64,000 bases of DNA from Candidatus Heimdallarchaeota archaeon (GTDB lineage Archaea > Asgardarchaeota > Heimdallarchaeia > Heimdallarchaeales > Heimdallarchaeaceae), in the NCBI GenBank assembly GCA_030668875.1, contig DAOVER010000002.1, positions 1 to 64,000 of the forward strand, given 5' to 3'. The notes beneath the pieces are model-generated. The model saw nothing but the letters and a program-made list of their open reading frames with translations, did no database searches and was not told where the DNA came from. Made by a program: the position numbers and the translations under genes. The number at the start of each line of letters is the position of its first letter. The first letter of the stretch is position 1. Below are positions 1-64,000 of the stretch, piece after piece.

Positions 1-2
1 TT

Positions 3-242
3 ATCATTGTTGTTTACTTGATAACTAAGAAAAGAGATGTACTATACATGATTATTGTCTGTACGCTTGAATTCCCTCTATTTGTGTTTCTAGCATATTG
101 TGACCAGATGATAACTCTTGCTACCCTAGTTGTGCTAGGAGGATTGGTGTATATAAGAGAACCTCTAAAAACACATGCAAAACGAGCCATGGACCTTAAG
201 CTAGCTAAAAAACAGTTAAAGCATGAAAAACAACACCACTAA
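3..242 (+). CDS. Partial small membrane protein, 5' end outside the window
   Basis: The reading frame is open from the first bases of the window, so this is probably the 3' part of a longer gene; a TTG at 18 is only a possible internal start. The visible part has two hydrophobic stretches (residues about 13-35 and 37-50 of the readable frame), then a basic, Lys-rich and His-rich cytoplasmic tail. No family is recognised. It ends just before a T-rich stretch (about 250-275) that may act as an archaeal terminator. Confidence 0.5.
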   Translation: MIVVYLITKKRDVLYMIIVCTLEFPLFVFLAYCDQMITLATLVVLGGLVYIREPLKTHAKRAMDLKLAKKQLKHEKQHH

Positions 243-354
243 AACTAACAAAATTCCCTCTTTTTTCTTTTTAAAATAACATAAAATCTCCTTGTTGGAA
301 GGTGAACTACTTAGAACAAAGGACGAGAAGGTCTAGAATTTTCTGTAATTTCAG

Positions 355-705
355 TTATCGCAGATTTAAAGAAATCATAGAAATTACTAATGCAGTTATT
401 GATAGAACTATCGCACTCCATGAAGCTAAAACCTCTAATATTGCTGTTTCACGTTCTTTCATTGTTCTTATCTCTATTGCTAAAGATTCAAGTTCTTTTG
501 TTAGCATAATGTTTGCTAAGTTAAGTTTAATCATTTCTCGTTCTTCTAACCATTTGTAGAAACTTGTTACTTCATCAAAGCCTTTTTCCAATTCCTTCTT
601 TTTCTTGTTCAATTTGAAAATATTGATGACTGTTGTGTCCTTTAGGATTTTTAAGAAGTAATCATCTTTTTGTTTTCTAAATTCATTAATAATATCAACA
701 ATCAT
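355..705 (-). CDS. Hypothetical tail-anchored coiled-coil protein
   Basis: A 116-residue protein. Residues 1-90 are charged and helical, with heptad-like Leu/Ile spacing that suggests a coiled coil. The last 25 residues form one strongly hydrophobic segment, so the protein is probably tail-anchored with its N-terminus in the cytoplasm. No enzyme motif is visible and the family is not recognised. The opposite strand also has an 85-codon frame over this region, but its translation is a low-complexity mix with no such architecture, so the minus frame is preferred. Confidence 0.5.
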   Translation of the reverse strand: MIVDIINEFRKQKDDYFLKILKDTTVINIFKLNKKKKELEKGFDEVTSFYKWLEEREMIKLNLANIMLTKELESLAIEIRTMKERETAILEVLASWSAIVLSITALVISMISLNLR

Positions 706-845
706 CCATCCTGCAGAGCTTTTATCTTTCCCAGTAGTATCTTTGCTTGTAAAGAGAACATCTAACTAATTTAGTCTTTTTTCATTTAAAATATCAGCAA
801 ACATACATCTAGTATTCTTAAACGCTTATAATTGTGTTTTGCTTT

Positions 846-854
846 TTTATACTT
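846..854 (+). promoter_or_regulatory. TATA box for the 79-aa gene
   Basis: TTTATACTT sits about 23 nt upstream of the ATG at 874 with no Shine-Dalgarno between them. This is the expected geometry for a leaderless archaeal transcript. Confidence 0.4.
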
Positions 855-873
855 AAAACTAGTTTAACAGCTG

Positions 874-1113
874 ATGAGTGAATATTCTGATTATCAGGTA
901 ACAGCTGTAGAATATGAATCAGAGAAAGCTTTCTTTGCCAAGATTAAGAATTTGACAGAGATTTGTATTTGGATTCCTAAATCAGTTGTTGGTCCTGAAA
1001 GAAAAATTAAGCAATGGTTCATAGATCAGAAAAAGAAAGAATTGCTCGAACATGAGAGAATGAAGAAACAGAAAACAATGACAGATTTCATTAGTCGAAA
1101 AACTGCTATTTAG
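874..1113 (+). CDS. Small hypothetical protein with a WIPKS motif
   Basis: A 79-residue protein with an N-terminal beta-rich half and a C-terminal Lys/Glu-rich helix. The segment 'KAFFAKIKNL...ICIWIPKSVV' resembles the 'KAxLxxxxxxxxWIPKS' pattern found in many small archaeal, plasmid and viral proteins of unknown role. That resemblance is from memory and has not been tested. The TATA-like element 23 nt upstream suggests leaderless expression. It lies next to a small membrane-protein gene on the same strand. Confidence 0.55.
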   Translation: MSEYSDYQVTAVEYESEKAFFAKIKNLTEICIWIPKSVVGPERKIKQWFIDQKKKELLEHERMKKQKTMTDFISRKTAI

Positions 1114-1176
1114 TCTCAACTTGGTTGAAACTAAGATGTATTACAGTAGTTTTTAAAATAATTGGCTCAAGAATAA

Positions 1177-1869
1177 ATGGTTAAATTGAACAAATGCAAA
1201 GAAAGATTTTCACCCATTTGGGATTTTGTGAAAGGGAAGTGGAAATTAATATTAACCGTGCTTTTTTTGACAGGTATAGTTATACTTACAATTTTACTAA
1301 ACTACTTTGGGTATTTAGATACATATCAATTTCTAACAGATCTTTTCTCTGGATTGATTATTGTCATAACAGGTTGGATTTTAGCATGGATAATTGTTCA
1401 TAGATATCAAAGAAGAAACATTGATACTCAAAACAAGAATAAGCTGATTGAAGAGATTGCAGCATTTAAAATATCATTGCGTGAAACCACTCGAGCATGG
1501 TTCAGATGTGCAGATGACATAGACAACAAAAATTTGTGGTATTCTGCATCTGGTAATAGATTAGATATAGAAACTAAACGAGAGATTCTCTATTTTAAGT
1601 TACTAAATATATATTCTAACTATTTAAAAAAAGAATTTAGGAATGTAACAAAAGAGAATAAATCACCAACTTTCAAGCTTAAAGATTTACGTGAAAGTTT
1701 CGATTATTATGTTAATGAAATTTCAAATGGTTTGAATGCACGTGTTTATGATGATAAATCTTCTAAAAGTATTTCCAAGTACGAAAGGGAAGTGCTTCTG
1801 TATTTATCAGCTATTCTACTAGATATTATAGGAAAACCAATTTCCAAAGAGATTAAGAAAAATAACTAA
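1177..1869 (+). CDS. Hypothetical membrane protein with two N-terminal membrane helices
   Basis: A 230-residue protein. Residues about 22-42 and 51-72 are hydrophobic helices joined by a short loop, followed by a basic 'HRYQRRN' stretch and a soluble, helical C-terminal domain of about 150 residues. Both termini are predicted cytoplasmic by the positive-inside pattern. No catalytic motif or family is recognised. An AT-rich element around 1150-1160 lies at TATA distance from the ATG. Together with the small genes around it, it gives this end of the window an accessory character. Confidence 0.6.
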   Translation: MVKLNKCKERFSPIWDFVKGKWKLILTVLFLTGIVILTILLNYFGYLDTYQFLTDLFSGLIIVITGWILAWIIVHRYQRRNIDTQNKNKLIEEIAAFKISLRETTRAWFRCADDIDNKNLWYSASGNRLDIETKREILYFKLLNIYSNYLKKEFRNVTKENKSPTFKLKDLRESFDYYVNEISNGLNARVYDDKSSKSISKYEREVLLYLSAILLDIIGKPISKEIKKNN

Positions 1870-2068
1870 TTTGAATTGTGAGGGTAGAGGCGGTTTTTTC
1901 ACAGAATGTTGTTAAGTGTGACAATATAATACTATCCTCTTTGTTTCCACGTGGAAACACTTTTTCTTTAGTTGGGAACTTTGATTCAATAAAAGCTAGA
2001 AATAGAAGCATAGCTAAAGGGATAGCACTTATTATTATGGTAGTTAGAAGCGTCTCGTTAATGCTCAT
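1853..2068 (-). CDS. Possible 71-aa membrane peptide
   Basis: The frame begins with a hydrophobic segment (residues about 7-27) and continues into a polar tail. A G-run precedes the ATG on this strand (AGGGGGG, ending about 10 nt upstream) and could act as a ribosome-binding site. The frame overlaps the 3' end of the plus-strand gene by 17 bp and passes through an 18-bp perfect palindrome. The region is repeat-rich, so the frame may be accidental. No homologous family is recognised. Confidence 0.3.
   Translation of the reverse strand: MSINETLLTTIIISAIPLAMLLFLAFIESKFPTKEKVFPRGNKEDSIILSHLTTFCEKTASTLTIQISYFS
1942..1959. promoter_or_regulatory. 18-bp perfect palindrome TGTTTCCACGTGGAAACA
   Basis: A perfect 9+9 palindrome with no spacer. 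Its core TTCCACGTGGAA recurs in a second palindrome at 3492-3509. It resembles the bacterial ParB site parS (TGTTTCACGTGAAACA) with one extra base pair per arm. On the minus strand it is followed by AAAGAGGAT, which recalls the dyad-plus-G-string layout of archaeal ORB origin elements. Neither identity is proven and no ParB or Orc1/Cdc6 gene is in the window. Confidence 0.5.
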
Positions 2069-2154
2069 CGTCTCAACCCCCCTTCTTTTTATCTATTATT
2101 GGTTGATCAGTGTCGGGGATTTTGGGCGAGAGGGAAGAGAACCCAAGACGAGAG
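2067..2154. repeat. 88-nt GC-rich repeat, copy A
   Basis: Begins ATCGTCTCAA and ends AAGACGAGAG. It aligns along its whole length with copy B at 2399-2486, also 88 nt. The ends CGTCT/AGACG are inverted, a C-run near the left end faces G-runs on the right, and an internal TTGGG/CCCAA stem is possible. A further degenerate partial copy of its right half occupies about 2164-2199. The stretch is conspicuously G/C-rich against its AT-rich surroundings and holds no convincing ORF. Confidence 0.5.
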
Positions 2155-2267
2155 TTTTTTCTTGTGGGGCGATGATTGGCAGGGAAGAGGGGTTAAGACA
2201 CTGTGCGAGGGTTTTGAGTGCGTTATCTAGTGTGTAAGTGCGATATATCGGGAAATATATAGATGGC

Positions 2268-2288
2268 ATATATAGGGGGGCTATATAT
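2268..2288. repeat. Short inverted repeat ATATATAG / CTATATAT around a G5 loop
   Basis: ATATATAG at 2268-2275 and CTATATAT at 2281-2288 are perfect 8-bp arms separated by five G residues. Additional ATATAT elements lie just upstream (2243-2260). The cluster could contain TATA boxes or a protein-binding site between the two 88-nt repeats. Confidence 0.35.
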
Positions 2289-2398
2289 CATCAGAGAGTG
2301 TTTTATCTTAAAACATCGGCATTCCATCGTAATAAAGCATGTTACATGATAGCAAACAGTTGTTTCAGACTAGTTAGACTGTATCACCCCCCTATTTT

Positions 2399-2486
2399 AT
2401 CGTCTCAAGCCTCCTCTTTTTTACCTATATTCTGTTGTTGGTTTGATAGGGGGAGTTTTGCAGGGGAAAGGGACATGAGACGAGAG
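2399..2486. repeat. 88-nt GC-rich repeat, copy B, with nested inverted ends
   Basis: Second copy of the 88-nt unit, starting ATCGTCTCAA and ending GACGAGAG. Here the ends are a perfect 7-bp inverted repeat, CGTCTCA (2401-2407) with TGAGACG (2476-2482). An outer pair CACCCC (2385-2390) with GGGGTG (2496-2501) extends the stem. Such a long hairpin could be a structured RNA, a transposon end or a protein-binding site. The sequence alone does not decide. Confidence 0.5.
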
Positions 2487-2513
2487 GAAAAGAAAGGGGT
2501 GGTACGGAGATAA

Positions 2514-2796
2514 GGATCTAAAGAAAAGATTGTCGGAAATTATTTCCGTTTTCCGTATAGGACACCTAATAGGTGGGGTATACGTTTCGGATTCCGTTTT
2601 ATAATCTCTTGTTTCAGCCTTTTCAATGGTGAATATCGTTGTTTTAAGCTTTTCTGGAAACTGTATAATTTAGGTGAAAAAGGAGTGAAAATAGTAGAAA
2701 AGTTGTCTTTATTTACCCAAATTCGAACTATATTACTCATTTTCGAGTAACTATTTTCTAGCAAAACGGAAATTCTGGATTTTGATATTTAGATCC
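2514..2796. mobile_element. MITE-like element with imperfect terminal inverted repeats
   Basis: The segment is bounded by GGATCTAAA (2514-2522) and its exact inverse TTTAGATCC (2788-2796). Inside these, ATTTCCGTTTT (2543-2553) is matched by AAAACGGAAAT (2763-2773), so both arms are about 35-40 nt with small offsets. It encodes no transposase. A 74-codon minus-strand TTG frame lies almost exactly between the arms but shows no recognisable domain. No clear target-site duplication was found; both outer flanks contain TAA on the element's own strand. A non-autonomous insertion is the simplest reading. Confidence 0.45.
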
Positions 2797-2876
2797 ATTA
2801 CATAATAATGGTATTGTTTTGACCTACGTGGACAATCTGTCTATGCAGGTATGATCTAAACTACCTGATGTAATGG
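2795..2876. repeat. Nested inverted repeats just upstream of the CRISPR array
   Basis: CCATTACAT (2795-2803) pairs with ATGTAATGG (2868-2876), and CAGGTA (2846-2851) pairs with TACCTG (2862-2867). On the 3' side the two stems are contiguous. The structure ends about 20 nt before the first CRISPR repeat, where a leader or a small structured RNA would be expected. No stretch complementary to the CRISPR repeat was seen in it. Confidence 0.4.
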
Positions 2877-2897
2877 TGTCCATTTTGGATACTGTTA

Positions 2898-3239
2898 GTT
2901 GCAATTGATGAATCAGGGAGAGAGTAAATGCAACAAAGTAGAAGAAGCTCTAGATATGATTAAAGAAGCTATAGTTGCAATTGATGAATCAGGGAGAGAG
3001 TAAATGCAACAACGATTACTCTTATGATGTATATTTAGATGAAAATTATCTGTTGCAATTGATGAATCAGGGAGAGAGTAAATGCAACGGATCTTCTTTC
3101 TTGTGCTCTGGAGAACAACTTACTGTGTTGCAATTGATGAATCAGGGAGAGAGTAAATGCAACACTGTAACCATTTCTGAAAAGTGTACTTATTCTATTA
3201 TCGTTGCAATTGATGAATCAGGGAGAGAGTAAATGCAAC
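2898..3239. CRISPR. Orphan CRISPR array: five identical 37-nt repeats, four spacers
   Basis: Repeats are at 2898-2934, 2974-3010, 3052-3088, 3127-3163 and 3203-3239, all identical. Spacers are 39, 41, 38 and 39 nt and unrelated to one another. The repeat begins GTTGCA and ends AATGCAAC, so its ends are inverted. The length of 37 nt and both ends match the repeat remembered for the Cas12f1 (Cas14a) type V-F system, and a central GAAT also aligns. No cas gene was found in the window, so effector and adaptation genes must act in trans or be absent. Orientation is not established. Confidence 0.95.
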
Positions 3240-3509
3240 ACAATGAAACAGAAAAGGCTACAGAAAAGTTATTGAATAAGAAAATATTCCGAGGATTCTT
3301 TATTAGAAGGCTTTTAAACCGACTATTAAAAAATATAAGGGATAAATTATGACTTGGGGCTTTGGTTCTCCGAGAGAATACGTTATTTCCCACGATAACC
3401 GTTTCCTTAATGCAATTAAGAAAGAGCACAATAAAACATGAATCTCTTTAGAGCTGCTTACTATAAAGGCTTGAAGTCTCAATTTCATATTTTATTCCAC
3501 GTGGAATAA
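3233..3509 (+). other. Chain of three tiny overlapping ORFs starting inside the last CRISPR repeat
   Basis: A 39-codon frame starts at the ATG within repeat 5 (3233-3352). A 30-codon frame follows (3349-3441) and then a 23-codon frame (3438-3509). Each junction is an ATGA overlap, and AAGGG precedes the second ATG by about 7 nt. The last stop codon is the end of the 18-bp palindrome at 3492-3509. The arrangement could be a degraded gene, a coupled micro-operon or chance. No product is recognised. Confidence 0.25.
3492..3509. promoter_or_regulatory. 18-bp perfect palindrome TTATTCCACGTGGAATAA
   Basis: A perfect 9+9 palindrome sharing the 12-bp core TTCCACGTGGAA with the site at 1942-1959. The two sites bracket the repeat and CRISPR region, about 1.55 kb apart. 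A dimeric DNA-binding protein is the likely ligand. The two-winged-helix protein encoded at 3692-5011 is a nearby candidate, but only by proximity. Confidence 0.5.
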
Positions 3510-3553
3510 TTTCTGTTTTCTTGATCAAGTTATTCTAACCATTCTTTTATTTC

Positions 3554-3691
3554 TCATTGGTCCGAACAAATCAGCTTAAATTTACATTTCTGACATTTTT
3601 TAGAATAAAAATTCCATCTAGAACAATTGCTGGCTTTAGCTTTTTCAATTGTTGGTAGATCCTTGTAAGTTAAATTAGCAGCAGGTTGCAT
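3554..3691 (-). CDS. 45-aa Cys-rich mini-protein, possible zinc or Fe-S knuckle
   Basis: This short gene starts with ATG immediately after the stop of the upstream DNA-binding protein gene (TAA then ATG with no gap), which implies translational coupling. The 45-residue product has four Cys in its C-terminal half: C23, C33, C36 and C42, i.e. C-x9-C-x2-C-x5-C in a basic context ('KKCQKCKFKLICS'). The spacing could hold a zinc ion, or an Fe-S cluster as in the Cys-rich C-terminus of Cas4/AddB-type proteins. The frame ends at TGA. Function is unknown; a partner of the upstream protein is an inference from the coupling. Confidence 0.55.
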   Translation of the reverse strand: MQPAANLTYKDLPTIEKAKASNCSRWNFYSKKCQKCKFKLICSDQ

Positions 3692-5011
3692 TTAGTTTCC
3701 TTCCTTTATTCTGTAAATCTTCTTTCTAGCTCCTTTGCCTTCTCGTTCTTCTTTGAGAGCTGTTATTTTTCCTAAATCTACTAGCTTCCTGATATGATAA
3801 TAGATCCGATTATAATCTAATTGTAAAGTTGTCATAAAGTCCTGGAGAGTATAGCTTTTTTCAGCAAGTAGTTTAAGTATTTCTGTCTGTAAGGAGTCAC
3901 TCCTAGCTTGGTTAGTTCTACTTACTTTGAGAAGTTGTATTTCCTCAGCTAGAAATTCACTCTCTTTTTTCATATTTGTATCATGATTCAGGATAAGATC
4001 AGCTTGATGGTCCATTCTCTGCAGTAGCATTAAATCATTAGTTGCTGTTTGTAGCTGGTATTGGGCTAGCTGATTGACATTATTATCAACTCTTCTTAAT
4101 AAATTATGATTTTCATAATAATCACTATCTAGCTGTTGGACCACATTTCTATTGTAATCTAACACAGAATTAAGTTTAGAAAAACTTTGATTGCTCGAGA
4201 TTGTAAATTGCTTAAGTACAGTATTCATTTTATTGAAAACAGTCCCAATACCTAAGTCTCTCTCATTCCTTTCAAGCTGTTTAATCATTCTATCAACAGG
4301 TATATCTACACGGCTTAATTGGACTTCTTTTCGTAGTCCTTCTTTCTTATTGTAAGCTGTTAAAAGAATATTTTCAAAAGCTTGCACACTAATATAATTA
4401 GCTCCTGCTATTCTCTGAAAATCATAATCTTGGTTCAAATCTAAATTTACTAACTGCATTTTATTATGATCGCTCTTTATACTTTTCAAGTGTAAGACCG
4501 TATCAATTGCAACAATCAAAGAGCGGAATTGATAACAATCTAAAGCTTTCTTCCATCCACTACATTTGAGATCTATCCTGATACTTTGAGTAGCTTTGTA
4601 AAAAGAAAAACGGATAGGTTGATTAAGTTCTAAAAAGGGGACATCTAATTTTTCATCTTTTCTTACAGGGACAGCTCGAATCATAATCATTACTCGATGA
4701 ATGAATAAAGGTTCATCAGGATTGAAAAAGGAATCTAACTCATAAGGGATCTGTTCAAGAGGCTTAGGTTTGAAATGATAGTAGAGATATGGTTTTGTTT
4801 CTGTTCTAGCTATAGAGTATTTTGAGCTGGTTGTTAATCTTGTTAATATTCTTCTAATACTCGAAGCTTTACAATCAGGATAAAGCTGTTTAATGGCTTT
4901 CACTATTTCCCCACAAGTAAGCTTATGATGAGAAGATTCAATTACTGCAATGATAGCTGTAGTTAAGGAAGAATGAATATTCTGTTGAGCTGTATCTTTT
5001 ACTTCTAACAA
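3692..5011 (-). CDS. DNA-binding protein with N- and C-terminal winged-helix domains
   Basis: About 439 residues. A TTG start at 5011 is chosen because a perfect AGGAGG lies 9 nt upstream; the frame is open 14 codons further but without a signal. Residues about 15-80 look like a winged helix ('TCGEIVKAIKQLYP...ASSIRRILTRL'). The middle has polar, coiled-coil-like repeats (about 260-355). Residues about 365-435 form a second winged helix of ArsR-like type ('YTLQDFMTTLQLDYNRIYYHIRKLVDLGKI'). It is probably a transcriptional regulator or the organiser of a mobile element. It overlaps nothing and is followed directly by the 45-aa Cys-rich gene. The exact family is not recognised. Confidence 0.7.
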   Translation of the reverse strand: MLEVKDTAQQNIHSSLTTAIIAVIESSHHKLTCGEIVKAIKQLYPDCKASSIRRILTRLTTSSKYSIARTETKPYLYYHFKPKPLEQIPYELDSFFNPDEPLFIHRVMIMIRAVPVRKDEKLDVPFLELNQPIRFSFYKATQSIRIDLKCSGWKKALDCYQFRSLIVAIDTVLHLKSIKSDHNKMQLVNLDLNQDYDFQRIAGANYISVQAFENILLTAYNKKEGLRKEVQLSRVDIPVDRMIKQLERNERDLGIGTVFNKMNTVLKQFTISSNQSFSKLNSVLDYNRNVVQQLDSDYYENHNLLRRVDNNVNQLAQYQLQTATNDLMLLQRMDHQADLILNHDTNMKKESEFLAEEIQLLKVSRTNQARSDSLQTEILKLLAEKSYTLQDFMTTLQLDYNRIYYHIRKLVDLGKITALKEEREGKGARKKIYRIKEGN

Positions 5012-5020
5012 TTTGAATGA

Positions 5021-5026
5021 CCTCCT
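5021..5026 (-). promoter_or_regulatory. Strong Shine-Dalgarno AGGAGG
   Basis: Reads AGGAGG on the minus strand, nine bases from the TTG at 5009-5011. It decides the start of the two-winged-helix gene. Confidence 0.7.
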
Positions 5027-5053
5027 GAAGTTGAAATGATAAATGAGCGACAA

Positions 5054-5803
5054 GCGACATAGGGAGATAGGTTAATTGTCGCTCTTTTTTCAAAAATTTT
5101 GAAAGTGATAATCTGTTGAATAAGAACCTTTGAAACAATAAATAAGCTAATAATTGTTACTAATATTTTTAAAGAATGTTTTTCAAAAATATAGGTAGTT
5201 GAGACAATTACTTTTTCAAAAATAATCTGTTTAACCTTCCTTTTTAGAAGGTAGTGTTTACATACGAAATACGGGTGAATAACAACAGTAGAGCTTATTA
5301 AACCCTTAATTTCCTCTGGACAATGATTCAAAGGATCTACTAGATGGTTAACTAAGTTATTCAAAGTGACAAGAAGGTATAAAGTCGTTTTAGAACCTCT
5401 GAAGCTCTCTGCCTTACATTTTCCTATTATACCCTTATCAGAAGGTAACTTATTAGAAGGAGTTCTAATTAAGAAGGGAGTACCTTTGCTTCGAGTGGAG
5501 ATTGTCTCCAATCGTCAAAAGCAATATTCTATAAATTACGTGCTAATTTTGGGTGATGGGTGGGTCTAGTCTTAGTTGTTAAAGAAGAAATTTCCAGAAA
5601 CCTTCTGATCCAACAATTTGAAAAAAAGAACTTTAAAAATAATTCAGTTGGTTTCGAAATTTATATTTATATAAGGTTGGGAGAAAATTAACTAGTTCTA
5701 CTAAGCTATTTATCGATGCTATTATAGTTTTGTCTTTTGAGAAATAATGTGAACAAAATAGCTAAGTTCATTTTATTAAGTTTCTAATTCTCTCTCTGTT
5801 AGT
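5054..5803. other. Intergenic or unresolved region, about 750 bp
   Basis: Two overlapping frames exist: a minus 168-codon frame (5005-5511) and a plus frame open from 5327 to the stop at 5569. Neither gives a recognisable domain. The minus frame runs over the ribosome-binding site of the next gene, so it is doubtful. The plus frame (80 codons if read from just after the stop, 67 from the GTG at 5366) looks somewhat protein-like and may be a gene relic. A TATA-like element (TTTATATTTATATAAG, about 5660-5676) lies near the right end. The last 200 bp hold nothing else evident. Confidence 0.35.
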
Positions 5804-6971
5804 TTATTGAGTAGTCTCCTCTAGCGCTGTTATAGAATCCCTAGTTCCTGGTATTAAATCAATTGATAGAAGAATGTCAACTTCGATTCCTTGTTTATTA
5901 ATGAACTTTGTCTCATATACTTTTGGTACTGATTCAGGATCGATTCTTCTTTGTTTATGCAATTCAAGTAATCTTTGTAATTCTACATTAGGAATGTGAT
6001 TTGTCCAACTCATTTTTCCTTCTACCTCCTCTTTGGTGAAGCCAGTTATTCGTTCAAACTGCGAATTTACTCTTTTCATTATTGTATCTTCGCCAAAGAT
6101 ACATATTGCAGATGAACTAATTTCGAAAATAGATTGATAGAGATTGTGTGATCTTATCAATTCATTCTCTGCATTTTTTTGTTCTGAGATATCCCGGAAT
6201 ATTCCTAAGAGGTAGCTCCCATCATTAGTTTCAATAATATTAGAACTTATACTTACTGGGATCCGTTCATTATTAGTTGTTAAAATCTCAGATTCATAGA
6301 CGAATATTTTTCCAGAAGCATGGACGTTAAAAGCTTCCATTGTCTTTTTTATGCGGTCATGTGGATGAAGGTCATCTGCATTCATTTTCGTGATGTCGTA
6401 ATAAGTTTTACCTATCAATTTTTCTGCTTGTTGATTGCAATCTATCAATTTTCTTGTAATTGGATCTGCTACAAAAACAGCATCGGGAATTGTTTCGAAT
6501 AGATTTCTATATTTTATCTCGCTAGCAAGTAATGCTTCTTTTGTTTCCAAACTATCTATTATTTCAATGATTTTATGGTAGAGTTCTATAAATTGACTTT
6601 TAGCCTCTCCTCCTTTAAGAACATATCCTGCAGCACCTAGAGTAAATGCTTCAACAACTACTTCTTCCCTTCCTCTTCCTGTAAAAGATAACAAAAGGAG
6701 TGTCGATATTATGTCTTTTTAACTCCTTCAATATTTCCAAACCATTTGTGTCTATCATAAGATAATCACAAATAATAAGATCAAATTTGTTTTCCTTTAT
6801 TTTTGATACAGCTTCTGCAGGATTAACCTGTGAATCAATCACAAAAGAGTCATTACTTAGCCTTCGCAAGTAATTTTTGCTAATGTTAAGAAAATCTTCA
6901 TCATCATCAATATGAATAATTCTAACTATATTACTACTTTCTTTTTGGATTTTTAATCCATTTTCAACCAT
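5804..6971 (-). pseudogene. REC-PAS-PAS signalling protein interrupted by a frameshift
   Basis: Two overlapping frames make one protein of about 388 residues. 6651-6971 encodes a receiver domain (acidic pocket 'HIDDDED', phospho-acceptor D69 in 'IICDYLM') up to 'TPFVIF'. The frame 5804-6694 resumes at 'TGRGREEVV' and then has two PAS domains. The paralogue at 7397-10324 reads 'IPFIIFTGRSREEVV' without a break. One extra base in a run of four T on the minus strand (6683-6686) explains the shift. There is no histidine kinase domain: the end coincides with the last PAS domain of the paralogue. It could be a pseudogene, a sequencing error or programmed slippage. Confidence 0.7.
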
Positions 6972-7396
6972 TTAAAACACTTCATCTTAATTTTTTTCAA
7001 GTAAGCGTGCTTATCTACGTTCCGATATGCTAAAAGCTTGATAAGTTTTGCTTTAATTCAATGTTTAGTTTTGATTGGGATATTGAATCTATTACGGACT
7101 TCTTTTGAAAGTAATTAATTTTCAAATTATTCTATTCATTGAATTTTTTAATGTATTGTGAGGAAATAGTGTTAATAAATCTCTCGAGATATGTTTTCTC
7201 AGTTCTTTGATGTGATTTTATGAGATTTGTCAACTTCAAGAAAATGCTGATTAGATTATCTATTCTAACTCTTGTTTTGACTGACGTCTCGATTATTAAA
7301 ATGGCAATTTAAGAGAAGAAAGAAAACAAAAGAGCATCAAGAGAATAAGACAAACCACAATCAAGTGAAAAAAATAGAAATACTAGCTAATGACTT
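6972..7396. other. Gene-free stretch of 425 bp between the two signalling genes
   Basis: AT-rich sequence with no ORF of note on either strand. It must contain the promoter of the frameshifted REC-PAS gene and the terminator of the hybrid kinase upstream. I see no tRNA, repeat or conserved RNA fold in it. Confidence 0.4.
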
Positions 7397-10324
7397 CTAC
7401 TTGTTAGGGATTGTTATTCTGAAATTCGTTAGTTTTTCTTTTGTATCTATTGAAATTTTCCATCCATGTCCTTCAACAATTTTCTTAACAATAGAAAGCC
7501 CTAATCCAGTACTACCTTTTTTAGTTGAATAACCTCTATCAAATACTTTACTGATGATTTTCTCGTCTATTAGCTTTCCATCATTACTAATTGAAAACAC
7601 TACTTTACCCTTGTTTTCTATTTTAGTGACACTTAATTTGTCTGGTTTCCCATGCAATATTGCATTTTCAAATAGATTTTTGAAAACTTGAGACAGTTTA
7701 CCATTGTCTCCTTTAATAGTTCCCAAGCTGTCTTTATTGAATTTAATTCTTTTTGGAATGATAACATCAGCTACTGTCTCAACTAGTCTATCCAAATCAA
7801 CTTCATCTTTTTTCTCTACTGTAGTTCCTGCTTCTGCTAGTTCAATAGAATGTTCTAATAGATTTCCTACATAATTTGTTCTTCGAAGAATTTTCTCAAA
7901 ATAAAGGTCTTCATACTTTTCCTTTAGTTGATCAACATACCCTTCAATTGCAGTTAAGCTATTTCGAATATCGTGACCCATGAAGTGGGCAAAATCACTT
8001 AATTCATCTTTTTGTTTGCTAATTTCATCTTCAACTTTTTTTCTTTTGGTTATATCAATTAAAGAAGCGAGAAAGTTTTTAGTTCCTGGGACACTTTTAA
8101 CAGTGAGAATAATATCTCTAATTCTTCCATCACTACTAATGAATCTGCTTTCATATTGAACAGGAACCTTTGAGGGGTCTTCTTTTCGTATTTCATTAAA
8201 ATCTATCATCATATCAAGTTCCGGCTTCGGTATAAATTCCAACCATTTTCTCTTTCCTTCGACATCTTCTTTCTTGAAACCTGAAATGCTTTCCATTCTT
8301 GAATTAAAGAGAAGTATTGTCCCCTCTTCATCAAAAAGTAGGTTTGCAGTTCCTGTTGTTTCAAATAGGATTCTATAGAGATTGTATGATTTTTGAAGTT
8401 CCTCTTCTCTTCTCTTTCTTTCTGAGATGTCTCTGACTAAAGAAAGCATGACTTTTTTTCCTCTGAAATCGAAAATGTGGGCACTTGCCTCAACTGGAAT
8501 GATCTTTCCTTCTTTTGTTTTATGTGAAGCCTCAAAAGTCATTTGTTTCTTCTTAACGACATCTCTAACGATTTCTGCTACTCTTTTTACACTTAATGAA
8601 GCAGGTAGTTCTGTAGGAGACATCTTTAGAAATTCTTCCTTTGTGTATCCCAGCATTTTTGTTGCATTATCATTTACTTCCAAAAAGTTTTCAGGCATTC
8701 CATTATTATCAATAGTGTAGAGATAAATAGCAGCATTTGCATTCTGGAAAATATATCTGAATTTTTCTTCGCTTTCCTTCAGTTTCTTTTCAGCTTCACT
8801 TTGTTTTGTAATATCTCTGGCAACTGTTAAGATGGTTTTTCTCCCCCCTATAGTTAAGTTATGAGAGTTAAATTCAACGATTCGAGAATTACCATCCTTG
8901 TTTACTATAGTACTTTCAAAAGTTATTTTTCCTGTTTTTCTGAAAATTTTACCAATATTTTTATTTTTCGAGAACAATCCTTCCTTATCTAAATCATAAG
9001 GAGTCATTTCTAGTAATTCTTTCCTAGAATACCCTGTCCATTCGCATACTATATCATTTACTTCAATGAATTTACCTAGTTTATTATTTTTATCTAAATA
9101 ATGGATAAACATACCATCTTGTGTGCTGTTAAATATTTGTCTAAATTTTTCTTCATTTTCTCTAAGTTCTTTTTCTGCCTCTATTCGCTTAGTAATATCT
9201 CTACTTTTAGACATTATAATTTGCTTATTACCTAGATTTACTAGATGCACGCTAAGTTCCTGGTGGTAAGGAGTACCATCTTTTCTTTTTGCTAGTGTCT
9301 CACAAGTAATGTATTTCTCTTCTATGATATTTTTCAAAATATTTTCCGCAAATTCTGGATCATCATACGTTTCAAAATCTAAAACGTTTTTACCTACCAT
9401 CTCCGATCTTTCATATCCGTACCTTTCTAAACTACTTTTGTTCACATCAATAATCGTTCCATCAGTTTCTACAATTGAAATACCATCAAATGAATTTTCA
9501 AAAATCAACCTGAATTTTTCTTCACTTTCTTTTAGTTCTTTTTCCGCTTCTTTTTGTTCAGAAATATCAATTCCTATCCCTCCAATCCAAGAAGCCTTTC
9601 CCTTCAAATTGATAGGAAATTTGATTGTGTTAAAAGGGTGTCCAAATCTTTGTTTATCTGCTCGAGTTTCTGTTGTAACAGTTATTCCCTCTTCTCTTAT
9701 TTTTTTGTCTTCTTCTTCTATAGTTCTAGCTAATTCTGAAGGTAATAACTCACCTACTGTTTGACCCAGTGAATCTCTAATTCCAGTTTTCTCTTTCATA
9801 TATTTATTAACAAACCACATTTTTCCCTTGTCATCTTTTATGTAAGCTATAGCTGGCAAATTGTCCATAAAGTGAGAAAATCTTTCTTCACTGTCTCGAA
9901 GAGCTTCTTCAGCTCGTTTACGTTTTACAACATTTTTGATGTCATTAATCAATTCTGTAAACTGACTTTTAGCATCTCCACCCTTTCTTAAGTATGAATC
10001 TGCTCCTAGATTAAGAGCTCTAATAACAACTTCTTCTCTGCTTCGACCAGTAAAAATAATAAAAGGAATATCAATATTTTTTTCCTTAATGCTCTTTAAT
10101 AAATCCAAACCATCCATTGAAGGCATTAGAAAATCACATACAATGGCATCATACTTCTTCCTCTGTAAAGTTTCGATAGCTTGAGTAGGATCAGATAGTG
10201 GGTCTATTTGAATCTCTCCGTTGGTGATGTTTTCAACAAAATCTTTGCTTAAAGTAAGAAAATCAACTTCATCATCAATATGCAAGACTTGAACTGTTCT
10301 ATTATTTTTATGGCTTTTAATCAT
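7397..10324 (-). CDS. Hybrid signalling protein: REC, five PAS domains, histidine kinase
   Basis: About 975 residues from the ATG at 10324. This start is preferred over a frame 19 codons longer because a TATA box (about 10360-10368) lies upstream at suitable distance. Order of domains: receiver (acidic 'HIDDEVDF', phospho-acceptor D64, 'FTGRSREEVV'), then five PAS domains at about 147-260, 266-380, 389-508, 519-637 and 647-760. A histidine kinase follows: phospho-acceptor H784 in 'FMGHDIRNSLTAI', N-box 'NLFENAILHG' and G-box 'STGLGLSIVKKIVEGHG'. No membrane segment is present, so it is a cytoplasmic sensor. An N-terminal REC on a PAS-rich kinase is common in archaea. It is a paralogue of the broken gene next to it. 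Confidence 0.93.
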   Translation of the reverse strand: MIKSHKNNRTVQVLHIDDEVDFLTLSKDFVENITNGEIQIDPLSDPTQAIETLQRKKYDAIVCDFLMPSMDGLDLLKSIKEKNIDIPFIIFTGRSREEVVIRALNLGADSYLRKGGDAKSQFTELINDIKNVVKRKRAEEALRDSEERFSHFMDNLPAIAYIKDDKGKMWFVNKYMKEKTGIRDSLGQTVGELLPSELARTIEEEDKKIREEGITVTTETRADKQRFGHPFNTIKFPINLKGKASWIGGIGIDISEQKEAEKELKESEEKFRLIFENSFDGISIVETDGTIIDVNKSSLERYGYERSEMVGKNVLDFETYDDPEFAENILKNIIEEKYITCETLAKRKDGTPYHQELSVHLVNLGNKQIIMSKSRDITKRIEAEKELRENEEKFRQIFNSTQDGMFIHYLDKNNKLGKFIEVNDIVCEWTGYSRKELLEMTPYDLDKEGLFSKNKNIGKIFRKTGKITFESTIVNKDGNSRIVEFNSHNLTIGGRKTILTVARDITKQSEAEKKLKESEEKFRYIFQNANAAIYLYTIDNNGMPENFLEVNDNATKMLGYTKEEFLKMSPTELPASLSVKRVAEIVRDVVKKKQMTFEASHKTKEGKIIPVEASAHIFDFRGKKVMLSLVRDISERKRREEELQKSYNLYRILFETTGTANLLFDEEGTILLFNSRMESISGFKKEDVEGKRKWLEFIPKPELDMMIDFNEIRKEDPSKVPVQYESRFISSDGRIRDIILTVKSVPGTKNFLASLIDITKRKKVEDEISKQKDELSDFAHFMGHDIRNSLTAIEGYVDQLKEKYEDLYFEKILRRTNYVGNLLEHSIELAEAGTTVEKKDEVDLDRLVETVADVIIPKRIKFNKDSLGTIKGDNGKLSQVFKNLFENAILHGKPDKLSVTKIENKGKVVFSISNDGKLIDEKIISKVFDRGYSTKKGSTGLGLSIVKKIVEGHGWKISIDTKEKLTNFRITIPNK

Positions 10325-10465
10325 TTTTCCTGCGTCTGGATTATCCAAAGAAAAAACCTCATATATACTTATGAAAAACATGTATAAAATTCTTCGTTCT
10401 GTTCCATGAGCTAAACATTAAATAATAAGTTTTAAAATCGAATTTTGTATAAGAGAGGATATATT

Positions 10466-10762
10466 TTGCATCTAAAAGACAAAGTTGGCAAGAAAATTAC
10501 ATTAAGGGGGAAAATTTCAGATGTCCCTTGGCAGCACATGATAGAGGATGTAGAAAACTACAATCACATCTATTATTTTGATTTAGAAGGTGGGAATCAA
10601 ATAGTAATCTATTCGAAAGCAGAGATACAATGCGCTAGTTCTCTTTCAGTTACTAGAAAAGTAATAGAAGTAAGAGGGAAATCAAAACGGCCAGGTAAGA
10701 TAGATGATATTACTTATGTAGAATTCCACATTATCGTCGACGACTGGACTTGTTTAGACTAA
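10466..10762 (+). CDS. Small OB-fold-like nucleic-acid-binding protein
   Basis: About 98 residues. A TTG at 10466 is chosen because AGAGAGGAT lies about 8 nt upstream; a TTG at 10445 has no such signal. The predicted strand pattern ('KKITLRGKISDV', 'YYFDLEGGNQIVIYSK', 'RKVIEVRGKSKR', 'VEFHIIVDDW') is that of a single OB fold, as in tRNA-anticodon or exonuclease VII type domains. This points to binding of single-stranded nucleic acid, but no specific family was recognised. It is divergent from the hybrid kinase gene. Confidence 0.6.
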   Translation: MHLKDKVGKKITLRGKISDVPWQHMIEDVENYNHIYYFDLEGGNQIVIYSKAEIQCASSLSVTRKVIEVRGKSKRPGKIDDITYVEFHIIVDDWTCLD

Positions 10763-10854
10763 ACTACTTGAGATTGGAAATATTGATTAATTCGAAATTA
10801 CAATGATATCTAGGGATAATTCAAAATTATAAAATGCGAAGATGTTGTGATAAA

Positions 10855-11700
10855 ATGCTTGATGAGGATGATATGAAGTGTCTTTTGGAAAGTCTGATGA
10901 ATAAAGATCCTCATGTTCGTGTTTTTACTATAAATTCAATAGTCGATAACAGTAAAAGAGAAACTGCTGTTAATGCTGTCATCGACGCTCTTTTAGATGA
11001 CACTGGTGAAGTTCGGGCTAGGGCTGCTTGGGCCTTAGGTAAAATCCAAAGCAAAAAAGCAATAGAATCTCTAGTCCAATCACTAAATGACGATAATTAT
11101 AATGTTAGAAAAAATGGTCTAAGATCATTAGGAGAACTTGTTGCAATAGATTCAATCCAAGATATTGTAATAAAATTAGAAGATAGCCATTGGGAGGTAA
11201 GAAATGAAGCAGCTGTTGTTCTTGATTATTTAGGATGGGTATCAAGCAACGATAAGGAAACAGCTTACCACCTCATAGCAAAAGGAAGGTGGGAAAACGT
11301 GCTTCAAATTGAAAACTTACATGTTGAATTGTTGTTTTCCTTTTTAGGTGATGAAAATAGTGAAGTACAAGGGCATATAGCATGGATTCTAGGCGAAAAA
11401 AGGAAATCTCAAGCAGTTCAACCTCTCTATGATCTTTTTATGACAGCAAAACTTCATGATGTGAAAGAAAAGGCTTCAGCAGCTATAAGTAAAATAGGTG
11501 GAAAAGACGCTGTAGAATTATTACAAGTTGCTTTACATGACCAAAATTGGTTCATTAGAAAATGCGCTGCAACCTCTCTAGGTTTGATAGAAGACAAATC
11601 AGCTATAGAATCCCTTAAATTACTTATAAATGATCCTAACAGATTTGTAAGTCAAAGTGCTCTAGAAGCATTAAAACGAATCGATGATAAAAATAGTTGA
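10855..11700 (+). CDS. HEAT-repeat protein (PBS-lyase-type repeats)
   Basis: About 281 residues of consecutive helical pairs with the HEAT signature, e.g. 'DDTGEVRARAAWALGKIQSKKAIESL', 'DDNYNVRKNGLRSLGEL' and 'DQNWFIRKCAATSLGLI'. Such proteins are scaffolds or, in some cases, lyase-like chaperones; there is no catalytic motif here. A TTATAAAA box at 10827-10834 centres 25 nt before the ATG at 10855, supporting a leaderless start there. The ATG at 10834 overlaps the box itself. It is one of three HEAT genes in the window. Confidence 0.85.
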   Translation: MLDEDDMKCLLESLMNKDPHVRVFTINSIVDNSKRETAVNAVIDALLDDTGEVRARAAWALGKIQSKKAIESLVQSLNDDNYNVRKNGLRSLGELVAIDSIQDIVIKLEDSHWEVRNEAAVVLDYLGWVSSNDKETAYHLIAKGRWENVLQIENLHVELLFSFLGDENSEVQGHIAWILGEKRKSQAVQPLYDLFMTAKLHDVKEKASAAISKIGGKDAVELLQVALHDQNWFIRKCAATSLGLIEDKSAIESLKLLINDPNRFVSQSALEALKRIDDKNS

Positions 11701-11805
11701 ATTTATCCACACCTTTAGAGAGATATATTTAAAATAATTACATACTTTTTAAGAATAGATAGAAGAAAATAGCATAATCAGTAGAACCTCTTGGAGGAAA
11801 ACATT

Positions 11806-13089
11806 ATGGAAGATATACGCAAAAAACTAACAATTTCTCAAGAAAACTTGGACTCTGTTCAGAAGTTCTTCATGGATGAAAACAATCCCTTCATCACTGA
11901 TCTAATTCAAGTTATTGAGAAACATGGTGGAGTAGAAGAAATTAACAAGAAGTATACAGAATCCAGAAAACCAGAAAATATTTACAAAAAACTGGAAAAA
12001 ATCAAACCTGAATACATAGACGATTTGGATTGGCTGATTAAACAGCGAGATACTGATGCGTTTATCAGTGAAAGTGAATATAGAAGAAAGATTCTGGGAA
12101 ATGCTGTCGATCAAATGAGTTTTGATGATTCATATGCAGTTACACTAGAACTATCTGCATGTCAATATTTTCCGTTTCTAATTAAAGGCGCAGAAGAAAT
12201 GATCAAAAAGAAAGATTTGATGCCAGGTAGGATAATTCGTGTTCGAGCAATGAAAGAACAAGAAAAAGATGGTGATTTGTTAGCAATGACAGCAGCAGTC
12301 GATATTATTGGTGCATCAAGAGTAGAGACTCTCGATACTAAAGGAACTTCTCCTGGACCTGATGGAATGCCAGTGAATATTCATCTTGGAGGACCAGCAA
12401 CAATAACTGGTTACTTTGGAGGTGTAGGGCAACCCAATGATTTTGCTCTAAAGTGGGTGGATGAATTCCTCTATTATTACACAAATTATGGAGTGAAAAG
12501 TGTTCTAAACATCAACCCTGGAACAGTAATTTTGGGTTATTTGATGTATAAGCTTGGAATAAATAACGAATTCAAAATTTCTGTTTATATGGGTAATGAT
12601 AATCCTTACTCTGTGCTTTGGACATTGATGACTGCCAAACTGTTCTCCAGAGCTGATGGAACTAGCCCTCTTATTGGATTTAATCTATCTAATGCAGTTG
12701 ATAATTGGACAATCGAAATGAGCTCACATGTTCGTAAGAATTTTGGTTTTGAGGATGTTGTTCGTCTAGAACATCATATTATTGAAACATGGAAATCAAT
12801 AGTTCGTCAACCATATGATAGAACACAAGAGCTTCTAGAGCTTGCTAAGAAAGTTAAAAACATTAGTGCGAAACATGAGGGCGGTCCTGTAGATATAGAT
12901 CCAACTCGTGAACACCCTTCAGATATTCTTGATTATTTCCTTTCAAAGGAACAGATTACTGAACAAGGAATCTGGGATGGTCTTATGCAGAATTACTACG
13001 ACAGGCAAACCTCAATCAATAATACAGCCAAAGCTCTTACTGAAAATGGTATTGCTTTTATTGCAGCTAGAAAACTTCATCATAAGTAA
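11806..13089 (+). CDS. Unrecognised 427-aa soluble protein at the head of an amino-acid gene cluster
   Basis: The start is the ATG at 11806, with GGAGG eight nt upstream. The product is soluble. Residues about 1-110 are helical and charged; the rest alternates strands and helices in a way that could fit a TIM barrel, with Gly-rich turns ('GTSPGPDGMPVNIHLGGPATITGYFGGVGQP', split here at natural breaks, about residues 182-212), 'NINPGTVILGYLMY' and a 'HEGGPVDIDPTREHP' segment carrying possible metal ligands. I do not recognise a family. It lies 15 nt upstream of a class I aminotransferase, so a role in amino-acid metabolism is inferred from context only. Confidence 0.75.
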   Translation: MEDIRKKLTISQENLDSVQKFFMDENNPFITDLIQVIEKHGGVEEINKKYTESRKPENIYKKLEKIKPEYIDDLDWLIKQRDTDAFISESEYRRKILGNAVDQMSFDDSYAVTLELSACQYFPFLIKGAEEMIKKKDLMPGRIIRVRAMKEQEKDGDLLAMTAAVDIIGASRVETLDTKGTSPGPDGMPVNIHLGGPATITGYFGGVGQPNDFALKWVDEFLYYYTNYGVKSVLNINPGTVILGYLMYKLGINNEFKISVYMGNDNPYSVLWTLMTAKLFSRADGTSPLIGFNLSNAVDNWTIEMSSHVRKNFGFEDVVRLEHHIIETWKSIVRQPYDRTQELLELAKKVKNISAKHEGGPVDIDPTREHPSDILDYFLSKEQITEQGIWDGLMQNYYDRQTSINNTAKALTENGIAFIAARKLHHK

Positions 13090-13104
13090 AATCAGGTGAA
13101 ATGA

Positions 13105-14265
13105 ATGAAAGAAATTGCTACAGGAATGCATAAGATACTTGGTGAAGGAGCATTTGAGTACCTTGCAAAAGCTCAAGCTGAAGAACGGAAAGGAAAAAAT
13201 GTTCTTCACTTTGAAATAGGTCAACCTGATTTTCCTACACCCGAGCACATAAAACAAACAGCTTATGAGGAGATTAAAGGAAATTATACCGGCTATGTTT
13301 CTGCAACGGGTATTTTTGAATTAAAACAAGCAATCCAAGATGAAATCGAACAAACTAGAGGATATCGTCCAAGTATTGAACAAATTCTAGTACTTCCAGG
13401 GGCAAAACCTGGAATTTTCTTCACCATGTTAGGTCTTGTAAGTCCAGGTGATGAAGTGATGTATCCCGATCCTGGTTTCCCTACCTATGGTTCTGTAACA
13501 AAATATCTTCAGGCAGTTGATGTTCCAATAGCCCTAAAAGAAAAGAATCAATTCAAGCTAGATCCCGCAGATGTTGAAAATAGAATAACACCCAAAACTA
13601 AGCTAATTATATTGAATAGTCCTCAAAACCCAACAGGTTCTGTAATGACCAAAAATAAGCTCTATCAAATAGCTGAATTAGCTGAGAAACACGACATCTA
13701 TATTCTTGCAGATGAAATATATTCAAAAATGCTATATGAAGCAGATTTTCACTCAGCAACAGTTCTAGATGAAGCGAAGAAAAGAACATTTTTACTAGAT
13801 GGATTCTCAAAATCCTATTCTATGACAGGCTGGAGACTAGGCTACTTAGTTGGACCAGAAACATTAATCGAAAAGATGGGGCTAATTATGATAAACGCTT
13901 TATCTTGCACTACTTCATTCGTTCAAAAAGCTGGGATAACTGCTTTGAAGGGTGATCAAAAACCATTGAAGAAAATGATGGAAGCTTTTAAAGAGAGAAG
14001 AGATGCAATAGTTAAAGGATTGAATGAGATTACTGGTTTTTCGTGTTTAACTCCTCAAGGAGCATTTTATGCTTTCCCAAACATAATAGATACAGGAATG
14101 AATTCAAAAGAAATAGCTGATCATATACTCTACAAAGCTGGTGTTTGTTGTCTTCCTGGCTCAGCTTTTGGACCATATGGGGAAGGTTATCTAAGATTTA
14201 GCTATGCTACTTCAGTTGAAAACATCCTACAAGCTATGAAACAGATCAAGGAATCCTTTGATTAG
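13105..14265 (+). CDS. PLP-dependent class I aminotransferase (aspartate aminotransferase family)
   Basis: 386 residues, the usual length for fold-type I aminotransferases. Visible family features are 'GQPDFPTP' near residue 40, 'YPDPGFPTY', the 'NSPQNPTG' motif at 171-178, D203 and Y206 in 'ADEIYS' that contact the cofactor, the Schiff-base lysine K236 in 'GFSKSYSMTGWRLGY', and the substrate-carboxylate arginine R364 in 'YLRFSYA'. AGGTG lies six nt before the ATG at 13105. It transfers amino groups between an amino acid and 2-oxoglutarate; the exact substrate cannot be read from sequence. It probably shares a transcript with the unknown gene upstream. Confidence 0.93.
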   Translation: MKEIATGMHKILGEGAFEYLAKAQAEERKGKNVLHFEIGQPDFPTPEHIKQTAYEEIKGNYTGYVSATGIFELKQAIQDEIEQTRGYRPSIEQILVLPGAKPGIFFTMLGLVSPGDEVMYPDPGFPTYGSVTKYLQAVDVPIALKEKNQFKLDPADVENRITPKTKLIILNSPQNPTGSVMTKNKLYQIAELAEKHDIYILADEIYSKMLYEADFHSATVLDEAKKRTFLLDGFSKSYSMTGWRLGYLVGPETLIEKMGLIMINALSCTTSFVQKAGITALKGDQKPLKKMMEAFKERRDAIVKGLNEITGFSCLTPQGAFYAFPNIIDTGMNSKEIADHILYKAGVCCLPGSAFGPYGEGYLRFSYATSVENILQAMKQIKESFD

Positions 14266-14294
14266 CTTAACACAAAACATCGAATTTATTCTCG

Positions 14295-14309
14295 ATTTTT
14301 TTCTTTTTT
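14295..14309 (+). terminator. T-rich archaeal terminator after the aminotransferase gene
   Basis: Two T-runs (seven and six T) separated by a C follow the aminotransferase stop by about 30 nt, as is usual for archaeal termination. A TATA box for the next gene lies downstream, so the next gene can be transcribed separately. Confidence 0.45.
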
Positions 14310-14348
14310 ACATCTAATTTTTTGTGTAAACAATCTCTTCTTGACAGC

Positions 14349-14362
14349 AAACTTATAAGTTG
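14349..14362 (+). promoter_or_regulatory. TATA-box promoter for hom
   Basis: AAACTTATAAGTTG has an A-rich BRE-like start and a TATA core. Transcription would begin near 14380, giving a short leader that contains GAGG at 14394-14397. Confidence 0.5.
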
Positions 14363-14404
14363 TGTTTCTAGAAGTTGGACGACAATAAAAATAGAGGTTA
14401 AATG

Positions 14405-15442
14405 ATGGAATTTAGAATTGCATTTATTGGGTTTGGCGTTGTTGGACAAGGATTTGCAGAGATACTTGTTGAACAAGAACAAGTACTGAAAGAGCGATAT
14501 GATTTCGACTTCAAGGTAGTAGCTATTTCAGATACTATGAAAGGTTCAGTCTTTGATGCTCAAGGATTAGACCTAAGCAAATTGCTTTCCTTAGTTAAGG
14601 AAACAGGGAAGATTGAAGATTATCCTGAAGGCATAAAAGGATGGGATTCTTTAAAGACGATTACTGATTCTACTGCGAATTTGATATTGGAAGTAGCATG
14701 GACTGATTTGAAAACAGGTGAGCCTGCAATTACCCATGTCAGAACCGCATTAAAAAATAAGAAACACGTTGTCCTTACCAACAAAGGTCCTATAGCTTTG
14801 ATTGTCCGAGAATTATTGGCATTAGCTAAAGAAAACGATGTTGAAATGAGATATGAAGGGACAGTGCTAAGTGGTACTCCCGCACTTAATTTAGGTCTGT
14901 ACAATCTTGCTGGATCTGGAATAACTAAAGCTAAAGGTATAGTCAATGGTACAACTAATTATATCTTAACTGAGATGGAGAAAGGATTGGATTATGAATC
15001 TGCCTTAAAACAAGCACAAGAATTAGGATATGCAGAAGCTGATCCTACAGCTGATGTTGAAGGTTATGACGCTCTAGGAAAAATTGTTATACTTGCTAAT
15101 ACTGTTATGGGAGCTAATCTAAGCAAAGATGAACCATCCTGTGAAGGTATAACAAAAATTACAGCTGAAGACATAACAAAAGCAAAGGCTGAAGGTTTCA
15201 GATGGAAATTAATTGCTGGCGCTGAAATCAAAGAGGATGGTTCGGTTGAAGCATATGTGCGTCCAGAAAAAATCCCTCTTAATCACCCCTTAGCTAATAT
15301 CATGGGTCCAACCAACGCCTTAACTTATACTACAAAATATCTAGGTGACGTTACAATAGTTGGACCTGGTGCTGGACGAGTTCCAACTGGTTATGCACTA
15401 TTGACAGATATTTTGGATATCAACAGAATAGTAAAGGAATAA
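14405..15442 (+). CDS. hom: Homoserine dehydrogenase
   Basis: 345 residues from the second of two adjacent ATG codons, chosen because GAGG then lies seven nt upstream. The Rossmann motif 'GFGVVGQG' is at residues 9-16. 'VVLTNKGPIA', 'NGTTNYILTEM' and 'AEADPTADVEGYDALGKI' are hallmarks of homoserine dehydrogenase. There is no C-terminal ACT domain, so it is the short unregulated form. It reduces aspartate semialdehyde to homoserine for threonine and methionine synthesis, or runs in reverse. No aspartokinase is in the window. It is followed 20 nt later by the aldehyde oxidoreductase gene. Confidence 0.93.
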   Translation: MEFRIAFIGFGVVGQGFAEILVEQEQVLKERYDFDFKVVAISDTMKGSVFDAQGLDLSKLLSLVKETGKIEDYPEGIKGWDSLKTITDSTANLILEVAWTDLKTGEPAITHVRTALKNKKHVVLTNKGPIALIVRELLALAKENDVEMRYEGTVLSGTPALNLGLYNLAGSGITKAKGIVNGTTNYILTEMEKGLDYESALKQAQELGYAEADPTADVEGYDALGKIVILANTVMGANLSKDEPSCEGITKITAEDITKAKAEGFRWKLIAGAEIKEDGSVEAYVRPEKIPLNHPLANIMGPTNALTYTTKYLGDVTIVGPGAGRVPTGYALLTDILDINRIVKE

Positions 15443-15462
15443 ATTCTTCGGAGAGGAATATT

Positions 15463-17250
15463 ATGGGATATATGCATAAATATCTGGATGTAGATTTATC
15501 TAACCAGAAAATATATGAAAAGAAACTTGACCCTGTACTAGCAGAGAAATACATTGGGGGTAAAGGTCTAGGGGCTAAGATATTATATGATAACTTAAAA
15601 ACTGGTATCGATCCATTAGGACCAGAAAACATCATTCTTTTCATGACTGGGCCACTAACTGGCACATCAGTTGTTACATCAGGAAGATGGTGTATAGTAA
15701 CTAAATCTCCTCATACAGGGATATATCTAGATAGCCAGATTGGCGGAAAATTCGGTCATCGATTGAAAAGAGCTGGCTATGATTATATCTTAGTAAGGGG
15801 TAAATCTGATTCTCCTTGCTATTTACATGTATCTTCAGATGGTTATGAAATAATCTCGGCTTCTGAATTGTGGGGTAAAGGAACCTTTGAAACAGAAGAA
15901 ATTCTCAAACAAAAACATCCAAAAGCTGAAGTTGCTTCAATTGGACCTGCTGGAGAAAATCTAGTAACTTTTGCTAACATCATGACAGACAAATCTCATA
16001 TGGCTGGAAGAGGTGGAGCAGGAGCAGTGATGGGATCTAAAAATCTCAAAGCTGTAGTTGCTGGAGGTACATTGAAAATTGATTCAGCAAATGACAGTTT
16101 CAAAGAACTAACAAAAACCTTCAAAAGCAAAGTGCAAAACGATCCTGGTGTCCAAAATCGTCACAGAATTGGAACAATGATGTGGGTTAACATGGCAAAT
16201 CAAGCAGGTTTTCTGCCAACAAGAAATTACCAATCTGGTGTTTTTGAATCAGCTGAGAAAATCTCCGGAGAAAAAATGATAGAGGAAAACACTTACGCAC
16301 ACAGAGCATGTTATAATTGCTTAATAGCTTGCGGCAAAGCAAACAAGTTTGATAAAGGTAAATATGCTGGTTTAGATGTTGAAGGGCCAGAGTATGAAAC
16401 AACTGCATTATTAGGGTCAAACTGTGGAATTACAGATTTAGCAGCTGTGGCAAAATCAAGTCAACTCTGTGATGATTTGGGAATTGATACAATTACTTCT
16501 GGAGCAACAATCAGTTTTGCAATGGAGTGTATTGAAAAGAAAATTCTGAAACAAGATAGTGTAGAGAACCTTGTATTTGGCAACGATGAAGCAGTCCTAC
16601 AGATGTTACAATTAATTGCTCACAAAGAAGGAATAGGGGTACTTTTCTCTAAAGGATCAAAAGCTGCAGCTGAAAAACTTGGCAATGACTCAAGTGATTT
16701 TGCTATACAAGTTAAAGGACTAGAACTAGCTGGTGTCGAACCAAGGGGTTCTTTTGGTATGGCATTAGCATATTCTACAGCTGATAGAGGTGCATGCCAC
16801 CAAAGGTGTTGGACACCTTCCGCAGAACTGAGAGGAGACCTCAAACGTTTCTCAATGGAAGGAGTTCCTAAATTTGTCAAAGAATCTCAAGATGAAAGAG
16901 CAGCATGTTTCTCTCTTGTTGTCTGTGATTTCCTACCTTTTGATGTCCCCGAGATGGTGGAAATGCTAAATGCTGCTACTGGTTTTTTATATACTCCTGA
17001 AAGTTATATAACAACTGGAGAAAGAATCTGGAATACTACTCGAATGTTCAGTGTTCGTGAAGGTATAACAGCATTAGATGATGTCCTTCCAAAAAGATTC
17101 TCAAAGGAAGCAATGCCAGAAGGTCCTGCAAAAGGTCAAGTTGTATCTGAAGAAGTTCTTGAACAAGCAAAAGCTGAATATTATAATTTAAGAGGATGGG
17201 ATTCCAATGGGATCCCTAGAAATGAAACTTTACAAAGGTTAAGGATTTAA
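15463..17250 (+). CDS. aor: Tungsten-dependent aldehyde:ferredoxin oxidoreductase
   Basis: 595 residues, typical for the AOR family. The N-terminal domain has 'YIGGKGLGAKILYD' and 'GPLTGT...GRW', which bind the bis-tungstopterin. The [4Fe-4S] ligands are C283, C286 and C290 ('CYNCLIAC') plus C488 near the C-terminus. 'STADRGACHQR' at about 439-447 is the second pterin-contact motif. It oxidises aldehydes to acids with reduction of ferredoxin, or the reverse. GGAGAGGA lies about six nt before the ATG. Its position after hom and an aminotransferase suggests aldehydes from amino acids as substrates, but this is inference. Its 3' end overlaps the convergent acyltransferase gene by 12 bp. Confidence 0.95.
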   Translation: MGYMHKYLDVDLSNQKIYEKKLDPVLAEKYIGGKGLGAKILYDNLKTGIDPLGPENIILFMTGPLTGTSVVTSGRWCIVTKSPHTGIYLDSQIGGKFGHRLKRAGYDYILVRGKSDSPCYLHVSSDGYEIISASELWGKGTFETEEILKQKHPKAEVASIGPAGENLVTFANIMTDKSHMAGRGGAGAVMGSKNLKAVVAGGTLKIDSANDSFKELTKTFKSKVQNDPGVQNRHRIGTMMWVNMANQAGFLPTRNYQSGVFESAEKISGEKMIEENTYAHRACYNCLIACGKANKFDKGKYAGLDVEGPEYETTALLGSNCGITDLAAVAKSSQLCDDLGIDTITSGATISFAMECIEKKILKQDSVENLVFGNDEAVLQMLQLIAHKEGIGVLFSKGSKAAAEKLGNDSSDFAIQVKGLELAGVEPRGSFGMALAYSTADRGACHQRCWTPSAELRGDLKRFSMEGVPKFVKESQDERAACFSLVVCDFLPFDVPEMVEMLNAATGFLYTPESYITTGERIWNTTRMFSVREGITALDDVLPKRFSKEAMPEGPAKGQVVSEEVLEQAKAEYYNLRGWDSNGIPRNETLQRLRI

Positions 17251-18711
17251 TTCCTTTTTTTTCCTCTTTTCTTCTCTCTTTTTCTTACGCTCTTCTCTTC
17301 TTATTCTCCTTTTTTCAACATCTTCCTCTTTTTCCTTTATACCAAATAAGAATCGAGTAAATATCGTTCTTCTAATTAGATCATAAACTATTATAGTTAT
17401 GATAATAGTAGCAAAAACTAGAATAAGATATTCAAGAAACCAAGGTATGTTCAAAGGAACAATTACATAGGCTAAACCTGCTAGGATTGGAAAATGAAGT
17501 ATGTAAAATGGTAATTGAGCCCTACTTAAATATTTGAATAATTCCTTCTTAAAATCTGATCTTGGTTTTTCTTCTTTTGATGTTTTCTCATTAGTATCTG
17601 TGATTAATTTTTCTCCTTTGGATTCGTCTATTTTCTTATCTTTGGCTTTCTTTGCTAGATGCTCCCCTAATCCAATCATTCCAACAATCAGAAACCATGT
17701 AGCTAAAGCTCTAGTTCCCCTATAATAGTATCTTACCTCAACCATATCTAGGAAAATCCTAAGATATGCAAGAATCATTGTAGCAATGCTTAATACACTA
17801 CCGACACCTAATCCAATTTTCCAATTCTTCCTGAGAATTTCCTTATATCTCTTATTTCCCGCTATAAGAAAACCATACAGAAAGAAGATAACAAACGTAT
17901 AACTTATCCATGATCCGTAGCTATAAAGTATATCAAGTTTTCCAGCTAATGACATCTCAAATATCATAATTGGTATAGCTAACAGAAATATTGCAGCAGG
18001 TTTCTCAAAGAACTTCGCTATCTTATCTAACGGTTGTTCGCTCCTTGGTCGTCGAATAAGCATTAAAAGTGGGAGCAAGAAAAGAGCTATTAGGAATAAT
18101 AAATACAGAAACCATAGATGTCCCATTTGAAAATAGCTACGATCTTCAAGTTGTACGTGATTTCCATATAAATCTACTCTAATGAAGAAGGGCAGAATAA
18201 ATGGAAATCCACCCCATTGTATAGTGTCTATAATAGACCTAAAGAAATCAGGAACAAAGACTGTAAAGAAGAAATTCCAATCAGTAATACTAGCGTAATC
18301 TTCTACTGGCATTATTGTACCCTTATGCCATACACAGTACATCATCCAACTTAAAGCAGGCATGAATAGAACCAAAGAAACAACAAAAGGGATTAGCAAT
18401 CTTTTTGTTCTTTCCCATAGGAATTGTTTTGCATTTCGTTTTCCTAAATTATACCATGTGGATCTTCCTGCACTGATAAATAACAGGGGCATAGCGAATA
18501 GCATGAATATCCCCATAATGATGGGTAAAGTAGTTGTTGTATAATCGTTTATAGGTTCAACTGGTAACTCTTTAGCATAGAACATTGATGCATGGAAGAA
18601 ACTAAGTCCAAAGACTATGAACACACCGAAGACATCAACTCTTCTTTGACTCTTTAAATTTGTTTTATTAATTGGTACTTCCTTATCCAAATTCTCTTCG
18701 CTTTTTGACAT
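17239..18711 (-). CDS. Acyltransferase-3 family membrane protein (tandem copy 1)
   Basis: 490 residues with about ten hydrophobic segments. The N-terminal region 'RRVDVFGVFIVFGLSFFHASMF' has the Arg/His pair of the acyltransferase-3 (OafA/MdoC-like) family; 'FISAGRSTWYNLGKR' and 'WERTKRLLIPF' follow, as in that family. Such enzymes move acyl groups from the cytoplasmic side to sugars or lipids at the membrane. The C-terminal tail is very Lys/Arg/Glu rich. It is the last of three related genes on the same strand, 8 nt after its neighbour, so co-transcription is likely. The acceptor substrate is unknown. Confidence 0.85.
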   Translation of the reverse strand: MSKSEENLDKEVPINKTNLKSQRRVDVFGVFIVFGLSFFHASMFYAKELPVEPINDYTTTTLPIIMGIFMLFAMPLLFISAGRSTWYNLGKRNAKQFLWERTKRLLIPFVVSLVLFMPALSWMMYCVWHKGTIMPVEDYASITDWNFFFTVFVPDFFRSIIDTIQWGGFPFILPFFIRVDLYGNHVQLEDRSYFQMGHLWFLYLLFLIALFLLPLLMLIRRPRSEQPLDKIAKFFEKPAAIFLLAIPIMIFEMSLAGKLDILYSYGSWISYTFVIFFLYGFLIAGNKRYKEILRKNWKIGLGVGSVLSIATMILAYLRIFLDMVEVRYYYRGTRALATWFLIVGMIGLGEHLAKKAKDKKIDESKGEKLITDTNEKTSKEEKPRSDFKKELFKYLSRAQLPFYILHFPILAGLAYVIVPLNIPWFLEYLILVFATIIITIIVYDLIRRTIFTRFLFGIKEKEEDVEKRRIRREERKKKREEKRKKKELNP

Positions 18712-18719
18712 AATATAAC

Positions 18720-20207
18720 CTACTTCTGTATTCTCCTTTCTTCTCTCTTTTTCTTACGTTCTTCTCTTCTTATTTTCCTTTTTCCTATGTCTTCAGGTTT
18801 TTCTTTGACACCTAATAAGAAACGGGTGAAAATGGTCCTTCTAACCAGAAGGTCGTAAACTATTAGTGTAAGTATGATTGTTACAAAACCAAGTATCAGA
18901 TATTCCAGAAACCAAGGTATATTCAAAGGAACTATCAAGAGAGCTAGAAAAGCAAGGACTGGAAAATGAAGTATATAGAATGGTAATTGAGCCCTACTTA
19001 AATACTCAGATGATTTCTTCTTAAAATCTGATTTTGGTTTTGTATCTTTTTCTTGTTGAAATTCTCCATTTTCAGTCACTGAAGAAGTTTCAAGATTTTT
19101 TAAATTGGTCTTTCTTTCTCGTTTCATCTTTGCTTTATGTTCCCCTATACCAAATATTCCGATTAGTAAAAACCAACAGGTAAAAGCTTTAGATGAACGA
19201 TAAAAAATTCTAAATATCACTATACCTTCAATAACTCTAAAATAGAAAAAGACGAGTGTAACCAAAGAAAAAATTATGCCAACGATGAGCCCAGATTTGC
19301 GGTTTCTACGTAAGATCTCTTTGTATTTTTTATTACCCGCCATAATGAACCCGTACAAAAACACAAAAACATAAGTAAAACCTGTCCATGAAGCATAGTT
19401 ATGTAAAATCTCAGGCTTTCCGCTCAATAAGATTTCGAGAATTGCTAGAGGGATGCCTAATAAGAAAATAGTTCCAGGTTTTTCGAAAAAAGTTGCTAAT
19501 CTATCTAACGATTTTTCACTTTTCTTTTTATGTATCAGATGCAATAGTGGAAAGAAGAAAAGTACTACAGTAAAGAGAACATATAAGAACCACATATGCC
19601 CTAAGTGAAAATAGTCGGGATTTGCTTCCAGTGTCCAGTTTATAGGAATCATTGTTCCAATAAAAAATGGCCAAAGAAAAGGAAATCCTGCAATTCGTAT
19701 AGTGGTTATACCTGATTTAAAAAATGCCGGTATAAATTTTGTAAATAATGTGTCCCAATCAGTGAGCATACTGTAAACAGTAGAAATTGGTACATCTGGC
19801 CACCATGCATTGGTTACACAATAAGCTATCCAAGCAAGTGCCGGCATTATGAAAATCACGGATAAAATAAGAGGTATAAATAATCTTTTTGTTCTTTCCC
19901 ATAGGAATTGTTTTTGATTTCTTTTTCCCAAATTATACCATGCTGACCTTCCTGCAATTAAGAAAAGTAGTGGCATTGCAAATGTTGCAAATATTGAAAG
20001 GAATACAATCAATATAATAGATCGTTCATTGTCATTAAATATATAAAATGAGATTTGTCCAGTATAAGGTAAAGCTGCATGGAAGAGACCAACTCCCATA
20101 ACGACAATGATTGCTAAACTATCCACGTTTCTTCCTTTCATAGATTTAGTTTTTCCAGGGGCTAAATCTGTACTTTCTTCACTTGATACAACATCAGTTT
20201 CTGTCAT
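18720..20207 (-). CDS. Acyltransferase-3 family membrane protein (tandem copy 2)
   Basis: 495 residues. It closely follows copy 1 along its length, sharing 'GRSAWYNLGKRNQKQFLWERTKRLFIP', here named by its key residues W-Y-N-L-G-K-R and W-E-R-T-K-R-L, plus 'SRAQLPFYILHFPVLA' and 'FTRFLLGVKEKPED'. About ten membrane segments are visible and the tail is basic. Copies 1 and 2 are more alike than either is to copy 3, suggesting a recent duplication. It starts with ATG at 20207. As in copy 1, the acyl acceptor cannot be told from sequence. Confidence 0.85.
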   Translation of the reverse strand: MTETDVVSSEESTDLAPGKTKSMKGRNVDSLAIIVVMGVGLFHAALPYTGQISFYIFNDNERSIILIVFLSIFATFAMPLLFLIAGRSAWYNLGKRNQKQFLWERTKRLFIPLILSVIFIMPALAWIAYCVTNAWWPDVPISTVYSMLTDWDTLFTKFIPAFFKSGITTIRIAGFPFLWPFFIGTMIPINWTLEANPDYFHLGHMWFLYVLFTVVLFFFPLLHLIHKKKSEKSLDRLATFFEKPGTIFLLGIPLAILEILLSGKPEILHNYASWTGFTYVFVFLYGFIMAGNKKYKEILRRNRKSGLIVGIIFSLVTLVFFYFRVIEGIVIFRIFYRSSKAFTCWFLLIGIFGIGEHKAKMKRERKTNLKNLETSSVTENGEFQQEKDTKPKSDFKKKSSEYLSRAQLPFYILHFPVLAFLALLIVPLNIPWFLEYLILGFVTIILTLIVYDLLVRRTIFTRFLLGVKEKPEDIGKRKIRREERKKKREERRIQK

Positions 20208-20299
20208 AAGATTTTCCTCAATTTTTATAACAAGATTGTTTAAAAATACGATTCTATAAAAGCTTTTTTAGCTAGTTTGTAAAATTATTGAGCTCATTT

Positions 20300-21733
20300 T
20301 TAAATTAATTTCATCTGATCATTAACATTTTCTATTTGATCTAGCCTCTCTGTAATTTTTTTATCCTCTTTAACACCAAATAAAAATCGAGTTACAGACA
20401 ACCTTCTAATAGCTAAGTCATAAATCCCAAGAGAGATAATGAGAGTAATCAAACAAAGTATAAGATATTCCAAAAGTACAGGTATATTAAGAGGAACAAT
20501 GAAGAAAGCCACCACTGCTAGAACAGGGAAATGTATGATATAGTAGGGTAATTGAGCTTTCTGTAAGTATTTGAAGACTTTTTCTTTGAACACAGCTCTC
20601 TTTTTGTCTATTTCAGTCAGTTGCTTCTTTTCCGCAGTTTTTTGTTTGATTTTTTTCTTTGCTTTACTTGATGTTTTATCAAAAAATCCAATTACCGCAA
20701 TTAACAAGAACCAACTTGACAATCCTTTCATTAATTGAACAAATTTTATTGCTGCACTTGGATTTATGAAAACCATATCGAATACAGTGAACCCAAAATC
20801 AACAAAACCTAAATAACTACGCAATAGGACAACTAAAAAAATTTCAAATAATACAATACTGATGATTAATGCAGCTAGCCAATGTTTTCTTAGAACCTCT
20901 CTATACACTTTATTTGTTGCGAAGAGATAACCAAATAAGAAGAATAATGCAAAAGAATATCCACTCCATGTACCATATCTAACACCTAATGGAGCATTTG
21001 ATAATACCTCAATTAATGTAATAGGGATCACAGGTAAGAATATCACACCAGGTTTCTGAATAAATTTCGTAAATTTCTTTAATGCTTTGCTATCCTTCTT
21101 TTTTCGAATCACCATTAAAATGGGGAGTAGAAATACAGCTATAACGAAAAGAGAATATAGAAACCAAAGGTGTGCTATATGAAAAAAATTGAATCTGGCT
21201 GGATTAAGTATATAAGAAAAGATGAATGGAAAATTGGAAAAAATCAAACGTGTATTGAAAAATTGAGGATAGAGGCCTGTGAAATATGTTCTCCAATCTA
21301 GAAACGTCTCATATGGATTTGCAGATAAATTACTTAGAGCTATCCATGCAAGAAGTGGTGCAAACAAAATTGTACCTACGATAAATGGTATAAGTAATCT
21401 CCTGGTTCTTTCCCACAAAAATTCTTTTACTTTCCTTTTACCTAAATTATACCAAGTTGCTCTTCCAGCATTATAGAAAAGCATGGGCATAGCCCATAAG
21501 ACGAATACTCCCATAAAAATTAAAAATAGCGGGTTAATCTCTATTTCAGCTACATAGAACATTCCAGCATAAGGCATTGCTCCATGGAAAAATGTTAGAC
21601 CCATTACCATTAATACTCCAATAAGGTCAACATTCCTCTCCCTCCTAGTAGTGGGAGTAGTGGGTGAAGCTTTAGCTAATTCAACAGATAATGCTTGGCT
21701 AGATGAGGTCTCTGTTGTAATCACTTCCTTCAA
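20300..21733 (-). CDS. Acyltransferase-3 family membrane protein (tandem copy 3)
   Basis: 477 residues with the same order of motifs ('GLTFFHGAMPYAGM', 'NAGRATWYNLGKR', 'LWERTRRLLIPF', 'LQKAQLPYYIIHFP') but more diverged from the other two. The start is a TTG at 21733 with AGGTG five nt upstream. It is the first gene of the minus-strand trio; a 92-bp AT-rich gap separates it from copy 2, enough for an extra promoter. Membrane topology is as in the paralogues. Three consecutive copies suggest diversified acyl modification of a surface polymer or lipid, by inference. Confidence 0.85.
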   Translation of the reverse strand: MKEVITTETSSSQALSVELAKASPTTPTTRRERNVDLIGVLMVMGLTFFHGAMPYAGMFYVAEIEINPLFLIFMGVFVLWAMPMLFYNAGRATWYNLGKRKVKEFLWERTRRLLIPFIVGTILFAPLLAWIALSNLSANPYETFLDWRTYFTGLYPQFFNTRLIFSNFPFIFSYILNPARFNFFHIAHLWFLYSLFVIAVFLLPILMVIRKKKDSKALKKFTKFIQKPGVIFLPVIPITLIEVLSNAPLGVRYGTWSGYSFALFFLFGYLFATNKVYREVLRKHWLAALIISIVLFEIFLVVLLRSYLGFVDFGFTVFDMVFINPSAAIKFVQLMKGLSSWFLLIAVIGFFDKTSSKAKKKIKQKTAEKKQLTEIDKKRAVFKEKVFKYLQKAQLPYYIIHFPVLAVVAFFIVPLNIPVLLEYLILCLITLIISLGIYDLAIRRLSVTRFLFGVKEDKKITERLDQIENVNDQMKLI

Positions 21734-21887
21734 TTTCTCACCTTTTTGTATTAATTTTATTGAATCTGCCTTTATAGTAATTGAATTTTATAAAAACATT
21801 TGGTTTACTATTTCTCCTTCTTGATTATCAGTAGAACTTAAATAATTCAGTTTTGAATGTCAAAGGAAATCTGCCGAGCCACTGTTT

Positions 21888-23390
21888 ATGACTACTCAAC
21901 CTGAACCAACAAATGAAAATCGAGTTCGTATTTTCGCACTTGTTATCATATCTGTTTCTTCTTTCATTTCAGCTTTTAGTGGTTCGGCTTTTACTCTTGC
22001 TGCTCCTTCAATGGCAGCAGAATTGAGCATTAATGATGCTTTTCTAAGCTGGATAATGACTGTATACTTACTTGCAACTGCAATGCTCCAAATACCCTTT
22101 GGTAAAATAGCAGATAATTATGGAAGAAAGAAAATCTATTTCATAGGAATGTTGATTTTCTCATCTTCTGCACTAATTCTGGGTTTTATGGATACCGCAA
22201 ATGGAATAATGATAATGAGATTTGTTCAAGGTACAGGTGGAGCACTTATATTCGCCACAGGAACAGCAATCCTCACCTCAGTTTTCCCTCCTGAAAGAAA
22301 GGGTTTTGCTTTTGGAATAAATATTGGTTCTGTTTACTTGGGCCTAACTGCTGGACCATCATTAGGGGGGTTCATAACAACCTTTCTTGGATGGAGATGG
22401 ATTTTTTTAATCGTTGTACCAATTGGTGCAGTGCTTGCTATTCTAGTGATGACTCTTCTAAAAGGTGAATGGAAAAATGATAAGAAGGAGAGATTTGACT
22501 GGATTGGAACAATACTTTACATAGCAGCTTTATTCATGCTTCTCTATGGTTTCCGATCGATTCCAAATATTTATAGTTATATTCTGATTGGTTGTTCTCT
22601 TATTACGTTAGGGTTATTTATTTGGTGGGAATGGAAAATTGATTGTCCTATTCTCCAATTAAGACTTTTTAGGAAGAATAGATTTTTCACGTTTGCCAAT
22701 CTGGCTGCTTTCTCATATTACTTAGCAACAGCAGCTACAACTTTTCTTTTGAGTTTATTCTTACAAAATGTACTTGTTTTTACTGCTCTCATTGCTGGTT
22801 TTATTCTACTTGCTCGACCCGCTGTTCAAGCTATCCTTTCTCCAATAGGCGGTGCTCTTTCAGACAAAATTGATCATAGAATTATCACAACGATTGGAAT
22901 AAGTGTTGGCACAGTTGGTTTGATTATGCTTATCTTTCTCAAAGGTTTATCTCCCTCACTTGCTGAAAATTACTTAATAGAATCCCAAATAATGTTAATA
23001 GTTTTCAATGCTAGTAAAGTTAATCTAGTTTTAATAATTCTAAGTTTAATCTGTGGTGGAATAGGATTTGGTCTCTTCTCTTCACCAAATGCTAATTCTA
23101 TTATGAGTTCAGTTCCAAGAGAAACTTATGGAGTAGCTTCAGCTCTAGTTGGTACAATGAGAACAATAGGTCAAACAATGAGTCTTGGTTTTGTCACACT
23201 CTTATTTACAATTATTCTTGGTGATATAAGACTAGGAGCACCAAATTATAGCGAACAATTTTTGAAGAGTACAAAAATTGCATTTATAGTTTTCTCAGGT
23301 ATAGCTTTCATAAGTTTAATAATATCCTTCATGAGAGGGAAGAATAATTTTTATCCTCAGGAAAAGATCGAGGAAATTGAATTACTATAA
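21888..23390 (+). CDS. MFS drug:H+ antiporter, DHA2 (14-helix) type
   Basis: 500 residues with about fourteen hydrophobic helices. MFS motif A is seen as 'GKIADNYGRKKIYFIG' between helices 2 and 3, and the antiporter motif C as 'GSVYLGLTAGPSLGG' in helix 5. Both are characteristic of EmrB/QacA-type exporters driven by proton influx. It is divergent from the acyltransferase trio and convergent with a second MFS gene 26 bp downstream. The substrate is unknown; export of toxic organics or of a lipid-like product are both possible. Confidence 0.88.
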   Translation: MTTQPEPTNENRVRIFALVIISVSSFISAFSGSAFTLAAPSMAAELSINDAFLSWIMTVYLLATAMLQIPFGKIADNYGRKKIYFIGMLIFSSSALILGFMDTANGIMIMRFVQGTGGALIFATGTAILTSVFPPERKGFAFGINIGSVYLGLTAGPSLGGFITTFLGWRWIFLIVVPIGAVLAILVMTLLKGEWKNDKKERFDWIGTILYIAALFMLLYGFRSIPNIYSYILIGCSLITLGLFIWWEWKIDCPILQLRLFRKNRFFTFANLAAFSYYLATAATTFLLSLFLQNVLVFTALIAGFILLARPAVQAILSPIGGALSDKIDHRIITTIGISVGTVGLIMLIFLKGLSPSLAENYLIESQIMLIVFNASKVNLVLIILSLICGGIGFGLFSSPNANSIMSSVPRETYGVASALVGTMRTIGQTMSLGFVTLLFTIILGDIRLGAPNYSEQFLKSTKIAFIVFSGIAFISLIISFMRGKNNFYPQEKIEEIELL

Positions 23391-23415
23391 TGAAATATTT
23401 TTGCATACTAGATTT

Positions 23416-24894
23416 TCAGACTGGTGGTTGTATTTTCCTTCTTCTAGTTAACTGGCTCCTTACTTCACTCCAAGAAGAAGGAAATTTCTTCATTTCTTTT
23501 AATGTCAAGAATGGAAAACTTGTAACGATTCTACCTGCTGTAACTATTGCCAAAGAGATAACGACCGCTATACGTAGAGTGTCTACGAGAAGAGGTGTAG
23601 TGCTTGTGAGAAGGCTAATTGTAGTTTGAGTAACAAGTAATCCTAAACCTTGTACAGAGGTGATAACTGTAGCGATACTATTCTCATTTAATATGAACAG
23701 AAACCCTTCAGTAAGATATCCTCCGGCTAGAGCTCCTATGAATAATGTCACACCAGTCATCATGTTATATATGCCAAAATACATTCCTCCCTCGTCTCGT
23801 GGTACCATATCCAGCAGATAAGCTTGTAAACTTGCTGTCCCTAAGAATATTAGAGGAGCTATTGTGAAATGTATTATGTACAAATGCCAAACTTCAGTTG
23901 CGAAAATATAAGCGAGGGGGAACAATGCTAAGGCAATTCTATTGAAAAAGATTAATTTGGTTCGACCTATTCGGTCACTCAGCTTTGCTCCTATGTTTAT
24001 TACTAAGAGTATAGCAACACTAAACGAAATAGATAAGATTGCTACTTCAAATGCTGTAGCTTTTAAGACATTGACTTGGAATATACTGAATAAAGGCCAA
24101 GCAAATGAGAAAAACAACGATTGTATCATAGAAATTAGGGTGAATTTTGCGAAAGGTTTATTTCTATAGGCTTTTTTGAAGCTTTCCTTGAGAGAAATAG
24201 TTTTTTGATTCTTTGAAGCATTATTTCTCCTTAGGGGTTCCTCCACATTTTTGAATGGAATAACACCTATTAAAGAAAGTACGAAACCAATAGCTACGGG
24301 TATGAGGATGTATTTTTGGTAATCATTGTCATAGAATATAGAAGTAAGGACTATACCAGTAAACAGTGTAGCAACCATACTTCCAATTGCATCGAACCAA
24401 AATATTCTCCCTGTTAATTTTCCTCTCACTTCTTTTGGAAACAGCTCATTCTGTAAAGCTGTAAAAGTTGGTATTCCTAAACTCATTAATAGATTGACAA
24501 CTGCAACAATAATTACTATGAGCCAAGCTGTATCAGGCGTTATAAAATACAGAAACGCATAAGGGATTCCCCAAGAGAGTGTAGAAACAACAATAAATGG
24601 GATCCTCTTCTGAACGATGTCAGATAATCGACCAAAAACTGGTCCTAGAAAAGTGGAAAGTAAATTTGAAATGCTCTGAATCCATCCAAGTAGACCTGAG
24701 CTAGCACCCATCGTCAAAGCAATCATAGAGACAAAAGGTTGAACTAAACCTCTAGATGTACTATTTGCAACAGTACGTGAATAGAGAGCTATTTGATCAA
24801 TCTTCTTTATCTCTTTAACGTCTTCAGTAGATTCAGAGGGATTTTGAACATTATCCTCTGATTCTATCCGAGTTGCTTTAGCATCAGAGGTCAT
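23416..24894 (-). CDS. MFS transporter, 12-helix type
   Basis: About 492 residues. The ATG at 24894 is preferred over a TTG two codons upstream. A polar N-terminal tail of about 40 residues precedes the first helix. 'GPVFGRLSDIVQKRIPFIV' is MFS motif A, and a related 'GAKLSDRIGRTKLIF' opens the second half, giving the usual 6+6 layout. The long C-terminus carries extra hydrophobic segments. Substrate is unknown. It is not closely related to the neighbouring DHA2-type gene, with which it converges. Confidence 0.85.
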   Translation of the reverse strand: MTSDAKATRIESEDNVQNPSESTEDVKEIKKIDQIALYSRTVANSTSRGLVQPFVSMIALTMGASSGLLGWIQSISNLLSTFLGPVFGRLSDIVQKRIPFIVVSTLSWGIPYAFLYFITPDTAWLIVIIVAVVNLLMSLGIPTFTALQNELFPKEVRGKLTGRIFWFDAIGSMVATLFTGIVLTSIFYDNDYQKYILIPVAIGFVLSLIGVIPFKNVEEPLRRNNASKNQKTISLKESFKKAYRNKPFAKFTLISMIQSLFFSFAWPLFSIFQVNVLKATAFEVAILSISFSVAILLVINIGAKLSDRIGRTKLIFFNRIALALFPLAYIFATEVWHLYIIHFTIAPLIFLGTASLQAYLLDMVPRDEGGMYFGIYNMMTGVTLFIGALAGGYLTEGFLFILNENSIATVITSVQGLGLLVTQTTISLLTSTTPLLVDTLRIAVVISLAIVTAGRIVTSFPFLTLKEMKKFPSSWSEVRSQLTRRRKIQPPV

Positions 24895-24943
24895 AAACAA
24901 CAGTCAAAAAACTACATAATTCAAAAAGCTTCTGTTGACTTTC

Positions 24944-25786
24944 CTATGATAGTAAAGAAATGATTTCTTGATTTTTCTCGCTTCTTTTTAGTTTTTGAAG
25001 TGAGTATTTAGAATCAGAATTGTCCATCTCTAGAAGTTTTTTAACAATCTCTAATCTAATTTCTTTATCATTTTCTTTATGAACATAAGTTGATAGGAAA
25101 TAAGACACGTCTGAGTTACCTTGAATCTGCATTATGTAGTACAGGATAAGCTTTCTCATCTCTTTATTTGGTCTTCTCTTCAAGGAATGTAGAAAAACAT
25201 CGATGACTCTAGAATTATTTATCATATCACTCAGTGATTTAATTAACCATAATTTTATCCTTTTAGATTTTTCATAATGTCTTAGTTGCTGAATAAGGAC
25301 TTCTTGGACATCCTCTTCATCAACAAGAGCCCTTAATGACCAAACTGCCCAGAGTCTTACTGTTTGTGAACTATCTCGTAATTTCCGAATTACAAGATCT
25401 TTTACCTCTGTATCTCTCATAAATTCAGAAAGAAAAGACACGGCTTTTGCTCTACATAGAGGGTATCTATCATTAACTGCAATATCCTTCAAAACAGAAA
25501 CTGTTTCTTCATACGTAAGATAATCGGTTAATTTATCAATTAAATTAGCTCTTTCTTTGTTACTTGTTGTAGATTCAATCCCATGTACAATTATCTGCAA
25601 TTCTTCAAAACTTTTGGTTCCATCCACAATTTCCTCTTCCTCCCCTTCTTCTAGGGTATCAATTGCTGGAATCTCTTCTGTTTCTTCTACTTCCTCTTCC
25701 TCTCCTTCTGATTCAAATGCGTCAGAGATTTCAGGTGCATCAACAATTTTGATGTCAAAATCATTTTTAGCGTTTTTCTTACTCAT
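24944..25786 (-). CDS. HEAT-repeat protein with an acidic N-terminal tail
   Basis: 280 residues. Residues about 20-60 are extremely acidic (runs of Glu) and probably disordered. The rest consists of HEAT-like helical pairs ('RDSSQTVRLWAVWSLRALVDEEDV', given by its key residues V-R-L-W-A-V-W-S-L). Such a layout suits a scaffold that binds a partner through the curved helix array. No enzyme motif is present. It is on the same strand as the MFS gene, about 50 bp upstream of it, and is the second of three HEAT genes here. Confidence 0.8.
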   Translation of the reverse strand: MSKKNAKNDFDIKIVDAPEISDAFESEGEEEEVEETEEIPAIDTLEEGEEEEIVDGTKSFEELQIIVHGIESTTSNKERANLIDKLTDYLTYEETVSVLKDIAVNDRYPLCRAKAVSFLSEFMRDTEVKDLVIRKLRDSSQTVRLWAVWSLRALVDEEDVQEVLIQQLRHYEKSKRIKLWLIKSLSDMINNSRVIDVFLHSLKRRPNKEMRKLILYYIMQIQGNSDVSYFLSTYVHKENDKEIRLEIVKKLLEMDNSDSKYSLQKLKRSEKNQEIISLLS

Positions 25787-25862
25787 ACGATGTTCCTACT
25801 ATCAGCATTGAAATATAGGTTAACTTTGCTATGGTGATTAAAAAAGATATCATTTTAACTTT

Positions 25863-26042
25863 TTAATCTACTCTCTTCAATTTATGTGCTATAATTGCAT
25901 ATAAAAAAGCCCCCGCAAATAATACTAGAAAGATTATCCAGGGTTCATTACCAGTACTAGAGCTATCTTGAACGGCATAAGAGGATACACCTTCTAATAG
26001 GATGAATATAATCGTGATTAGAAATAGATAGGCTTTTCTCAT
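25863..26042 (-). CDS. 59-aa bitopic membrane protein (short gene)
   Basis: A 59-codon frame starting with ATG at 26042 and ending with TAA. The product has an N-terminal signal-like helix (residues 4-17, 'AYLFLITIIFILLE') ending near 'SSYA', a short polar loop, a second hydrophobic segment (about 35-52) and a basic 'HKLKR' end. This is either a cleaved secreted or membrane peptide or a two-helix hairpin. The architecture is unlikely to arise by chance in this composition. No family is recognised. Confidence 0.55.
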   Translation of the reverse strand: MRKAYLFLITIIFILLEGVSSYAVQDSSSTGNEPWIIFLVLFAGAFLYAIIAHKLKRVD

Positions 26043-26130
26043 TTGCAGAAAAGAGTGATTTTAACCATTTAATAATTTTATCTTTATTCCTTTACGAAGA
26101 GCTTAAAAATATTATAATCGATTGCACTTA

Positions 26131-26772
26131 ATGAGTAATTATCAGATTGAACTAGAGAATACCGGTCCTTTGAAAACAAACTGTTATTTGCTATATGATA
26201 AGAAATCAAAAGAAGCTGCTCTCTTTGACGTTGCTGGAGAAATACCAAAGCATCTTAAAACTATTAAAGAAGAAGCTCTTAAGTTAAAATATCTATTCTG
26301 CACTCACTTGCATTTTGACCATATTATGGGAGTAAAGGAGGCAAGAGAATTGTTCCCTGATGCACAACTTGCTTGTAACAAAAAGGAACTTGACGTGCTT
26401 GCAAATATGGGGAAATTTGCAAGAATATTCCAATTTGATCCTTCTTCAGTAGGAAATTTTGATATCTTTATTGAGGATAATCAAAACTTTGAACTTGGAA
26501 AACTAAAAATTAAAGCCATCCTATCTCCAGGTCATACACCAGGCAGTATCTGTTTTCACTTTGAAGACAGCTTAATCTCGGGAGATGTTCTATTTAATAG
26601 AGGAGTAGGAAGAACTGATTTTTATGGAGGTTCGTTTTCAGAATTAGAAAAATCAGTTAGAAAGTTGTTTACTTTACCTGAAGAAACAGTTGTTTATCCT
26701 GGACACGGTGAAATGACCAATATAGGGTCTGAAAAAAGTGAAAATCCTTTTATAAGTTCAATAAAATCATAG
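26131..26772 (+). CDS. Metallo-beta-lactamase fold hydrolase (glyoxalase II-like)
   Basis: About 213 residues from the ATG at 26131; a TTG three codons upstream lacks support. The dinuclear metal site is complete: 'THLHFDHIMG', 'SPGHTPGSICF', 'SGDVLFNRGVGRTDFYGG' and 'YPGHGE'. The 'GRTDF' motif and the length match the small glyoxalase-II-like group that hydrolyses thioesters, but related enzymes act on other esters. It is cytoplasmic. It is convergent with the phosphatase gene, 4 bp away. Confidence 0.92.
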   Translation: MSNYQIELENTGPLKTNCYLLYDKKSKEAALFDVAGEIPKHLKTIKEEALKLKYLFCTHLHFDHIMGVKEARELFPDAQLACNKKELDVLANMGKFARIFQFDPSSVGNFDIFIEDNQNFELGKLKIKAILSPGHTPGSICFHFEDSLISGDVLFNRGVGRTDFYGGSFSELEKSVRKLFTLPEETVVYPGHGEMTNIGSEKSENPFISSIKS

Positions 26773-26776
26773 ATAA

Positions 26777-27430
26777 TTATAAGAAACGTTTCTCTATGTC
26801 TTTTTTGATTTTTGAAAAAGCATCGAAAACTTGAAGCCTGCTATCTCCTTCCAATTTCTTAGCCAAGTCTTCATTATTCCTTGCATAGATAATATCTGCT
26901 AATTCGGCAGCTGGTAAGATATCTGATAAGCCATCTCCAATGTATATTATTTTGTAACCTTCCTCCTTCAATTTTAATACATGAGAGTATTTGCAATTTG
27001 CACAACCATGATTACATTCAGGAGTATTAAAAGTGAGTTTCAATTTGTTGTCTACTAAATCTACATCATTTGCCAAAATATCAAAGCTTTCTGTATTTAT
27101 TTTATTAGATTCTAGAATTCTGTTAATATACTTTTGAAAACCATCAGAAAGGATGATAAACTTAAGATTTTTTTCTATCACCCAGTTATAAAAATCATAG
27201 AATGAAGGATCAATCTTCATCGTATCAACGATTGTGAAAATTTCTTTCCATGTAGTATGTTCTATCATCCCCCATTGTTTAGTTAACGCCTCTCGTGTGC
27301 CAATTTGACAGTTTATAACAAATTTATCAACAGCTTGCCAGTCCTCTTTTGTAAGATTAGAAAGTAGGGCTTTACCTGTATCCATTAACGTGATTGTTCC
27401 ATCAAAGTCACAACATATAGCAATTGGCAT
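26777..27430 (-). CDS. HAD-family phosphatase, MtnX-like
   Basis: 217 residues. Motif I is 'CDFDGTIT' at the N-terminus (nucleophile D8 and acid/base D10), motif II 'ILSDGF' and motif IV 'IGDGLSD', as in subfamily IB phosphatases. The small cluster 'PECNHGCANCKYSH' is typical of the MtnX group (2-hydroxy-3-keto-5-methylthiopentenyl-1-phosphate phosphatase) and relatives. A role in methionine salvage is possible, but no other salvage gene lies nearby, so the substrate stays open. Confidence 0.85.
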   Translation of the reverse strand: MPIAICCDFDGTITLMDTGKALLSNLTKEDWQAVDKFVINCQIGTREALTKQWGMIEHTTWKEIFTIVDTMKIDPSFYDFYNWVIEKNLKFIILSDGFQKYINRILESNKINTESFDILANDVDLVDNKLKLTFNTPECNHGCANCKYSHVLKLKEEGYKIIYIGDGLSDILPAAELADIIYARNNEDLAKKLEGDSRLQVFDAFSKIKKDIEKRFL

Positions 27431-27540
27431 TAGCTTGAAGAATCCTACACAAAAGAAAAAGTTTACTGTTGATAATTAAGTACAAACATATTAAAATGCC
27501 AATAGAATAAGATAATCGCGCAGAAAAATATGTTTGGCTA

Positions 27541-27551
27541 GCTATATATAT
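27541..27551 (+). promoter_or_regulatory. TATA box for tldD-tldE
   Basis: GCTATATATAT lies about 40 nt before the proposed tldD start. Transcription would begin near 27570, just upstream of AAAGGGG (27574-27580), which is eight nt before the ATC at 27589. This fixes the 5' end of tldD far upstream of the first in-frame ATG (27745). Confidence 0.55.
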
Positions 27552-27588
27552 GTCAAAGATAATGAGAAGTTTGAAAGGGGTGTAACAA

Positions 27589-28956
27589 ATCGATTCACTT
27601 GATAACCTACTCAAGATTGCAGAACAGCAAGGTACCTCTTATTCAGATATACGTTTTGGAAGAATTGAGGAAAAAAAAATACATACTATTAATGGCGAGA
27701 TTGTCGATGAAATAAATTGTATTAGCTCAGGATATGGTATCCGAATGTTATCTGAAGGAATCGTTACTTTTACTTCTACGCCTGATTTAAAATTCGCTGA
27801 AGAGCATATTAAAAAAGCTGTTAAAACTGCAAACCTTGTATCTAAGTGGAAGAAAGGAATTACCTCCTTAACAAAAGTACCTGTCTCAGAATCCACTGTA
27901 ACTAGAAAAGCAAAAATTAACTGGAAAGATCTTGATAAGACTGAATTCAAGGAACAGATAAGAAACCTTCAAAATCATATTGAAGAGAAATTAAAAGTAA
28001 AAGCTTTAATTGAGACTGATATAGTCTTTCTAAATTGGTCCGAGCGTTTTACAAGTAGTGAGGGGTCAAAGGTTTATCAAGAATACCCCTATGCAATTTT
28101 GACTTTAACGGGTCGAGTAATGCATAATAACACACAAGTAAAATACTATAAAAATTATGGCGGACTAGGGGGAGTCGAAGTATTACCTTTTGACAAACTA
28201 GATGAAACTGATAGTTTTGTTGAGGTAATCAATAATCTTCCTTCAGCTAGATCTATTTATCAGGGAACGACTAAGGCAGTATTAAGTGAGGATATGGCTT
28301 GGACATGTTTACACGAAGTGTTAGGGCACTCATTGGAAGCAGATAATGTTCTTTCAGGTCGTTCTTTTTCAGCAGGTATGCTAGGTATGAAAATCGCTCC
28401 ATCTGTTGTTAGTGTAATTGATGATCCCTATATAGAAACAGTAGGTTATTATGAATATGATTCTGAAGGGATAAAAGGAAGAGGAACTTTACTGGTAGAT
28501 GAAGGTATATTAGCTGATTTTCTACATAGCCGTGCAACAGCTGCGGCAATGGATGGTGAACCTTCCTCAAATTATCGTGCTTTTAGCTTTGAGTTTTTGC
28601 CCCAAGTTCGAATGAGCAACTTCTTCTTTGAACCAAAAGACCATTCTGAAGAGGAATTATTGGAAAATGTCAAAAAAGGTATCTATATTGGTGAAGGATT
28701 AGCGGGATCGGCAGAACCTCAAACTGGTGAATATAATTTCGATGCTCAATATGGTAGAGAAATAGAAAATGGTGAGCTAACAGATTACATCTTGCAGTTT
28801 CAGATAAGTGGTCGTATGACTGAAACCTTGTCAAAAATCGAATGTGTTGGAGATAGACTCCTTGCTCAACCAGGGAGTTGTATCAAAAATAATCAAAGAA
28901 TTTATGTTGGCTCCGTTTGCCCAAAAATATCTATTTCAGAGATGAGAGTGAGTTAG
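27589..28956 (+). CDS. tldD: TldD metalloprotease-like protein, apparent ATC start
   Basis: About 455 residues, the normal TldD length. Homology-like sequence ('LLKIAEQQGTSYSDIRFGR') runs upstream of the first in-frame ATG to a stop at 27583, leaving no ATG, GTG or TTG; ATC at 27589 has an ideal AAAGGGG eight nt upstream. The zinc motif HExxxH is present as 'HEVLGH' (H242, E243, H247), followed by 'SLEAD'. TldD with TldE forms a heterodimeric protease that unfolds and cuts small peptides or modified proteins. It is immediately followed by tldE, with no gap. Confidence 0.93.
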   Translation: MDSLDNLLKIAEQQGTSYSDIRFGRIEEKKIHTINGEIVDEINCISSGYGIRMLSEGIVTFTSTPDLKFAEEHIKKAVKTANLVSKWKKGITSLTKVPVSESTVTRKAKINWKDLDKTEFKEQIRNLQNHIEEKLKVKALIETDIVFLNWSERFTSSEGSKVYQEYPYAILTLTGRVMHNNTQVKYYKNYGGLGGVEVLPFDKLDETDSFVEVINNLPSARSIYQGTTKAVLSEDMAWTCLHEVLGHSLEADNVLSGRSFSAGMLGMKIAPSVVSVIDDPYIETVGYYEYDSEGIKGRGTLLVDEGILADFLHSRATAAAMDGEPSSNYRAFSFEFLPQVRMSNFFFEPKDHSEEELLENVKKGIYIGEGLAGSAEPQTGEYNFDAQYGREIENGELTDYILQFQISGRMTETLSKIECVGDRLLAQPGSCIKNNQRIYVGSVCPKISISEMRVS

Positions 28957-30309
28957 ATGTACACAGATGATGAGTTAAAAGATACAGCAGTTAGGGTACT
29001 TCAAAAACTTGAGCAGAAGTACAATTTTGAATGTGCTGAAGTTTATATTCAATCTCTTGCACATATGATGGGTGGAACAGAATATCGAACCCCCAAGGTT
29101 TTTCAATCCAATCATCGAGCAGGTTGTGCTCTGAGATATTTTAAGGACAATGAGTTGTTTTTCGCTTGTTTCCCATTACCAACAGTACTCACAGAAATCG
29201 ATAATTTACTCAACATTACAAGTTACCCCATCTCATCAAAAAAGTTTGAATTTCCTGAAATCAGTCTTGGCTCTTCAAGAATTCAGAATATTTACGATAG
29301 AAGAATAGCTTCTCTGAATGAGGAAGAAATGTTCAATTTATCTTATTCTCTCAATCAAGCTGATGAAAACTTCAAAGAGATCATTCTGGATGGTTCTCTA
29401 ATGCTATCACTAGAAAGAAAAGCTATAGCGAATTCTTCACAAGCTGTAGCATTTGAGAAAAGCACTTGGTTTGATATTGATGTTAGGGCTCTCTATCGGG
29501 GCTTTAATATGATTTCAAGTTCCGAGAAGCATCTTACAAGTAGACAGATACCAGCGTCTATTAATAGTATTATTGATGATTTAATCTCTGAAACGATACA
29601 AAAAACTGTCCATGCAGATAAGATTGAAAATATTGAAGTCCCAATAGTGTTCTCCCCAATGGCATTCTCGCAGATATTTTCCTTCTCTTTTGTTCCTCTT
29701 TTAAGTGCAAGTTCAAGTAAGAAATTGTCATTAGAGTTATCTTCAAATTTCAATTTAATAGATGATGGTACTGTTCCAGGTCTACCAAATTCAACTGCTT
29801 TTGATGATGAAGGAGTTAATCAAGTTAAAACAACTGTAATAAAGGATGGCGTTTTTGAACAATCTCTCAATAGTTCACAGTTTCTAGGTTCAAAAGAAGA
29901 AAGATCTGGGAATTCATTCCGAGTAAAAATGTTTGAGTACTTTCCAAGAAATTATCAAGCCTACCCATCCATATTTCCTTCTAATCTTTTAATAGTTGAA
30001 GGTGAGACTTCTTCAGATAATATGATTGAAGAAATATCTGATGGGATATTTGTTAATTCTACACAAGGATATATGACTGCAGACTATCATTCTGGAGCTT
30101 TTAAGGTTTCAGCAAATGATGCCTACAAGATTTCCAATGGAGAAATTGTTGGTACTTTAGACACATTTGATATTATAGGTAATATGTATAAACTTTTATC
30201 AAAAAACCCACTATTTTCCAAAGACAGAAGGGTTGTTCGTCCAAGTAATACTCCTTATAGTATTGTATCACCCTTTGTTGTAACTGATGAATTAACAATC
30301 TTCCTTTAG
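28957..30309 (+). CDS. tldE: TldE/PmbA, partner of TldD
   Basis: 450 residues. It lacks the HExxxH motif, as expected for the non-metal subunit. 'VPIVFSPMAFSQIFS', 'DDGTVPGLPNSTAFDDEG' and the C-terminal 'VNSTQGYMTADYHSGAFKV' are characteristic of the TldE/PmbA family. The ATG directly follows the tldD stop codon, so equal production of both subunits is likely. Together they form the cytoplasmic TldD/E proteolytic complex. No RiPP-like precursor gene is evident next to the pair. Confidence 0.92.
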   Translation: MYTDDELKDTAVRVLQKLEQKYNFECAEVYIQSLAHMMGGTEYRTPKVFQSNHRAGCALRYFKDNELFFACFPLPTVLTEIDNLLNITSYPISSKKFEFPEISLGSSRIQNIYDRRIASLNEEEMFNLSYSLNQADENFKEIILDGSLMLSLERKAIANSSQAVAFEKSTWFDIDVRALYRGFNMISSSEKHLTSRQIPASINSIIDDLISETIQKTVHADKIENIEVPIVFSPMAFSQIFSFSFVPLLSASSSKKLSLELSSNFNLIDDGTVPGLPNSTAFDDEGVNQVKTTVIKDGVFEQSLNSSQFLGSKEERSGNSFRVKMFEYFPRNYQAYPSIFPSNLLIVEGETSSDNMIEEISDGIFVNSTQGYMTADYHSGAFKVSANDAYKISNGEIVGTLDTFDIIGNMYKLLSKNPLFSKDRRVVRPSNTPYSIVSPFVVTDELTIFL

Positions 30310-30409
30310 TCGTTTATTCATATATCTCTCAATTTTCTAGGAGAAAACAAGTTCGAAAAAGTTTAAAAATACAAATGCTTTCCCAACTTTGAATACAAAG
30401 CCCAATTTA

Positions 30410-31936
30410 ATGGTGATTTCATTGGTAAAAAAACGAACATTCTCAGCTATCGCAATATTAGTATTAATGTTAAGTATGAGTATTATATCCCTTTCTCAAA
30501 GTAAGATTGAACAAAATTCAACTCTACCCAGTTTCGATGCAGTATTGAGGCCTGTATTTGCTGGAGGAGATGATAACACAACAGTATTAGTTGCAAGAAA
30601 TGATGCAGTACATAATGGATCTATAATAAAAGCTGAAGCACCTCTTTACTCTAATATGACTACAGATGTAACTATCTGGTACAAATATAATGGTGGAGAT
30701 AATGAGTCAGCGCCTTTATTATTTGGTGATGAGGGTACAAATATTCCTGATGGTTTAAGCTGGGAAGATTCAACTTTAATGACCTATGACAACGAATCCA
30801 CAGTTGAACTTGGTTTTAATGTTTATGCTTATTATAACTACACATTTAACCTGAACTCCTCTTTTATATCATTCTACGCAAGGTTTGGTGAATATGAAGA
30901 TGATTTCAAAATACCCAATATTATCACAACAGGTGTATGGTTAGAATCCTATTTTGTTCAAGAAGAATACACCCAACATGAGGACATTGAGTTAGACATT
31001 ATCCTACATGATTATAATATCACCCAATATGGATTAATGTATAGAGAAGTAGAACCAACACATAGCCTCCCATTTGAGAATGTGACATACTCACTTTCTG
31101 ATGAAGGTGTTCAAGAAAATGTGACAGCAGCAATTGCTCATTCTTTTGAAGCTGGAACTGAATTAGAAATTAGAGCATTTATAGTTCAATATGATAATAT
31201 AACTTCAGAAAACAGAGTTCTACAAGAAAACAAAGTACGTTTAATTACTCTTGTTGATGGTAATCCAGAATTAAGTATAGATACAGAACTATTCACCAAT
31301 TCTAGAGAAATAAGCATTGATTGGTATGCTGAAGCAATTAACTCTAATATTACAGCTGTTGAAGTTGATTGGGATGACGGTACAGTTGTAGAATCTATTG
31401 CAAATGTATCAGTTTATACTATTCCTCACGAATATGCTAGTAGCGGAGAATACAATATTTTTGTAACTGCTTATGCAGGACTCGGAGCTACAACAGAAAA
31501 CATCACTGTACTAATTGAAACTACAGCGCCAACCGGGACTATTTTTATACTTGATGAAGAAGGAAATTCAATTGCACCAAATGCAACAGAAACTATTGAT
31601 ATTTTTGTTGAGAAAAAGGAACTTAAGTTCAATATTTCTGGCACTGACAACATAGGTGGAAGTGGTGTAGAAAAACTCATCATTGAAACCGATGAAGGTA
31701 ATGTAATTGAAAGTCCAGTGGACACAGTATTAACTATTCCATTCCTCAAATATGGTTTCCATGTTGTAACCTTCAAAATAGTTGATTTTGCAGGTAATGA
31801 ATATTCATTCATCATCTATGTAACCTTAATTGAAAAAGAATTATCAACTTATCCCGGTGTTCCATTTCCATTCGGGTTGGTCACCGTAATAGGTCTTATC
31901 GCTGTTACATTAATCTCTCTAAAGAAAAGAAGATAA
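30410..31936 (+). CDS. Secreted or surface-anchored protein with a PKD-like domain
   Basis: About 508 residues. A signal peptide is seen near the N-terminus (basic 'KKRTF' then a hydrophobic stretch to about residue 33). The body is beta-rich with many N-x-S/T sequons. Around residues 300-365 a PKD-like unit is visible ('VEVDWDDGTVVESIANVS...HEYASSGEYNIFVT'). Another Ig-like domain follows, then a C-terminal membrane anchor ending 'LISLKKRR'. It is probably an S-layer-associated or adhesive surface protein. The start is uncertain: a TTG seven codons upstream is also in frame. Confidence 0.75.
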   Translation: MVISLVKKRTFSAIAILVLMLSMSIISLSQSKIEQNSTLPSFDAVLRPVFAGGDDNTTVLVARNDAVHNGSIIKAEAPLYSNMTTDVTIWYKYNGGDNESAPLLFGDEGTNIPDGLSWEDSTLMTYDNESTVELGFNVYAYYNYTFNLNSSFISFYARFGEYEDDFKIPNIITTGVWLESYFVQEEYTQHEDIELDIILHDYNITQYGLMYREVEPTHSLPFENVTYSLSDEGVQENVTAAIAHSFEAGTELEIRAFIVQYDNITSENRVLQENKVRLITLVDGNPELSIDTELFTNSREISIDWYAEAINSNITAVEVDWDDGTVVESIANVSVYTIPHEYASSGEYNIFVTAYAGLGATTENITVLIETTAPTGTIFILDEEGNSIAPNATETIDIFVEKKELKFNISGTDNIGGSGVEKLIIETDEGNVIESPVDTVLTIPFLKYGFHVVTFKIVDFAGNEYSFIIYVTLIEKELSTYPGVPFPFGLVTVIGLIAVTLISLKKRR

Positions 31937-31994
31937 TCTCTTCTCTTTTTCTTTTGTAAACCCTTTTTAGTATCCTTTGATTATATCTATTAGT

Positions 31995-32555
31995 ATGTCT
32001 AGTAATTTTGATCCTAACCAGATACTGAGTGAGGAAGAAATTGTAAAGTACTTACTTGAGTCGTTAGAGGACGAGAGAAAGGACTTTAGTATTTTCGCAA
32101 TCAGACAACTTAGACATTACCATTCAGCTAAGATTGTAGAGAGATTACTAAGAATAATAGAAGAAGAAGGAGATACTGATAAAAAAATTGCTGCCCTTGG
32201 TTCACTGCAAAAACGAAAACCCAATCTTTACGTGAAAGATATAGTCCTCAAACAATTACTATCTCCTGAGGAAGAATTGCGGACTGAAGCAGCCAATGTT
32301 CTCATAGAATATGATGAAAGCATAATCCCTGATTTAGAAGTAATATACAACAATGATTTGCCAAGTTATGCTGTAGATAAAATCGTCTGGTTACTGGGTA
32401 AGGTAGGAAATCCTGATACTTTGGCAATACTAAGTAAGTATAAAGAAACTATACAAAAAGAAAGCCAACCTACAATAGATGATGCAGTTGAGAGCATCAA
32501 AAGAAAGTACACTAAAATGATGTTCAAAGAAATAGAAAAAAAAGAACAAAAATAA
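31995..32555 (+). CDS. HEAT-like repeat protein
   Basis: 186 residues from the ATG at 31995; a TTG six codons earlier is also open. The sequence consists of helical pairs of the HEAT type ('DERKDFSIFAIRQLRHYH', 'LRTEAANVLIEYDESIIPDL', 'SYAVDKIVWLLGKVGNPDTL') and ends in a Lys/Glu-rich helix. No active site is seen. It is the third HEAT gene of the window and converges directly on ridA, with stop codons touching. Confidence 0.75.
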   Translation: MSSNFDPNQILSEEEIVKYLLESLEDERKDFSIFAIRQLRHYHSAKIVERLLRIIEEEGDTDKKIAALGSLQKRKPNLYVKDIVLKQLLSPEEELRTEAANVLIEYDESIIPDLEVIYNNDLPSYAVDKIVWLLGKVGNPDTLAILSKYKETIQKESQPTIDDAVESIKRKYTKMMFKEIEKKEQK

Positions 32556-32942
32556 CTATCCTTTCCATGCAATTGCTGATATTTCAACATCAACATCTAG
32601 AGGTAATCTCGCAACTTCAATAGCTGCTCTCGCGGGAGGTTTCTCACCAAAAAATGATCCATAAACCTCATTCATTTGTTTAAATTCATCCATATTTTTC
32701 AGATACACCCTGCATCTTACTAAATCATCCATCGAATAACCTGCTTCTTCTACTATTGCTTTTAAGTTTTCCATGACCCTCTTAGTGGCATCTTGTATAT
32801 CGCCTCTAATAATTTCTCCTGTGGAAGGATTTGCAGGGATTTGTCCAGCAATGAATAAGAACTCACCAGCTTGAATAGCTTGTGAATATGGACCAACAGG
32901 AGATGGTGCATTTTCTGTTAAAATCACTTTTTTAGATGACAT
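32556..32942 (-). CDS. ridA: RidA family enamine/imine deaminase
   Basis: 128 residues, full length for the RidA (YjgF/UK114) family. Signature elements: '[25 protein letters not shown]' (key residues G-P-Y-S-Q-A), '[23 protein letters not shown]' and the C-terminal '[20 protein letters not shown]' with its arginine. It forms a trimer and hydrolyses reactive enamines released by PLP enzymes such as threonine dehydratase. It lies 41 bp downstream of the ureohydrolase gene on the same strand. Confidence 0.95.
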
Positions 32943-32983
32943 GTCATATAGTTTGTTTCTGATATAATAAAAGTTATCCTAAA

Positions 32984-33859
32984 TCAACAATCTGTAAGAT
33001 TCTGAATAATTAAATAGATTAAACCCACTGCAAAATTAAGAACAATTCTATTTTTTCTTGTGCATTTTGCTTCAACAATGTCAACGTATTTCGCTTTAGG
33101 CAAGATGATTTTAATGACTTCCATCAATAATTGAGGAGTAAGTCCAAAAGGCTCTGCTGTTGCAAGAGTTGGTACAAAGGCTTGATCTAGAGAATCGAGG
33201 TCAATGGATAGGTATATTCGATCAAACATTTGAACAAAATTCTGTATGATGTCTAATGATTTACCCTTCTCAGAAAATAGTTTGTGTGTAGGTATAAATT
33301 CAACTTCATTATTTCTTAATTTCTCGTGTTCTAGTGAGTTTTGTGTATATGCATGACCCCCGACTAGGAGCATCTGATGTCCATCTAATTTCTTATCTTT
33401 CTTAAGATTAGCAAAAACGGTCCCATGTGAATAAAAAACGTTTTTTGGGTATTCATCATTTAGATCTGCGTGAGCATCTAGCCAAATAACTGCTGTTTTC
33501 TCGTCCCAAGGAGCAGCGGTAAGCATGTCATAAGTTATGCTGTGATCCCCACCTATGGCAATTAATTTGTTGTTATTGCTAGATATTATTTTCCAGAGCT
33601 GATTTAGTTTATCTACTTCCTGAATAGAATCAATGTCTCCTATGTCATACAAGCTAGTTTTGCATTTGGAAATATCAAATTCAGAAGAAATTCCACTAAA
33701 CTCAAGTGACTGTTTTCGAATTTCTTTTGGAGCTTTTCTGGAACCGCCAGGAGTAGTCTTTGCTTTTTCTATAGGAACTCCTACTAATATGACTGAATCC
33801 TTCTCATCAAAATTAGAGAAATCTTTTACTGGATAAAAACCAACAAATGTCCTAGTCAT
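32984..33859 (-). CDS. Ureohydrolase (agmatinase/arginase family)
   Basis: 291 residues. The binuclear manganese ligands are present in 'GGDHSI', 'DAHADLND' and 'SIDLDSLD', the three motifs of the arginase/agmatinase fold. 'PGGSRKAPKEIRK' near the N-terminus matches archaeal agmatinase-like proteins. It would release urea from agmatine or a related guanidino compound; archaea usually need agmatinase for polyamines, but the substrate cannot be fixed from sequence. It is probably co-transcribed with ridA. Confidence 0.9.
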   Translation of the reverse strand: MTRTFVGFYPVKDFSNFDEKDSVILVGVPIEKAKTTPGGSRKAPKEIRKQSLEFSGISSEFDISKCKTSLYDIGDIDSIQEVDKLNQLWKIISSNNNKLIAIGGDHSITYDMLTAAPWDEKTAVIWLDAHADLNDEYPKNVFYSHGTVFANLKKDKKLDGHQMLLVGGHAYTQNSLEHEKLRNNEVEFIPTHKLFSEKGKSLDIIQNFVQMFDRIYLSIDLDSLDQAFVPTLATAEPFGLTPQLLMEVIKIILPKAKYVDIVEAKCTRKNRIVLNFAVGLIYLIIQNLTDC

Positions 33860-33908
33860 CTTCTTTCTTTCCTATGTTTGAAATATCTTAAAGAGTACGT
33901 TGATATAA

Positions 33909-36413
33909 CTATTTCTCACGAAGATAGTAATCTGGTGATGCAACAAACCTTTTGTCCTCGTCAACATCTCCTTCTTCAATATCTGATGTTATCTCATCCA
34001 TTATTTCCTTATCACTGATATCTGCAAGAATCTTTTGTTTGTCAACTGTGATAATTCGATCTAGGTCTATGGTTCTGGGTTTGAATTTAGTCATTGTTTC
34101 TTCAATTTCCTCAATTTTAGAAATCTTTCCTATGAGATTCATAAAGGTCATAACCATATCTGGTCGAAGTGCTACCTGTGGAGCGATACTCATGAGTTTT
34201 CCAATTGAAATCGCTAAATTATCAATGAAATTTTTATCCTTTTCAAACAATGTCTCAGGGTTGGAATCAATGAACGAAGCAATAAGCAACAAATCAATTG
34301 ATGTCCATAAGTTTAGTACAGGTTTCTCTTTGAGTTCTAAATTATGAATAACTCCAAGCTCAGTACCTTTTACATTCTCAACAACCTTTCCTCGGATATC
34401 AAAAACATCAGATATGGTGAATTTTTGTGCTCCATAGTCTAGTAAAATATAGTCACTTACAATTTTTAAATTCCCAACAGAGTACAAATCATATCTTGAG
34501 CTCTCAACTATATCCGGCAAGATACCGGTGTTTTTTTCTACTAATATTTTCTTTAGAAGCTCAGGATTCTCGATATCTTCTGCAGACATACCAAATTCTT
34601 TAGATAATTCATCAATGACAATTTTCTTTTTATCTGCTGATAGAATTTCTGTCTCATCAGTTGAAATATTTGCATAGAGAAAATCATGAATGAAATCGAA
34701 TAGAAAGTCAGATAAGTTCAATCTTCTAGATACAAGAAAATAACCTTTGCTTGGATGGTGAATAACTGAATTAGCTGATCCAACAGTGTGATTAAATATG
34801 TTTTTAATCTTTAAATCCTGTTTTTCCATAAGTAAACTAGTGAAATTATTGCTTTCAGTAGGATTATAGTATGGCAATAAATAACCATTTAGTAGAATAT
34901 TTTCATTTTTTATTCTGATTTCACGTTGAGTTTTTGAGGTAGATTCAAGTGGAACAAAAAGATAATTATCTGGTTGGCGCATAACTTTCTTTAGTTCTTC
35001 AGTTAATTCCACATTCTTCTTAGTACAATACTCAATTATTATCTCAGGTATGAGAAAATTAAATGGAACTTGAGGAAGAGTATTTATTAATTCTTTCAAG
35101 ATATATTCTTTCTTATCTTCTTCAGTTTCTTGACGTTCTGACCCCTCTGGAGATAAAATATTGTCATAAATTCTTCTTATCATAGATAAGGAGATCTCTT
35201 GCTGTTGAAGAATTAGTATTCCATACTTTTCATTAAGTTTAGCTGGTCCAATTAGGAAGCCAACTAAGTCATTTTGCTCATCAATTACAGGTTTTCCTGT
35301 AAACTTCCAAAGTGTTCTTAATTCGGATAAGACCATATAGTCCAAATCTTTGGTTTCAGTACTGGTTGCTATGGAAACTTTGTTTCTCATTTGCTGAAAA
35401 CTAACGACTTCACTATAATTTTGTATCCTAGTTTCTATATCAATAGCTAAATCTTTGAAATACGGAGTAACGATTTCTTGAAAACGCAGATGCTCTCCAT
35501 ATATCTGATCCATTGCGTCTATGTCACGTGTATAATCATTAATGTCATCATCAAGAAGTTCTTCATAGATGTCAAACTGCTTCATATCTCGCTTCATAAT
35601 TTCTTTCTGTTTTTGAGTAAGATTTTCTTTATTTATTTCGTAAAAAAGAGTGAATCTTTCTTTCTCTTGTTGAATCTCCGTCTTCCATTTGAGAGTATCT
35701 TGAGCTGCTTTACGAAGAATCGGTCTGTTACGGAGAACTCTATCATTAATTTCGAAAATAATCCCTTTCAGTTCAGGTTTATCTGTTTCTAATCTTCTTA
35801 AACGGTTAATATTTTCGCTAAGTTCATTGTTAAAGAGGAGGAAATTGTTGTGAGTATTTTTGAACAGATGATCTTTAGAAACAGAAAAAAGGAGTTCAGA
35901 TAATTTGTAGAAATGCTGGAATATCTTGTGTTGTTTAGCTTCTACTTCATTTTTACTTGTCATATATTCTTGATCGTCTAATTTTCCAGAAACATAGTCT
36001 TGTTCTAAATTCATTTCCTCTTCAAAGGTTTTAGTAGCCGCCTTAATGGCCATATTCATAACGTAACGTACTTTTAATTCTTCAATTTCAAGAACTGGAA
36101 TACTCTTTAACTCTATACTAGGTAGTTCTAGAGTTCTTTGAGGAACTGATGGGGGGGATGTGTCAACTACTACTCTGTCAATCTGTTGAATATCTGATTC
36201 TAGTTCTGGAAGAGATTTCTTTGTTTCTTCGATTTTTTGTGTTTCTTCATCAGATTTCAATGATGTTGGAAGACCTGTAAGGATTTCTTGATATTTGTTC
36301 TTCAGAGTTTGATAGGTTCTCCTATCTATTGACCCTCGAATATAACGAAGATCTAAATCTCTAATGAATCGTAGAATTCTACGCTTCTTAACTGTGGATT
36401 CTTCAGCAGACAT
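33909..36413 (-). CDS. Large unrecognised protein, helical N-terminus with beta-rich inserts
   Basis: 834 residues, no signal peptide or membrane segment. Residues about 1-330 are highly charged, largely helical and coiled-coil-like. Two beta-rich segments ('DLVGFLIGPAKLNEKYGILIL' about 375-395; 'DVFDIRGKVVENVKGTELGVI' about 670-690) resemble PRC-barrel strands, with the V-G and G-V-I pattern of that fold. The C-terminus ends in an acidic tail. A PRC-like domain with coiled coils recalls the architecture of archaeal CdvA, but the length is far greater and the resemblance is weak. No partner gene is evident. Confidence 0.8.
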   Translation of the reverse strand: MSAEESTVKKRRILRFIRDLDLRYIRGSIDRRTYQTLKNKYQEILTGLPTSLKSDEETQKIEETKKSLPELESDIQQIDRVVVDTSPPSVPQRTLELPSIELKSIPVLEIEELKVRYVMNMAIKAATKTFEEEMNLEQDYVSGKLDDQEYMTSKNEVEAKQHKIFQHFYKLSELLFSVSKDHLFKNTHNNFLLFNNELSENINRLRRLETDKPELKGIIFEINDRVLRNRPILRKAAQDTLKWKTEIQQEKERFTLFYEINKENLTQKQKEIMKRDMKQFDIYEELLDDDINDYTRDIDAMDQIYGEHLRFQEIVTPYFKDLAIDIETRIQNYSEVVSFQQMRNKVSIATSTETKDLDYMVLSELRTLWKFTGKPVIDEQNDLVGFLIGPAKLNEKYGILILQQQEISLSMIRRIYDNILSPEGSERQETEEDKKEYILKELINTLPQVPFNFLIPEIIIEYCTKKNVELTEELKKVMRQPDNYLFVPLESTSKTQREIRIKNENILLNGYLLPYYNPTESNNFTSLLMEKQDLKIKNIFNHTVGSANSVIHHPSKGYFLVSRRLNLSDFLFDFIHDFLYANISTDETEILSADKKKIVIDELSKEFGMSAEDIENPELLKKILVEKNTGILPDIVESSRYDLYSVGNLKIVSDYILLDYGAQKFTISDVFDIRGKVVENVKGTELGVIHNLELKEKPVLNLWTSIDLLLIASFIDSNPETLFEKDKNFIDNLAISIGKLMSIAPQVALRPDMVMTFMNLIGKISKIEEIEETMTKFKPRTIDLDRIITVDKQKILADISDKEIMDEITSDIEEGDVDEDKRFVASPDYYLREK

Positions 36414-36613
36414 TATAAATAAAGTAAAGTGACTACACCTAAAAATATGTTCCTAAACATCTGAAGAAAATACATCGAATTTTTTAGTTGAATTTCTCAA
36501 TATTTAATGAAGCATTAGTAATGAGCTCATAAGCTTAACACCTAAGAAAGAATAGATTTCGAAGACTTATGTAAATTCTTTTAAATTCCTCATTTCCTTT
36601 GTTTTTGTTATTA

Positions 36614-37297
36614 ATGGAAACTGTATCTATAATTCTATTAATGTTATTAATTTTCTTTTCTTTATTGCATCTACTAGGTGAATTCCTTGTTGATATTGGA
36701 AAAGAGAAATTCATAGTTGTTAGATATCTTACAAAACCCTTTCTCATGCCATTACTTCTATTATTCTATGTTATTGGGAACGTCAATATCAATTGGTTAA
36801 TCAGTAGTGCTATAATTGGTGGATTTGTTGGTGACATCTTCTTGATGCTTCCTGATCCTGAGAAAACTCGCAAATGGTTAAGAGTAGGTCTAGTTTCCTT
36901 TCTTTTAGGACATTTGTTATACATTTCTGCTTTTATCTATATAGCAGGAAACTTTGTTCATTTTGTATGGTGGAGTGTTTTACTTGCGATACCTTTTGTA
37001 ATTGCAATGGTTATAATCCATCCACGTTTGACTAAACATACTGGTAAAATGACAACAGCTGTAACTATATACACTATTGTAATTGGGTTAATGGGAATAA
37101 GCACAACCCTTCTTTTTGGCTATGGAACATTAGAAGGGATAATACTTCTATATGTAGGAGCATGGTTGTTTATAATTTCTGATATACTAAATGGATATGC
37201 AAAATTTGTAACTGTGTTTAAGTATGAACGAGTAATTACGATGTTTACATATATTGCAGGTCAACTAATGATTGTACTTGGCGTTATATTTCTATAG
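36614..37297 (+). CDS. YhhN/TMEM86-family membrane protein (lysoplasmalogenase-like)
   Basis: About 227 residues from the ATG at 36614; a TTG five codons upstream is less likely. Seven to eight hydrophobic helices. Family-like motifs are 'YLTKPFLMPLLLL', 'GDIFLMLP', 'SFLLGHLLYISAF' and 'GAWLFIISDILNGYAKF', with the acidic residues in membrane helices that are conserved in YhhN proteins. Characterised members hydrolyse the vinyl ether of lysoplasmalogens. In an archaeon with ether lipids the substrate would have to differ or be scavenged, which is inference. Confidence 0.8.
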   Translation: METVSIILLMLLIFFSLLHLLGEFLVDIGKEKFIVVRYLTKPFLMPLLLLFYVIGNVNINWLISSAIIGGFVGDIFLMLPDPEKTRKWLRVGLVSFLLGHLLYISAFIYIAGNFVHFVWWSVLLAIPFVIAMVIIHPRLTKHTGKMTTAVTIYTIVIGLMGISTTLLFGYGTLEGIILLYVGAWLFIISDILNGYAKFVTVFKYERVITMFTYIAGQLMIVLGVIFL

Positions 37298-37425
37298 ATC
37301 AACATTATCTTTGTTTCTTTTCAAGTATAACAAGCGTTGAACATCAGTTATCAGATTGTTTTTACCTACTAATATTGAGTAAGATTTAAGCACTAAGAAA
37401 TCTAATATTACTTTGATGAAATAGT

Positions 37426-37986
37426 ATGCCTGATTTAGCAACACATTTTGGATTATCTCTACTAATTAATATGGCAATCTTTGGAAGAAAAGAAAAAAAA
37501 CAGTGGTTATGGATAATTCTTTTATCCCCTCTGTCTGTCTATCACGATATAGATATCTTGCTTAAGCATAGAGTTATTTTACATTCTTTTTTTATTCAAG
37601 CTTTAGTTGTTGTAGCTGTTTATCTCCTAACAAAAAGAAATCTTTTCTTCACTGGAGTTGTCGCTGTATATGTTTTTAGCCATATATTAATGGACATGAG
37701 TCAGTTTTATGTTGCTTGTTTTTGGCCATTATCTGATGGTGTCTTTTCTTTCCATTTTGATATATTCGTAAATATGTCTGACCCTTCTATGATTGATTCT
37801 GATATTTCTGGGAATTTTGAGAACAATTTTCCTAGTACAGGACTTGAACAATGGGGAACTCTAATCTCCACTTTAGGGCTGATGATGTCTTTTTGCGCTG
37901 TTCTAGTATGGATTATATACTTTTACAGATTGTCAAAAGATGATAAGAAAAAAATAGTCACAAAAACTGGTAGTAAATTAGTTTAG
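37426..37986 (+). CDS. YdjM-like membrane protein (DUF457 type)
   Basis: 186 residues with about four hydrophobic segments. 'MPDLATHFGLSLLINM' at the N-terminus, 'LSPLSVYHDIDILLKHRVILHSF' (key residues H-D-I-D and H-R-x-x-x-H) and 'YVFSHILMDMSQF' give the His/Asp pattern of the YdjM/LexA-binding family, classed as membrane-bound metal-dependent hydrolases. No biochemical function is firmly known for archaeal members. It follows the YhhN gene on the same strand after 128 bp. Confidence 0.7.
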   Translation: MPDLATHFGLSLLINMAIFGRKEKKQWLWIILLSPLSVYHDIDILLKHRVILHSFFIQALVVVAVYLLTKRNLFFTGVVAVYVFSHILMDMSQFYVACFWPLSDGVFSFHFDIFVNMSDPSMIDSDISGNFENNFPSTGLEQWGTLISTLGLMMSFCAVLVWIIYFYRLSKDDKKKIVTKTGSKLV

Positions 37987-37990
37987 ACTC

Positions 37991-38176
37991 TTTATATAAT
38001 TAAGAGGTTCACGAGTGTTCGGAGATTTCTAACCAATGGATCTTGGAAGAGTTGGATGGATTGGATATTTGCGAACTGGTATGGAATGTAAAAAGTAATA
38101 TAAGAAGAGAATTACCTTAAGAGAAAAAATAAAATAGAGGAAGAAAAAATATAGTATGAAATTAAGGTGATTTAAA
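37991..38176 (+). promoter_or_regulatory. TATA box and long leader before the profilin-like gene
   Basis: TTTATATAA at 37991-37999 is flanked by CTCTT/AAGAG inverted arms. Transcription from it would begin about 38022, leaving a leader of about 150 nt, long for this genome. The leader holds a 20-codon ORF (38036-38098) and ends with AAGGTGA about 8 nt before the ATG at 38177. A second TATA-like stretch (AAAATATAG, about 38146-38154) could instead give a short leader. Confidence 0.4.
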
Positions 38177-38536
38177 ATGAGCTTTGAAGAAGAAGTAGAA
38201 AAATTAGGACAAGAGGGAACAATAGGAGTAGCGTGGTTGGTAGGAGACGATTTAAAGGTATATTACCAGTTTGGAGATTGGCCTGTTGATCCTTTAATAC
38301 CTTTCAACGCTTGGAAGAACCAAACTCATGCTGTTGATTTTGGTGGAGGTCTGAAATTTACTGTTATTACTATGACTCCAGAAAGACTTATCTCCACCAA
38401 TTTGGGTGGTCAAGGACATATTTGCATTGCACGATGTCCTAAGTGGAATGGTTGTGTGATTGTATGGTCTCCAAAAGATATTGAGAAGAACTATGCATAT
38501 GCATCTACTGCACGTTTAGCCGCAAAAGTGGGATAG
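38177..38536 (+). CDS. Profilin-like small protein (candidate Asgard profilin)
   Basis: 119 residues with AAGGTGA before the ATG. The order of elements follows profilin: an N-terminal helix, 'GTIGVAWLVGDDLKVYYQFG', a helix, then 'FGGGLKFTVITMTPERLISTNLGGQGHICIARC' (about 55-86; key residues G-G-x-K-[FY]-x-V-I and G-x-x-G), 'GCVIVWSP' and a C-terminal helix. This matches the eukaryotic 'GGxKYMVIxG...GKKGxGGITVKKT...ALIIGIYD' pattern by eye. Roadblock/longin-type small folds have a similar topology and remain an alternative. Asgard archaea encode profilins that bind actin; no actin gene is in the window. Confidence 0.5.
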   Translation: MSFEEEVEKLGQEGTIGVAWLVGDDLKVYYQFGDWPVDPLIPFNAWKNQTHAVDFGGGLKFTVITMTPERLISTNLGGQGHICIARCPKWNGCVIVWSPKDIEKNYAYASTARLAAKVG

Positions 38537-38541
38537 AAAAC

Positions 38542-38565
38542 AACACCCCCTTTAAGGTGTTTTTA
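38542..38565 (+). terminator. Hairpin plus T-tract overlapping the next start codon
   Basis: AACACC (38542-38547) pairs with GGTGTT (38556-38561) around an eight-nt loop, followed by a T-run that ends at the ATG at 38565. It looks like an intrinsic terminator for the profilin-like gene. GGTG in the 3' arm is also the likely ribosome-binding site of the next gene, so folding could hide it. Confidence 0.45.
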
Positions 38566-38867
38566 TGACAACTCCTTCTTTTATTTCTGAAAAGACTGAT
38601 TTTTTGTTGATTACTCTTAATGTTCATCCTAGTTCAACTCAGAAGAAAATTTTGATTACTGAACATGCTTTTGATATTTATGTTAAGGAACCTCCTGATA
38701 AAGGAAAAGCAAATAAGGCTGTTATCAAATTTCTTTCTAAGTATTTTGATATCTCTAGCTCATCTTTTTCAATTGTTAAAGGACATAAATCCAAAATAAA
38801 AGTTGTATCTGTTACTGATGATAAAATGGAAGGAGTGAAAAAAACAATTATAGGAGTTATTAATTAA
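38565..38867 (+). CDS. DUF167 (YggU/UPF0235) family protein
   Basis: 100 residues, the family's usual length. The diagnostic block is 'FDIYVKEPPDKGKANKAVIKFLSKYF' (key residues P-P-D-K-G-K-A-N-K-A) followed by 'SIVKGHKSKIKVV'. The fold is a small alpha/beta domain of unknown biochemical role, conserved across bacteria, archaea and eukaryotes. Its 3' end overlaps the convergent gene by 4 bp. Confidence 0.92.
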   Translation: MTTPSFISEKTDFLLITLNVHPSSTQKKILITEHAFDIYVKEPPDKGKANKAVIKFLSKYFDISSSSFSIVKGHKSKIKVVSVTDDKMEGVKKTIIGVIN

Positions 38868-39430
38868 AGACTCATCTTTTCAAATGCTCTGATTAACTCA
38901 TTTCTTTCGTTAAAAATGTTGAATAGATTACTACTTAGTGACATTAAACTTGAGATGCTGTCTTCGACTGTATCTAACATCATCTCTTCTAGATTTACTT
39001 GATTTTCAACAATTTTTTCTTTGAATTCTTCAGCACTATCTAAAATATCTATCTCTAATAGATATAGTATAGATAGATCAATACCATGCTCTCCTTCTAC
39101 ACTCTTTACATCAAAGAAAGTACTGTATTTGTAATCAGTGTTATCAGTTTCTCTCAACATATCCTCTATACGCTTAGCAACAATACCTGAAGCCCCCCAG
39201 CTAGTTAATAATTGAGAATGAATCAATAGTTCGTTTACTTGAGCCATAGCATCTTTGGAGTCACGAAGTAGGGTAAACAATTTCTTTCTAAAAGCCATAT
39301 CTGAATCTCTTCGGTTTTCGAGATTGGGATAACCTTGGTAATCAGGAATATTTGCCATTAATATTTTCAAAGCTTCAGGAATTTTACCACTGATTTCGTC
39401 TTTTGCAGGCTTATTTTTTTTACCAAACAT
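38864..39430 (-). CDS. Hypothetical helical protein downstream of DNA ligase
   Basis: 188 residues, soluble and mostly helical, starting 'MFGKKNKPAKDE'. Charged helices at about 15-75, 'LLTSWGASGIVAKRIEDML' in the middle and a Leu/Glu-rich C-terminal half (about 120-188) suggest a helical bundle. No motif or family is recognised. It lies 17 bp downstream of the ligase gene on the same strand, so it is probably part of the same transcript. Confidence 0.65.
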   Translation of the reverse strand: MFGKKNKPAKDEISGKIPEALKILMANIPDYQGYPNLENRRDSDMAFRKKLFTLLRDSKDAMAQVNELLIHSQLLTSWGASGIVAKRIEDMLRETDNTDYKYSTFFDVKSVEGEHGIDLSILYLLEIDILDSAEEFKEKIVENQVNLEEMMLDTVEDSISSLMSLSSNLFNIFNERNELIRAFEKMSL

Positions 39431-39447
39431 TGGATTTCACTTTTAAC

Positions 39448-41214
39448 TTATTTTTTTTGATTTAAATATATTGTGTGTATTTCTTGATTTGATGTAGAGT
39501 CTTCGGGAGTTTTATCTTCAACAATCCTTCCGGTGAATCTTGGGAAACGCAGAGCTAACCCATCTTTTTTTCCTCCTAAAAGACCTCTTGCACATGTGTG
39601 AATCTGACTTACAGTAATTTCTGCTCCAATTACTTCAATAACTATTGAAGGTTCAAACCAGATTTGACATTCTGTATCACTTTGTATTTCCTTGGGTTTT
39701 GCTCGTTCCAATTTTTTGAGAACATTGTAGAAATATTGAAGGTTTTCATCACTAAAACCAGTAGCAACTTTTGTAAATGTTCTATACACAGTATCATTCG
39801 TATCAAAACAACCTATTAGGAACGTACCGTACAATCCGGCTCTTTTACCTTTACCGTAATCAGCTCCTAGGATGACAAGATCGAATGAATCTGATAGTTT
39901 GTCAACATAATCGGCTTTGTATTTTACCCAATTCCAACCTCGAGCTCCAGCTTGATAAGCAGAACCTTTTGACATATCCTTGCCCATTATTCCTTCGCAG
40001 CTGTTTTCTAAGGCTTGTTGAAAGAAATTTTCTATGTCATCAGAGTTTTCAGCAACTGTCTGATGAGAATATTGGATATTATTATTCGTTTCCACAAGTT
40101 TTTCCAATAACTGTCTCCTGTCAAGATAATCGCTTTCTATCTCTGATTTCCCAAAAGCATAAAGTGAGTCAAAAAGATACACTCTAACAGGAACCTCGCT
40201 AATTTTCTTATCAATGTCATGCTTTCTTTTCCTTTGTGAAACTTGCTGAAAGGGTAGTATTTTGTCTTTTTGTAAATCATAAGCCACAATTTCCCCTTCA
40301 ATTATGAAATCATCTTCTTTAGCAGCATTGTTAATGAATTTGACTACATCAGGGAATTGGTTTGTTATATCTTCAGGTTTTCTGGAAAATAATTTGATTA
40401 TTGTACCTTTTTTATGTATTTGAACTCGCAATCCATCATATTTGTATTCTAGAGCAACCTTCCCTCCGAATCTTTCCAACAACTTTTCAGAGCTTGAAAC
40501 TCTTTGTGCCAACATGACTCTTATCGGATTGAAAATCTTCACTTCTACTTTTTTTATGCTTTCTAAACCTTGGGCAAAAAGTGATGATGCAACAAACTCT
40601 ATATCTGATGTTCTGTTATAAGCTCTTTCGAGAATATCTTTGTTTTCTCTGGTGCTTGTTTTAGCTAGAGACAGAGATTCTAATAGTAACTGAGTTGCAA
40701 CTCCTAATCTTAGTTGCCCACACACCATCCTAATTATGTATCTGGCTTCCAGTGGGGAAACTTTGGAAATAAGACCAGATAATGTTCTAATCTTCTTATC
40801 TGATGATCCTTCACCAGACATTTTTGCTATAGAATCAAAAATATTCCATATGTCTAGAACACTTAACTCTTGTTGCTCTTCTTGTTTAGTAAAAGCTAAC
40901 AGAGTCGATTGAGGTTTGTTTTCTAATAGCTTGTGAGCCGTTTTTCCTAAATCACCAAATTCATCTAGCAGGGTTTGAACAGATTTATCACTCTTACCTG
41001 TAGCTATTGCTAATGATTTAACTGCCATTCTTTCAGCTAGCATTAGTTCAATTCCAATAAAATCTGGATAAAGCTTACCCAGAGTTAAAAGAGCAATTTT
41101 TCCAATCTCTTTTGAATCAGAGTCTTTTATTGCATCTGCTAAAATGTCAACCATTTCAAGTTTTTTCTGTGTCTTTTCTAATTTGAAATAACACTGCGAT
41201 AGATCTTTGAACAT
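39448..41214 (-). CDS. lig: ATP-dependent DNA ligase
   Basis: 588 residues, typical for archaeal/eukaryotic type I ligases. The N-terminal DNA-binding domain spans about 1-220. The adenylated lysine is K258 in 'EYKYDGLRVQIH' (motif I). Further motifs are 'FIIEGEIVAYD' (III), 'EGIMGKD' (IV) and 'WVKYKADY' (V), then an OB domain with 'GLALRFPRF'. It seals nicks in replication and repair. The ATG at 41214 is used; a TTG one codon earlier is in frame. It lies 14 bp downstream of the GIFT-domain gene, which suggests a shared transcript. Confidence 0.97.
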   Translation of the reverse strand: MFKDLSQCYFKLEKTQKKLEMVDILADAIKDSDSKEIGKIALLTLGKLYPDFIGIELMLAERMAVKSLAIATGKSDKSVQTLLDEFGDLGKTAHKLLENKPQSTLLAFTKQEEQQELSVLDIWNIFDSIAKMSGEGSSDKKIRTLSGLISKVSPLEARYIIRMVCGQLRLGVATQLLLESLSLAKTSTRENKDILERAYNRTSDIEFVASSLFAQGLESIKKVEVKIFNPIRVMLAQRVSSSEKLLERFGGKVALEYKYDGLRVQIHKKGTIIKLFSRKPEDITNQFPDVVKFINNAAKEDDFIIEGEIVAYDLQKDKILPFQQVSQRKRKHDIDKKISEVPVRVYLFDSLYAFGKSEIESDYLDRRQLLEKLVETNNNIQYSHQTVAENSDDIENFFQQALENSCEGIMGKDMSKGSAYQAGARGWNWVKYKADYVDKLSDSFDLVILGADYGKGKRAGLYGTFLIGCFDTNDTVYRTFTKVATGFSDENLQYFYNVLKKLERAKPKEIQSDTECQIWFEPSIVIEVIGAEITVSQIHTCARGLLGGKKDGLALRFPRFTGRIVEDKTPEDSTSNQEIHTIYLNQKK

Positions 41215-41228
41215 CAAATAAATCTGTC

Positions 41229-42581
41229 CTAAAATATCCTTTTCTTGCCTTTTTGCTCTTTAATTTCAAGAACAATTTCACTCATTAAATGAATTAGATT
41301 TGCACTTAAAACATCGACACTATTTTTTAGTTCTTTTATTGCATCTACAACTTCTGTTAAATCAGATTTTTGTAATTGTTGAGAAACAGCTGGTACTTGA
41401 CTACTTGATTGTATTTGTTCCTCTAGTGTTTCGTCAAAAATCAGCACTTCTTGTTCAAACCTATCAGCTGGTGTTGGTAAAGGAATGGAAGATTCATCGA
41501 TTCTACGAGCTTTATCTATTTGCTTCTTACTAGATTCGCTTTTTAGTTTCTCCTTCTCTCGGATTTTTTCTAGATATGGCAAAACTTGTGAATAATCAAT
41601 ACCTTTTCTTCTCGCCATATCTGTAAGAAGTATATCTCTATACCCTGGATCTTCTATGTTGAGTTCAGAAATATCTTTTTCTAAATCTTGAATAATTGCA
41701 ATTGCACTGTAGATATCATCCTTAGAGAGTTTAGGTGCTGTTTTCTCCACTTTTGATTCCTTTATTTTCATTTCTTGTTTTAGTTCCTGAACGATAGATG
41801 TTGGAGTGACTACTTTGTCAGGAGTGGGAATTTCAGGAACAGGAGGTTGTTTAAGTGTGGTTACACTCTGTGTTTCAGGTTCAGGTTTCTCTTCAGTTAC
41901 TTCTTCAGTTTCACCCGATGGAACCTCAGAAATGAAGTTGAAAATATTGTTTGCTAATTTTTTATTGTTCCTTAATCTCAAACCTGATTTTAGATCGGAA
42001 AGCATTAAGTAAGATCCACAAGCCAAAACTGTTCCTAACCCGTACGAAGCCATAGCTAAAACTGTTGAACTTGGTGGATCACTATCAGAAGCTGTTCTTG
42101 CAAGTTCTATTCCGTTCTTACCTATGTTGATTGAACAACTCGATACCATAGTTATTTCTTTAATTCCTTCAGTTATGGAATGGTCGAAGAATTTGCTGAT
42201 AACTGGGTTACTTTCCAGTTTCAAATCATAGTTCTTATAATCAAAAATTTGGTTTGCTACTATCTCCATTTTGAAGTGTTTTAGAAGTGTATTTAGATTA
42301 GTGTTTAATCCTCTATCACCACCAGCATTAGCAAAAATTGCTATAGAACCCCCCTCATCTACAAATCGTAAGAGAGCTTTAACTTCATGCCCATACAATT
42401 TCGAACCATCGGGACAGAGAAACACAAGAATATCGTATTTAGAAATTTCTGAATACTTTATCGGAAATGTGTCCAAACGGCCGATTTGATGTCCTGAATC
42501 CTCAAGGGTTTCAGCTAATTTTCGAAAGTTATCAAAAATAAGACCTCTTTCTTTTTGGGTTTCGTCAAACAAAATTTTCAT
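41229..42581 (-). CDS. GIFT/IFT52-like domain protein with a long disordered linker
   Basis: About 450 residues from the ATG at 42581, which has AAGGTG just upstream; a TTG five codons earlier is in frame. Residues about 1-215 form a GATase-like domain: 'KYDILVFLCPDG', 'EVKALLRFVDEGGSIAIFANAGG', 'NTNLNTLLKHFKMEI' and 'GLGTVLACGSYLMLSD'. This order matches the GIFT domain of eukaryotic IFT52, also found in GldG-like and DUF4350 prokaryotic proteins. A Pro/Glu/Thr-rich linker (about 220-290), helices, and a C-terminal amphipathic segment follow. It lacks catalytic Cys/His of true amidotransferases as far as I can see. Confidence 0.65.
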   Translation of the reverse strand: MKILFDETQKERGLIFDNFRKLAETLEDSGHQIGRLDTFPIKYSEISKYDILVFLCPDGSKLYGHEVKALLRFVDEGGSIAIFANAGGDRGLNTNLNTLLKHFKMEIVANQIFDYKNYDLKLESNPVISKFFDHSITEGIKEITMVSSCSINIGKNGIELARTASDSDPPSSTVLAMASYGLGTVLACGSYLMLSDLKSGLRLRNNKKLANNIFNFISEVPSGETEEVTEEKPEPETQSVTTLKQPPVPEIPTPDKVVTPTSIVQELKQEMKIKESKVEKTAPKLSKDDIYSAIAIIQDLEKDISELNIEDPGYRDILLTDMARRKGIDYSQVLPYLEKIREKEKLKSESSKKQIDKARRIDESSIPLPTPADRFEQEVLIFDETLEEQIQSSSQVPAVSQQLQKSDLTEVVDAIKELKNSVDVLSANLIHLMSEIVLEIKEQKGKKRIF

Positions 42582-42777
42582 ATTAACACCTTGCAACTTT
42601 AAATAATCTCTTCGACTCTAGTGAGAACAGTTAAAAATTGATAAATATAAGTTTGATGTTGGTGAAAACAACCCAAAAAAGAATATAAATGTTCAATGTA
42701 GCATCTATTAACGAGAAACTTCACATCACTTAAACTTTAATATAGGCTGTTTCCAAATATAATTATCCGGTGAGTTA

Positions 42778-43644
42778 ATGTCGAAATTCGATTTCAGTAA
42801 TCAGAGTACTCTTTCTTCAACAAAACTTGATATTATAATTCTCCATTCTCAGAAAGGTGGGCCTGGAAAAACAACTCTTTCATGCAACATTGCAAAAGAA
42901 TTGGCAAAAAGGGGAAATAAAACAGTAATAATTGATCTTGATATTGCACAACCAACAATTCAGCACATATTTCATATAGATGATATTGACATAAAACACA
43001 CAATTAACGATGTTCTCCTTGGAGAAACATCTGTGTCAGAGGATGTCCTAAACAAGACAGATGATCCCAATTTGTTCGCCATTGTAGCTAAAGAAAATGT
43101 AGAGTATGGTGAAGGATTACTTTCTATGTTAGAAGAAATTCAGAAACATTCTTTCTTTGCTTTGCATGAGATGACAAAATTCCTCTTAAGAATGGGTTTT
43201 AGATATGTGATTTATGATTGTGCGCCTGGATATAAGCTTGAATCTGTCAATGCTGCAGCGATAGCCGATGCTAGAATTTTTGTTTTAAGACCATCCACTT
43301 TTAGTTATGAAGGATCAAAGCAGATGTTAAATGATATCTACAAGAAACTAAATATTCGTTCTTCAAATTTCTTCGTTTTCAATCAACTCCCCCCTAATCT
43401 AAAAGAAGAAAGCCAAAACTTGCTTAATTCATGGAAAGATGGTATTGTAGAACTCTATGAACCTGAGACCATTAAATTTCTTGATTTTCTTCCTATTTCC
43501 CATGAAATTATGGAAATGGGTCTTACAGGAGAGTATATTTTTCCAGAATCAAATCCTCTATATAAGAGACTCACCAAAATAGTAGATACAGTTGTTGAAA
43601 CACTTGATGAGATGAAAAAGGTAAAATTAAAAGAAGAAAGCTGA
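42778..43644 (+). CDS. ParA/MinD-family P-loop ATPase
   Basis: 288 residues. The deviant Walker A is 'SQKGGPGKTTLS' near residue 30, with the signature Lys; 'VIIDLDIAQPT' and 'YVIYDCAPGY' give the A' and Walker B segments. Such ATPases dimerise on ATP and position DNA, membranes or protein complexes. No ParB- or MinE-like partner is adjacent. It is divergent from the GIFT-domain gene, sharing a 196-bp AT-rich intergenic region with a TATA-like element (about 42735-42745). It could act with the two zinc-ribbon membrane proteins downstream, by proximity only. Confidence 0.88.
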   Translation: MSKFDFSNQSTLSSTKLDIIILHSQKGGPGKTTLSCNIAKELAKRGNKTVIIDLDIAQPTIQHIFHIDDIDIKHTINDVLLGETSVSEDVLNKTDDPNLFAIVAKENVEYGEGLLSMLEEIQKHSFFALHEMTKFLLRMGFRYVIYDCAPGYKLESVNAAAIADARIFVLRPSTFSYEGSKQMLNDIYKKLNIRSSNFFVFNQLPPNLKEESQNLLNSWKDGIVELYEPETIKFLDFLPISHEIMEMGLTGEYIFPESNPLYKRLTKIVDTVVETLDEMKKVKLKEES

Positions 43645-43699
43645 TTTTTATCGGAACCTTTGCTAAATTTTATATGTAACGGTGTATTTAGTATTCTTA

Positions 43700-44686
43700 A
43701 TGAGCCAAATTGTTAAAATTACTTGTGGTTACTGTAATTCCCCAATTGATGTTAATCCGGAAGACGCAGTGTTCAACTGTGTCTCTTGTGGTCAGGCTTT
43801 CTTGTCAGATGGAACTGAATTCAAAAACCACTACATACTCGACAACAGGTTTAATCAGAAACAAATTCGAGACATTGTAAAGGGATTTATTAAGAAAAAG
43901 GGTTTCATGAGAGGGATTAAAGGTTACAAAATAACCAAATTTGAACCTATATTGATGCCATTTTGGGTAGCAACATCAGATGCTTATACTCACTATGTTG
44001 GGTATAAAAGATATACGGAAACAAAAACAAGGACTGTAGGTTCAGGTAAAAATAGACGAACTGTAACAGAACATGTAACAGTTTATCGTCCCGTTGATCA
44101 AGAAATTAGAGAAAAAAGAGCAGATGTTCTTCTAGGTAGAAGAGGAAGCTCTATGTATGGATATAGAAAAGTTAAACAGATTCTCCAAAGTGAATTTTCT
44201 CAGGCTGTTCCCTTTAACCATGATAGGTTGATGAATACAGAGAAGGAATTTGATTATCTGTCATCTGAAATTTCTTTAGATGCTGCGAATCAATTAGCAA
44301 AGACTGCAGTTTTTGATAATCACAGATCAAGAGCAGAGAGAGCCTGTACGAAAGTGTTTGACTGTGCTACGCAAATAGCATACACTGGAACTTATTTTGT
44401 TCATACTCCTGTATGGCAGATTGAATATGTCTTTCAAGATGAGACTTATAGAATAGCTATTCTTGGAAGCAGTGGTAAAATTATAGCAGGGGAGATTCCT
44501 GTTACAACTCGATTTAGAATGATATTTCTTGGACTTACAACCTTACTTTTCCTAGGCGGAGGAGTTGGAAGCTATTTCTTAGGTTTTGATGAATATATAT
44601 TTCCAATCGTTTTTGGTGTTATTGTTGCAATTATCGGTTTCTTCACGCTGAAAAACGTGTTTAAACCCGTGTCGGTGGTGGAATAA
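43700..44686 (+). CDS. Zinc-ribbon membrane protein (paralogue 1)
   Basis: About 328 residues from the ATG at 43700; an in-frame GTG lies six codons upstream. The N-terminal zinc ribbon has two knuckles, 'CGYC' and 'CVSC', within the first 35 residues. A long soluble beta-rich domain follows, including a basic stretch around 'TRTVGSGKNRRTV'. Two hydrophobic helices lie near the C-terminus (about 270-320). The protein is probably membrane-anchored with the ribbon in the cytoplasm. It shares this layout with the next gene. No function is known. Confidence 0.75.
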   Translation: MSQIVKITCGYCNSPIDVNPEDAVFNCVSCGQAFLSDGTEFKNHYILDNRFNQKQIRDIVKGFIKKKGFMRGIKGYKITKFEPILMPFWVATSDAYTHYVGYKRYTETKTRTVGSGKNRRTVTEHVTVYRPVDQEIREKRADVLLGRRGSSMYGYRKVKQILQSEFSQAVPFNHDRLMNTEKEFDYLSSEISLDAANQLAKTAVFDNHRSRAERACTKVFDCATQIAYTGTYFVHTPVWQIEYVFQDETYRIAILGSSGKIIAGEIPVTTRFRMIFLGLTTLLFLGGGVGSYFLGFDEYIFPIVFGVIVAIIGFFTLKNVFKPVSVVE

Positions 44687-44687
44687 G

Positions 44688-45677
44688 ATGAGAAGTATAA
44701 TGTGTCCAAATTGTGCAGCTCCGTTAGAATTAGAGGATACCCAAACCCATGTAACCTGTCCTTTTTGTAGCGTTACAAGTGAGCTAAAGAAAGTAGATCA
44801 GTTGATTGAGCACTACATGTTACCAGTTACATATGACGTGGATCAGATTAGGACAGAATTGGTTGGTGACATTCTTAAAAATCCCGGAACTCCTGACGAT
44901 TTACATACATCACTTAATATGAAGAAAGTGGATTTGAAATTCTATCCTTACTATATTGTGACGGTTCACCTTAGAACTGAATACAAGGGCAATGGTGAAT
45001 ATGCAACATTCAGTCATCGGTATAAATCAGGTTATAGAAATATTGAAACACATCTTAAACCTGAACAAGGTGTTTTCGATGATGAACGTGAATTCATCAT
45101 TTGGGGTTCAAAAGAGATTATCAACGATTTAATCAACTTCGAGATTTCCACACGTGGCAAAAGATATTTCCAAGCTTTAGAAGCAGACAAAGTGAAAGCA
45201 AAAATTGTGCCAACTGTATTGGATGTTGAACAAGCTAAAGTTCAAGGTGTTGCTACTATACGAGATATTCATAAGGGATTGATGTATAAAGAATTAGCTC
45301 AAATTCAAGAAGTCAAAGATAAACCTGAAGTTAAAGGAATATATCTACTACACATACCATTTTACTTCTTAGAATTTGAAGTAAACAAAAAGATGTATAA
45401 GGCAACCATGGATGCAGCTACTGGACGAACAGTAATCACTCAAATACCTAGGGAAACATCTTATTGGGCTTTGATAGGCATGTTATCCGCATTCTTCGGA
45501 GTTATAGGGATTGCAGGTATATTCTTTGCTGTTCAAGCTTCACAAGACGTTGGATTTTTCGGTTTAGGTATAAATTGGGTTGGAATTTTTGCAGCAATTG
45601 CGGGGATAATTTTAACGATTCGAACTCTTATGCTAGGATTACGCTCTAAATATAGAGAAACTAGACGAAAAAAATGA
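44688..45677 (+). CDS. Zinc-ribbon membrane protein (paralogue 2)
   Basis: 329 residues, starting two nt after the stop of paralogue 1. The zinc ribbon is 'CPNC' and 'CPFC' in the first 30 residues. A soluble middle domain and two C-terminal hydrophobic helices (about 258-280 and 290-315) follow, then a basic tail 'YRETRRKK'. The shared layout and adjacency indicate an old tandem duplication and probably a hetero-oligomer. The role is unknown. Confidence 0.75.
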   Translation: MRSIMCPNCAAPLELEDTQTHVTCPFCSVTSELKKVDQLIEHYMLPVTYDVDQIRTELVGDILKNPGTPDDLHTSLNMKKVDLKFYPYYIVTVHLRTEYKGNGEYATFSHRYKSGYRNIETHLKPEQGVFDDEREFIIWGSKEIINDLINFEISTRGKRYFQALEADKVKAKIVPTVLDVEQAKVQGVATIRDIHKGLMYKELAQIQEVKDKPEVKGIYLLHIPFYFLEFEVNKKMYKATMDAATGRTVITQIPRETSYWALIGMLSAFFGVIGIAGIFFAVQASQDVGFFGLGINWVGIFAAIAGIILTIRTLMLGLRSKYRETRRKK

Positions 45678-45744
45678 TAGAGTGAAAAGTTTTAAATTCC
45701 TCTTTTTTCTTTTATTTACTTATCATAATCGATGTTGATTGACC

Positions 45745-46488
45745 ATGGAAGAAAAAGTTCCTATTTTTGTTGACTTTGGTGGCACTCTTGTAGACACAAT
45801 AGGTATAACCGCTGAAGTTTTTGAAGAAGTTTTGGGAAAGAAATTTTCTCACGATCAAATTAAGAAAATGTATAAAGATGCTTCTAAAAAAAGAATGAGT
45901 ATGTACATGTTTTTTAAATATCCAGTAAACCCAATTAAGCTCTCTCTAAAGAGGAAGAAACTTCAAGAATTACAGATAGAGAAATTTTTGGAAATCAAGA
46001 AATTGATACCTAATGCAAAGGAAACTCTCCAAAAAATAAAGAAACTTAAAAACATCGAACTTGTGCTAGTTACTCAAAATCCAACAATGCAAGACGATGC
46101 TGTTTCTAAAAAGGTTCTTCAAAATCTCTTTGGCAAAGACGTTCCTTTTGATTTTCTATTAGCAGGTGATGATAAAGTCGAATTGATTGCAACTAATTAT
46201 GATACAGAAACGATTTCTAGGGCAGTTATCATTGGGGATTTACCAAATGATGTTTATGTGGCGAAAATTCTCCAAATCCCTTGTTTTGGTGTAACTTGGG
46301 GATATTCTGAGGAAAGCGAATTAGATACTCCATTTATTGCTGAAGAAGCTCTTGAGTTATTTGATTTAGTTAAAGATCATTTAGAAGACCTCAAAGAAGA
46401 CAAAGAACGAGAAAATGATCTTGAGGAATTTGAGTTTGATGAATCATTCCCTGAACTAGAGAAGGATTATGAACTTGTTGATGAATAA
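45745..46488 (+). CDS. HAD-like protein with an altered catalytic motif
   Basis: 247 residues from the ATG at 45745. The core follows the HAD fold: motif I 'VDFGGTLVDT', motif II 'LVTQNP' and motif IV 'VIIGDLPND'. Motif I normally reads DxDGT; here the second Asp, the general acid/base of phosphatases, is Gly, while the nucleophile is kept. It may be a non-hydrolytic relative, a dehalogenase-like enzyme or a binding protein. The last 40 residues are strongly acidic. It lies next to the ATP synthase cluster but no link is evident. Confidence 0.8.
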   Translation: MEEKVPIFVDFGGTLVDTIGITAEVFEEVLGKKFSHDQIKKMYKDASKKRMSMYMFFKYPVNPIKLSLKRKKLQELQIEKFLEIKKLIPNAKETLQKIKKLKNIELVLVTQNPTMQDDAVSKKVLQNLFGKDVPFDFLLAGDDKVELIATNYDTETISRAVIIGDLPNDVYVAKILQIPCFGVTWGYSEESELDTPFIAEEALELFDLVKDHLEDLKEDKERENDLEEFEFDESFPELEKDYELVDE

Positions 46489-46497
46489 TAACAGTTG

Positions 46498-46830
46498 TCA
46501 TTTGCCTATTTCAAGAATATGATTAGCTACCAATTCAGCAACTTCAGGTATTTTAGGTTTTACTTCATCAAAAAGTTTTTCGGAATTTTTGTTAGCATTT
46601 TCTATTAATTTTTTGTAATCCGAAGTGTCTTTCGCCTCTTCTACTTTCTTCTTAAGTATCTCTCTAGCTTCTGTCTTTGCATGCTCAAGTCTTCTTATCC
46701 TCTCGCTTTGTGCTTTTTCTATGACTAGAGCCGATTCTATTTCTGCTTCTTTTACAATTTGTTCTGCTCGATGTTCAGCAACCTTTATTTGTTTTATTAG
46801 TTCTTGTTCAGTTGATGGCAAATATTTCAC
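46498..46830 (-). CDS. atpH: A-type ATP synthase subunit H (peripheral stalk)
   Basis: 110 residues, a continuous amphipathic coiled coil rich in Ala, Glu and Lys ('AEHRAEQIVKEAEIESA', 'KTEAREILKKKVEEAKD'), as in AhaH, which pairs with subunit E in the peripheral stalk. The start is a GTG at 46830 or a TTG at 46821. With the GTG, its 5' end overlaps the 5' end of the oppositely directed atpC by 16 bp. It is separated from the main minus-strand operon by atpC. Confidence 0.8.
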   Translation of the reverse strand: MKYLPSTEQELIKQIKVAEHRAEQIVKEAEIESALVIEKAQSERIRRLEHAKTEAREILKKKVEEAKDTSDYKKLIENANKNSEKLFDEVKPKIPEVAELVANHILEIGK

Positions 46831-47870
46831 CTGATATAGCCTTCTTAACCAGCTATGTGAGAGGGCAATATGCTAAATTACTTACCCAAGAAGACTTTGA
46901 AAATTTAATAAATAAACCTTATGAATTGTTCATTCAGGATTTGTTAAGTTTTGAAATAGGTGAAAAATTAAAAGACTTTCCTGAATATCAACCTCACCAA
47001 TTAGAAAAATTGCTGACAGATAGTTTACTTGACCAATATGTGTTTATATTAAAATACTCTCCAAAATGGTCTAAAGAGTTTTCTGAAGCATATACAACTA
47101 AATTCGAAGTAATGAACATTCAAAGAATTATAAGATACCTTTATTCAAAAGCAAAGGTGGATTTGAAGGATGTTATCAATTTGAGACCACAAGAAATGCT
47201 TGGAAGAACAGCTTTTATTTCGAAGTTAATCTTAGCAAAAGATTTAACAGAACTTCTTGATTTACTTAAGAAATCTGAATATGGGAAAGAAATAGAGGTT
47301 GCTGAAAAATTGTATTCCAAAATCAATGATATATGGCCGTTAGAATTCGCAATAGAAGCATTTTATCTTAAGAAAATAATATCCAAAGCTGAGAAATTAA
47401 AGCTAAGCCAAAGGAAAGGTACAATGAATTTTGTTAAGAATGAATTGCTAACTAATATTTTATTAGTGATTCTAAAAGCTGATTTTGTTGAAGTAGATAT
47501 ACAAGAGGCATTGCAACTTGTCCCCATACCTGACGAACTTCCTTTTAGAAAGCAAATTCTCAAGATGATGGAGGACAATGATTTAAAAAGTGATTTAGAA
47601 CTTCTGAAAACTTTTGCTTCAGATAAGATTTCGAAGGGCATTGATCTGTTCCTTGAGGATAAAATGTTTTTACATATCGAAATTGCGGTCAGAGCAAGTG
47701 AATTAGAGACAATAAGAAAAACCTTTCATTCTGATTTTGGGATTCTTAGTATAATGTGCTATTTGAAAATGTATGAATCTCAGATTCAAGACCTAAACAA
47801 ACTACTTTATCTTAAAGAATACAAGTTTCCTGTAGAGAAAACAAAAGAATTAATTGTAAACTTAGTATAA
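46815..47870 (+). CDS. atpC: A-type ATP synthase subunit C (V-type d homologue)
   Basis: 351 residues from the ATG at 46815. All-helical sequence with the subunit C pattern: 'YVRGQYAKLLTQEDFENLI' near the N-terminus, 'KFEVMNIQRIIRYLYSKA' (key residues E-V-x-N-I-x-R-I-I-R) near residue 100 and 'RASELETIRKTFHS' near the C-terminus. It links the central stalk to the c-ring. It is encoded on the strand opposite to most subunits, head-to-head with atpH and convergent with atpK, nine bp away. Confidence 0.88.
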   Translation: MANISPDIAFLTSYVRGQYAKLLTQEDFENLINKPYELFIQDLLSFEIGEKLKDFPEYQPHQLEKLLTDSLLDQYVFILKYSPKWSKEFSEAYTTKFEVMNIQRIIRYLYSKAKVDLKDVINLRPQEMLGRTAFISKLILAKDLTELLDLLKKSEYGKEIEVAEKLYSKINDIWPLEFAIEAFYLKKIISKAEKLKLSQRKGTMNFVKNELLTNILLVILKADFVEVDIQEALQLVPIPDELPFRKQILKMMEDNDLKSDLELLKTFASDKISKGIDLFLEDKMFLHIEIAVRASELETIRKTFHSDFGILSIMCYLKMYESQIQDLNKLLYLKEYKFPVEKTKELIVNLV

Positions 47871-47879
47871 TGACACTCG

Positions 47880-48350
47880 TTAAGCCAGATTAAGGAGAAT
47901 GAATGCAATTAGTAAACCGTAAATTGCTAAAGCTTCACCTAGCCCTAAATAGATAAGATTTGAAGTGAAAACTTCAGAATTTGCAGTTAATGACCCAATA
48001 GCCGCAGGTTCTCCCTTAGTTAAAGTTATAGCAGCTCCTATATTAGAAATGATCATTATTGCCATCGCTCCAAGGAAAATGAATCCTTGGGTTTCTGTGA
48101 ATTCTGCTTCTGCCACTCCGGTAATCGCATCACTTAGTTTTGTATACATAATAAATGCAACCAACAACCCGTAAATAGCTAGTGCTTCAGCAAGCGCTAG
48201 ATATATTAGAATGAAAATATTCAGTCGTTGCTTTTCTGCGACAGCAGCAGCTGCAGCTTGAATCCCTTTAGCTAAAGGTATGCCAGCTCCAATAATTGTG
48301 AGCATTGTACCAGCAATTGCAATAATTCCTAATAGTATACTATTTACCAT
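47880..48350 (-). CDS. atpK: A-type ATP synthase proteolipid subunit K (double hairpin c-subunit)
   Basis: 156 residues forming two membrane hairpins, i.e. a duplicated c-subunit of about 16 kDa. Each second helix has the ion-carrying glutamate in a near-identical context: 'LALAEALAIYGLLVAF' (E55) and 'LGLGEALAIYGLLIAF' (E139). Both sites are kept, unlike eukaryotic duplicated subunits where one hairpin lost it. The Na+-type 'ET/ES' neighbours are not evident, so proton coupling is more likely, as an inference. It overlaps the end of atpI by 11 bp. Confidence 0.95.
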   Translation of the reverse strand: MVNSILLGIIAIAGTMLTIIGAGIPLAKGIQAAAAAVAEKQRLNIFILIYLALAEALAIYGLLVAFIMYTKLSDAITGVAEAEFTETQGFIFLGAMAIMIISNIGAAITLTKGEPAAIGSLTANSEVFTSNLIYLGLGEALAIYGLLIAFILLNLA

Positions 48351-50370
48351 CCTTACTCAAATCCATTGTTTTATTAAATATAAATATTGGTTTATGTTGT
48401 ATTCCGCTACCTTCATAGAATTTACTGAAAAATTCATAGAAATGTAATCTTAAAGTTTGAACGAATACTAGAAGCCCTTCTAGAACTAACACAAAGATAT
48501 TTCCGATTAATAGGATTAAAATTTGCCACACGATAAAACCAGAAAGATCTGCTAATGTGTTGATAACACTAAGAAAAACAAAATGAGCTACAAGCATAGC
48601 AAGCATTCTGCCGTAAGAAATAGTATTGCTTGTGAAAGAACTAAATGATTCTAGTAAATTCATCACACCCATCCCAATTCCACCAAAGAATTTTCTGAAA
48701 AAGTTTTTCCTCTCATCCTTTATAATTAATGCAGCAATACCTTGACCAAAAAGTGCTAAAGTCACACCCAAAATCAATGCAACTAATCCCACAATAGCAG
48801 GAATTTCTACACCAAAATTAATGATGTCAAGAGAACTTAAGAAATAGAGGATACCCGCATATAGAAAAACTTGGGCTCCAGTTTCTTTTATTATTTCCTC
48901 AATCTCTTTATGTCTAATTTGATTAATTAATCGAAGAGTCAATCCCAGCACCAGTTGTATTGCACCAATAATTAGTACAAGATTGAAAATCTCAATTAGA
49001 CTACCAACTGGACTTAAAGCTGGATAGTGATATCCAAATAATTGAGGATTTGTCCAACCAAAGATGTCATGAGAAATTCCATATCCAAAAAATTCACCAA
49101 AGACAAAAGCACCCCAGATAAAGGAAGTTAGTCCTATAGAAAAAACTAGAATAAACATAGTGCGGATATTACTCTTTAACCCCTTAGCTAGCATTCCCAA
49201 TATGCCTATTAGCATGAGAATTAGACCATGACCAGCGTCTCCGAACATAATTCCATAAAATATACTAAATGTAAAAACAAGGAATATTGTTGGATCTACC
49301 TCTTTTGATGAAGGTAACCCATAAAGTTCAACAATAGATTGAAATGATTTCATTATAGGGTTCTTAGCTTTTTTGATAGGTACATTTCTTGTTTCTTCAT
49401 CTGGTTCTTCAGTTTCAAAGACTGTTTCAGAGAACTCTGAAATAAAATCTTTTATGTAATTTTGATCCTTTTGAGCAATCCACCCTTGGAAAATTACTGT
49501 TCTTTTTGTTTTCTTTGAAGTTACGTAAATCCAAAGCAACTGTTTATAACTCTCAATTGATAATCGTAAAGACATTATTTTTTCCTTATTTCGAATAGTA
49601 TATTGTTTTGAATCTTCCTCAAGTTTCTTAATTTCCTTCTCTAAATCCTTAGATCTTTTAGCAATTTCCTTCTCAATCTCCAATTTACTGAAATGAATGT
49701 GACCACTATATTTGTGTTCCATCCATCTAACTGTTGATATTGTTTTGAGAAACCTTGTGATTTCTCCCTTTTTACCCTGAGCATAAATTAAAAATTTATT
49801 GTGGACTAATGGAATGATTTCTTTCTTTGATAAATACTTGACAAACTCTTCAGCATCTGATGCTTTTGATGTAGTTAATATCCCTATAATGGCTCTCTCT
49901 TTCTCATTAACTTGGTACGGAAATTCTTCTTCAAGTAATCTAAAACCTTTAGAGACTAGATTCTTTGTTTCGAGTTCATTTTGACTAGTTTCTATTCTTG
50001 TGATTAGCTTGTGTATTTCATTATTTGTTTTTTCTATTTCTTCAATGATTTTTTCCTCAATCTCTTCAATGTTTTCCCAATTAGTAAATAATGGCTCTAA
50101 AGGAGGAATTTTTTGATAAGCTCTAGCTATTTTTTGAGAAAGTTTCTCTTTGAGTTCAGGAAGCATTTTCAACAAATTCTCAAACGAGCTCTCTATACGT
50201 CTGATAGAATCAAGTTTGGTTGTTGGAAAGTAGTCTTCTAATTCCTCAATTATTGTAGTTTCTTTAGGCATGAATTTTTCAGTTTCCGCCAGCTGAATTA
50301 TTAACTTGGGGAAGTCTTCTATTGGAACTATGATCGTTGCCTTCAGCATCGTTTGTGGAAATAAACTCAT
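48340..50370 (-). CDS. atpI: A-type ATP synthase subunit I (V-type a homologue)
   Basis: 676 residues, the usual size. The N-terminal half (about 1-350) is soluble with long coiled coils ('ELETKNLVSKGFRLLEEEFP', 'KLEIEKEIAKRSKDLEKEIK'). The C-terminal half has about seven to eight membrane helices, including 'SIFYGIMFGDAGHGLIL' and 'SNTISYGRMLAMLVAH', the latter carrying the essential arginine of the ion half-channels. AGGTGA lies just before the ATG. Its 3' end overlaps the start of atpK. Confidence 0.94.
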   Translation of the reverse strand: MSLFPQTMLKATIIVPIEDFPKLIIQLAETEKFMPKETTIIEELEDYFPTTKLDSIRRIESSFENLLKMLPELKEKLSQKIARAYQKIPPLEPLFTNWENIEEIEEKIIEEIEKTNNEIHKLITRIETSQNELETKNLVSKGFRLLEEEFPYQVNEKERAIIGILTTSKASDAEEFVKYLSKKEIIPLVHNKFLIYAQGKKGEITRFLKTISTVRWMEHKYSGHIHFSKLEIEKEIAKRSKDLEKEIKKLEEDSKQYTIRNKEKIMSLRLSIESYKQLLWIYVTSKKTKRTVIFQGWIAQKDQNYIKDFISEFSETVFETEEPDEETRNVPIKKAKNPIMKSFQSIVELYGLPSSKEVDPTIFLVFTFSIFYGIMFGDAGHGLILMLIGILGMLAKGLKSNIRTMFILVFSIGLTSFIWGAFVFGEFFGYGISHDIFGWTNPQLFGYHYPALSPVGSLIEIFNLVLIIGAIQLVLGLTLRLINQIRHKEIEEIIKETGAQVFLYAGILYFLSSLDIINFGVEIPAIVGLVALILGVTLALFGQGIAALIIKDERKNFFRKFFGGIGMGVMNLLESFSSFTSNTISYGRMLAMLVAHFVFLSVINTLADLSGFIVWQILILLIGNIFVLVLEGLLVFVQTLRLHFYEFFSKFYEGSGIQHKPIFIFNKTMDLSKDGK

Positions 50371-50378
50371 TTCATCAC

Positions 50379-51014
50379 CTAGTTGAATAAATACTCGTTA
50401 ATCTTTGTTCTAATTATATCTCTGCTTTCTTCTAATAAATATTCTATTGTATAGTCTATTCTAACTCGTTCTTCTTTATCTGTAAGAATAAAACCTCCAG
50501 ATGTTACTAATTCTGTTATTTCTATGATAAATTTAACATTCTTTTCTTTTTCAAGTTTTGTAACAACTTGCTTAATTATGCTTTCATCTCTTTTGTCAAT
50601 TAAAAGTTTCATATCTTTAGATTGAAATGCCCTTTGAGTTGATTCCAGCTTACTTTCAAGATATTTTTTGTATTCTGAATTTTTTCTGAAATTTGACAAA
50701 TCTTTTTCAACTTTCTCATAGACTTCATCAATCAGTTTCTCTTTGGTTTGAATTCTTATTCTTTTTGCTTTTTGTTGATATTCAGCTTCTGTTCTCTTTC
50801 TAATATATTCTAAACGTGGCAATTCTTTTTCCAGTTCTTTATCTTTTATTTCTGAAATAAGTTCTTTTGTTTCTTTCTCAAAGTTTACAAGCTTTTTTCG
50901 AGTCTCTTCCCTCATTCTTTTTGCTTCATTTTCTGCTTCAGAGATAATTTTCTTCAGTAGATTATCTAAGTTTGTAGAGGAATGTTCTTCTCTTTGTTTT
51001 TGTTTATCTACCAT
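50379..51014 (-). CDS. atpE: A-type ATP synthase subunit E (peripheral stalk)
   Basis: 211 residues. An N-terminal coiled coil of about 100 residues ('LLKKIISEAENEAKRMREET') precedes a globular C-terminal domain with 'VTSGGFILTDKEERVRIDYTI' (key residues G-G-F-I-L), the hallmark of subunit E. It joins subunit H in the peripheral stalk and touches subunit B. It sits 8 bp upstream of atpI and nine bp downstream of the universal stress protein gene within one operon. Confidence 0.92.
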   Translation of the reverse strand: MVDKQKQREEHSSTNLDNLLKKIISEAENEAKRMREETRKKLVNFEKETKELISEIKDKELEKELPRLEYIRKRTEAEYQQKAKRIRIQTKEKLIDEVYEKVEKDLSNFRKNSEYKKYLESKLESTQRAFQSKDMKLLIDKRDESIIKQVVTKLEKEKNVKFIIEITELVTSGGFILTDKEERVRIDYTIEYLLEESRDIIRTKINEYLFN

Positions 51015-51023
51015 TTTATCACT

Positions 51024-51461
51024 TCACACTGGATAGAGTAGTACTGGAATAGATGCTATTTCAATAACGTACCTAATATGATTTTTTAACAACCTTTTTG
51101 CTATTCTCACTCTTTTCGTACCCATTGTAATAAAATCCACTTCTTCTTTCAAAGACGCTTCAATAATTGATTCTGATATTATTCCCGTTTCAATACTATA
51201 GGTGATATAAAGATGAGAATCAGAGTAAATATTAATGATTTTTTGTAACATATTTTCACTTTCAATTTTACATTTCTTTTCTACATCTTCAGTAGTTTTC
51301 CCTCTAAAGTTTGCTAGATACTGAACTGTTTCACTATCAATAACATTAATTAGATGAATCTCAGTAACCCAGTCATCAAAAAAGTCGACGATTTGTTTGA
51401 TTAAGCTTATTCCACTTTCAAAATCACTTATAGCAACTAGAGCTTTTTTAATTATTAGCAC
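51024..51461 (-). CDS. Universal stress protein inside the ATP synthase operon
   Basis: 145 residues with the USP-like alpha/beta fold: 'KKALVAISDFESGISLIKQIV' at the start, 'EEVDFITMGTKR' and 'ASIPVLLYPV' at the end. The usual ATP-binding loop G-x2-G-x9-G-S/T is not intact ('GTKRVRIAKRLLKNHIRYV'), so it may not bind ATP. The GTG at 51461 overlaps the end of atpD by 14 bp, which suggests coupled translation; an ATA or ATT just downstream of AGAGGTG is another, rarer option. A regulatory role in the synthase is suggested only by position. Confidence 0.8.
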   Translation of the reverse strand: MLIIKKALVAISDFESGISLIKQIVDFFDDWVTEIHLINVIDSETVQYLANFRGKTTEDVEKKCKIESENMLQKIINIYSDSHLYITYSIETGIISESIIEASLKEEVDFITMGTKRVRIAKRLLKNHIRYVIEIASIPVLLYPV

Positions 51462-52098
51462 CTCTTTTTCTTAATTTTTTTTCTTCTAGCTTACTTTTCA
51501 ATTTCTTAATAGTGTAAATGTTCTCCAATTCATATGATTCAAGAGCATCCTCGATAAATTTGATTATATTTCGGAATCTTATTCTATATACTTTGTCTAA
51601 AGCATTCAGATTTAGTTGTATTGATTGTAAATTGCTCATGATTCTAAAAGCAAGACTCTCAATTTCAGCAAGCTGAATAATTTGATGAAATGTTTCTCTA
51701 AACCTTTCAGCTGTTATCCATAAAAGACTTGATATTCCAAAAAAACCATAGGAAGTATCAGGAAGATTTTCTACTTCTAAATTCATGTAATCAACGCCCA
51801 TATACTCTGTAGGCATAGAATGAATTTCAACTTCCTTAGGTATTGTGTCACTAAAAACATTGATCATTTCTCTTCCAAGCTCTGATTCTGTTTTAATATA
51901 TTCAATGTAAGCTTCACTGAGACCTTTTTCCATCTCTATTCTTGAAGTAGCTACTTCTGCAGTTATTATATGCAATTTCATTAAGAGAGCTTCATATTTT
52001 TCTCGTAAAAGATCATATGCTCTTTCAACCAACTTTAGTTTCCTCTTATATTTGAGCAAATTGTCTTTTGTTGGTGAAACGGTAATAGCTTCTCTCAT
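51448..52098 (-). CDS. atpD: A-type ATP synthase subunit D (central stalk)
   Basis: 216 residues. Two long helices frame the protein: 'LLKYKRKLKLVERAYDLLREKYEALLMKL' (about 14-42; key residues L-K-L-x-x-R-x-x-x-L-L-x-x-K) and 'RIRFRNIIKFIEDALESYE', the pattern of the gamma-like rotor subunit D. ATGA overlap with the atpB stop implies coupling. It transmits rotation to the A3B3 head. Confidence 0.93.
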   Translation of the reverse strand: MREAITVSPTKDNLLKYKRKLKLVERAYDLLREKYEALLMKLHIITAEVATSRIEMEKGLSEAYIEYIKTESELGREMINVFSDTIPKEVEIHSMPTEYMGVDYMNLEVENLPDTSYGFFGISSLLWITAERFRETFHQIIQLAEIESLAFRIMSNLQSIQLNLNALDKVYRIRFRNIIKFIEDALESYELENIYTIKKLKSKLEEKKLRKRGANN

Positions 52099-53489
52099 TT
52101 GTCTTTTTCAACTCGATTGAATAGATGTTTTTCAATTTCCTCTGAAGATAATTTGGTGAGTTCTGAAACTGGAAGTAATGACAAAAGTGACCACCCTAAC
52201 TCTAATGACTCTTGCATCGTTCTCTGAGCGTCTCCTTGATTAATAAATAATTCTTCAAATTTCTCAGAAAATTCCAAATAAACTTGATCAATACGATTTA
52301 ATTCTTTCTTTCCAATAACTTCAGCCAATTTTCTTTTATCTACTCCTTCTGCATATGCTGCATATAGTTGATCGCTTAGACCTGGATGATCCTTTCTTGT
52401 GAATCCCTCACCAATTCCATCCTTCATAAGTCTAGAAAGTGAACCCAGGACATCTATAGGTGGATAAATCCCACTTGAATGAAGTGATCTGTCTAGAATA
52501 ATTTGCCCTTCTGTTATATAACCAGTTAAATCAGGAATTGGGTGGGTTATATCATCATTTGGCATTGTTAAATTAACTAGAAGGGTTATGCTACCATTTG
52601 AACTCTCTACTATGCCTGAACGTTCGTAAAGCGATGCTAGATCGCTATACATGTATCCTGGAAAACCTTTTCTTGCAGGAACAGTTTCTAAAGCAACTGA
52701 AACTTCTCTTAGTGCTTGACAATAGTTGGTGATGTCTGATAAAATTGTAAATACATGATAATCTTTTTCAAAAGCTAGATATTCTGATGTTGTTAAAGCA
52801 ACTCTAGGCGTAAGAAGCCTTTCTGCAGCTGAATCACTTGCTAGATTAGCAAACATTACAACTTTATCTAGAGTTCCAGTCTCTTTGAATAAATGCTGAA
52901 AATAGATATAATCATCCATGGTTAAACCCATTGCTCCAAAAACAATTGCAAAATTTTCTCCTTTATCTTCTTCAACTATTCTTGCATGTCTAACTATCTG
53001 TCCAATAACTCTATTGCTGGGCAATCCTGCACCAGTAAACACAGGGAGTTTTTGCCCTCGAACAATAGTATTCATAAGATCAATTGCAGATATGCCTGTT
53101 TCTATGTAATTTTTGGGATAAACTCTTGAAGTTGGATTGATAGGTGCTCCATTAACATCTAAAAATTCGTCTGAATAAACTGCTGGCAGACCATCAAGAG
53201 GTTCTCCAAGAGAATTAAATGTTCTCCCAATCATACTCTCTGAAACAAAAAGTTGCATTGTTCTTCCAAAGAACTGTGTTTCTATGTCATCTTTATTTAT
53301 TTCATAAGTTCCTTGGTATAATAGAATTATTACTCTTTCTTCCTCAATAGCTAAGACTCTTCCTTTACGAATTTGATTGTCATGAATTTTAACTTCTAAA
53401 TATTCTCCCATTTGTATCCCTGATACACCATCGACAACTATCAATGGTCCTCGAATTTCCGATACTCCTTTAACAGTTATTCTTGCCAT
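52095..53489 (-). CDS. atpB: A-type ATP synthase subunit B (non-catalytic)
   Basis: 464 residues from the ATG at 53489, where the B-subunit N-terminus begins ('MARITVKGVSEIRGPLIVV'); the open frame extends 23 codons upstream into atpA. The family pattern is seen in 'MIGRTFNSLGEPLDG', 'INPTSRVYPKNYIETGISAID' and 'PVFTGAGLPSNRVIGQI', where the Walker A of catalytic subunits is absent, as expected. 'GYMYSDLASLYERSG' follows. It begins seven nt after the atpA stop. Confidence 0.96.
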   Translation of the reverse strand: MARITVKGVSEIRGPLIVVDGVSGIQMGEYLEVKIHDNQIRKGRVLAIEEERVIILLYQGTYEINKDDIETQFFGRTMQLFVSESMIGRTFNSLGEPLDGLPAVYSDEFLDVNGAPINPTSRVYPKNYIETGISAIDLMNTIVRGQKLPVFTGAGLPSNRVIGQIVRHARIVEEDKGENFAIVFGAMGLTMDDYIYFQHLFKETGTLDKVVMFANLASDSAAERLLTPRVALTTSEYLAFEKDYHVFTILSDITNYCQALREVSVALETVPARKGFPGYMYSDLASLYERSGIVESSNGSITLLVNLTMPNDDITHPIPDLTGYITEGQIILDRSLHSSGIYPPIDVLGSLSRLMKDGIGEGFTRKDHPGLSDQLYAAYAEGVDKRKLAEVIGKKELNRIDQVYLEFSEKFEELFINQGDAQRTMQESLELGWSLLSLLPVSELTKLSSEEIEKHLFNRVEKDK

Positions 53490-53496
53490 TATGTTA

Positions 53497-56400
53497 TCAA
53501 ATCCTGTTCCCACATCTAGAACCAACTTCTTCCATTTCAGAATGGATATAATCCTCAATCTTATTCAATTGTATAAGATTCTCATTGCTTACATCTTCCT
53601 TCATTCTTTTAAGAAAGTGAACTGATTTCAATGAGGTAATTAAGGAAATAGGACAACCATTTTTGATAAGAATGTCAGCTCTTTGATAAAAGAGAAGTAT
53701 TAACTTCATCATTTTCATTTGTTTGTCTAATGGGCAAAAAGTATCAACTGGATGGAAAGCGCTTTGTTGTAGTATTCCACTTTTGATTATATCTGCTATT
53801 AGAATTATCAGTTGTTCATCTGAAGGAAGTGCTTTTGCTCCTATTAACTCAATAATGTGTTGCAATTCTTCATCCTTTATAAGTAAATTCATCATTTCTT
53901 GACGATATCGGCCCCAATCTTCTAAACCGGATTCAAGCGCCCATTCTTCTATCTCAGATATATATCCAGAATAGCTGCTTAACCAGTTAATTGAAGGAAA
54001 ATGTTTCCTGTTAGCTAAAGTTGAATCTAATCCCCAAAACGTTTTAACGAATCTCTTTGTATTCGCCGTTACTGGTTCACTAAAATCTCCGCCTGGTGGT
54101 GAGACAGCTGCAGTAATGTTGATTGACCCTTCACGATATGGAGAACCAATTGGTATAACCTTACCGGCTCTTTCATAGAAATTCGCTAATCTTGTACCTA
54201 GGTAAGCTGGAAAACCTTCCTCTACAGGTAACTCTGCTAACTGTCCTGATATTTCCCTTAAAGCTTCAGCCCATCTGCTTGTACTGTCCGCTGTTAATAA
54301 AACGGCATACCCTTGATCACGATAATATTCTGCCATCGTTATGCCCATGTAGATAGATGCTTCCCTAGCAGCTACAGGCATATTGGAAACATTTGCTAAA
54401 AGAATAGTTCTAGCCATTAGAGGATTATCAGTATAAGGATCAATTAGTTTTGGAAACTCCCTTAAAACATCTGTCATTTCATTCCCTCTTTCTCCACAGC
54501 CTATATAGACGACAACGTTGGCATTACTCCATTTTGACATTTGGTGCTGAATGACTGTGTTATGAAGGACAAATGGCTCATTTCCACCTATAAAATTGTG
54601 ATATTTTTCGACAACTAGATCATAAACTTCTTCATCCCAATTTAACAATTCTATTGCTTTTATTTCATCAAAATAGAATTCTGAGTGTAGTTGTTTGATA
54701 TAATCTAACCTTTGAACTATATCCAAAGATTCTTCTGGACTATCATCCTGATTCTGTTCTTTTATTAAATAAATTATATCTTCTAAAGTTTTGTTGGTGA
54801 TTTTCCTTCCCGTTGAAACATTTTTAATAGCGGTAAGAGCTTTTGATTTCCTAGGGTTGGAATGTGAGTTGATAAATAGTTTCTTACTTTCAGTTAAGAG
54901 ATTTATACTAATAGGGATAGCATCAGAAGAAATAAAATGATCGATGTTTTTTATTGTATAGCCATAAATTTTCTTTGTCTTTTCATATTCTGTTACGCCG
55001 TGCATCTTGAATAGATGTCCTAATTCTTCTAATTGGGAACCTTCAATTGATATCCTATAATAATCATGGTCCTTAACAGTCTGCTTAGTTTTTCTATATA
55101 TAATGTTCAATCTGCTTAATATATAACATAAACCTGAAGAAATGCTCTTACTTGCTGTTGCAATTTCTAATGTATATCCTTTTACATAACCATCCCCAGC
55201 TATGTAGGCGTTCAGAAAATGTATCAAATCTTCATCCTCAGACATTTGAATCAAATCAGGTACAGAGGCAGTTCTAGATTTCTTTTCTGAAGGGAAATTA
55301 AGGTATTGAAGGAAAATTCCCACAGGTCTAGAGTAGAATACGGTTGTTTTAACGTTGTTCTCGACCCTTTCTTTAGATTTTGAATCAAACAGGATTTGAA
55401 CAAGTGTTGAAAACCTCTCTCTAATTTGATTATCATTGTTATATAGATACATTGTTTTGTAATTGGTTATTCTGCCATCAGATAGAAGCAATCCAAGAAA
55501 TTCTGCTAATTCTGGATTCATTTCATTAGGTAGTTTAACGCTGTCACTTTGCCTTTCAGCTTTAACAGTCTTAAAATTGATTTCTTTTTTTGTTATCCTT
55601 TGAAGTTTTTTTATAAATCTCAATGTTGGATTATTTATACCATAATAAAACCCATTAAAAACATCAGCTGAAACATTTAATTTTTCTGCCATCTGTATAA
55701 GCGAAATATTATTCAAACTAATATATTTATCAACACTTTCTCTGATTTCCTTTATAGCATTTTTATCAGCTGTTCGTAAAGAATCATCTATATCATAAAC
55801 ACTTATTTTCTTTCTTGTGATGTTCTTATAATGATAACTTAGTTTTCTCGGACTTAAAACAAACTCACCGACATTAAGTTTTTGAGATTCTTTTTCTATA
55901 CTTTCTTTTCCATCGAAAATTTGCAACTTATGGAGTGGTGTTAAGGTTACACTTCTTCCTTTCTTTGTAGTAACTCTTATCATTTTACTGCTGTAACCTT
56001 TGTACAAATGAGTAGCTTTGCCTTCAGTTATATATCCATCTTTTTGATTGAATGATAATACTCTTAGAGGTTTTTTTAACCTTATCAAAGTTTCATCATC
56101 AGAATCTTTCTCAACTAAGTTATCACCATCTAGAGCTTCTTTATACAAATCTTCAATCTTCTCTAGGTTTCCTTCTTTGCGCAGAATTAGTGTATCACCA
56201 GATACACATTTACCTGTTCCAAAACCTCCTGGAATTGCTGCAGTTCCTCCTTTTGCTATTGGGAAAAACATATCTATTATTCTCTGACCTGTGATGAGCG
56301 GTTCTGATACAGGTAGTTTAGTTGAAAATGGTCTTGCGATTCTTACTGGCCATTCATGCATTAAACTTATTTCTTCTTTCTTCCCATCATTGTTCTTGGA

Positions 56401-56949
56401 TAGAAGAATTGGTTCAATAATAGTATAATCACCCTTCTCCTGAATCTCAATTAGCTCTCCAGAGAAGTCAGGAGGAGCCAAAATTTTACTGATGATTGTC
56501 TTTGTTTCTTGAACTTCTCCAAGAACATCCCCCCCATGAATAATGTCTCCTTTCCCTATTTCTTTATTTGGTTCAAATTGCCATTTCTTTTGTCTGTCTA
56601 GAGCATTTATCCTAATTCCTCTTCTGATGAAATCGGATTTAGAAATCTGTTTAATCCTATCTAAGGGGCGTTGTATGCCATCAAAAATATTAGAGAGCAA
56701 TCCAGGTCCCAACTCAGCTGTTAGTGATTTGCCAGTAGGATAGACTGGGTCATTTATTCTTAATCCTTCAACAGGTTCGTAGACCTGAATTGTAGCAATG
56801 TCTCGTTCTACTACGATTACTTCACCTACCAATCGTTCCTCTCCCACGTAAGTAATCTCACCCATTCTGTATGAAGAAAGACCTTTAACTTGTACTATTG
56901 ACCCATTTATTGAAACAATGCGGCCATCCTCTTCCTTAATGACAGACAT
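53497..56949 (-). CDS. atpA: A-type ATP synthase catalytic subunit A, with intein
   Basis: 1150 residues from the ATG at 56949: 600 of ATP synthase and 550 of intein. The N-terminal extein (1-247) ends in the Walker A 'GGFGTGK' exactly at K247. The C-terminal extein resumes with '[28 protein letters not shown]', given by its start T-V-I-Q and the 'GCGERGNE' motif. '[12 protein letters not shown]' and the catalytic regions follow normally. The enzyme can work only after the intein is spliced out, since the insertion splits the P-loop. It is the first gene of the A-B-D-USP-E-I-K operon. Confidence 0.97.
54559..56208 (-). mobile_element. Intein (550 aa) with LAGLIDADG homing endonuclease, P-loop site of AtpA
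   Basis: The intein starts with C248 ('CVSGDTLIL', block A) and ends with 'FVLHN' followed by Thr as the +1 residue, so all splicing residues are present (Cys1, penultimate His, terminal Asn, Thr+1). Block B is visible as '[11 protein letters not shown]'. Two DOD-type motifs, 'LLGLLLSDG'-like (here '[11 protein letters not shown]') and '[11 protein letters not shown]', show an apparently intact homing endonuclease. The position between GTGK and T in the P-loop is the site also used by the vacuolar/archaeal ATPase inteins of Thermococcales and Thermoplasmatales. Confidence 0.95.
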
Positions 56950-57041
56950 ATATCTAAATCTGATTTGAATGTTAAGTATTTTGCTGTTCAACAATTAGCA
57001 TAAAACCTAAACTTTTAAACGCAAATTCAAGTAGTCTAAGT

Positions 57042-57353
57042 ATGGCTGACCTTGAAACTACCAAAAAAGCATTTGTCATCGGGGCAAGAGAAACTGTTAG
57101 GGGTTTCAATTTAATTGGTGTTCCAGGAAAAGAAGTTCATGATTCTGCTGAAGTTATGGAAACATTGGAAGAAGTGCTTGAACAAGATTATAGTGTCATA
57201 ATTCTTTCTGCTTCATATACATTTGAAATCGAGAACCAGATAATTGAATTAAGAAAAAATGTTCGGACTCCTATTGTAATTGTTTCAGATGTCAATATGC
57301 AAGTTGATGTTAAGCAAATTGAGAAACAATTTAGATCATTTGTTGGCATTTGA
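57042..57353 (+). CDS. atpF: A-type ATP synthase subunit F
   Basis: 103 residues with the small CheY-like fold of subunit F: 'AFVIGARETVRGFNLIGV', 'DYSVIILSASYTFEI' and 'TPIVIVSDVN'. It binds the central stalk and regulates rotation. It is transcribed away from atpA; a TTTTAAAC element (about 57014-57021) lies 25 nt before the ATG, giving a leaderless transcript. Its 3' end overlaps the convergent GNAT gene by 18 bp. Confidence 0.9.
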   Translation: MADLETTKKAFVIGARETVRGFNLIGVPGKEVHDSAEVMETLEEVLEQDYSVIILSASYTFEIENQIIELRKNVRTPIVIVSDVNMQVDVKQIEKQFRSFVGI

Positions 57354-58088
57354 TTTCTTCTTTTTACCAATAACTGAATAGGTTTTATTTGCAGTAATAA
57401 ATCCGATTTTTTCATAAATGTGAACAGCAGTCTTATTGCTTTCTTCTACCCATAAAAATATCTTCTCAACTCCTTCTTCAAATGATATTTTACAGATTTT
57501 CGAACTTACATCGTATCCATAACCCTTTCCTCTATGGGAAGGTCGTGTCCAAACATCTCTAATAATTGCAAATGAAAAACTTTCATTTTTCACTACATGT
57601 GGAGCAAAACCACAAGCAACTAATGATCCATTTTCAATAATACCTACACCGCCTACTCTACTATTCATATGGATTTTCCGATTCATTGATACTAATTTCT
57701 GATCATCTGGAGTGAGCTTTTTTGAAAGATATTCTTCATTTGCTTGAAAATCTTTTTTAGATAATTCCATACATAGAAATGAGTTGTATGCATTTTTATC
57801 CATGGAGGGATCCACTAGTTTTAGATCAGTGAAATGCTCATCTATTATAAGCATCCATTCCAAATCAGCAGAAATTAGAACCTCGCCTCTATCATCTATG
57901 TTTGAGAAGATGTCTGGATTAATCATTCCGTCAATTAGGTTGTGATGTCCATATGTACATCTCAATGTTGAACCAATAAGTTCAACCTGAAAAATGTTAG
58001 GTGTGAAAAAATAATCCCATACCATGAAACAATATTTTGCTAAATCCTTTTTTGCTGTCTCTAGAAAATATTTAATGTCATCTCTCAT
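57336..58088 (-). CDS. GNAT-family N-acetyltransferase
   Basis: 250 residues. The acetyl-CoA site is the C-terminal GNAT fold: 'VGGVGIIENGSLVACGFAPHV', then 'IRDVWTRPSHRGKGYGYDV' (key residues R-x-x-G-x-G), then 'NKTAVHIYEKIGFI'. The N-terminal 110 residues are a second, unrelated-looking domain common in two-part GNAT proteins. The acyl acceptor is unknown. The ATG at 58088 is used. Confidence 0.88.
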   Translation of the reverse strand: MRDDIKYFLETAKKDLAKYCFMVWDYFFTPNIFQVELIGSTLRCTYGHHNLIDGMINPDIFSNIDDRGEVLISADLEWMLIIDEHFTDLKLVDPSMDKNAYNSFLCMELSKKDFQANEEYLSKKLTPDDQKLVSMNRKIHMNSRVGGVGIIENGSLVACGFAPHVVKNESFSFAIIRDVWTRPSHRGKGYGYDVSSKICKISFEEGVEKIFLWVEESNKTAVHIYEKIGFITANKTYSVIGKKKKSNANK

Positions 58089-58165
58089 CTTCTAACAGAT
58101 TGGTGTATAATTGCATGATTATCAATCTTATCTTTGATGATTGTATGATTGAATCTTCTCACTGT

Positions 58166-59071
58166 CTATCTAGGGCTAAAGAGTTCTCTATCCACATCTT
58201 TTAGAAACTCTTTATACTCTGATTGAGGGTCTTTCTCTATTGCTCGTTTGAGTCTTGTTATCCCTTCATATCTCTGACCTAGTCGTATCAGTGCTTTTCC
58301 TGATAAGAAAGTAGCTTCAGGATCATTTTTCATTAGAACAAGAAGTTCATTGCATAGATTGAAAGCTTTTTGGTTTTCACCTTTGCTTAAATACAATCGA
58401 GCAAGTTTGTGATATAATTCCTTCTTTATAGGTCTGGTTATTTCCTCAACTTGTAAACCCTGTAAATACTTTTGCTGTGCTAGATCTTCTCTCCCAATTT
58501 GTTGATATAAATCTCCTAATTCTTCGTAAAGTAGTTGGTTTGTTGGATCAATCTCAATCGCTTCATTATATGCATCAATTGCAGAAGTATGATTGTCTAG
58601 TTTTTTATAGCTACTTGCAAGTAATCTCCATACATCAGAATCTTTTTTCTTGTTTCTCAAATATGTCTCAAAGCATAAAACTGCAATTTGAGGTTCCCCT
58701 CTTAGTATTGCTACTTTCCCTCGTCCAAGCCATGATTGTATTGCTTGAGGATTCAAAGACGTTGCTTTAAAATAGTAAGTCTCTGCTAATTCTGTTTTAT
58801 TTGTTGATCTATAGGTCTCTCCTAGAAGTTCATAAGCTCTCCAGAAATCAGAATCCATTGCTATAACTGAAGTAAGTTCCTCAATTGTTTGTTTAAATTT
58901 TCCAGTTAGATAGTAAACTTTTCCTCTTAAATAAATGAAATGTGGATCAGTGTATTTTTTCATCATTCTTTCTAGAAAAGGTAGAGCTTCATCAAATAAC
59001 TGATTATCAATTAAACTTTCTATTAGTTCAATTTGAAATACTTTCATGCTTTCGTCGTCTACAATCCCCAT
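58166..59071 (-). CDS. TPR-repeat protein
   Basis: 301 residues of about seven tetratricopeptide repeats with the typical spacing, e.g. 'WRAYELLGETYRSTNKTELAETYYFKATSLNP', marked by the W-x2-L-G-x-x-Y and A-x3-Y-x-x-A pattern. It is soluble and probably a scaffold. There is no signal peptide. It sits between the GNAT gene and the acyl-CoA synthetase gene on the same strand, but gaps of 77 and 118 bp make a shared operon uncertain. Confidence 0.9.
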   Translation of the reverse strand: MGIVDDESMKVFQIELIESLIDNQLFDEALPFLERMMKKYTDPHFIYLRGKVYYLTGKFKQTIEELTSVIAMDSDFWRAYELLGETYRSTNKTELAETYYFKATSLNPQAIQSWLGRGKVAILRGEPQIAVLCFETYLRNKKKDSDVWRLLASSYKKLDNHTSAIDAYNEAIEIDPTNQLLYEELGDLYQQIGREDLAQQKYLQGLQVEEITRPIKKELYHKLARLYLSKGENQKAFNLCNELLVLMKNDPEATFLSGKALIRLGQRYEGITRLKRAIEKDPQSEYKEFLKDVDRELFSPR

Positions 59072-59189
59072 AAATCCACCTTACATCTATCTCTTAATTT
59101 AACATATTAAAAGTTTCGTAGAAATATAGATTCTTGATAATTTCCCCTCAATAGAGGTTCTAAATTAGAAGAAAAGGAGTAAAAATGAG

Positions 59190-60794
59190 TTAATCTTTTA
59201 ATGAAAATCTATCTATTAATTCTCTCTTTAAAACTTTACCAGCAGCACTCAGAGGAAGTTCATCTATGATTTCATAATATTTTGGGACTTTATATTTCGA
59301 TAGTTGTTCATTACAAAAATCTTGTACTTCTTCTCCTGTAAGATCATGTCCTTCTTTTGTAACAATGAAAGCTTTGGGAACTTCTCCAAAATATTCATCA
59401 GGAATTGGAATTACTGCAGCCACGGCTATAGCAGGATGCTTGAAGAGCACTTCCTCGACTTCTCTAGGATATATTTTGAGACCTCCAGAATTTATAATGT
59501 CTTTCAGTCTATCCACTAAATAGAAATAATTTTCGTCGTCTTCCTTAACAAGATCACCAGTTCTTAACCATTGGTCAGGTGTAAAAACATTGACAGATTC
59601 AAGCCCCTTTCCCCAGTATCCTTTCATCACTTGAGGACCTTTGATAGTTAATTCCCCAACTTCTCCTGTTTCTAACTGTTCTGTTGATTGAGAATCAATG
59701 ATTCTTACTTTGGTATCTATAAGTGGTACTCCGATGGAATTTACCTTTGTTTTTCCGTAAGGATTGATGTGTGTAACAGGACTACATTCAGTTAAACCAT
59801 ATCCTTCAACTATTGAAATGCCTGTTTTTTCTTCGAATGAATGATGAATCTCCTTGGGTAAAGCTGATCCTCCAGATACACATACTTTGAGAGATGATAG
59901 GTCAAAATCTTCAATTTTCTCTCTTAAGATAGCTATATACATCGTTGGAACACCATAAAAAGATGAAGCTCCTTTTTCTTCTATAATCTTTAAAACATCT
60001 ACTGGATGAAATTTTGGTAGAATGATGATCTTTTCTCCTCTAAATAAAGGAGCGAAGAAACCGCATTGAAGACCAAAACTATGACATAATGGAAGAGATG
60101 ATAAAACAGCCTTTGAATATTCTTCTGGAATGTCAGATGCCCAATGATTAAACTGGTAAGCATTTGCTATCATATTGAAATGTGTGAGCATTACGCCTTT
60201 TGCTAAACCACTTGTTCCTCCACTGTAAAGCAAAAACGCAATGTCTTCAGAGTTGCTTATGATACCTGTATATATACCATCTTGTTTGAATACATCTTCC
60301 ATCTTCATTATTTTGTTATCATTTGAAGAATCGATTTTGCATTTTGAATCAGGTGTTAAAATAGATGAAAGCAATTTGTAATGTTCTGGTATATTTGAAA
60401 TTAAATCACAAAATGATTCATTTGTAATTAGAATTTTTGTTTCAGAATCGATTATTTGAAACTCTATTTCTTTCTGAGATAATCTGGAATTAATGAGTGT
60501 TACCTTGGCTCCTACTTGAAAAGCAGCAAAAACTGATACTACAAACCATATTGTATTAGGGAGAAGAACAGATATAGTATCTTGGACTTGAATATTTTCT
60601 GACAAGAAATAATCTGCAAGTTTATTGGAATATTCGATTAGTTGTCGAGGAGTATAAGATACCTTTCCTTGTTCTATTATTACTTTGTCAAGATCTCCTT
60701 TTGTTGCATTTAGAAAGTTTTCATATATGGAGACCTCTGGGTATTTTATTATGGTCTCTTGAATATTTAACCACTTTGAATCACTCAATGCCAT
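59190..60794 (-). CDS. Acyl-CoA synthetase (AMP-binding, acid:CoA ligase)
   Basis: 534 residues, usual for the family. The AMP-binding P-loop is 'LLYSGGTSGLAKGVMLTH' (about 188-204). 'VEGYGLTECSPVTHINP', 'WLRTGDLVKEDDENYFYLVDRLKD' (key residues T-G-D and D-R-x-K-D) and the C-terminal 'LSAAGKVLKREL' with its catalytic lysine complete the adenylation and thioesterification sites. It activates a carboxylic acid as acyl-AMP and transfers it to CoA. Chain length cannot be told; resemblance is to long-chain fatty acid and 4-coumarate ligases. Confidence 0.94.
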   Translation of the reverse strand: MALSDSKWLNIQETIIKYPEVSIYENFLNATKGDLDKVIIEQGKVSYTPRQLIEYSNKLADYFLSENIQVQDTISVLLPNTIWFVVSVFAAFQVGAKVTLINSRLSQKEIEFQIIDSETKILITNESFCDLISNIPEHYKLLSSILTPDSKCKIDSSNDNKIMKMEDVFKQDGIYTGIISNSEDIAFLLYSGGTSGLAKGVMLTHFNMIANAYQFNHWASDIPEEYSKAVLSSLPLCHSFGLQCGFFAPLFRGEKIIILPKFHPVDVLKIIEEKGASSFYGVPTMYIAILREKIEDFDLSSLKVCVSGGSALPKEIHHSFEEKTGISIVEGYGLTECSPVTHINPYGKTKVNSIGVPLIDTKVRIIDSQSTEQLETGEVGELTIKGPQVMKGYWGKGLESVNVFTPDQWLRTGDLVKEDDENYFYLVDRLKDIINSGGLKIYPREVEEVLFKHPAIAVAAVIPIPDEYFGEVPKAFIVTKEGHDLTGEEVQDFCNEQLSKYKVPKYYEIIDELPLSAAGKVLKRELIDRFSLKD

Positions 60795-60925
60795 TCACTG
60801 AAACTACAGTTTTTAAAGGTATTAATGAACTTTATTAAACTAATATAAGTGAAGTTTTTGTCTAAGCAAAACTTTGATATAGTAAAATTAGGGGTTGTTT
60901 CTATACTCTCACATGGTCTTAGATT

Positions 60926-63685
60926 ATGTCCTCACCAACAAAAATCGATAAGAGAAGTGGAAAGAAAAAAAGAACCACATACAATGAGGAAGATTTATCG
61001 AAGTTTGCTGAAAAATACGCTGTCTCATATGATTCCGATAAAGAGAAACTTGTGAGTGATTTTGCAATTAAAGGTCAGAATCTACTGAAAAGTGGGAAAT
61101 TTGACGAATCTGAAGAGATATGCGATTTTCTGTTGAGCGTTGGAAAACAATGGAGAGATGATTTTACAAAAATGAAAGCTTTCCTACTGAAAGCCCAATT
61201 GAGTTCTAGTTTGCATCAAGAATCAATAGGATTTCTATCAAAATCTTTGTCTCTTGCTAAGAAATTGAAATACAATGAGCTTATTGTTGGTGTTAGGGTT
61301 CAGCTGGCCTACGAATACTTCCATAAGAGAGACTTCAAGAGGGTTCTTAAACAAATATCCGAAATCGAAAAATATGAACCGTTGGATCTCGAAAATTCTA
61401 AAGTTATTTATGAGTTGAAATCGAGATGTTACTGGGAAACTGATGATTATGTCAAAGGATTTAATGCAACATACAAATGGTTTGGTTATCTTAAAGAAAC
61501 AGAAGATATGCATTCAATGTTTATTGTAATCGTGTATCTTCTAACTGTTGTATCTTCATTAGATTTGCCTCTAACTAAAGAAAAGGTTAACGAGATTAAA
61601 AAAGAAATAGAACAAGTTTTAGTAAATCTCGCTACATCCCCTCATCTATTTCAAGATCTTATACCCCATATTGATACACTGTTTGCTAAATCATTGATGA
61701 TGGTTCAACCTGGAATTCTTTATGAGTTTACTGATATGTTTTTACAAACTGTTAGGTGGATGGACGAGGAAAAATACCTATATTCATGTCTGAAACTTGC
61801 AGATGCCTTTTACAGCATAAATGATTCTAAAAAAGCAGTTGAAATAATCGATAAAGGTAAAGCGTTCATAAAGGATAAGAAATATGATAAGCTGGATAAC
61901 AAAATAGGTTTGAAAAAAGTAGAATATACAAGTTTAATATTCTATTTTATGTCTTTTGACCCTCTTTATGACCCCCTAGTTATTGAGAGTGTAAATATTA
62001 TTGAGGGTGAAGCTGAATCAAATCATTATCTTCAGACATTTTACACACCGATTAACAGCTATGCATCTACCTCTTACTCCCATTTCCTCAGAATTCTGGA
62101 AAAAACAAAGTCAAATAGGTTAACAAAAGAAAAATCATTAAGGATAAATGGTTTATCTGAAGAAGAAGAAAGAAAGTACTTTGTATTGCGATTAAACCTA
62201 GCTGATAAAATGATTGATATTTTGTTTAGAGAAGATTTCCAAATAGATGAGAACATATCACACACCTTGCACTCTACAGTTTCTCCATTTTATTCAGTTA
62301 TCGGTGTTCTTTCATCAGAAAAAGGAGAAAAAATTACGTGCGTGGAAGAAATGGAAAATATTCTACTTGAAATCCAAAGAGCGATTAACTGTCCAGCCTT
62401 AATTGCTGAAATTATCTCTCCAAGAAAACACCCTCAACTGGATCTTCTGCGCTTTTCATCCAATGATGGAGGTTTCAAAGACCTTCAAGAGAAAATTCTA
62501 ACTTGTGCTTTAAGTTTTAAGTACAAATATCCATTCTTAGGAGATCCTAATTTTCTACAAATTTTCCAAAGTGATCCAATTACTCTGTTTGATTTTTCAT
62601 TACGAGAACCAATTCAATTGGAACCCTTGTCTGTTCTATTGAGTAGAGCATCTGGATTGGATTTTACAAATGAAATTCTAAGTGATTTGTTTAAGGATAC
62701 CATGAATTTGTTTCTACAGAAAGGTGATACTAGATATTGGAAGGATTTCTATTATCAATATGCTTGGCTCCAGCAAAGTGGAACATATCTTAATCTTTCA
62801 AATGAATCTTTTAAGCGAAAAAGTAAACTGGCTGACGACCTTATTTTTCTGGCAGATAAACTACAAGAAGAAGAGAAAATACTTGAGAGTAGATATTACA
62901 GGTTGTTTCTACAGCTAACAAGTGAATTTCCTGATTACCAAGAATTTCTAGAGGATTTTCTATCTCTTGTTAAAAAATACAAAAATAAGAAATATGAAGT
63001 AATATCGAAAATTCTTATAAAATTATTTAATAATGAAGATTTAACTTCAGAAACCACCCTTTCTAATTCCTTCGATTTACTCTGCGAACTTTGTTCTTCT
63101 AAAGATTGGAAAAAAACTCTAGAACTATTCTTATGTTTTGTTTCCAATGTCCCTAATCTATCCAAACTGTTAGAAATTTGTGAGAAGAAGGAAACTAAGG
63201 ACACAAGTTTCTTAATATATCTAAACTTAATTAAACGTCTTATTAGAGAGAACCAGCGAGATTCTGCTTTTAGTGTATTGAAATGGTTAATAGGTGGTTT
63301 AGTAGAGAGAAAAGAGCACTTTGATTTACCAGAACACACATGGAATTATCTTTTCGTTACTGCAAATATTTTCTTGTATGATCTCCTTCCTATTCTAGAT
63401 GAAAGCAAGCTTAAATCTATGGGTTATTCAAGGAATGTGATTGTTGATAATTTACTTGAAAATTTCGAATGGATTATCGATCCTATCTTTTTAGTGCAAA
63501 TTCTTCTAGATAAGATAACTTTACTGCTTCAAAAGAGTGATTTTGCACTTTCAGAGAGGTTCTATTCTTGGATAGAGCAGCTGATGTTTTATCACTGGAA
63601 CATATTTACTTCTGAAGAAAATAAAGATTTAATTGAGAAAATACAAGAAGCAAAGAAAAAGATAGTTAGTCAACACTTTACTTGA
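60926..63685 (+). CDS. Large helical-repeat (TPR-like) protein of unknown function
   Basis: 919 residues, soluble and almost entirely helical. The N-terminus is basic ('KIDKRSGKKKR'). Residues about 45-330 contain degenerate TPR-like pairs ('FAIKGQNLLKSGKFDESEEI', 'LAYEYFHKRDFKRVLKQI', 'LADAFYSINDSKKAVEII'). The C-terminal half continues as irregular helical pairs without a recognisable motif. It is probably a large scaffold. It is divergent from the acyl-CoA synthetase gene. No family beyond the repeats was recognised. Confidence 0.8.
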   Translation: MSSPTKIDKRSGKKKRTTYNEEDLSKFAEKYAVSYDSDKEKLVSDFAIKGQNLLKSGKFDESEEICDFLLSVGKQWRDDFTKMKAFLLKAQLSSSLHQESIGFLSKSLSLAKKLKYNELIVGVRVQLAYEYFHKRDFKRVLKQISEIEKYEPLDLENSKVIYELKSRCYWETDDYVKGFNATYKWFGYLKETEDMHSMFIVIVYLLTVVSSLDLPLTKEKVNEIKKEIEQVLVNLATSPHLFQDLIPHIDTLFAKSLMMVQPGILYEFTDMFLQTVRWMDEEKYLYSCLKLADAFYSINDSKKAVEIIDKGKAFIKDKKYDKLDNKIGLKKVEYTSLIFYFMSFDPLYDPLVIESVNIIEGEAESNHYLQTFYTPINSYASTSYSHFLRILEKTKSNRLTKEKSLRINGLSEEEERKYFVLRLNLADKMIDILFREDFQIDENISHTLHSTVSPFYSVIGVLSSEKGEKITCVEEMENILLEIQRAINCPALIAEIISPRKHPQLDLLRFSSNDGGFKDLQEKILTCALSFKYKYPFLGDPNFLQIFQSDPITLFDFSLREPIQLEPLSVLLSRASGLDFTNEILSDLFKDTMNLFLQKGDTRYWKDFYYQYAWLQQSGTYLNLSNESFKRKSKLADDLIFLADKLQEEEKILESRYYRLFLQLTSEFPDYQEFLEDFLSLVKKYKNKKYEVISKILIKLFNNEDLTSETTLSNSFDLLCELCSSKDWKKTLELFLCFVSNVPNLSKLLEICEKKETKDTSFLIYLNLIKRLIRENQRDSAFSVLKWLIGGLVERKEHFDLPEHTWNYLFVTANIFLYDLLPILDESKLKSMGYSRNVIVDNLLENFEWIIDPIFLVQILLDKITLLLQKSDFALSERFYSWIEQLMFYHWNIFTSEENKDLIEKIQEAKKKIVSQHFT

Positions 63686-63765
63686 AGTTTTGGGAAAATT
63701 TTGTGTTAGAATGAATTTCCCGTGATTTTAAAACTCTTAAGAGATTTCACATATCTTTAGGTTTG

Positions 63766-63839
63766 AAATGCTTATATAGAGCCCAATTATTTTCGTGTAT
63801 TAGCCCCTCTAATTGGTTTCTACGAAAGAAAGTAGCTCT
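63766..63839 (+). promoter_or_regulatory. TATA-box promoter with adjacent stem-forming sequence
   Basis: GAAATGCTTATATAG (63766-63779) has BRE and TATA character. The sequence after it can pair: AGAGC/GCTCT (63778-63782, 63835-63839), CCAATTA/TAATTGG (63783-63789, 63810-63816) and CTAC/GTAG (63820-63823, 63832-63835). Part of the fold overlaps the TATA box, so it may act as DNA or be chance. A leader of about 140 nt would follow before the ATG at 63940. Confidence 0.3.
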
Positions 63840-63939
63840 GTAATTTATAACAATATTTATGAATGGATTACAACATTAATCAAATTGTGCAATTCAATAT
63901 TCGAATAAACGCTTTAATGCCATATTTGGAGTTCAATTA

Positions 63940-64000
63940 ATGTCAACAGAACATGAAATTGCGATAATACTTGCAGGATATAGAGTGAGTCCTTTCGTCA
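63940..64000 (+). CDS. Start of a gene cut by the window end
   Basis: An ATG at 63940 opens a frame that continues to the last base ('MSTEHEIAIILAGYRVSPFV'). A TATA box lies about 165 nt upstream and there is no clear Shine-Dalgarno. Too little is visible to name the product. Confidence 0.4.
   Translation, partial: MSTEHEIAIILAGYRVSPFV

Follow-up and report, generated by a model that had tools for sequence, protein, structure and literature searches.

A short, single-copy profilin of a Heimdallarchaeota genome, most likely a partner of the cell's own actin

Profilin is a small actin-binding protein that controls filament assembly. It is a eukaryotic signature protein, one of those that link the actin cytoskeleton with Asgard archaea. 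Published assays found slower nucleation or elongation of actin with the Loki, Odin, Thor and Heimdall profilins, and PIP2 binding by several of them (PMC8410842). Polyproline binding varies among them, with sub-millimolar to millimolar affinity for heimProfilin and thorProfilin (PMC8410842). In heimProfilin, the protein of Heimdallarchaeota LC3 (6YRR), removal of a 23-residue N-terminal extension (delta-N) abolishes inhibition of rabbit actin, F95 is required for the effect on actin, G104 was mutated in actin assays, and K110 and K146 are implicated in lipid binding (PMC8410842).

Against this background we describe a profilin gene in a stretch of 64,000 nucleotides from a Candidatus Heimdallarchaeota archaeon, the whole of which is called the window below. 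The gene is placed as follows.

38177 to 38536, forward strand: profilin gene, 119 aa, stop included; assigned from PDB sequence matches, the AlphaFold2 model, Foldseek and its single copy

A 119-codon open reading frame with an ATG start lies at exactly these positions, and it is a real gene. Its differences from four close relatives (L002-L005) fall mostly at third codon positions, the count against L002 being 9/6/42 over positions 1/2/3 (42 of 57 at the third), so that the frame behaves as a protein under constraint; all named relatives are 'Candidatus Heimdallarchaeota archaeon' MAGs. Of 97 Asgard genomes, 77 had a profilin match when searched with the single sequence and 81 when searched with a profile; 19 of the 21 same-genus genomes had a match, with one copy each. 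A second copy was sought in the gene's own genome and not found. Several Asgard families have extra copies. As a separate observation, the profilins of family f8 bear a C-terminal extension of about 80 to 110 residues with the conserved part FLEWIK..DGLSGYISYYLQQNN (L066 2229-2831, L069 1998-2603, L070 2287-2895 and L079 1975-2682), and the genomes that encode them have 3 to 5 profilin matches each.

The sequence-only reading had proposed a candidate profilin, quoting the motifs GGLKFTVI, GGQGHICIARC and GCVIVW, all of which are present in the 119-aa frame. With the single sequence, phmmer matched the Odin profilin 5ZZA (E 1.8e-10), Loki profilin-1 5YED (8.3e-5), the Thor profilin 7PBH (1.6e-4) and Loki profilin-2 5ZZB (1.2e-3). 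A profile of 64 Asgard homologues strengthened the matches to 5ZZA (9.7e-37) and 7PBH (3e-34), matched the Heimdall LC3 protein 6YRR at 1e-25, and weakly reached a eukaryotic protein, Acanthamoeba profilin II (E 0.0051). The window protein alone had no match in Pfam, even at E 10, and is therefore distant from eukaryotic profilins; a PF00235 search of the whole genome likewise gave no match. PF00235 was matched by 38 of the 64 aligned homologues (best 1.8e-7), and the missing Pfam match is a limit of that model's reach, not a biological criterion and no evidence either way. With the PDB sequence matches, PF00235 in the homologues, the fold and the actin and gelsolin context described below, the candidate becomes a genuine Asgard profilin, of a family already known from these archaea.

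The closest described relative is the Odin profilin, whose structure was solved in complex with rabbit actin (5ZZA). It resembles the window protein over the full length in sequence and fold, and both lack an N-terminal extension and a Loki-loop; identity is about 30%, and the end of the C-terminal helix differs slightly. AlphaFold2, run with the homologue alignment, gave a confident model (pLDDT 92.8, pTM 0.85) with elements in the order H-E-E-H-E-E-E-E-E-H, which agrees with the strand and helix order read earlier by eye. In this model the protein has the profilin fold, its terminal helices lying against a central antiparallel sheet. The Loki profilins 1 and 2 (5YED, 5ZZB) have a similar fold (TM 0.79-0.80) but carry the Loki-loop insertion, which is absent from the window protein in the alignment; the Lokiprofilin subtype with an extended loop was rejected on this ground. 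Eukaryotic profilins (yeast 1YPR, Acanthamoeba 1ACF and human) share the fold at TM of about 0.6-0.74, whereas identity to them is only 13-18% and PF00235 alone misses the window protein.

heimProfilin (PMC8410842) has the same core fold, and LC3-like sequences fall into family f5 of the class, not into that of the window protein. An in-frame stop lies just 5' of the ATG, with two codons between, and since this is the only ATG, no longer form of the protein is possible; the heimProfilin subtype, with its N-terminal extension of about 20 residues, was accordingly rejected. Between the two proteins, G104, W120 and K146 of heimProfilin are kept as G80, W97 and K117, whereas F95, W53 and F147 correspond to L71, Y30 and V118. 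G80 is invariant in all 64 homologues, L71 is leucine in 45 and V118 is valine in 40. The lipid-linked K110 and K146 align to R86 and K117. As for polyproline, Y52 and W53 of heimProfilin correspond to Y29 and Y30; the aromatics Y29, Y30 and W35 are retained, and the contact F147 is replaced by V118. From this mapping and the published assays of Asgard profilins, we expect binding of actin monomers and sensitivity to lipids, with polyproline binding weak at best.

A cognate target exists, since the same genome encodes actins: two are eukaryote-like, one at about 538 bits to eukaryotic actins, and a best match to 'HC1 actin' reaches 650 bits. A third, more distant member of the actin family is also present, as is a two-domain gelsolin of the 2DGel type, whose best match is the Heimdall 2DGel (1.4e-60), a protein of solved structure. 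A DNA-pattern search of the genome for polyproline ligands turned up no convincing PPPPP-rich protein, the only candidates being two short reading frames of doubtful status; the pattern is its own reverse, so the backwards control is uninformative.

We conclude, at a probability of roughly 95%, that this is the only profilin of an Asgard archaeon of the Heimdallarchaeota type and that it most likely binds the actin monomers of its own cell. By analogy with Asgard profilins assayed on rabbit and Heimdall actin, it would bind the monomer at the barbed face, slow spontaneous nucleation and pass monomers to growing filament ends. Anionic membrane lipids could probably release it, and weak binding to proline-rich partners is also possible. 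Against this stand the distance from eukaryotic profilins, the leucine in place of F95 (shared with most Asgard homologues) and the valine in place of F147. The extension is also absent, as in delta-N heimProfilin, which no longer inhibits; however, the Loki and Odin profilins inhibit without one. A diverged copy that kept the fold, lost its action on actin and took another partner would fit the changed contact positions (F95 to L, F147 to V), the distance from the Pfam model and the extra copies of other Asgard families, but we consider it unlikely, given that a genome with actins and gelsolin has no profilin but this one, that the protein is under protein-level constraint, and that its closest relative, the Odin profilin, was crystallised on actin.

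The fold search bears on a second alternative. Foldseek against the PDB placed the Odin profilin first (E 7.5e-10, TM 0.85, full-length), and every match in ranks 1 to 23 was a profilin, apart from the viral profilin-like A42R. The sequence-only reading had suggested structure prediction as a check and named a match to roadblock or longin proteins as what would tell against profilin; with the first Ragulator/roadblock chain only at rank 24 (E 1.9e-3, TM 0.51), profilins stand on top, roadblock and longin proteins are no better match, and profilin is not refuted. A regulator of small GTPases with a roadblock/LC7 or longin fold, which has an alpha-beta layout similar to that of profilin, is matched weakly by Ragulator/roadblock chains from that rank on (TM 0.51-0.64) and by Robl_LC7 in 3 of 64 homologues (best 0.019), is hardly credible beside a profilin fold match some six orders of magnitude stronger and significant sequence matches to profilins only, and was rejected on the search ranking.

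The profilin gene is flanked on both sides by elements that may bear on its expression, all on the forward strand.

38120 to 38136, forward strand: agagaaaaaataaaata, a BRE/TATA-like block and putative archaeal promoter element, some 41-57 nt 5' of the ATG
38165 to 38172, forward strand: profilin ribosome-binding site, AAGGTGAT; a GGTGA-type motif precedes nearly all same-genus profilin starts
38544 to 38562, forward strand: the 'terminator hairpin' of the sequence-only reading, its stem not conserved; more plausibly a spacer, with the DUF167 ribosome-binding site as its right arm, AAGGTG
38565 to 38867, forward strand: gene of the DUF167/YggU family (PF02594, E 3.8e-20), after a gap of 28 nt

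Upstream, an A/T-rich TATA-like block recurs at a similar distance from the ATG in 19 genomes of the genus, and it is kept also where the gene upstream of profilin is divergent. With the spacing between TATA box and transcription start that is typical of archaea, a block at about 41-57 nt predicts a start about 20 nt before the ATG. The gene thus does not appear to have the long leader once ascribed to it: the 190-nt upstream gap would be mostly intergenic. Downstream, the 6-bp stem (AACACC/GGTGTT, -6.3 kcal/mol) differs, weakens or vanishes in 20 relatives, neither its sequence nor its position being kept, whereas nearly all of them retain GGTG a few nucleotides ahead of the DUF167 start. We therefore rejected the terminator, and the conserved GGTG is most simply read as the ribosome-binding site of DUF167. 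This gene directly follows profilin in 21 of 21 family members examined, and the two most likely form one transcription unit. Of the proposed separate regulation, one part stands, as the profilin gene probably has its own promoter; the other does not, for it most likely lacks its own terminator and shares its transcript with DUF167.

Other genes nearby were noticed in passing. An 834-aa protein without a Pfam match is encoded at 33909-36413 on the reverse strand; in most family members the gene next to profilin on the upstream side, divergently oriented, is its orthologue, but in the window two membrane-protein genes (YhhN and YdjM-like) lie in between. On the other side, a 188-aa protein (38864-39430, reverse strand), also without a Pfam match, adjoins profilin in families f1 and f3 and has 19 invariant residues; AlphaFold2 gives a confident helical bundle (pLDDT 89), for which the PDB fold search returned no match. 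Farther on, a 455-aa protein (41229-42596, reverse strand) matches the IFT52 GIFT domain over the cut-off in its N-terminal part (E 4.1e-10), and its gene adjoins that of a ParA/MinD-type ATPase at 42778.

In many Asgard families the genes for profilin, DUF167 and an ATP-dependent DNA ligase lie close together, though their orientations vary (window 38177-41217; also L051-L062, L073, L075, L078 and L081). DUF167 lies at most about 430 bp from profilin in six families (f1, f3, f9, f16, f18 and f20), and the ligase at most 2 kb away in seven (f1, f3, f10, f11, f12, f16 and f18). There are two main arrangements: in f1 the ligase follows DUF167 downstream and is encoded on the other strand, and in f11, f12, f16 and f18 it is upstream of profilin in the same direction; within the flanks examined, families f4 to f8, f14 and f19 showed no ligase. 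For genomes of 1.4-4 Mb, we estimate the chance that a particular gene falls within 2 kb at the order of 0.1-0.3% per genome. The neighbourhood is most simply retained ancestral gene order, and its recurrence across families suggests vertical inheritance of profilin. We consider it very unlikely that the three genes are linked in function, for instance through joint control of actin regulation and of DNA replication or repair.

Together, these results describe a short Asgard profilin with neither the Heimdall LC3 nor the Loki subtype insertions, an ordinary but well-supported member of its family. They add to the known Asgard proteins a Heimdallarchaeota profilin that is short, lacks the extension, occurs as a single copy and escapes standard Pfam searches, and the conserved neighbourhood, of which we found no description in the literature searched, is an independent sign that profilin was inherited vertically inside the Asgard archaea. 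Whether polyproline control predates eukaryotes could be tested more simply on this protein than on the extended profilin of LC3.
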